A DNA stretch of 16,126 bases, taken from the NCBI GenBank assembly GCA_003165595.1, contig PLWQ01000029.1:43649-59774 (forward strand), in the 5' to 3' direction. This DNA is from Fibrobacterota bacterium. Lineage in GTDB: Bacteria; Fibrobacterota; Chitinivibrionia; Chitinivibrionales; FEN-1185. The position numbers and the translations under genes are program-made. Positions 1 to 16,126 of this stretch are shown in pieces. The notes beneath the pieces were generated by a model. It ran no database searches. It was not told the DNA's origin and saw only the letters and a program-made list of their open reading frames with translations. The stretch's first letter is position 1, and each line of letters opens with the position of its first letter.

Positions 1-69
1 GTCGACGATCCGAAAAACATTTTCAAGGATTTTCAAAAGCCGGAATGGCTGAAGGGGAAAGCCAAATAG
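1..69 (+). CDS. C-terminal end of an upstream gene, possibly metQ
   Basis: Reading frame 1 is open from the first base to a TAG at 67-69 and gives 22 residues ending in EWLKGKAK. The start lies outside the window. The tail is charged and hydrophilic, which fits the end of a periplasmic binding lipoprotein. Because metN and metI follow directly, the methionine-binding lipoprotein MetQ is the natural candidate, giving the order metQ-metN-metI. That identity rests on position only: the tail is too short to recognise, and it does not resemble the well-known MetQ C-terminus of E. coli. Confidence 0.6.
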   Translation, partial: VDDPKNIFKDFQKPEWLKGKAK

Positions 70-90
70 CAACTTCGGAATAGAGCTCTG

Positions 91-158
91 TAGTATCGCG
101 ACCTGAAACATATCCGTATTCCCGGGGCCGGAGAAACGGCCCTGGGAATACGATACTA
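91..158 (+). promoter_or_regulatory. Long stem-loop in the gap before metN
   Basis: The arms CGTATTCCCGGGGCCG (115-130) and CGGCCCTGGGAATACG (137-152) pair over 16 positions with one G-U wobble and a 6-base loop (gagaaa). An outer pair, TAGTATCG (91-98) with CGATACTA (151-158), is also perfect, so the fold can extend as an outer 8-bp helix with a one-sided bulge. No T-run follows, so it is not a textbook intrinsic terminator. It could protect the 3' end of the upstream message, reduce read-through into metN, or act as a protein-binding dyad. The fold is seen in the sequence; the role is inferred. Confidence 0.6.
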
Positions 159-181
159 CCGGAAGATGCTGGAACCGATAA

Positions 182-1189
182 ATGGTACATGTTAAGGATT
201 TATCAGTAACATTTAGGAATGGGAGGAACGTTTTGCATGCCGTTCGAAACGCAGATCTTGCTATTGCGGACGGCGAGATCTTCGGTATCGTCGGTACCAG
301 CGGAGCAGGGAAAAGCACGCTGCTCCGCACGATCAACCTCCTTCAGAAACCGTCATCAGGTTCCATAATAATTGACGGAGTAGACATTACCAGAGCCAAA
401 GGGAAGGATCTCAGGAATTTTCGTCTTTCGGTCGGCATGGTTTTCCAGCATTTTAATCTCCTTTACGCGAGAACAGTAGCGGACAACGTGGCATTTCCTC
501 TGCACATAGCAGGCAAAACAAAAAATGAAATAGGCGGCCGGGTTCCCGAACTGCTTGACCTGGTGGGTCTTTCCGATAAATCATCTGTTTACCCGTCAAC
601 ACTTTCAGGCGGTCAGAAACAACGCGTCGGTATTGCGCGCGCATTGGCAAACAATCCCAAGATCCTTCTTTGCGACGAACCAACATCGGCCCTTGATCTG
701 GAAACGACAAATGCCCTTCTCGACCTTCTTGGCGACATAAACAGGAAACTGGGGATCACCATTATTCTTATTTCCCACGAAATGGCCGTTGTCAAAAAGA
801 TATGCACGAAGGTCGCGGTAATGAGTGAGGGGGCTATCGTTGAAACAGGGAACGCATACGACATCTTTGCCGCTCCCGTTCATCCCTTTACGCGTCAACT
901 GGTGGAACATACTCTTGATCTCGAACTACCCCCCAGATTGCTCAAGGAAGTGAAAGGTGCGCTTGTCAAAATAGTCTATAGAGGAGAAAAGGCGGAAGAA
1001 CCGGTGCTTTCGGACGCATTGAGAAAACATTCTATTCACTTCAACGTTCTCCACGGGAAAATTGAATATATAAACGGAAAACCGCTGGGCGTTCTCCTGA
1101 TAGACACCATTGGAAACAAAGAGGAAATACAAAAAACGATCGACTATTTGAAAACCAGAGTCGAATCCGTTGAGGTGATACATGCATAA
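182..1189 (+). CDS. metN: Methionine ABC transporter ATP-binding protein MetN
   Basis: This is the ATPase of the D/L-methionine importer (MetNIQ), acting at the inner face of the membrane. The 335 residues match the MetN length and layout: Walker A GTSGAGKS at about 38-45, the Q-loop region VFQHFNLL near 87-94, signature LSGGQ at 141-145, Walker B ILLCDE at 161-166 and the switch His in ISHEM near 199. A C-terminal segment from about residue 255 fits the NIL (ACT-like) domain that lets cytoplasmic methionine inhibit uptake (family knowledge). The only in-frame ATG nearby is at 182; its ribosome-binding site is weak, so translation may depend on the preceding stem-loop region. The end overlaps metI by 8 bases, implying coupled translation. 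Confidence 0.95.
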   Translation: MVHVKDLSVTFRNGRNVLHAVRNADLAIADGEIFGIVGTSGAGKSTLLRTINLLQKPSSGSIIIDGVDITRAKGKDLRNFRLSVGMVFQHFNLLYARTVADNVAFPLHIAGKTKNEIGGRVPELLDLVGLSDKSSVYPSTLSGGQKQRVGIARALANNPKILLCDEPTSALDLETTNALLDLLGDINRKLGITIILISHEMAVVKKICTKVAVMSEGAIVETGNAYDIFAAPVHPFTRQLVEHTLDLELPPRLLKEVKGALVKIVYRGEKAEEPVLSDALRKHSIHFNVLHGKIEYINGKPLGVLLIDTIGNKEEIQKTIDYLKTRVESVEVIHA

Positions 1190-1847
1190 ACAATACATCT
1201 TGTCCCTCCTCGCCGACCTTATCAAGGCGTTCGGGGAAACATTTCAGATGGTAGGGATATCCCTTGCAATTTCCATTGCTCTCGGGATTCCTCTTGGGCT
1301 TCTCTTGTACGTGACAAGCAAGAACCTGTTCTGGGAAAACAAGGCCCTCAACGCGGTGAGCGGGTTTATCATTAATGTGATCAGGTCGACCCCGTTTGTC
1401 ATCCTTTTAGTCATTCTTTTACCGATTACCCAGAAGATCATTGGAACAACCATCGGGCCGATCGCGGCATCGGTTCCGCTCGCCATTGCGGCAACCGTTT
1501 TCTACGCACGTTTGGTCCAGGCTTCACTTTGCGAAATCGATCGCGGAATCATTGAGGCCGCACTTTCGTTCGGCGCGTCACCGATGCAAATAATCAAGGA
1601 TGTCTTGGTTCCCGAATCGATGCCGGGATTGCTTCGGGGTCTTACGGTTACCGCAATCAGCCTGATCGGATATTCGGCTATGGCCGGGATTGTGGGCGGA
1701 GGAGGGGTTGGAGATCTTGCCATTCGGTTCGGGTATTACCGCTATCAGACCGATATCATGTTCATTACGGTTGCCATTCTCATTGTGCTTGTGCAAGCGG
1801 TGCAGATGGGCGGCGACGCAATTGCAGAAAAAACCAATAAGAAATAG
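1182..1847 (+). CDS. metI: Methionine ABC transporter permease MetI
   Basis: This is the membrane subunit of the methionine importer, 221 residues, which is the normal MetI size. It is strongly hydrophobic, with about five membrane segments by eye. The EAA-type coupling loop is visible as EAALSFGASPMQIIKDVLVP near residues 126-145, the surface that docks on MetN. The small-residue stretch SAMAGIVGGGGVGDLAIRFGYYRY near its C-terminal third is characteristic of MetI. The ATG overlaps the metN stop by 8 bases. The next gene starts 12 bases after the stop, so the importer appears to be transcribed together with the catabolic genes that follow. Confidence 0.94.
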   Translation: MHKQYILSLLADLIKAFGETFQMVGISLAISIALGIPLGLLLYVTSKNLFWENKALNAVSGFIINVIRSTPFVILLVILLPITQKIIGTTIGPIAASVPLAIAATVFYARLVQASLCEIDRGIIEAALSFGASPMQIIKDVLVPESMPGLLRGLTVTAISLIGYSAMAGIVGGGGVGDLAIRFGYYRYQTDIMFITVAILIVLVQAVQMGGDAIAEKTNKK

Positions 1848-1859
1848 GGATTGTCCAGA

Positions 1860-3170
1860 ATGGAAAAAAAATTTTGGGAAGAGGAACTCGAAACACTGCC
1901 GAGGCCGAAACTGGAAGCGCTTCAATTGAAGAAGCTTCAAGAGCATATCGAATTTGCGTATCACAATTCCCCCTACTACAAAAGGAGTTTTGACGAACAC
2001 GGCATCAAGCCTTCGGGTCTCAAGCATCTTGATGACCTGCGACGATACCCGTTCACCGACAAGATAATAGAACGGGACAGGCAACTGGCGGTCCCGGATC
2101 TTGGCGACATGGTCGCGGTGCCTGAAACCGACATCGTGTTTGTTTCCGCCTCCAGCGGCTCCACCGGCGTTCCGACGCTCAGCCCATTCACAAAAAAGGA
2201 TTTCGACGATTTCCAGAACGTCGAATCTCGCCAGTACTGGAGCATCGGCATGCGCCCGACAGACCGTTATCTTCACGCGCTGAATTTTTCACTCTTTGTT
2301 GGCGGCCCGGACGTAATCGGCGCGCAGAATCTCGGGGCATTATGCATTTGGGCGGGAACACTTCCGTCCGACCGATTGCTCTATATAATGAAACAATTCA
2401 AACCGACGATCACCTGGACGACGCCGTCCTATGCATGGCACTTGGGCGAAGAAGCGATCAAACAGGGTATTGATCCCAGACGCGACCTCTTCATACGCAA
2501 GATTATCGTGGCCGGCGAGCCGGGCGGTTCTATTCCTGCCACGCGAAAAGCAATTGAGGAAATCTGGGGCGCCGATCTTTACGATTACTATGGAATTTCG
2601 GACATCTTTGGCTCATGCGCGGGCATGTGCCCGGAAAAGGATGGGCTGCATCTTGCCGAAGACAACATGCTTCTTGAGGTAATTGATCCGAATACCCTGC
2701 AGCCGGTTCCCGATGGACAATCCGGTGAAATGGTGCTAACTACGCTTCAAAAAGCAGCCCGGCCGATGATCCGTTTTCGCACCGGAGACATTGTGACGCG
2801 CTATGCCGAACCTTGCGCATGCGGCCGGACCTTCTCTCGCTTCACGGTGCAGGGCAGGATTGACGATATGATTATTGTTTCCGGCGTGAATTTATTTGCA
2901 AGCGATATCGAATATGTGGTACGCGAAATTACTACTCTTACCGGAGAGTATCGCATTACGGTATACGAAGAGGAACGCCTGGTGAAATTTGATGTCGAAG
3001 TCGAAACCGCTTCTGGACACGAAAGTAAAACGGAAGAACTGGCAAGGCATGTTTCGGCGCAAATCAAAATCAAATCCGGGGTAAAGCCGAAAAACGTGAA
3101 GGTACATAAAGCCGGGACTCTGCCGCGTACAACGCATAAGGCGAAGCGTTTGGTTGATTTGAGAAAATAA
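1860..3170 (+). CDS. PaaK-type (phenylacetate-CoA ligase family) AMP-forming acyl-CoA ligase
   Basis: This is an adenylate-forming enzyme expected to join a carboxylic acid to CoA with ATP going to AMP. I chose ATG 1860 (436 residues) over TTG 1851 because AGGGA at 1846-1850 is well spaced for the ATG and abuts the TTG. Visible family motifs are the P-loop SASSGSTGVPT near 96-106, YYGISDIFGS, RFRTGD, a CACGRTFSRF stretch typical of PaaK, GRIDDMIIVSGVN, and the C-terminal PRTTHKAKR containing the adenylation Lys. The length fits PaaK (about 430). Substrate cannot be read from sequence. Next to an aminotransferase and an oxoacid oxidoreductase it could handle the free acid matching the oxidoreductase's acyl-CoA, either aromatic (phenylacetate) or from methionine. 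Confidence 0.88.
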   Translation: MEKKFWEEELETLPRPKLEALQLKKLQEHIEFAYHNSPYYKRSFDEHGIKPSGLKHLDDLRRYPFTDKIIERDRQLAVPDLGDMVAVPETDIVFVSASSGSTGVPTLSPFTKKDFDDFQNVESRQYWSIGMRPTDRYLHALNFSLFVGGPDVIGAQNLGALCIWAGTLPSDRLLYIMKQFKPTITWTTPSYAWHLGEEAIKQGIDPRRDLFIRKIIVAGEPGGSIPATRKAIEEIWGADLYDYYGISDIFGSCAGMCPEKDGLHLAEDNMLLEVIDPNTLQPVPDGQSGEMVLTTLQKAARPMIRFRTGDIVTRYAEPCACGRTFSRFTVQGRIDDMIIVSGVNLFASDIEYVVREITTLTGEYRITVYEEERLVKFDVEVETASGHESKTEELARHVSAQIKIKSGVKPKNVKVHKAGTLPRTTHKAKRLVDLRK

Positions 3171-3185
3171 CAGGAGAAAAACCCA

Positions 3186-4355
3186 ATGCCGGACATCAGC
3201 AATCGTACTAAAACATTTTCCGAATCCGTGATCCGGCGCATGACCCGTGTCGCCAACCAAGCCGGCGCGATCAATCTTTCGCAAGGCTTTCCCGACTTCG
3301 ATCCGCCGCCTGAGCTTCTTGAGTCCCTAAAGCGCGTTGCGGGCGCCGGGCCTCATCAGTATGCGGTCACGTGGGGCGCTCAAAACTTCCGGGTCGCGCT
3401 TGCAAAAAAGCAGGAACACTTCATGGTAATTCCCATTGATCCGGACACGAATATCACCGTGACCTGCGGCAGTACCGAAGCGATGATGGCTGCCATGATG
3501 GCGGTTACCAATCCGGGTGACAAGGTGATTGTTTTTTCCCCTTTTTACGAGAACTACGGCGCCGACGCGATATTGACCGGTGCGAGTCCGATATACGTTT
3601 CACTGCGTCCTCCCTCATTTTCATTTGATGTCGACGAGCTTCGCGCGGCATTTGAGCAGCGACCCAAGGCGCTTATCCTTTGCAATCCGGGAAATCCGAC
3701 GGGCAAAGTATTCTCCAAGGATGAATTGCTGATCATTGCCCGGCTTGCAGAGGAGTTTGATATCTTTGTAATAACTGATGAAGTGTACGAGCATATCGTG
3801 TATGCCCCCTTTGAACATGTCTATTTCGCTTCGTTACCCGGAATGTTCGAACGAACCCTCTCCTGCAGCTCATTGTCCAAGACCTATTCGATAACAGGCT
3901 GGCGTCTCGGATATATCATTGCTCCCGCTCGCGTCATCGATGCGACGCGCAAAGTCCATGATTTTCTCACCGTGGGCGCGGCCGCGCCGTTACAGGAAGC
4001 CGCGGTCACCGCGCTTGGTTTTCCAGATTCGTATTACGAACGATTGCGCCGGCAGTATACAGCGAAACGTTCGGTCTTTCTTCGTGCCTTGGATGCTGCC
4101 GGGCTAAAATACGGCACTCCCGGCGGCGCTTACTACGTTATGGTAGACATGTCGGAATTCGGCGTGGACGACGACGTCACATTTTGCGAATGGCTCGCGC
4201 GTGACGTTGGGGTTGCGGCAGTGCCGGGATCAAGCTTCTTCCATGAGAATGTCACCAGCTACATCCGTTTTCACTTTGCAAAAAAAGAGGACACGCTTGC
4301 CGAAGCAGGCAGCCGGTTGTTACGGCTCCGGTCGCTGGCGGGGAAACGAAAATGA
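3186..4355 (+). CDS. Class I/II PLP aminotransferase, methionine/kynurenine aminotransferase-like
   Basis: This cytosolic fold-type I aminotransferase has 389 residues. The N-terminal INLSQGFPDF (29-38) and the tail segment IRFHFAKKEDTL are typical of the kynurenine/glutamine-transaminase-K group, which includes E. coli YbdL, a methionine aminotransferase. Other landmarks are NPGNPTG near 167-173, DEVYEH with the PLP-contacting Asp198, and the Schiff-base Lys232 in SLSKTYSITGWRLGY. It probably converts methionine or an aromatic amino acid to its 2-oxo acid, which the following oxidoreductase could consume. AGGAG lies 9 bases before the ATG. The stop overlaps the next start (ATGA), indicating coupling. 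Exact substrate is inferred from context. Confidence 0.9.
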   Translation: MPDISNRTKTFSESVIRRMTRVANQAGAINLSQGFPDFDPPPELLESLKRVAGAGPHQYAVTWGAQNFRVALAKKQEHFMVIPIDPDTNITVTCGSTEAMMAAMMAVTNPGDKVIVFSPFYENYGADAILTGASPIYVSLRPPSFSFDVDELRAAFEQRPKALILCNPGNPTGKVFSKDELLIIARLAEEFDIFVITDEVYEHIVYAPFEHVYFASLPGMFERTLSCSSLSKTYSITGWRLGYIIAPARVIDATRKVHDFLTVGAAAPLQEAAVTALGFPDSYYERLRRQYTAKRSVFLRALDAAGLKYGTPGGAYYVMVDMSEFGVDDDVTFCEWLARDVGVAAVPGSSFFHENVTSYIRFHFAKKEDTLAEAGSRLLRLRSLAGKRK

Positions 4356-4894
4356 CGGAAATCGTTTGGCATGCCCGCGGAGGACAGGGAGCTTTCACTG
4401 CGGCACGCATTCTTGGCATGGCGGCCGCGCTCTTTGCTGATAAATTCGCCTTGTCTTTTCCGACATTCGGTCCGGAGCGAAGGGGCGCGCCGGTGCTGGG
4501 GTTCACCAAAATCGACGATCAAAGGATTGCCGACCGCAGCGAAATAGAAATTGCGGATTTTCGGGTGTATCTTGATGAAACGCTTCTTGACGTTAACAAC
4601 CAGGACGACATAAAGGAAAACGGGATTGTGCTGGTCAATACAGCCTCAGGAATCCATGCAACAGGATTCGGCGTCCAGGTCGTTGGAATCGATGCCACGA
4701 GATTGGCCCTGGAGATTCTCGGAAAGCCGATTGCCAATACCGCCTTATTGGGCGCGTTAGCTGCGGTTTGGGACGGGACAAAGATCGAAGCTCTTCAACA
4801 GGCAATCACGCTCGAAATGAAACCATCGCTTGTCGATAAGAATGTGGCTCTCCTTTATGAGGCATACACAACCATACGAGCGGAAATGACATGA
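4352..4894 (+). CDS. porG: 2-oxoacid:ferredoxin oxidoreductase, gamma subunit
   Basis: This is the gamma subunit of a four-subunit pyruvate/2-oxoacid:ferredoxin oxidoreductase, 180 residues. It opens with HARGGQGAFTAARILG, the GGQG motif (10-13) that marks this subunit and contributes to the CoA-binding side. PTFGPERRGAPVLGFTKI is the second hallmark, and the C-terminal half has the usual NTALLGALAAV stretch. It starts inside the stop of the aminotransferase (ATGA) and its own stop overlaps the delta gene the same way, so subunits should be made in step. The por name is a family label: the oxo acid may be pyruvate, 2-oxobutyrate, a branched-chain or aromatic oxo acid, or the methionine oxo acid. 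Confidence 0.9.
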   Translation: MTEIVWHARGGQGAFTAARILGMAAALFADKFALSFPTFGPERRGAPVLGFTKIDDQRIADRSEIEIADFRVYLDETLLDVNNQDDIKENGIVLVNTASGIHATGFGVQVVGIDATRLALEILGKPIANTALLGALAAVWDGTKIEALQQAITLEMKPSLVDKNVALLYEAYTTIRAEMT

Positions 4895-5202
4895 TAAAGC
4901 CGAAAATTCAACGATACAAGCAGCCTCGCACCATTTCGGAATATCCGGTCGGCCCGTCGTTTCAGGCCGGACATCTGGTGTTCACAAACAGCAATTATCG
5001 AACATTCAAACCGATCATCGACATCACCCTCTGTGTTGGCTGCCTTGCCTGCTACGCGACATGCCCTGATGGTGCATTGTTCCGGCGCGGGAAAAAAGTC
5101 AGCATAGATTATGATTTCTGTAAAGGGTGCGGAATTTGCGCCTCTGAATGCAAGGCGAAAGCCATTGCCATGAAGAAAGAGGAACCGGGGAGAAATGAGT
5201 AA
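4891..5202 (+). CDS. porD: 2-oxoacid:ferredoxin oxidoreductase, delta subunit (2x[4Fe-4S] ferredoxin)
   Basis: This is the electron-transfer subunit, 103 residues, carrying two complete [4Fe-4S] motifs: Cys48, 51, 54, 58 in CVGCLACYATCP and Cys77, 80, 83, 87 in CKGCGICASECK. The N-terminal 45 residues contain a YPVGPSF segment, as PorD-type subunits do, which separates it from free ferredoxins. It passes electrons from the thiamine site in the beta subunit to soluble ferredoxin. It overlaps the gamma gene by 4 bases and the alpha gene by 8 bases. No cluster ligand is missing. Confidence 0.93.
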   Translation: MIKPKIQRYKQPRTISEYPVGPSFQAGHLVFTNSNYRTFKPIIDITLCVGCLACYATCPDGALFRRGKKVSIDYDFCKGCGICASECKAKAIAMKKEEPGRNE

Positions 5203-6385
5203 GAAGCTTTTCCTTTCCGGCAATGAGGCAATAGCCTTCGGAGCAAAGCTTTCCAGGCCTCATGTCATAGCCGCTTACCCGATAACGCCGCAGACTGTCG
5301 TCGTCGAAAAGCTGGCAGAAATGGTTTCGAGCGGCAGTCTCAACGCGCACTACCTTCACGTCGAATCCGAACATTCCGCGCTCTCGGCCATGATGGGGGC
5401 CAGCGCCATCGGCGCCCGAACGTTCACGGCGACCTCATCGCAGGGCCTGGTTTACATGGCAGAATGCCTTCATTACGCCAGCGGCGGAAGATTCCCTATC
5501 GTCATGATGAACGCGAATCGCTCCCTTGCCCTGCCGTGGAGTATCTACGGCGACCAGCGCGACTCATTGTCGTTGCTCGACAGCGGGTGGATACAGGTTT
5601 ACGCCGAGGATGCGCAGGAAAGCCTCGACCTCGTCATTCAGGCCTACCGTATCGCCGAAGACATTCGCGTATTGACCCCTGTGATGATAAATCTCGACGG
5701 CTTCGCGCTGACCCACACCTATGAGCCTGTCATCATTCCGGATCAGGAGGAGGTCGATGCCTTTTTGCCGCCGTACGCCAATCCGAACATCATGGACCTC
5801 CAGCATCCGAGAAATCTCGGTTTCAGTTCGACGCCGAAAGACAACATGGAATTCAAGTATCAGCAGCATGCAGCGGTCCTTTGCGCCAAAGATGTCATAA
5901 GCGACGTGGATGCCGCGTATGGCAAACGATTCGGTCGCCGCTATGGAGGCCTGGTCTCAAACTACCGCACGGAAGATGCGGAGTGCGTGCTGGTCACCCT
6001 CGGCAGCGTTGCCGGAACGGTCCGTGCCGTGGTTGACGAAATGCGTAAAGAGGGAAAGGCCGCGGGGTTGTGCAGGCTCCGGTATATGCGTCCGTTCCCC
6101 GAGGCCGAGATAGCGGCATTGTCCGCGACGAACCGCGCAATCGGCGTTCTCGAAAAAGACATTTCATTCGGTTATGAAGGTGCGGTTTACACTAATGTCA
6201 ATTCAGCGCTGCTGAAGGCCGGACATGCGTCGCCGGTCCTGAATTTCATCGGCGGGCTGGGCGGGCGAAGCATTACGCGAGAAGATATTCGTTCGATTTT
6301 TGAAGACCTGTTGGCTGCCGAAAGGCAACGCGCGATCGATCCGGTTAGATTTGTCAATCTTGGAGTCGCGGCACATGGGAGATGA
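5195..6385 (+). CDS. porA: 2-oxoacid:ferredoxin oxidoreductase, alpha subunit
   Basis: This is the large subunit, carrying the pyrimidine-binding side of the thiamine diphosphate site, 396 residues, a normal PorA length. The start GNEAIAFGAKLSR and AAYPITPQT, with the substrate-contacting Thr31, are characteristic. HVESEHSALSAMMGASAIGA and TATSSQGLVYMAE follow as in PorA, then DGFALTHTYEPVIIPDQEEV before the C-terminal domain, which contains RYMRPFPEAEI and the conserved late segment FIGGLGGRSIT. The alignment by eye is closest to PorA/VorA rather than fused IorA. GGGG-type ribosome binding sequence lies inside the delta gene, and the stop overlaps the beta gene by 11 bases. Confidence 0.92.
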   Translation: MSKKLFLSGNEAIAFGAKLSRPHVIAAYPITPQTVVVEKLAEMVSSGSLNAHYLHVESEHSALSAMMGASAIGARTFTATSSQGLVYMAECLHYASGGRFPIVMMNANRSLALPWSIYGDQRDSLSLLDSGWIQVYAEDAQESLDLVIQAYRIAEDIRVLTPVMINLDGFALTHTYEPVIIPDQEEVDAFLPPYANPNIMDLQHPRNLGFSSTPKDNMEFKYQQHAAVLCAKDVISDVDAAYGKRFGRRYGGLVSNYRTEDAECVLVTLGSVAGTVRAVVDEMRKEGKAAGLCRLRYMRPFPEAEIAALSATNRAIGVLEKDISFGYEGAVYTNVNSALLKAGHASPVLNFIGGLGGRSITREDIRSIFEDLLAAERQRAIDPVRFVNLGVAAHGR

Positions 6386-7292
6386 ATACTCAATAAAGAT
6401 CCGGGACTTGACGGACGACGAGTATTTCTTCGGCCACAAGGCGTGCGGCGGCTGCGGGGGAAGCCTTGCGGTCCGTCTTTCGCTCAAAGTGCTGGGGCCG
6501 CGAACATTTGCGGTTCTTCCCGCCGGTTGTATGTCGGCCGTAGGGTTTATTTTTCCACAAATGGCGTTTGCAATCAATGCCATGATATCAACCTTCCCCG
6601 GTACTGCTTCGATGCTGTCCGGTATTGCAGCCGGGGCAAAAGCGCTGGGCTTAAGAGACTATGCCGTGGTCGGATTCGCCGGTGATGGCGGCACTGCGGA
6701 TATCGGGCTTCAGGCGCTGTCGGGCGCCATAGACCGTAACGACCGTATTATCTATATTTGCTATGACAACGAAGCCTATATGAATACCGGTATCCAGAAA
6801 AGCAGTCTTACTCCTTTGGGTGCGCGGACAACCACAACGCCGGCAGGATCGAAAGGTACGGGTTCGCGCACCACCAAAAAAAACATGTTCGAAATCGTGG
6901 CGGCGCATGGAATTCCGTATGCGGCGACCGCTAGTGTTGGATTTATCCCGGATCTATTGCGAAAAGTCAATAAAGCAAAACAAACAGCTGGAACTTCATA
7001 TATACATGTATTCGCGCCATGCCCAACCGGATGGGAATATGAACCGTCAGCCTCACTCCAAATTTCACGCTTGGCTGTAGCGAGCGGATTGTGGTATCTT
7101 GCAGAATATGAAAACGATGGTTTCAGCCTTAACCACGATCCGGGGGAATTTATCCCGTTGCGGGACTATCTTTCGGCACAGGGAAGATTCAAACATCTTG
7201 GTGAAGAAGAAATTAGAATAATCGAGCGGAACCGGGATGAAAAGTGGAAGAAAATAAGACGCGACTGGAAACATGAAGAAAGAACATTGTGA
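6375..7292 (+). CDS. porB: 2-oxoacid:ferredoxin oxidoreductase, beta subunit (TPP-binding)
   Basis: This is the catalytic thiamine diphosphate subunit, 305 residues. The frame is open from 6300, but ATG 6375 is the right start: it places GHKACGGCGG at Cys24/Cys27 and AGCMS at Cys52, the positions known for PorB cluster ligands. The fourth ligand fits Cys216 in APCPTGW. The thiamine/Mg motif runs from GDGGTADIG (103-111) to CYDNEAYMNTG (129-139). GSRTTKKN near 163-170 is also typical. A TTGGAG sequence sits 9 bases before the ATG. The start lies 11 bases inside the alpha gene. All four cluster cysteines present means the complex should be active; substrate remains undetermined. Confidence 0.92.
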   Translation: MGDEYSIKIRDLTDDEYFFGHKACGGCGGSLAVRLSLKVLGPRTFAVLPAGCMSAVGFIFPQMAFAINAMISTFPGTASMLSGIAAGAKALGLRDYAVVGFAGDGGTADIGLQALSGAIDRNDRIIYICYDNEAYMNTGIQKSSLTPLGARTTTTPAGSKGTGSRTTKKNMFEIVAAHGIPYAATASVGFIPDLLRKVNKAKQTAGTSYIHVFAPCPTGWEYEPSASLQISRLAVASGLWYLAEYENDGFSLNHDPGEFIPLRDYLSAQGRFKHLGEEEIRIIERNRDEKWKKIRRDWKHEERTL

Positions 7293-7331
7293 TGGTAATT
7301 TGGTTAACCCGTACATAAGGAGTTTCCTTTC

Positions 7332-8705
7332 ATGATATTTGACAACACTCTTGACCTTATCGGAAACACGCCGATTGTTGAAGTTTCCTGCTTCGGCATC
7401 GCACCCAGCCGGCTATTTCTTAAGCTCGAGAACCAGAATCCAGGCGGATCAATTAAGGACCGTATCGGTTTGTCGATGATAGAGGATGCCGAAAGGCGGG
7501 GGAGAATAAGACCCGGCGATACAGTGATCGAAGCTACTGCCGGAAATACCGGATTAGGGTTGGCATTAGTCGCTGCAAAAAAAGGATACCGGCTTCTATT
7601 GGTTATTCCCGACAAGATGAGCAGCGAAAAGATCCGAAACCTGAAAGCAATGGGAGTGCAGATCATCATGACTCGCTCGGATGTGGAGAAAGGACATCCG
7701 GAGTATTATCAGGATTACGCGAAGCGATTGTCAAAAGAAATCCCGAACGCTTATTACATTGACCAATTCAACAATCCCGCCAATCCGCTTGCCCACGAAA
7801 CGTCGACGGGTCCTGAAATCTGGCAGCAGATGAGCCATCAGGTCGACGCGGTTGTCGTGGGCGTTGGTTCCGGCGGAACCATTGGCGGATTGACAAAATA
7901 TTTTGCAAAGGTGAATCCAAAACTTGAAATTGTCCTGGCGGATCCAAGCGGGTCAATCTTGGTCGATTATGTGAATAGTGGAAAAATCGGTAAGGCCGGT
8001 TCCTGGCTGGTTGAAGGAATCGGCGAGGATTTCGTTCCTGCGCAGGCTGATTTCAGCCTGGTAAAGAAAGCTTATACAATCACCGACGATGAAAGCTTCC
8101 ATACCTGCCGCACATTGCTCCTTCGTGAAGGACTTCTCGCGGGATCATCCTCGGGCGTCCTGATATCGGCGGCGATTCGCTATGCGCGGGAACAAAAAGA
8201 GCCGAAACGAATTGTAACCTTTGTGTGCGACAGCGGGAATAAATATCTCTCCAAGATCTATAACGATCAATGGCTGATTGACCATGGCCTTATTGCCACA
8301 AAATCACTGGGAGACCTCAGGGACCTGATTGTCGCAAAATACGAGGACAAATCAGTTGTTGTGGTTGCACCCGAAGATACGCTGAGTACCGCGTATTCGC
8401 GCATGAAACTCTACGACATATCTCAATTGCCCGTGATGGAGGGTAATCGAATCGTCGGGATACTTGACGAATCAGACATTCTTCTCCGGGTCACCGCCGG
8501 TGATCAACATACATTCAAGCAGGACGTCAGATCATGCATGACGAATGAATTGGAAACGCTTCCACCCCGGTCTTCAATCGAAAGCGTCATTGCCGAACTG
8601 AAAAAGGGGCTTGTCGTCATCGTCGCGGACGAGCAGCGCTTTTACGGGCTTATCACGCGCATAGACCTTCTCAATTACCTCCGTCGGCAAATGAAGGAGC
8701 AATGA
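7332..8705 (+). CDS. cbs: Cystathionine beta-synthase-like PLP enzyme with C-terminal CBS domain pair
   Basis: This fold-type II PLP enzyme has 457 residues. The catalytic half resembles CysK/CBS: LIGNTPIVE, the PLP Lys42 in GGSIKDR, TAGNTG (69-74) and the phosphate loop GVGSGGT (177-183). Residues about 320-455 form two CBS repeats, VVVAPEDTLSTAYSRMKLYD and CMTNELETLPPRSSIESVIA, which usually bind adenosyl ligands such as S-adenosylmethionine and tune activity. This layout is that of cystathionine beta-synthase without the eukaryotic haem region. Expected reaction: homocysteine plus serine (or O-acetylserine) to cystathionine. AAGGAG lies 9 bases before the ATG. The cystathionine gamma-lyase partner starts 3 bases after its stop, supporting reverse transsulfuration. 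Confidence 0.9.
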   Translation: MIFDNTLDLIGNTPIVEVSCFGIAPSRLFLKLENQNPGGSIKDRIGLSMIEDAERRGRIRPGDTVIEATAGNTGLGLALVAAKKGYRLLLVIPDKMSSEKIRNLKAMGVQIIMTRSDVEKGHPEYYQDYAKRLSKEIPNAYYIDQFNNPANPLAHETSTGPEIWQQMSHQVDAVVVGVGSGGTIGGLTKYFAKVNPKLEIVLADPSGSILVDYVNSGKIGKAGSWLVEGIGEDFVPAQADFSLVKKAYTITDDESFHTCRTLLLREGLLAGSSSGVLISAAIRYAREQKEPKRIVTFVCDSGNKYLSKIYNDQWLIDHGLIATKSLGDLRDLIVAKYEDKSVVVVAPEDTLSTAYSRMKLYDISQLPVMEGNRIVGILDESDILLRVTAGDQHTFKQDVRSCMTNELETLPPRSSIESVIAELKKGLVVIVADEQRFYGLITRIDLLNYLRRQMKEQ

Positions 8706-8708
8706 TCT

Positions 8709-9863
8709 ATGGTCCCGGAATATGGTTTTTCCACCAAAGCCATCCACAGCGGTCAAAAGCCGGAAACATCAACCGGCGCTATCATAACGCCCATCTATGC
8801 CACGTCTACGTTCGTCCAGCCAAGTCCGGGCGTCAGCAAGGGCTTCGAATATTCGCGGTCCGGCAATCCTACCCGCAAAGCACTCGAAACGTGTATCGCC
8901 GATCTGGAGAATGGCGCACAAGGATACGCGTTTGCATCCGGGCTTGCCGCTTCGGCAACCGTACTGGAGCTGCTCGATGCAGGTTCACATGTCATTGCCA
9001 TGGATGATATTTATGGCGGATCGTACAGGCTTTTGGAACGGGTGAGAAGAATTTCTGCAGGGATAAATACTACATCTGTTGATATGACCGATCTGGAGGT
9101 CTTTCGCAATGCGATCCGCAAAGAGACCAGGCTTGTATGGGTGGAAAGTCCGAGTAATCCGCTGCTTAAAATAGTAGATCTTGAATCAATCGCCTCCATT
9201 GCCCGCGACCATGGCGTACTCAGCGTATGTGATAATACCTTTGCAACGCCATATCTGCAGAAACCGCTTAAACTCGGTTTCGACATTGTTGTTCATTCCG
9301 CAACAAAATATCTCAACGGCCATTCCGACATTATCGCGGGTATTGCCGTTGTCAGCGAAAAAGGAGCAGTTTCCGAACGACTTGCCTTTCTTCAAAATGC
9401 CATTGGAAGCGTGCTTTCTCCGTTTGATTCCTTTTTGGTGCTGCGCGGGTTAAAGACGCTTTCTTTACGTATGGAAGCTCATGTCCGGAATGCAATGGCC
9501 ATTGCGGAATTTCTCCAGACACATCCCCGCGTTGAGCGGGTACTGTATCCCGGATTGGCATCTCATCCCCAATGGATGCTTGCAAAAAAGCAAATGCGTC
9601 TGCCTGGGGGAATGATAACATTCTTTCTGAAAGGCGGGCTTGCGGAGTCGAAACAATTCCTGGAGAAATGCAGGTTGTTCTCATTGGCGGAAAGTTTAGG
9701 GGGCGTGGAAAGCCTTATCGAACATCCGGCTATTATGACACATGCTTCAATTCCCAAAGAAACCAGGGAACGGCTTGGCATTAGTGACAATCTGATCAGG
9801 ATTTCCGTGGGAATAGAGGATGTTGCCGACCTGATAGGTGATCTTTCGTCGGCGCTCGAATAA
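8709..9863 (+). CDS. Cystathionine gamma-lyase/gamma-synthase family PLP enzyme
   Basis: This is a Cys/Met-metabolism PLP enzyme (fold type I), 384 residues. It shows the opening HSGQ...GAIITPIYATSTF, the EYSRSGNPTR loop, ASGLAA near 76-81, YGGSYRLLE, the PLP-pairing Asp in CDNTFATPY, the Schiff-base Lys200 in HSATKYLNGHSD, and the late SLGGVESLIEHPAIMTHA and SVGIED motifs. Lyases and synthases share all of these. The 3-base spacing to the CBS gene favours the lyase: cystathionine to cysteine, 2-oxobutyrate and ammonia. The 2-oxobutyrate would be a ready substrate for the oxidoreductase encoded just upstream. Gamma-synthase and methionine gamma-lyase remain alternatives. It is the last gene of the run. 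Confidence 0.9.
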   Translation: MVPEYGFSTKAIHSGQKPETSTGAIITPIYATSTFVQPSPGVSKGFEYSRSGNPTRKALETCIADLENGAQGYAFASGLAASATVLELLDAGSHVIAMDDIYGGSYRLLERVRRISAGINTTSVDMTDLEVFRNAIRKETRLVWVESPSNPLLKIVDLESIASIARDHGVLSVCDNTFATPYLQKPLKLGFDIVVHSATKYLNGHSDIIAGIAVVSEKGAVSERLAFLQNAIGSVLSPFDSFLVLRGLKTLSLRMEAHVRNAMAIAEFLQTHPRVERVLYPGLASHPQWMLAKKQMRLPGGMITFFLKGGLAESKQFLEKCRLFSLAESLGGVESLIEHPAIMTHASIPKETRERLGISDNLIRISVGIEDVADLIGDLSSALE

Positions 9864-9897
9864 TGGTGGAGGCAGTCTTTAATCCTGAAAAATGCAG

Positions 9898-10067
9898 TTC
9901 ACCGCGAAGGCGCAAAGTACGCCAAGCTACGCAAAGGGAAGCAGATTGAAAGTCAATAACTTGCAGACAAAGAAAATGAGACTTCCAAACCTTTTCGGAT
10001 AAAGCGTCGGCAACGGTAAAGACTCTATAAGACCATTTTTTTGCGGCCTTTGCGTCTTTGCGGTGAA
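9898..10067. repeat. 170-base intergenic element with inverted GCAAAG-rich ends
   Basis: The left end TTCACCGCGAAGGCGCAAAG (9898-9917) matches the reverse complement of the right end (10048-10067) at 18 of 20 positions. Both arms continue inward with related GC-AAAG units: tacgccaagctacgcaaag on the left and ggccgcaaaaaaa on the right when read from the minus strand. The element fills most of the 257-base gap between two convergent genes. From memory, similar CACCGCAAAGACGCAAAG sequences are dispersed between genes in many environmental bacterial genomes. It encodes nothing convincing and may be a MITE-like or transcript-stabilising repeat. The rest of the gap holds only a weak GC hairpin at 10091-10107. 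Confidence 0.6.
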
Positions 10068-10120
10068 AATTATATGTGGAATTTAGGTTTCCCGCAGCTG
10101 CCGCGGGGTCTTTCAATGGC

Positions 10121-10579
10121 TCAAATCGTGTAATCGACCTGATGGTCGCTCTTGCGCTGTTTGTCAACAAGGTCCTGGAACGACGTCGCGTCAAAAATAT
10201 CGGACATTGAAGATTTTGCCCGTTCCCAGAGATCTTTGAAGACACATCCGCCCCTAAAAGGACAATGGCTGCTGTCCCCTTTCTTCAGGCAATCCACCGA
10301 CTCATCTGCACCTTCAATATACCGGATGATTTCACCGACTGAAATACCCGATGGCGAGACCGTCATCACATATCCGCCCTGATTCCCTCGGCGAGACTCA
10401 ATATACCCGCCGGTTCGCAGCTTGGAAAGAATCTGTTCAAGAAACCGGGGTGGAATATTTTGCGATTGGGCAATATCCGATACAGTTGTAACGGTTTCTG
10501 TAGGATAGCGGATTGCCAATTCAAAGAGCGCCCGAAGTGCATATTGGCATTTCTGTGATACTCCAAGTAGTGCTGACAT
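10121..10579 (-). CDS. Rrf2-family transcriptional regulator (CymR/IscR-like)
   Basis: This DNA-binding regulator has 152 residues. The winged helix is clear: QYALRALFELA, then SDIAQSQNIPPRFLEQILSK as the recognition region (about 34-53), and RRGNQGGYVM as the wing. Cys97, Cys106 and Cys112 (C-x8-C-x5-C) occupy the place where IscR and NsrR bind an Fe-S cluster, so it may sense iron-sulfur status; CymR proper lacks such a set. It diverges from cysK, so it most likely controls the cysteine genes and itself, in the manner of the cysteine regulator CymR. A TATATT on its strand at 10591-10586 lies only 6 bases before the ATG, suggesting a leaderless message or another promoter. The protein ends in DYTI. 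Confidence 0.88.
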   Translation of the reverse strand: MSALLGVSQKCQYALRALFELAIRYPTETVTTVSDIAQSQNIPPRFLEQILSKLRTGGYIESRRGNQGGYVMTVSPSGISVGEIIRYIEGADESVDCLKKGDSSHCPFRGGCVFKDLWERAKSSMSDIFDATSFQDLVDKQRKSDHQVDYTI

Positions 10580-10592
10580 ACCACTAATATAA

Positions 10593-10622
10593 TTTAATCC
10601 CTACTAAAACGATAGGATTAAA
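10593..10622. promoter_or_regulatory. Putative Rrf2 operator (inverted repeat upstream of the cysK promoter)
   Basis: TTTAATCC (10593-10600) and GGATTAAA (10615-10622) are perfect 8-base inverted arms around a 14-base spacer that itself begins CTA and ends ATA. The form (AT-rich flank, CC, about 14 bases, GG, AT-rich flank) resembles the CymR box as I remember it. It lies just upstream of the cysK -35 and inside the likely promoter zone of the divergent regulator gene, an ideal place for autoregulation. No binding data can be read from sequence. Confidence 0.5.
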
Positions 10623-10631
10623 AATATTTTC

Positions 10632-10660
10632 TTGACATCTTTCCCTTCTTGGGGTATATT
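10632..10660 (+). promoter_or_regulatory. Sigma70-type promoter of cysK
   Basis: TTGACA (10632-10637), a 17-base spacer and TATATT (10655-10660) give a perfect -35 and a 5/6 -10 at ideal spacing. Transcription would begin near 10667 and leave a leader of about 40 bases, too short for a riboswitch. AAGGGGG at 10694-10700 is a strong ribosome-binding site 6 bases before the cysK ATG. So strong a promoter implies that repression rather than activation is the main control. Confidence 0.75.
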
Positions 10661-10663
10661 TAA

Positions 10664-10691
10664 CTAAGTTTATCGACTTACTAAACATTAG
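10664..10691. promoter_or_regulatory. Second putative operator overlapping the cysK start site
   Basis: CTAAGTTTA (10664-10672) and TAAACATTAG (10682-10691) form an inverted repeat with one unpaired base and a 9-base spacer, covering the predicted start of transcription. Its right part, CTTACTAAACATTAG (10677-10691), resembles the core CCTACTAAAACGATAGG (10600-10616) of the upstream dyad. A regulator bound here would block initiation. Similarity between the two sites is by eye. Confidence 0.4.
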
Positions 10692-10706
10692 AAAAGGGGG
10701 TAGTCG

Positions 10707-11636
10707 ATGGCAATCGCAAGAGACATAACCAAGTTGATTGGGAACACACCTTTGGTGGAGATCAACCGTCTGAATGCCGGCGGAAAAGCCAAAATCGCCG
10801 CGAAGCTGGAGTTCTTCAATCCTTTATCGAGTGTTAAGGACCGAATCGGGCTTGCCATGATCGAGGACGCGGAACAAAGGGGATTACTTAAGAAGGACTC
10901 TGTCATCATTGAGCCGACATCCGGAAATACCGGTATTGCCTTGGCCTTTGTGGCAGCGGCAAAAGGTTACAAACTCATCCTAACCATGCCCGAGACCATG
11001 AGCATCGAAAGACGAAAGATTCTCAAGGCATTTGGCGCCGAGCTCGTTCTTACCGAGGGTCCGAAAGGCATGAAAGGCGCAGTTGCCAAGGCTGAAGAAC
11101 TTGCCGCTTCAACGCCGAATTCATTTTTGCCTCAACAATTCAAGAATCCGGCCAATCCTGCGATTCATCGCACAACGACGGCCGAAGAAGTTTGGAAAGA
11201 TACAGACGGTAAAGTGGACGTCTTTATAGCGGGAGTCGGCACCGGTGGAACTATCTCGGGTGTCGGCGAAGTACTCAAGAAGCGCAAACCGGAAGTAAAG
11301 ATCGTCGCAGTTGAACCTGAAAAGTCACCGGTTCTGTCCGGCGGTCAGCCAAGCCCGCATAAAATCCAGGGAATCGGCGCCGGGTTTGTGCCGGATGTCT
11401 TCAATCGCGCCGTGGTCGACGAAATAATCAAAGTAAAGGATGAAGACGCCGGATCCGTTGCGCGAGATGCGGCAAAACGGGAAGGGCTTCTGATCGGGAT
11501 TTCCTCAGGCGCCGCACTCTGGGCAGCTTTGCAGGTTGCGCAACGGCCGGAAAACGTGGGAAAACTGATCGTCGTTGTCTTGCCGGATACCGGCGAGCGG
11601 TACCTGAGCACCTGGCTGTTCGACGATCCTGTATAA
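10707..11636 (+). CDS. cysK: Cysteine synthase (O-acetylserine sulfhydrylase) CysK
   Basis: This makes cysteine from O-acetylserine and sulfide in the cytosol. The 309 residues match Cys[13 protein letters not shown] Lys44 in LSSVKDRIG, the substrate loop TSGNTG (71-76), the phosphate-binding GVGTGGT (176-182), the [12 protein letters not shown] segment and the final [11 protein letters not shown]. There is no CBS domain, unlike its paralogue at 7332-8705. It is the first gene behind the strong promoter and faces the divergent Rrf2 regulator. No classical CysE serine acetyltransferase lies in the window; the O-acetylserine must come from elsewhere or from the MetA-family enzyme downstream. 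Confidence 0.95.
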
Positions 11637-11673
11637 TAACCATTCTCAGCAAAAGAAAAAGAACTTCTTCAAC

Positions 11674-11700
11674 ATTTAAAATCATGGTAATCATTTAAAT
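11674..11700. repeat. Small AT-rich dyad before metY
   Basis: ATTTAAA (11674-11680) and TTTAAAT (11694-11700) are inverted 7-base arms in the 95-base gap between cysK and metY. A CCGGA-GAA-TCCGG mini-hairpin follows at 11701-11713. These could be a protein site or a processing element; I see no convincing -35/-10 pair. The rest of the gap is unremarkable. Confidence 0.25.
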
Positions 11701-11731
11701 CCGGAGAATCCGGGTCAGAAAGGACATTCCG

Positions 11732-13021
11732 ATGAGTCAGAAGAATTATCGTTTCGAAACTTTGGCTTTGCATGCGGGACAAACTGTGGACGCCACATTT
11801 TCACGCGGTGTTCCGGTATATCGGACCAGCTCCTACTTGTTCAAAAACACGGAACATGGCGCAAATCTTTTCGCCCTTAAGGAGCTGGGCAACATCTACA
11901 CGCGCCTGATGAATCCGACAACAGACGTTCTGGAACAACGCATCAGTCAACTCGAAGGCGGCGCGGCGTCAGTTGCCCTGGCGTCAGGAACAGCCGCGAT
12001 ATTCTACAGCATCATCACGCTTGCGGAGGCCGGCGACGAAATCGTCTCCGCAAACAATTTGTATGGCGGCACATATACCCAGTTCGATGCGATCCTTCCG
12101 AAGCTGGGGATCAAGGTCAAGTTCGTAGACCCAAAAGATCCGAAGAACTTTGAAAGGGCGATCACGGAGAAAACGCGTGCCTTTTTTGTGGAAACCATCG
12201 GCAACCCGGTACTCGACTATACGGATATCAAAGCAGTGGCCGACATAGCACACAAGCACGGTATCCCGCTTATTGTTGATGCGACGTTTACAACGCCGTA
12301 CCTTCTCAAAACCATTGAGCTGGGCGCCGATATTGTCGTCAATTCGCTGACAAAATGGCTTGGCGGTCACGGCTCTGCCATCGGCGGCATTATTACGGAT
12401 TCCGGGAAGTTCAACTGGAAGGGCGGACGCCATAAGCTCTTCACCGAACCGGACAGCAACTATCATGGTTTACGATGGGCAATCGATTTGCCGGAGTCTC
12501 TGGCGCCCATCGCCTTTGCTCTTCGCGTTCGGACCGTACCTCTTCGCAATCTCGGGGCCGCAATTTCACCGGACAATTCCTGGATCTTCATCCAGGGCGT
12601 GGAAACACTGCCGGTCCGCATTGTGCGGCACAGCGAAAATGCGCTCAAGGTGGCGCAGTTCCTCAAGAAACATCCCAAGGTATCGTGGGTGCGGTATCCT
12701 GGCTTGACGGATGACCCGACGTATGCTCTTGCAAGTAAATTCCTCAAGAACGGTTTTGGCGGAATGGTCGTGTTTGGCGTTCGGGGCGGCTATGACGCTG
12801 CCGTCAAGATCATCGACAACATCAAGCTCTTCTCGCATCTCGCAAATGTGGGCGACGCCAAGAGCCTCATCCTGCATCCGGCCAGCACGTCGCATTCACA
12901 GCTGACCGAGCAGCAGCAGGTCGAAAGCGGCTTGACGCGCGATCTTGTGCGTCTTTCAATCGGCATTGAACATCCGGACGACATAATCGAAGCGCTGGAT
13001 GATGCATTGTCGCTGACCTGA
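11732..13021 (+). CDS. metY: O-acetylhomoserine sulfhydrylase (aminocarboxypropyltransferase) MetY
   Basis: This converts O-acetylhomoserine and sulfide (or methanethiol) to homocysteine (or methionine). At 429 residues it has the long MetY size rather than the roughly 380 of MetB/lyases. Motifs: ETLALHAGQ at the start, VPVYRTSSYLF, YTRLMNPT, ASGTAA near 84-89, YGGTY, VDATFTTPYLL, the PLP Lys208 in NSLTKWLGGHG, and the MetY-type insertion with GISPDNSWIFIQGVETL-like sequence followed by LPVRIVRHSENA. HPASTSHSQL and SIGIEHPDDI close it. The acetyl-type MetA at 14321-15214 should supply its substrate, giving direct sulfhydrylation. AAAGGA precedes the ATG. A strong hairpin follows the stop. Confidence 0.95.
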   Translation: MSQKNYRFETLALHAGQTVDATFSRGVPVYRTSSYLFKNTEHGANLFALKELGNIYTRLMNPTTDVLEQRISQLEGGAASVALASGTAAIFYSIITLAEAGDEIVSANNLYGGTYTQFDAILPKLGIKVKFVDPKDPKNFERAITEKTRAFFVETIGNPVLDYTDIKAVADIAHKHGIPLIVDATFTTPYLLKTIELGADIVVNSLTKWLGGHGSAIGGIITDSGKFNWKGGRHKLFTEPDSNYHGLRWAIDLPESLAPIAFALRVRTVPLRNLGAAISPDNSWIFIQGVETLPVRIVRHSENALKVAQFLKKHPKVSWVRYPGLTDDPTYALASKFLKNGFGGMVVFGVRGGYDAAVKIIDNIKLFSHLANVGDAKSLILHPASTSHSQLTEQQQVESGLTRDLVRLSIGIEHPDDIIEALDDALSLT

Positions 13022-13036
13022 TATCAGTTGATCGGT

Positions 13037-13065
13037 GAGGAGCATGCCGTGACGGCATGCTCCTC
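13037..13065 (+). terminator. Perfect 13-bp hairpin after metY, without a T-run
   Basis: GAGGAGCATGCCG (13037-13049), a TGA loop, and CGGCATGCTCCTC (13053-13065) form a perfect GC-rich stem 15 bases after the metY stop. Only CTTCAATAG follows, so termination may be partial. It might instead stabilise the cysK-metY message or act as a pause. The HPr-like gene begins 26 bases further on, and no separate promoter is obvious there, so some read-through seems required. Confidence 0.5.
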
Positions 13066-13091
13066 CTTCAATAGCTCAAAGGGACTGTTTC

Positions 13092-13355
13092 ATGCGCAGT
13101 AAAAGAGTCATCGTGCAAAACGAACATGGAATCCACGCCCGTGTCGCTTTGCGTGTTCTTGAAAAGAGTAAAGACTGTGATTCGAACGTGACTCTCTGCA
13201 AAGGGTGCGCAAAGGCCAATGGGTGCTCTGTTCTTGAAATGCTCATGCTTGGAGCGGAAAAGGGTTCGGAAGTGGAATTGGTCGTTAGCGGCGGGGACGA
13301 GGAAAAATGCATGGCGATAATTTCGGATATATTCGCGGACGGTTCCGGCATTTGA
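13092..13355 (+). CDS. HPr-like protein A, cysteine-rich, phospho-His retained
   Basis: A small protein of 87 residues that aligns with HPr over its whole length and almost residue for residue. GIHARVA places His15 and Arg17 where HPr has them, and CSVLEMLMLG places Ser46 at the regulatory serine position. The Pro after Arg17 is replaced by Val. Unlike ordinary HPr it has Cys29, Cys36, Cys39, Cys45 and Cys73, including a CxxC. HPr normally carries phosphate from enzyme I to PTS sugar transporters, but no PTS gene is nearby. Location between metY and metA suggests a role in sulfur metabolism, perhaps metal, thiol or persulfide binding. AAAGGGA stands 7 bases before the ATG. Function unknown. 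Confidence 0.82.
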   Translation: MRSKRVIVQNEHGIHARVALRVLEKSKDCDSNVTLCKGCAKANGCSVLEMLMLGAEKGSEVELVVSGGDEEKCMAIISDIFADGSGI

Positions 13356-13395
13356 TTCGTTGACGCAGGCATGGAATGATGAAAGGCGTTCTATC

Positions 13396-13656
13396 ATGAT
13401 GACCGCGGAAATTGAACTTGGACCCGGAGAGAAAATTACTCCGTCGGTGGCGGTGGCAATCGCCCTGAAATGCAGACAATGCAAATCAAAGGTTTGCCTG
13501 AGCTGCGGTGATTTCCTGAACATCGACGGGAGGTCTTTCAAACACGTCCATCGCCTCGGGAACATGCCTGATCCGCTTGTCAAGATCATCGTTTCGGGCA
13601 AGGACGAACTCCCGGTAATGTGCGAACTGAGGGATTTGGTGAAATATGGGAAATAG
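13396..13656 (+). CDS. HPr-like protein B, degenerate paralogue lacking the phospho-His
   Basis: I chose ATG 13396 (86 residues) over the upstream TTG at 13360 because GAAAGG lies 9 bases before it and the length then equals HPr. Fold-level similarity to protein A and HPr is visible: a beta-like opening AEIELGPG, an alpha-like SVAVAIALKCR, VCLSCGDFLNIDGRS, then LGNMPDPLVKIIVSGKDE. At the His15 position there is Thr15 (KITPSVA). Val18 and Cys29 are shared with protein A, and Cys34/Cys37 form a CxxC near protein A's Cys36/Cys39; Cys26 and Cys76 are further cysteines. It cannot act as a His phosphocarrier in the normal way. It overlaps the DsrE fragment by 11 bases. Function unknown. Confidence 0.7.
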   Translation: MMTAEIELGPGEKITPSVAVAIALKCRQCKSKVCLSCGDFLNIDGRSFKHVHRLGNMPDPLVKIIVSGKDELPVMCELRDLVKYGK

Positions 13657-13747
13657 AAAACTGTCCATCATTCTGTTCAGCGGTGATTTCGACCGCGCCA
13701 TTGCCGCTTTCACGCTTGCGACCGGCGGCGCATGCCATTTAGAATAG
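13646..13747 (+). pseudogene. Truncated DsrE/DsrF-type (DsrE2-like) gene, N-terminal fragment
   Basis: An ATG overlapping the end of HPr-like protein B opens a 33-codon frame: KLSIILFSGDFDRAIAAFTL then ATGGACHLE and a TAG. FSGD-x-D-x-A-x-AAF-x-L-A-x-G matches, as I remember them, the first 30 residues of DsrE2-like proteins, whose full length is about 110-180 residues and which shuttle sulfur or persulfide in the cytoplasm. The match stops at the Gly-Gly-Ala where the family continues AAMGMEV, and no other frame resumes it before the next ATG at 13761. It therefore looks like a remnant left by a deletion, though a small coupled peptide cannot be excluded. Confidence 0.6.
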
Positions 13748-13760
13748 GATTTCGATACCG

Positions 13761-14324
13761 ATGAAGGTCTTCACTGTTCCGGGGATCAATGGATCGGGCT
13801 CCCAACATTGGCAGACAATATGGGAGTTGCGATACGGTTATTCACGTGTGAAACAAAACAACTGGGGAAGGCCGGTATTTGCGGATTGGAAAACAGGGTT
13901 GATTCAAACCCTGAATGCGCTGGGTGAGAAGGATCGGGCCGTTTTCGTCGCCCACAGCCTTGGATGTCACCTTGTCGTGAAATGTCTGCCGCTGATCAAA
14001 AGCAGGGTTGCAGGCATTCTTCTGGTTGCACCACCGGACCTCACCTCGCCGGTGTTTACCATAGACCTTACCGATTTTGCCGGAAATCATGGTGTACTTC
14101 CCGATGTTTCCGGATACCTGGTATACAGTGAAAATGACCCTTTTGCATCAATTGCATTTTCGGAAAAGCTCTCCCTCGAGCTCGGTCTTCATGCATTCAA
14201 TGGTGGACGCCTCGGGCATATCAATGCGGATTCAGGTCATGGCGAGTGGAATGAAGGCCATGAACTTCTTGTTCAGTTTCTGAAATCACTGCGGGTTCAA
14301 ACACCCGGGGAACAACCCGCATGA
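13761..14324 (+). CDS. RBBP9/YdeN-family alpha/beta serine hydrolase
   Basis: A soluble 187-residue hydrolase of the RBBP9/YdeN group (DUF-type serine hydrolases). The start VPGINGSGSQHWQTIWE is diagnostic. Ser66 in VAHSLGCH is the nucleophile, Asp126 in SENDPFAS the acid, and His153 in GRLGHINADSGHGEW the likely base, so the triad is complete. There is no signal peptide. Substrates of the family are poorly known. Its stop overlaps the MetA-family start (ATGA), implying co-translation; a thioesterase- or esterase-like job on acyl homoserine/serine products or on a damaged metabolite is conceivable but unproven. An AGGA at 13746-13749, within the end of the DsrE fragment, serves as ribosome-binding site. 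Confidence 0.88.
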   Translation: MKVFTVPGINGSGSQHWQTIWELRYGYSRVKQNNWGRPVFADWKTGLIQTLNALGEKDRAVFVAHSLGCHLVVKCLPLIKSRVAGILLVAPPDLTSPVFTIDLTDFAGNHGVLPDVSGYLVYSENDPFASIAFSEKLSLELGLHAFNGGRLGHINADSGHGEWNEGHELLVQFLKSLRVQTPGEQPA

Positions 14325-15214
14325 CGATCATCGCATCAAAGAACTATCACCTTCGGGACGCCTTGCAGGAGCGTCGAATATTGTGCATAGACCCTGAGGA
14401 TGCTCTAAGGGAAGATATTCGTGCCTTGCGGATCGGTATTCTCAACATCATGCCGAAAGCCGAGTCTTACGAATTCAGCCTGCTCCATGCGCTTGGGCGT
14501 TCGGTACTCCAGATCGATCCGGTGTGGATACGGCTCAAGACCCATCGGTATACCAGCAGCGATTGGGAACATTTGAAGAATCTGTATGTGCTCTTTGAAG
14601 ACGCGATTGCAAAGAACCGGCTCGATGGGCTCGTTTTAACGGGCGCTCCGGTCGAGGATATCCCGTTCGAAGACGTCTTGTATTGGAAAGAAGTAACGAG
14701 GATACTCGAATATGCGCGGAAAAACATCCCGTCGACGCTCGGAATTTGCTGGGGCGGTCTCGCCCTTGCGAAGCAATTGGGTATTGAAAAAAACGTATTC
14801 AAGGACAAATTATTCGGCGTTTTCGAAACAAGGAACCTTGACACGAAACACAGGATAACGGGGGAAATGGATGATGTTTTCTGGTGCCCCCAAAGCCGTT
14901 TCTCGGGTATTCATGATGACATACTGGAAAGGGAACGTGACAAGGGGACGGTCAATCTCCTTGCCTATGCGACGGAAACGGGGTATACGATATTCGAAAG
15001 CGCTGATAGCCGGTTTCTTATGCACCTTGGACATCCGGAGTATAATGCGCAAAGGCTTGTCGAGGAATATTTCAGGGATGCCAAGGAAAACAAACCCGGT
15101 GTTGGACCGCCGCAAAACCTCGATGTGAATAATCCGGTCAACCGTTGGAAAGGACAGGCGACCGAATTCTTCTCACAATGGATTAAATATATCCACGAGC
15201 ACATTTCATTTTAA
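14321..15214 (+). CDS. metA: MetA-family homoserine O-acyltransferase (probable acetyl-CoA specificity)
   Basis: This activates homoserine (or possibly serine) by O-acylation, 297 residues against 309 for E. coli MetA. It has ILNIMPK (40-46), the oxyanion/nucleophile segment LGICWGG with Cys143, and GHPEYNAQR with His238 and Glu240, the family's catalytic residues. At the position that decides the acyl donor it has Glu112 (LTGAPVEDIPFEDV) where E. coli has Gly; Glu there goes with acetyl-CoA in characterised members. That fits MetY, which needs O-acetylhomoserine. Some MetA relatives (lactobacilli) acetylate serine instead, and no CysE is present here, so a serine acetyltransferase feeding cysK is an alternative. 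The segment ESYEFSLLHALGR is unusual compared with typical MetA. Confidence 0.88.
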   Translation: MTIIASKNYHLRDALQERRILCIDPEDALREDIRALRIGILNIMPKAESYEFSLLHALGRSVLQIDPVWIRLKTHRYTSSDWEHLKNLYVLFEDAIAKNRLDGLVLTGAPVEDIPFEDVLYWKEVTRILEYARKNIPSTLGICWGGLALAKQLGIEKNVFKDKLFGVFETRNLDTKHRITGEMDDVFWCPQSRFSGIHDDILERERDKGTVNLLAYATETGYTIFESADSRFLMHLGHPEYNAQRLVEEYFRDAKENKPGVGPPQNLDVNNPVNRWKGQATEFFSQWIKYIHEHISF

Positions 15215-15247
15215 ATGGCATGATTACATTGAAAGGGTCTAGCTACC

Positions 15248-15682
15248 ATGAAATTGTCCGCGAAATGCAGGTACGGCACGCGCGCGATGATTGAAATCGC
15301 GCGAAATGAAAAAAACGGACCGGTCAAACGGAAGGTTATTGTACAGGCGCAAGAGATATCCCGTGCCTACCTTGAAAACATACTCATCAGCTTGAAAATG
15401 AGCAAATTGATCCGGACGGTGCGAGGCGCCAACGGCGGGTTTGTCCTGGAAAAAAGGCCGTCTGCTATCAACCTTTTCCAGATCGTACTTTCGCTGGAGG
15501 GAACCATGTCACCTGTTGAATGCCTGGATAACCGGACCATATGCGAAAAATGGGATTGTTGTGCCGTACGAAAGGCTTGGGCAAAGCTTTACGATGCCCA
15601 GAAAAGCGCCCTCAAAGGGATGACTCTTCAGGATCTCCTTGATATGGATTCAACCGAGGCCGCTGCAGATTACGTGATTTAA
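15248..15682 (+). CDS. Second Rrf2-family transcriptional regulator
   Basis: A 144-residue winged-helix regulator. MKLSAKCRYGTRAMIEIAR is the typical Rrf2 opening; EISRAYLENILISLKMSKLI forms the recognition region and RGANGGFVL the wing. Cys92, Cys99, Cys104 and Cys105 (C-x6-C-x4-CC) lie at the Fe-S site of IscR/NsrR. It is clearly different from the regulator at 10121-10579, yet both end in DY-x-I. It starts 33 bases after metA with an AAAGGG ribosome-binding site, so it is likely co-transcribed with metA and could regulate that operon or a related sulfur or iron-sulfur regulon elsewhere. No operator copy is obvious next to it. Confidence 0.88.
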   Translation: MKLSAKCRYGTRAMIEIARNEKNGPVKRKVIVQAQEISRAYLENILISLKMSKLIRTVRGANGGFVLEKRPSAINLFQIVLSLEGTMSPVECLDNRTICEKWDCCAVRKAWAKLYDAQKSALKGMTLQDLLDMDSTEAAADYVI

Positions 15683-15765
15683 AACGAACCTATTCGCCGA
15701 GCACATGACTATCGACTTTCTCTATTCCATGGGTGGAGGCGGTCCTGTCGGTGGTGAAACGAAGA

Positions 15766-16126
15766 TCACAACATCAGGAAGATGTCGCCGCCCTCGACCC
15801 TCACCGTGAACGTCTTCAGATCGTACGTGCTTATCTTCGCCGCCATCTCCTCGCTGTGCTCAAAGAAATTCCTGAACTTTTCGGGCAGCCCTTCGGGCTC
15901 CGACTTGATAAATGGTTTCTTGAGCACCTTTCCGGTGCGAATATCGAATTGCGCGAAGTGCATGGGGCAGGTGAGGATGTATCCGCGCAGGGTGCCCATT
16001 TCGCAGGGCGCGTTCATATGGCCGCACCGCCGTTCCACGGCGTAGAACGCGCCGTCCAGGTTTCCGACGAGAATCTCTTTTCCGTCAATTTCAAATGCCT
16101 TGATCCCGCCCGGCGCGATGTCGGCG
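15766..16126 (-). CDS. Rieske-type [2Fe-2S] ferredoxin, 5' end beyond the window
   Basis: The reading frame on the minus strand is open to the right edge, so the true start is outside; about 119 residues are visible. The opening ADIAPGGIKAFEIDGKEIL and the loop LDGAFYAVERRCGH are typical of soluble Rieske ferredoxins. The cluster ligands are complete: C-x-H in RRCGHMNAPC and C-x2-H in LTCPMHFAQFDIRTG. A C-terminal segment of about 50 residues with a charged stretch (PEKFRNFFEHSEEMAAK) is longer than in dioxygenase ferredoxins. It is probably a cytosolic electron carrier. It converges on the second Rrf2 gene with an 83-base gap that holds nothing I can recognise. Confidence 0.88.
   Translation of the reverse strand, partial: ADIAPGGIKAFEIDGKEILVGNLDGAFYAVERRCGHMNAPCEMGTLRGYILTCPMHFAQFDIRTGKVLKKPFIKSEPEGLPEKFRNFFEHSEEMAAKISTYDLKTFTVRVEGGDIFLML

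Follow-up and report, generated by a model that had tools for sequence, protein, structure and literature searches.

HPr1, a small protein encoded among sulfur amino acid genes in a Fibrobacterota genome, appears from its sequence to belong to a distinct subfamily of HPr, the phosphocarrier of the phosphotransferase system (PTS). Members of this subfamily, here called Cys-HPr, carry a triad of cysteines that runs up to Ser46, the predicted target of HPr kinase, end in Gly-x-Gly-Ile and recur beside sulfur genes in several phyla. We give a probability of about 0.5 to a combined model in which Cys-HPr is a PTS phosphocarrier that has been recruited as a regulator of sulfur assimilation, one that would dock on cysteine synthase A (CysK), respond to phosphorylation and sense thiols. 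Sequence and structure prediction support the HPr fold, the phosphorylation sites (His15 and Ser46), the triad, the GxGI tail and the linkage to sulfur genes.

Gene layout of the window

The window is the whole stretch of DNA that was analysed, 16,126 nucleotides on contig C25 of the source genome (G000; assembly of 5.39 Mb), whose nearest named relatives are MAGs labelled Fibrobacter and Chitinispirillum. It begins with metN, metI, a PaaK-like ligase, an aminotransferase, a 2-oxoacid oxidoreductase set, CBS and metB/C, and continues with Rrf2, cysK, metY, HPr1, HPr2, a DsrE2 stub, an RBBP9-like hydrolase, metA and a second Rrf2 (Table 1). Some of these gene names were assigned by reading translations. 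The two adjacent small ORFs of the original prediction are present and lie between metY and metA as it had stated, with the DsrE2 stub and the serine hydrolase gene also situated between the pair and metA. A homologue of this hydrolase is also found downstream of Cys-HPr in another genome (G028).

Table 1. Features of the window from the first Rrf2 gene to the second, with the evidence for each.
Feature	Position	Strand	Evidence
Rrf2-family regulator, divergent from cysK, C-terminus DYTI	10121..10579	-	ORF; BLAST relative of second Rrf2
cysK, cysteine synthase A	10707..11636	+	TIGR01139 6.1e-145, over cut-off; TSGNTG and QQF residues present
metY, O-acetylhomoserine sulfhydrylase	11732..13021	+	TIGR01326 7e-185
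13-bp perfect hairpin, metY/HPr1 intergenic	13037..13065	+	fold z-score -4.7; no T-run
HPr1 (Cys-HPr), 87 aa	13092..13355	+	PF00381 E 3.5e-20; AlphaFold pLDDT 91; PDB TM 0.91; 17-row alignment
His15 codon of HPr1, HPr phosphorylation site	13134..13136	+	invariant in 17/17 homologues
HPr1 codons 36-46, Cys36-x-x-Cys39-x5-Cys45-Ser46, triad up to HPr-kinase serine	13197..13229	+	C36, C39, C45 and S46 invariant in 17/17
HPr1 codons 84-87, C-terminal Gly-Ser-Gly-Ile, proposed CysK-docking tail	13341..13352	+	GxGI in 17/17 Cys-HPr, not in canonical HPrs
HPr2, 86 aa, divergent HPr-like, without His15 or GxGI, two CxxC	13396..13656	+	PF00381 E 0.009; hhalign 98% with HPr4
Truncated DsrE2, 33 aa, overlaps HPr2 end	13646..13747	+	PF13686 E 0.0023, residues 3-29; 82% DNA identity over 57 bp to intact DsrE2 after HPr4
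RBBP9-like serine hydrolase, 187 aa	13761..14324	+	PF06821 1.7e-41
metA, homoserine O-acyltransferase	14321..15214	+	PF04204 7.7e-83
Rrf2/CymR-like regulator, C-terminus DYVI	15248..15682	+	PF02082 2.9e-32; CymR model 1.6e-30, below its cut-off

The strong hairpin between metY and HPr1 may serve as a terminator or as a site of processing. Among the other stretches of the source genome that were read, none showed its core as a hairpin, and no Rfam family was found in the window. Relatives of the window's aminotransferase (3186-4355), 72-73% identical to it, adjoin Cys-HPr/metY loci in the phylum of a Victivallales genome (L223 8052-9239; L225 10354-12117). The cluster of the window thus seems to travel together to a larger extent than the HPr alone.

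HPr1 is a true HPr

All sequence and fold tests that were run identify HPr1 unambiguously as an HPr. Its only Pfam match is PTS-HPr, with a score of 72.3 bits against a cut-off of 23. The AlphaFold2 model, for which seven homologues served as input, has a mean pLDDT of 91 and reproduces the β-α-β-β-α-β-α order of HPr; its last block, the C-terminal tail, has pLDDT 66. In a Foldseek comparison with the PDB, all matches at E < 0.001 were to chains of HPr, NPr or Crh, the best being 7ff5 (TM 0.91); 1poh matched with TM 0.89. No match to a TusA, DsrE or rhodanese fold was obtained in either the Pfam or the PDB comparison.

In the predicted structure, Cys36 lies near the end of the second strand and Cys39 in the following turn, and Cys45 is located in the loop before the second helix, where it adjoins Ser46. 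The CxxC formed by Cys36 and Cys39 had been noticed in the original prediction and is real and conserved in all 17 Cys-HPr proteins; overlooked was Cys45, which completes the invariant triad. A further cysteine, Cys29, which had been described as shared by HPr1 and HPr2, is not conserved among the homologues of HPr1.

A thiocarboxylate carrier of the ThiS/MoaD type was also considered for HPr1 on account of ThiF/MoeB-like neighbours and the Gly-rich tail. This candidate was rejected as the leading reading because the fold is that of HPr and not the beta-grasp fold of such carriers, and the tail ends in Ile; the residue between the tail glycines varies, so that removing the Ile would not leave Gly-Gly.

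The Cys-HPr subfamily

At least 17 members with C-x-x-C-x5-C-S were found, in Fibrobacterota and in the phyla to which a Victivallales genome and the unplaced genome R3-B46 belong. Members were collected by a motif scan of 84,980 genomes and by profile searches of these three groups; the scanned motif was narrower than C-x-x-C-x5-C-S and missed the CKDC and CEGC forms, which were found later. The phylum of many member genomes is taken from the genome on which the search was centred, and most of the genomes are MAGs. Homologues share 38-76% identity with HPr1 in the 17-row alignment, in which G13, H15, R17, C36, C39, A42, C45, S46, L51, L53, G58, G67, D69, G84 and I87 are invariant. Both the cysteine triad and the Ile tail are absent from canonical HPrs.

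A maximum likelihood tree of 64 HPr-like rows separated Cys-HPr and the metY-linked HPrs that lack the triad from 44 canonical HPrs, with a support of 95/42 from few columns; it was built before the last Cys-HPr members were found. The metY-linked HPrs without the triad are HPr3 of the source genome (contig C22) and those of G001, G002 and G035. Their sequences suggest that the triad was either lost in these proteins or gained late. Since several metY-linked relatives lack these cysteines, the triad is not needed for the core function, whatever this may be. We found no prior description of this subfamily, nor of any HPr tied to sulfur, cysteine synthase, CysK or MetY or any HPr branch dedicated to sulfur, in the part of the literature covered, outside which most subscription journals lie. 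No such sulfur-linked HPr system was found in a study of PTS evolution.

HPr2 and the other HPr-like genes of the source genome

Both small proteins had been predicted to align with HPr. This is true of HPr1; HPr2 is related only remotely, with a PF00381 score (16.5 bits) below the cut-off. A joint profile of HPr2 and HPr4, another protein of the same genome, matched the HPr1 homologues with 98% probability. At the positions of His15 and Arg17, HPr2 has Thr and Ser, and HPr4 is also without this phosphorylation site. The predicted CxxC of HPr2 at 34/37 is present along with a second at 26/29, but Cys26 alone is kept in HPr4, the sole relative detected. A single-sequence AlphaFold model of HPr2 (pLDDT 43) was too poor to judge the fold. 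Going by its sequence, HPr2 is a remote relative of HPr; by the cut-off and its missing His15 it is not an HPr.

No relatives of HPr2 were found among 60 related genomes beyond HPr4 of the source genome itself, and at two weak matches (G041 C28 and G028 C212) no HPr-like gene was seen on reading. On this basis the tandem HPr1-HPr2 pair was rejected as a functional unit. The pair is local, and the single Cys-HPr is the recurring unit.

The source genome contains five HPr-like genes. In addition to HPr1 and HPr2, C41 carries a canonical HPr, with an HPr kinase gene and an RpoN-like gene close by; HPr3 lies on C22, inside a second cysK-metY-HPr-Rrf2 operon; and HPr4 lies on C25, approximately 3 kb upstream of the window, with an intact DsrE2 gene after it. 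The DsrE2 stub of the window keeps only about 27 residues of the family, and the most plausible reading is that HPr2 and this stub are a relative of the HPr4-DsrE2 pair that is in decay. C22 also encodes, a few kb downstream from its cysK-metY-HPr-Rrf2 operon, an 863-aa protein in which CoA-disulfide reductase, rhodanese, TusA-like and DsrE2 domains are fused (L016 11927-14518).

The original prediction had remarked that neither enzyme I nor HPr kinase is encoded nearby. This is correct for the window but not for the genome, which has five enzyme I-type genes (C36, C23, C27 and two on C14; L140-L144) as well as the HPr kinase gene near the canonical HPr. Enzyme I genes were present in all ten genomes tested. 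No sulfur metabolism was recognised in the neighbourhoods of the enzyme I genes of the source genome, where five such genes coexist with an active His in only three HPrs. Additional HPr paralogues are frequent here, with eight hits in G030. Five further HPr-like genes of G030 (L060, L061, two in L062, and L064) lie outside recognisable sulfur loci, and in most of them the active-site His is changed or its context altered.

Cys-HPr genes are linked to sulfur genes

A sulfur gene was present within 1.5 kb of 12 of the 17 Cys-HPr genes, as compared to 2 of 55 HPr-like genes that lack both the triad and the GxGI tail (Fisher p 3e-8, which overstates independence because the sequences are related). 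Genes counted as sulfur neighbours were metY, cysK, metA, metB/C, LarE, BioB, ThiF, Thi4 and MnmA. The two linked exceptions among the 55 are HPr2 itself and the metY-linked HPr of G035. The five Cys-HPr genes with no sulfur gene at this distance include those of G028, G029, G037 and the Victivallales MAG. An HPr gene is the immediate neighbour of metY or cysK at five of 24 metY loci from the order, and these five are spread over four genomes.

Gene order varies between phyla, and the linkage of Cys-HPr to sulfur genes persists. The arrangement in G189 reads Rrf2, DUF3034, metY, cysK, Cys-HPr, PP-loop protein, LarE, BioB, MnmA, NifS, ThiF/MoeB-like and Thi4, and that of R3-B46 reads Rrf2, metY, CBS, metB/C, Cys-HPr, Thi4 and MnmA. 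Cys-HPr follows metY in G306, G444 and G475, follows metY-cysK in G188 and stands between metY and cysK in G520. The order is aminotransferase, Cys-HPr, metY, cysK in G312 and Cys-HPr-ThiF-LarE-MnmA in G545; cysK and Cys-HPr are divergent in G350, and in G487 Cys-HPr and BioB come after genes read as sulfate assimilation and transport. A DUF3034 gene is repeatedly found upstream of metY in these operons (L150, L151, L071, L223, L225 and L226). In two genomes of the order, G006 and G015 (L132 and L136), a gene reading as MnmA directly follows metY, with no adjacent HPr.

The tie between HPr and sulfur metabolism that had been predicted for the pair therefore holds for HPr1, given its HPr-fold match, its conserved cysteines and a sulfur-gene link that recurs in several phyla. 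It fails for the pair as such, as HPr2 was found only in the source genome in a search of 60 relatives, lacks His15 and belongs to an apparently decayed HPr-DsrE2 unit.

The C-terminal tail and CysK

In addition to all 17 Cys-HPr proteins, three of the four cysteine-less metY-linked members and HPr4 end in G-x-G-I; the fourth cysteine-less member ends in GAEI. None of the canonical HPrs compared has a terminal Ile. Lachnospiraceae HPrs end in GLGE and thus also have Gly-x-Gly before the last residue, so that the terminal Ile alone is special. The tail had been overlooked in the original prediction, and it points to a more specific mechanism than the "sulfur, metal or redox work" suggested there.

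Terminal isoleucines of this kind are known from proteins that bind CysK. The free C-terminal Ile of CysE anchors in the CysK active site and accounts for approximately 80% of the binding energy, CdiA-CT binds CysK through GYGI, EGL-9 binds a CysK homologue through its terminal Ile, and CymR is named among the Ile-tailed CysK partners (PMC12895370, PMC5562914, PMC7690452, PMC4961446). In the genomes studied here, CysK scored over the TIGR01139 cut-off in all 20 that were checked, and the TSGNTG and QF motifs are kept in nearly all of the proteins. Little can be concluded from these residues on docking, because those of CysK that hold the docked peptide also serve in catalysis.

Of 25 CysE-like proteins in these genomes, 24 do not end in Ile. 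Complete Rrf2 proteins found near cysK or metY end in Ile in 13 of 13 cases, mostly as Y-x-I; they include both Rrf2 proteins of the window and those at L016 7963-8397, L071, L150, L151, L063, L133, L135, L138 and other loci. In these operons, CysK thus appears to be accompanied by Ile-tailed proteins of two types, one an Rrf2 regulator and the other an HPr. The 13 Ile-ended Rrf2 sequences also suggest that CymR-like docking on CysK may be widespread outside Firmicutes. The CBS-domain cystathionine beta-synthase of R3-B46 (L071 3310-4752) ends in SDGI, which resembles a CysK-docking tail.

Comparison with known systems

Cys-HPr has in common with HPr (PtsH; PF00381/TIGR01003) the fold, the His15-Arg17 site, Ser46 and the length. 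It differs in its triad, its GxGI tail and its location in sulfur operons instead of ptsI/hprK loci, and it coexists with a canonical HPr. As proposed, it would resemble Crh and NPr in being a second HPr specialised for regulating another metabolic area. Crh lacks the active His and the NPr gene is located near rpoN; neither protein is known to carry a triad or an Ile tail, or to be linked with cysK or metY.

CysE, CdiA-CT and EGL-9 share the free C-terminal Ile with Cys-HPr, which in CdiA-CT closes the sequence GYGI, and like it occur in organisms with CysK. However, their folds are unrelated to HPr, and the likeness lies in the tail sequence. The CymR-CysK system of Bacillus subtilis has a parallel in the CymR-like, Ile-ended Rrf2 proteins near cysK in these operons, but no HPr partner is described for it in the papers found, and the window's CymR-like Rrf2 scores below the CymR cut-off. 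TusA and DsrE2 carriers are likewise small, cysteine-bearing proteins in sulfur-transfer neighbourhoods, and DsrE2 genes follow both HPr4 and HPr2, although the fold and family of these carriers differ from those of Cys-HPr. If the model is right, Cys-HPr would combine a regulatory paralogue of the Crh/NPr kind with CysK docking of the CysE/CymR kind, a combination that we did not find described.

Proposed mechanism and alternatives

By analogy with the tails of CysE and CdiA-CT, the flexible tail of Cys-HPr would put its terminal Ile into the active site of CysK. Cys-HPr would thereby bind and restrain CysK, and would compete for it with the Ile-tailed, CymR-like Rrf2 regulators of the same operons. 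Phosphorylation by enzyme I at His15 or by HPr kinase at Ser46 may tune this binding, and so may the triad beside Ser46 through its redox, persulfide or metal state. Docking tuned in this manner would, we propose, couple cysteine and methionine synthesis and CysK-Rrf2 transcription to PEP/energy and sulfur status. HPr2 would represent a diverged side branch that appears to decay with its DsrE2 partner. We put forward more tentatively the broader view of a sulfur branch of the PTS in several phyla, in which an HPr with a thiol triad would dock on CysK via a CysE-like GxGI tail and feed PEP and HPr-kinase signals to cysteine synthesis and the CysK-Rrf2 circuit.

Docking on CysK alone does not explain the LarE, MnmA and Thi4 neighbours. 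These genes favour an alternative in which Cys-HPr is a sulfane-sulfur carrier: a triad cysteine would take persulfide from a cysteine desulfurase or rhodanese and pass it to CysK/MetY, LarE, MnmA, Thi4 or BioB, with phosphorylation as control. LarE, BioB, MnmA, NifS, ThiF and Thi4 lie downstream of Cys-HPr in G189, ThiF, LarE and MnmA accompany it in G545, and Thi4 and MnmA in R3-B46. A rhodanese in G030, the DsrE2 gene adjoining HPr4 and the persulfide use reported for cysteine synthases (PMC13188885) would also suit such a carrier. We consider it unlikely, however, since the cysK-metY-linked HPrs of C22, G001, G002 and G035 occupy the same place without a triad and the fold is HPr rather than TusA, DsrE or rhodanese; the invariant Ile tail and the retained His15 and Ser46 would be left unexplained.

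The invariance of His15, Arg17 and Ser46 would also fit a PTS-dependent regulator of sulfur operons that acts on another target, such as MetY, an Rrf2 protein or a transporter, with the triad as a structural metal site and GxGI without a CysK function. Linkage to metY persists without an adjacent cysK in G306 and G475, and the PDB contains HPr bound to glycogen phosphorylase, to Rsd and to a fructose regulator, all examples of direct binding to enzymes and regulators. That the tail ends exactly in Ile in all Cys-HPr proteins and most cysteine-less relatives, and that CysK is encoded in every genome tested, makes this reading rather improbable. Least of all do we expect Cys-HPr to be an ordinary extra HPr copy that lies beside sulfur genes by chance and whose cysteines are of no consequence. 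Extra paralogues are indeed common, as G030 illustrates, and five Cys-HPr genes have no sulfur neighbour within 1.5 kb. Nevertheless, the linkage (12/17 compared to 2/55) is repeated in several phyla with changing gene order, and the cysteines and the terminal Ile are invariant among sequences that are 38-76% identical to HPr1.

Were the model of a CysK-docking Cys-HPr true, a peptide tail would join the PTS to the moonlighting enzyme CysK, both of them well-studied hubs, and this would suggest how CysK is controlled in bacteria whose CysE has no docking tail. Independently of docking, a subfamily of HPr with an invariant cysteine triad, found in sulfur operons across several phyla, offers a new starting point for work on sulfur trafficking that involves LarE, MnmA, Thi4 and BioB.
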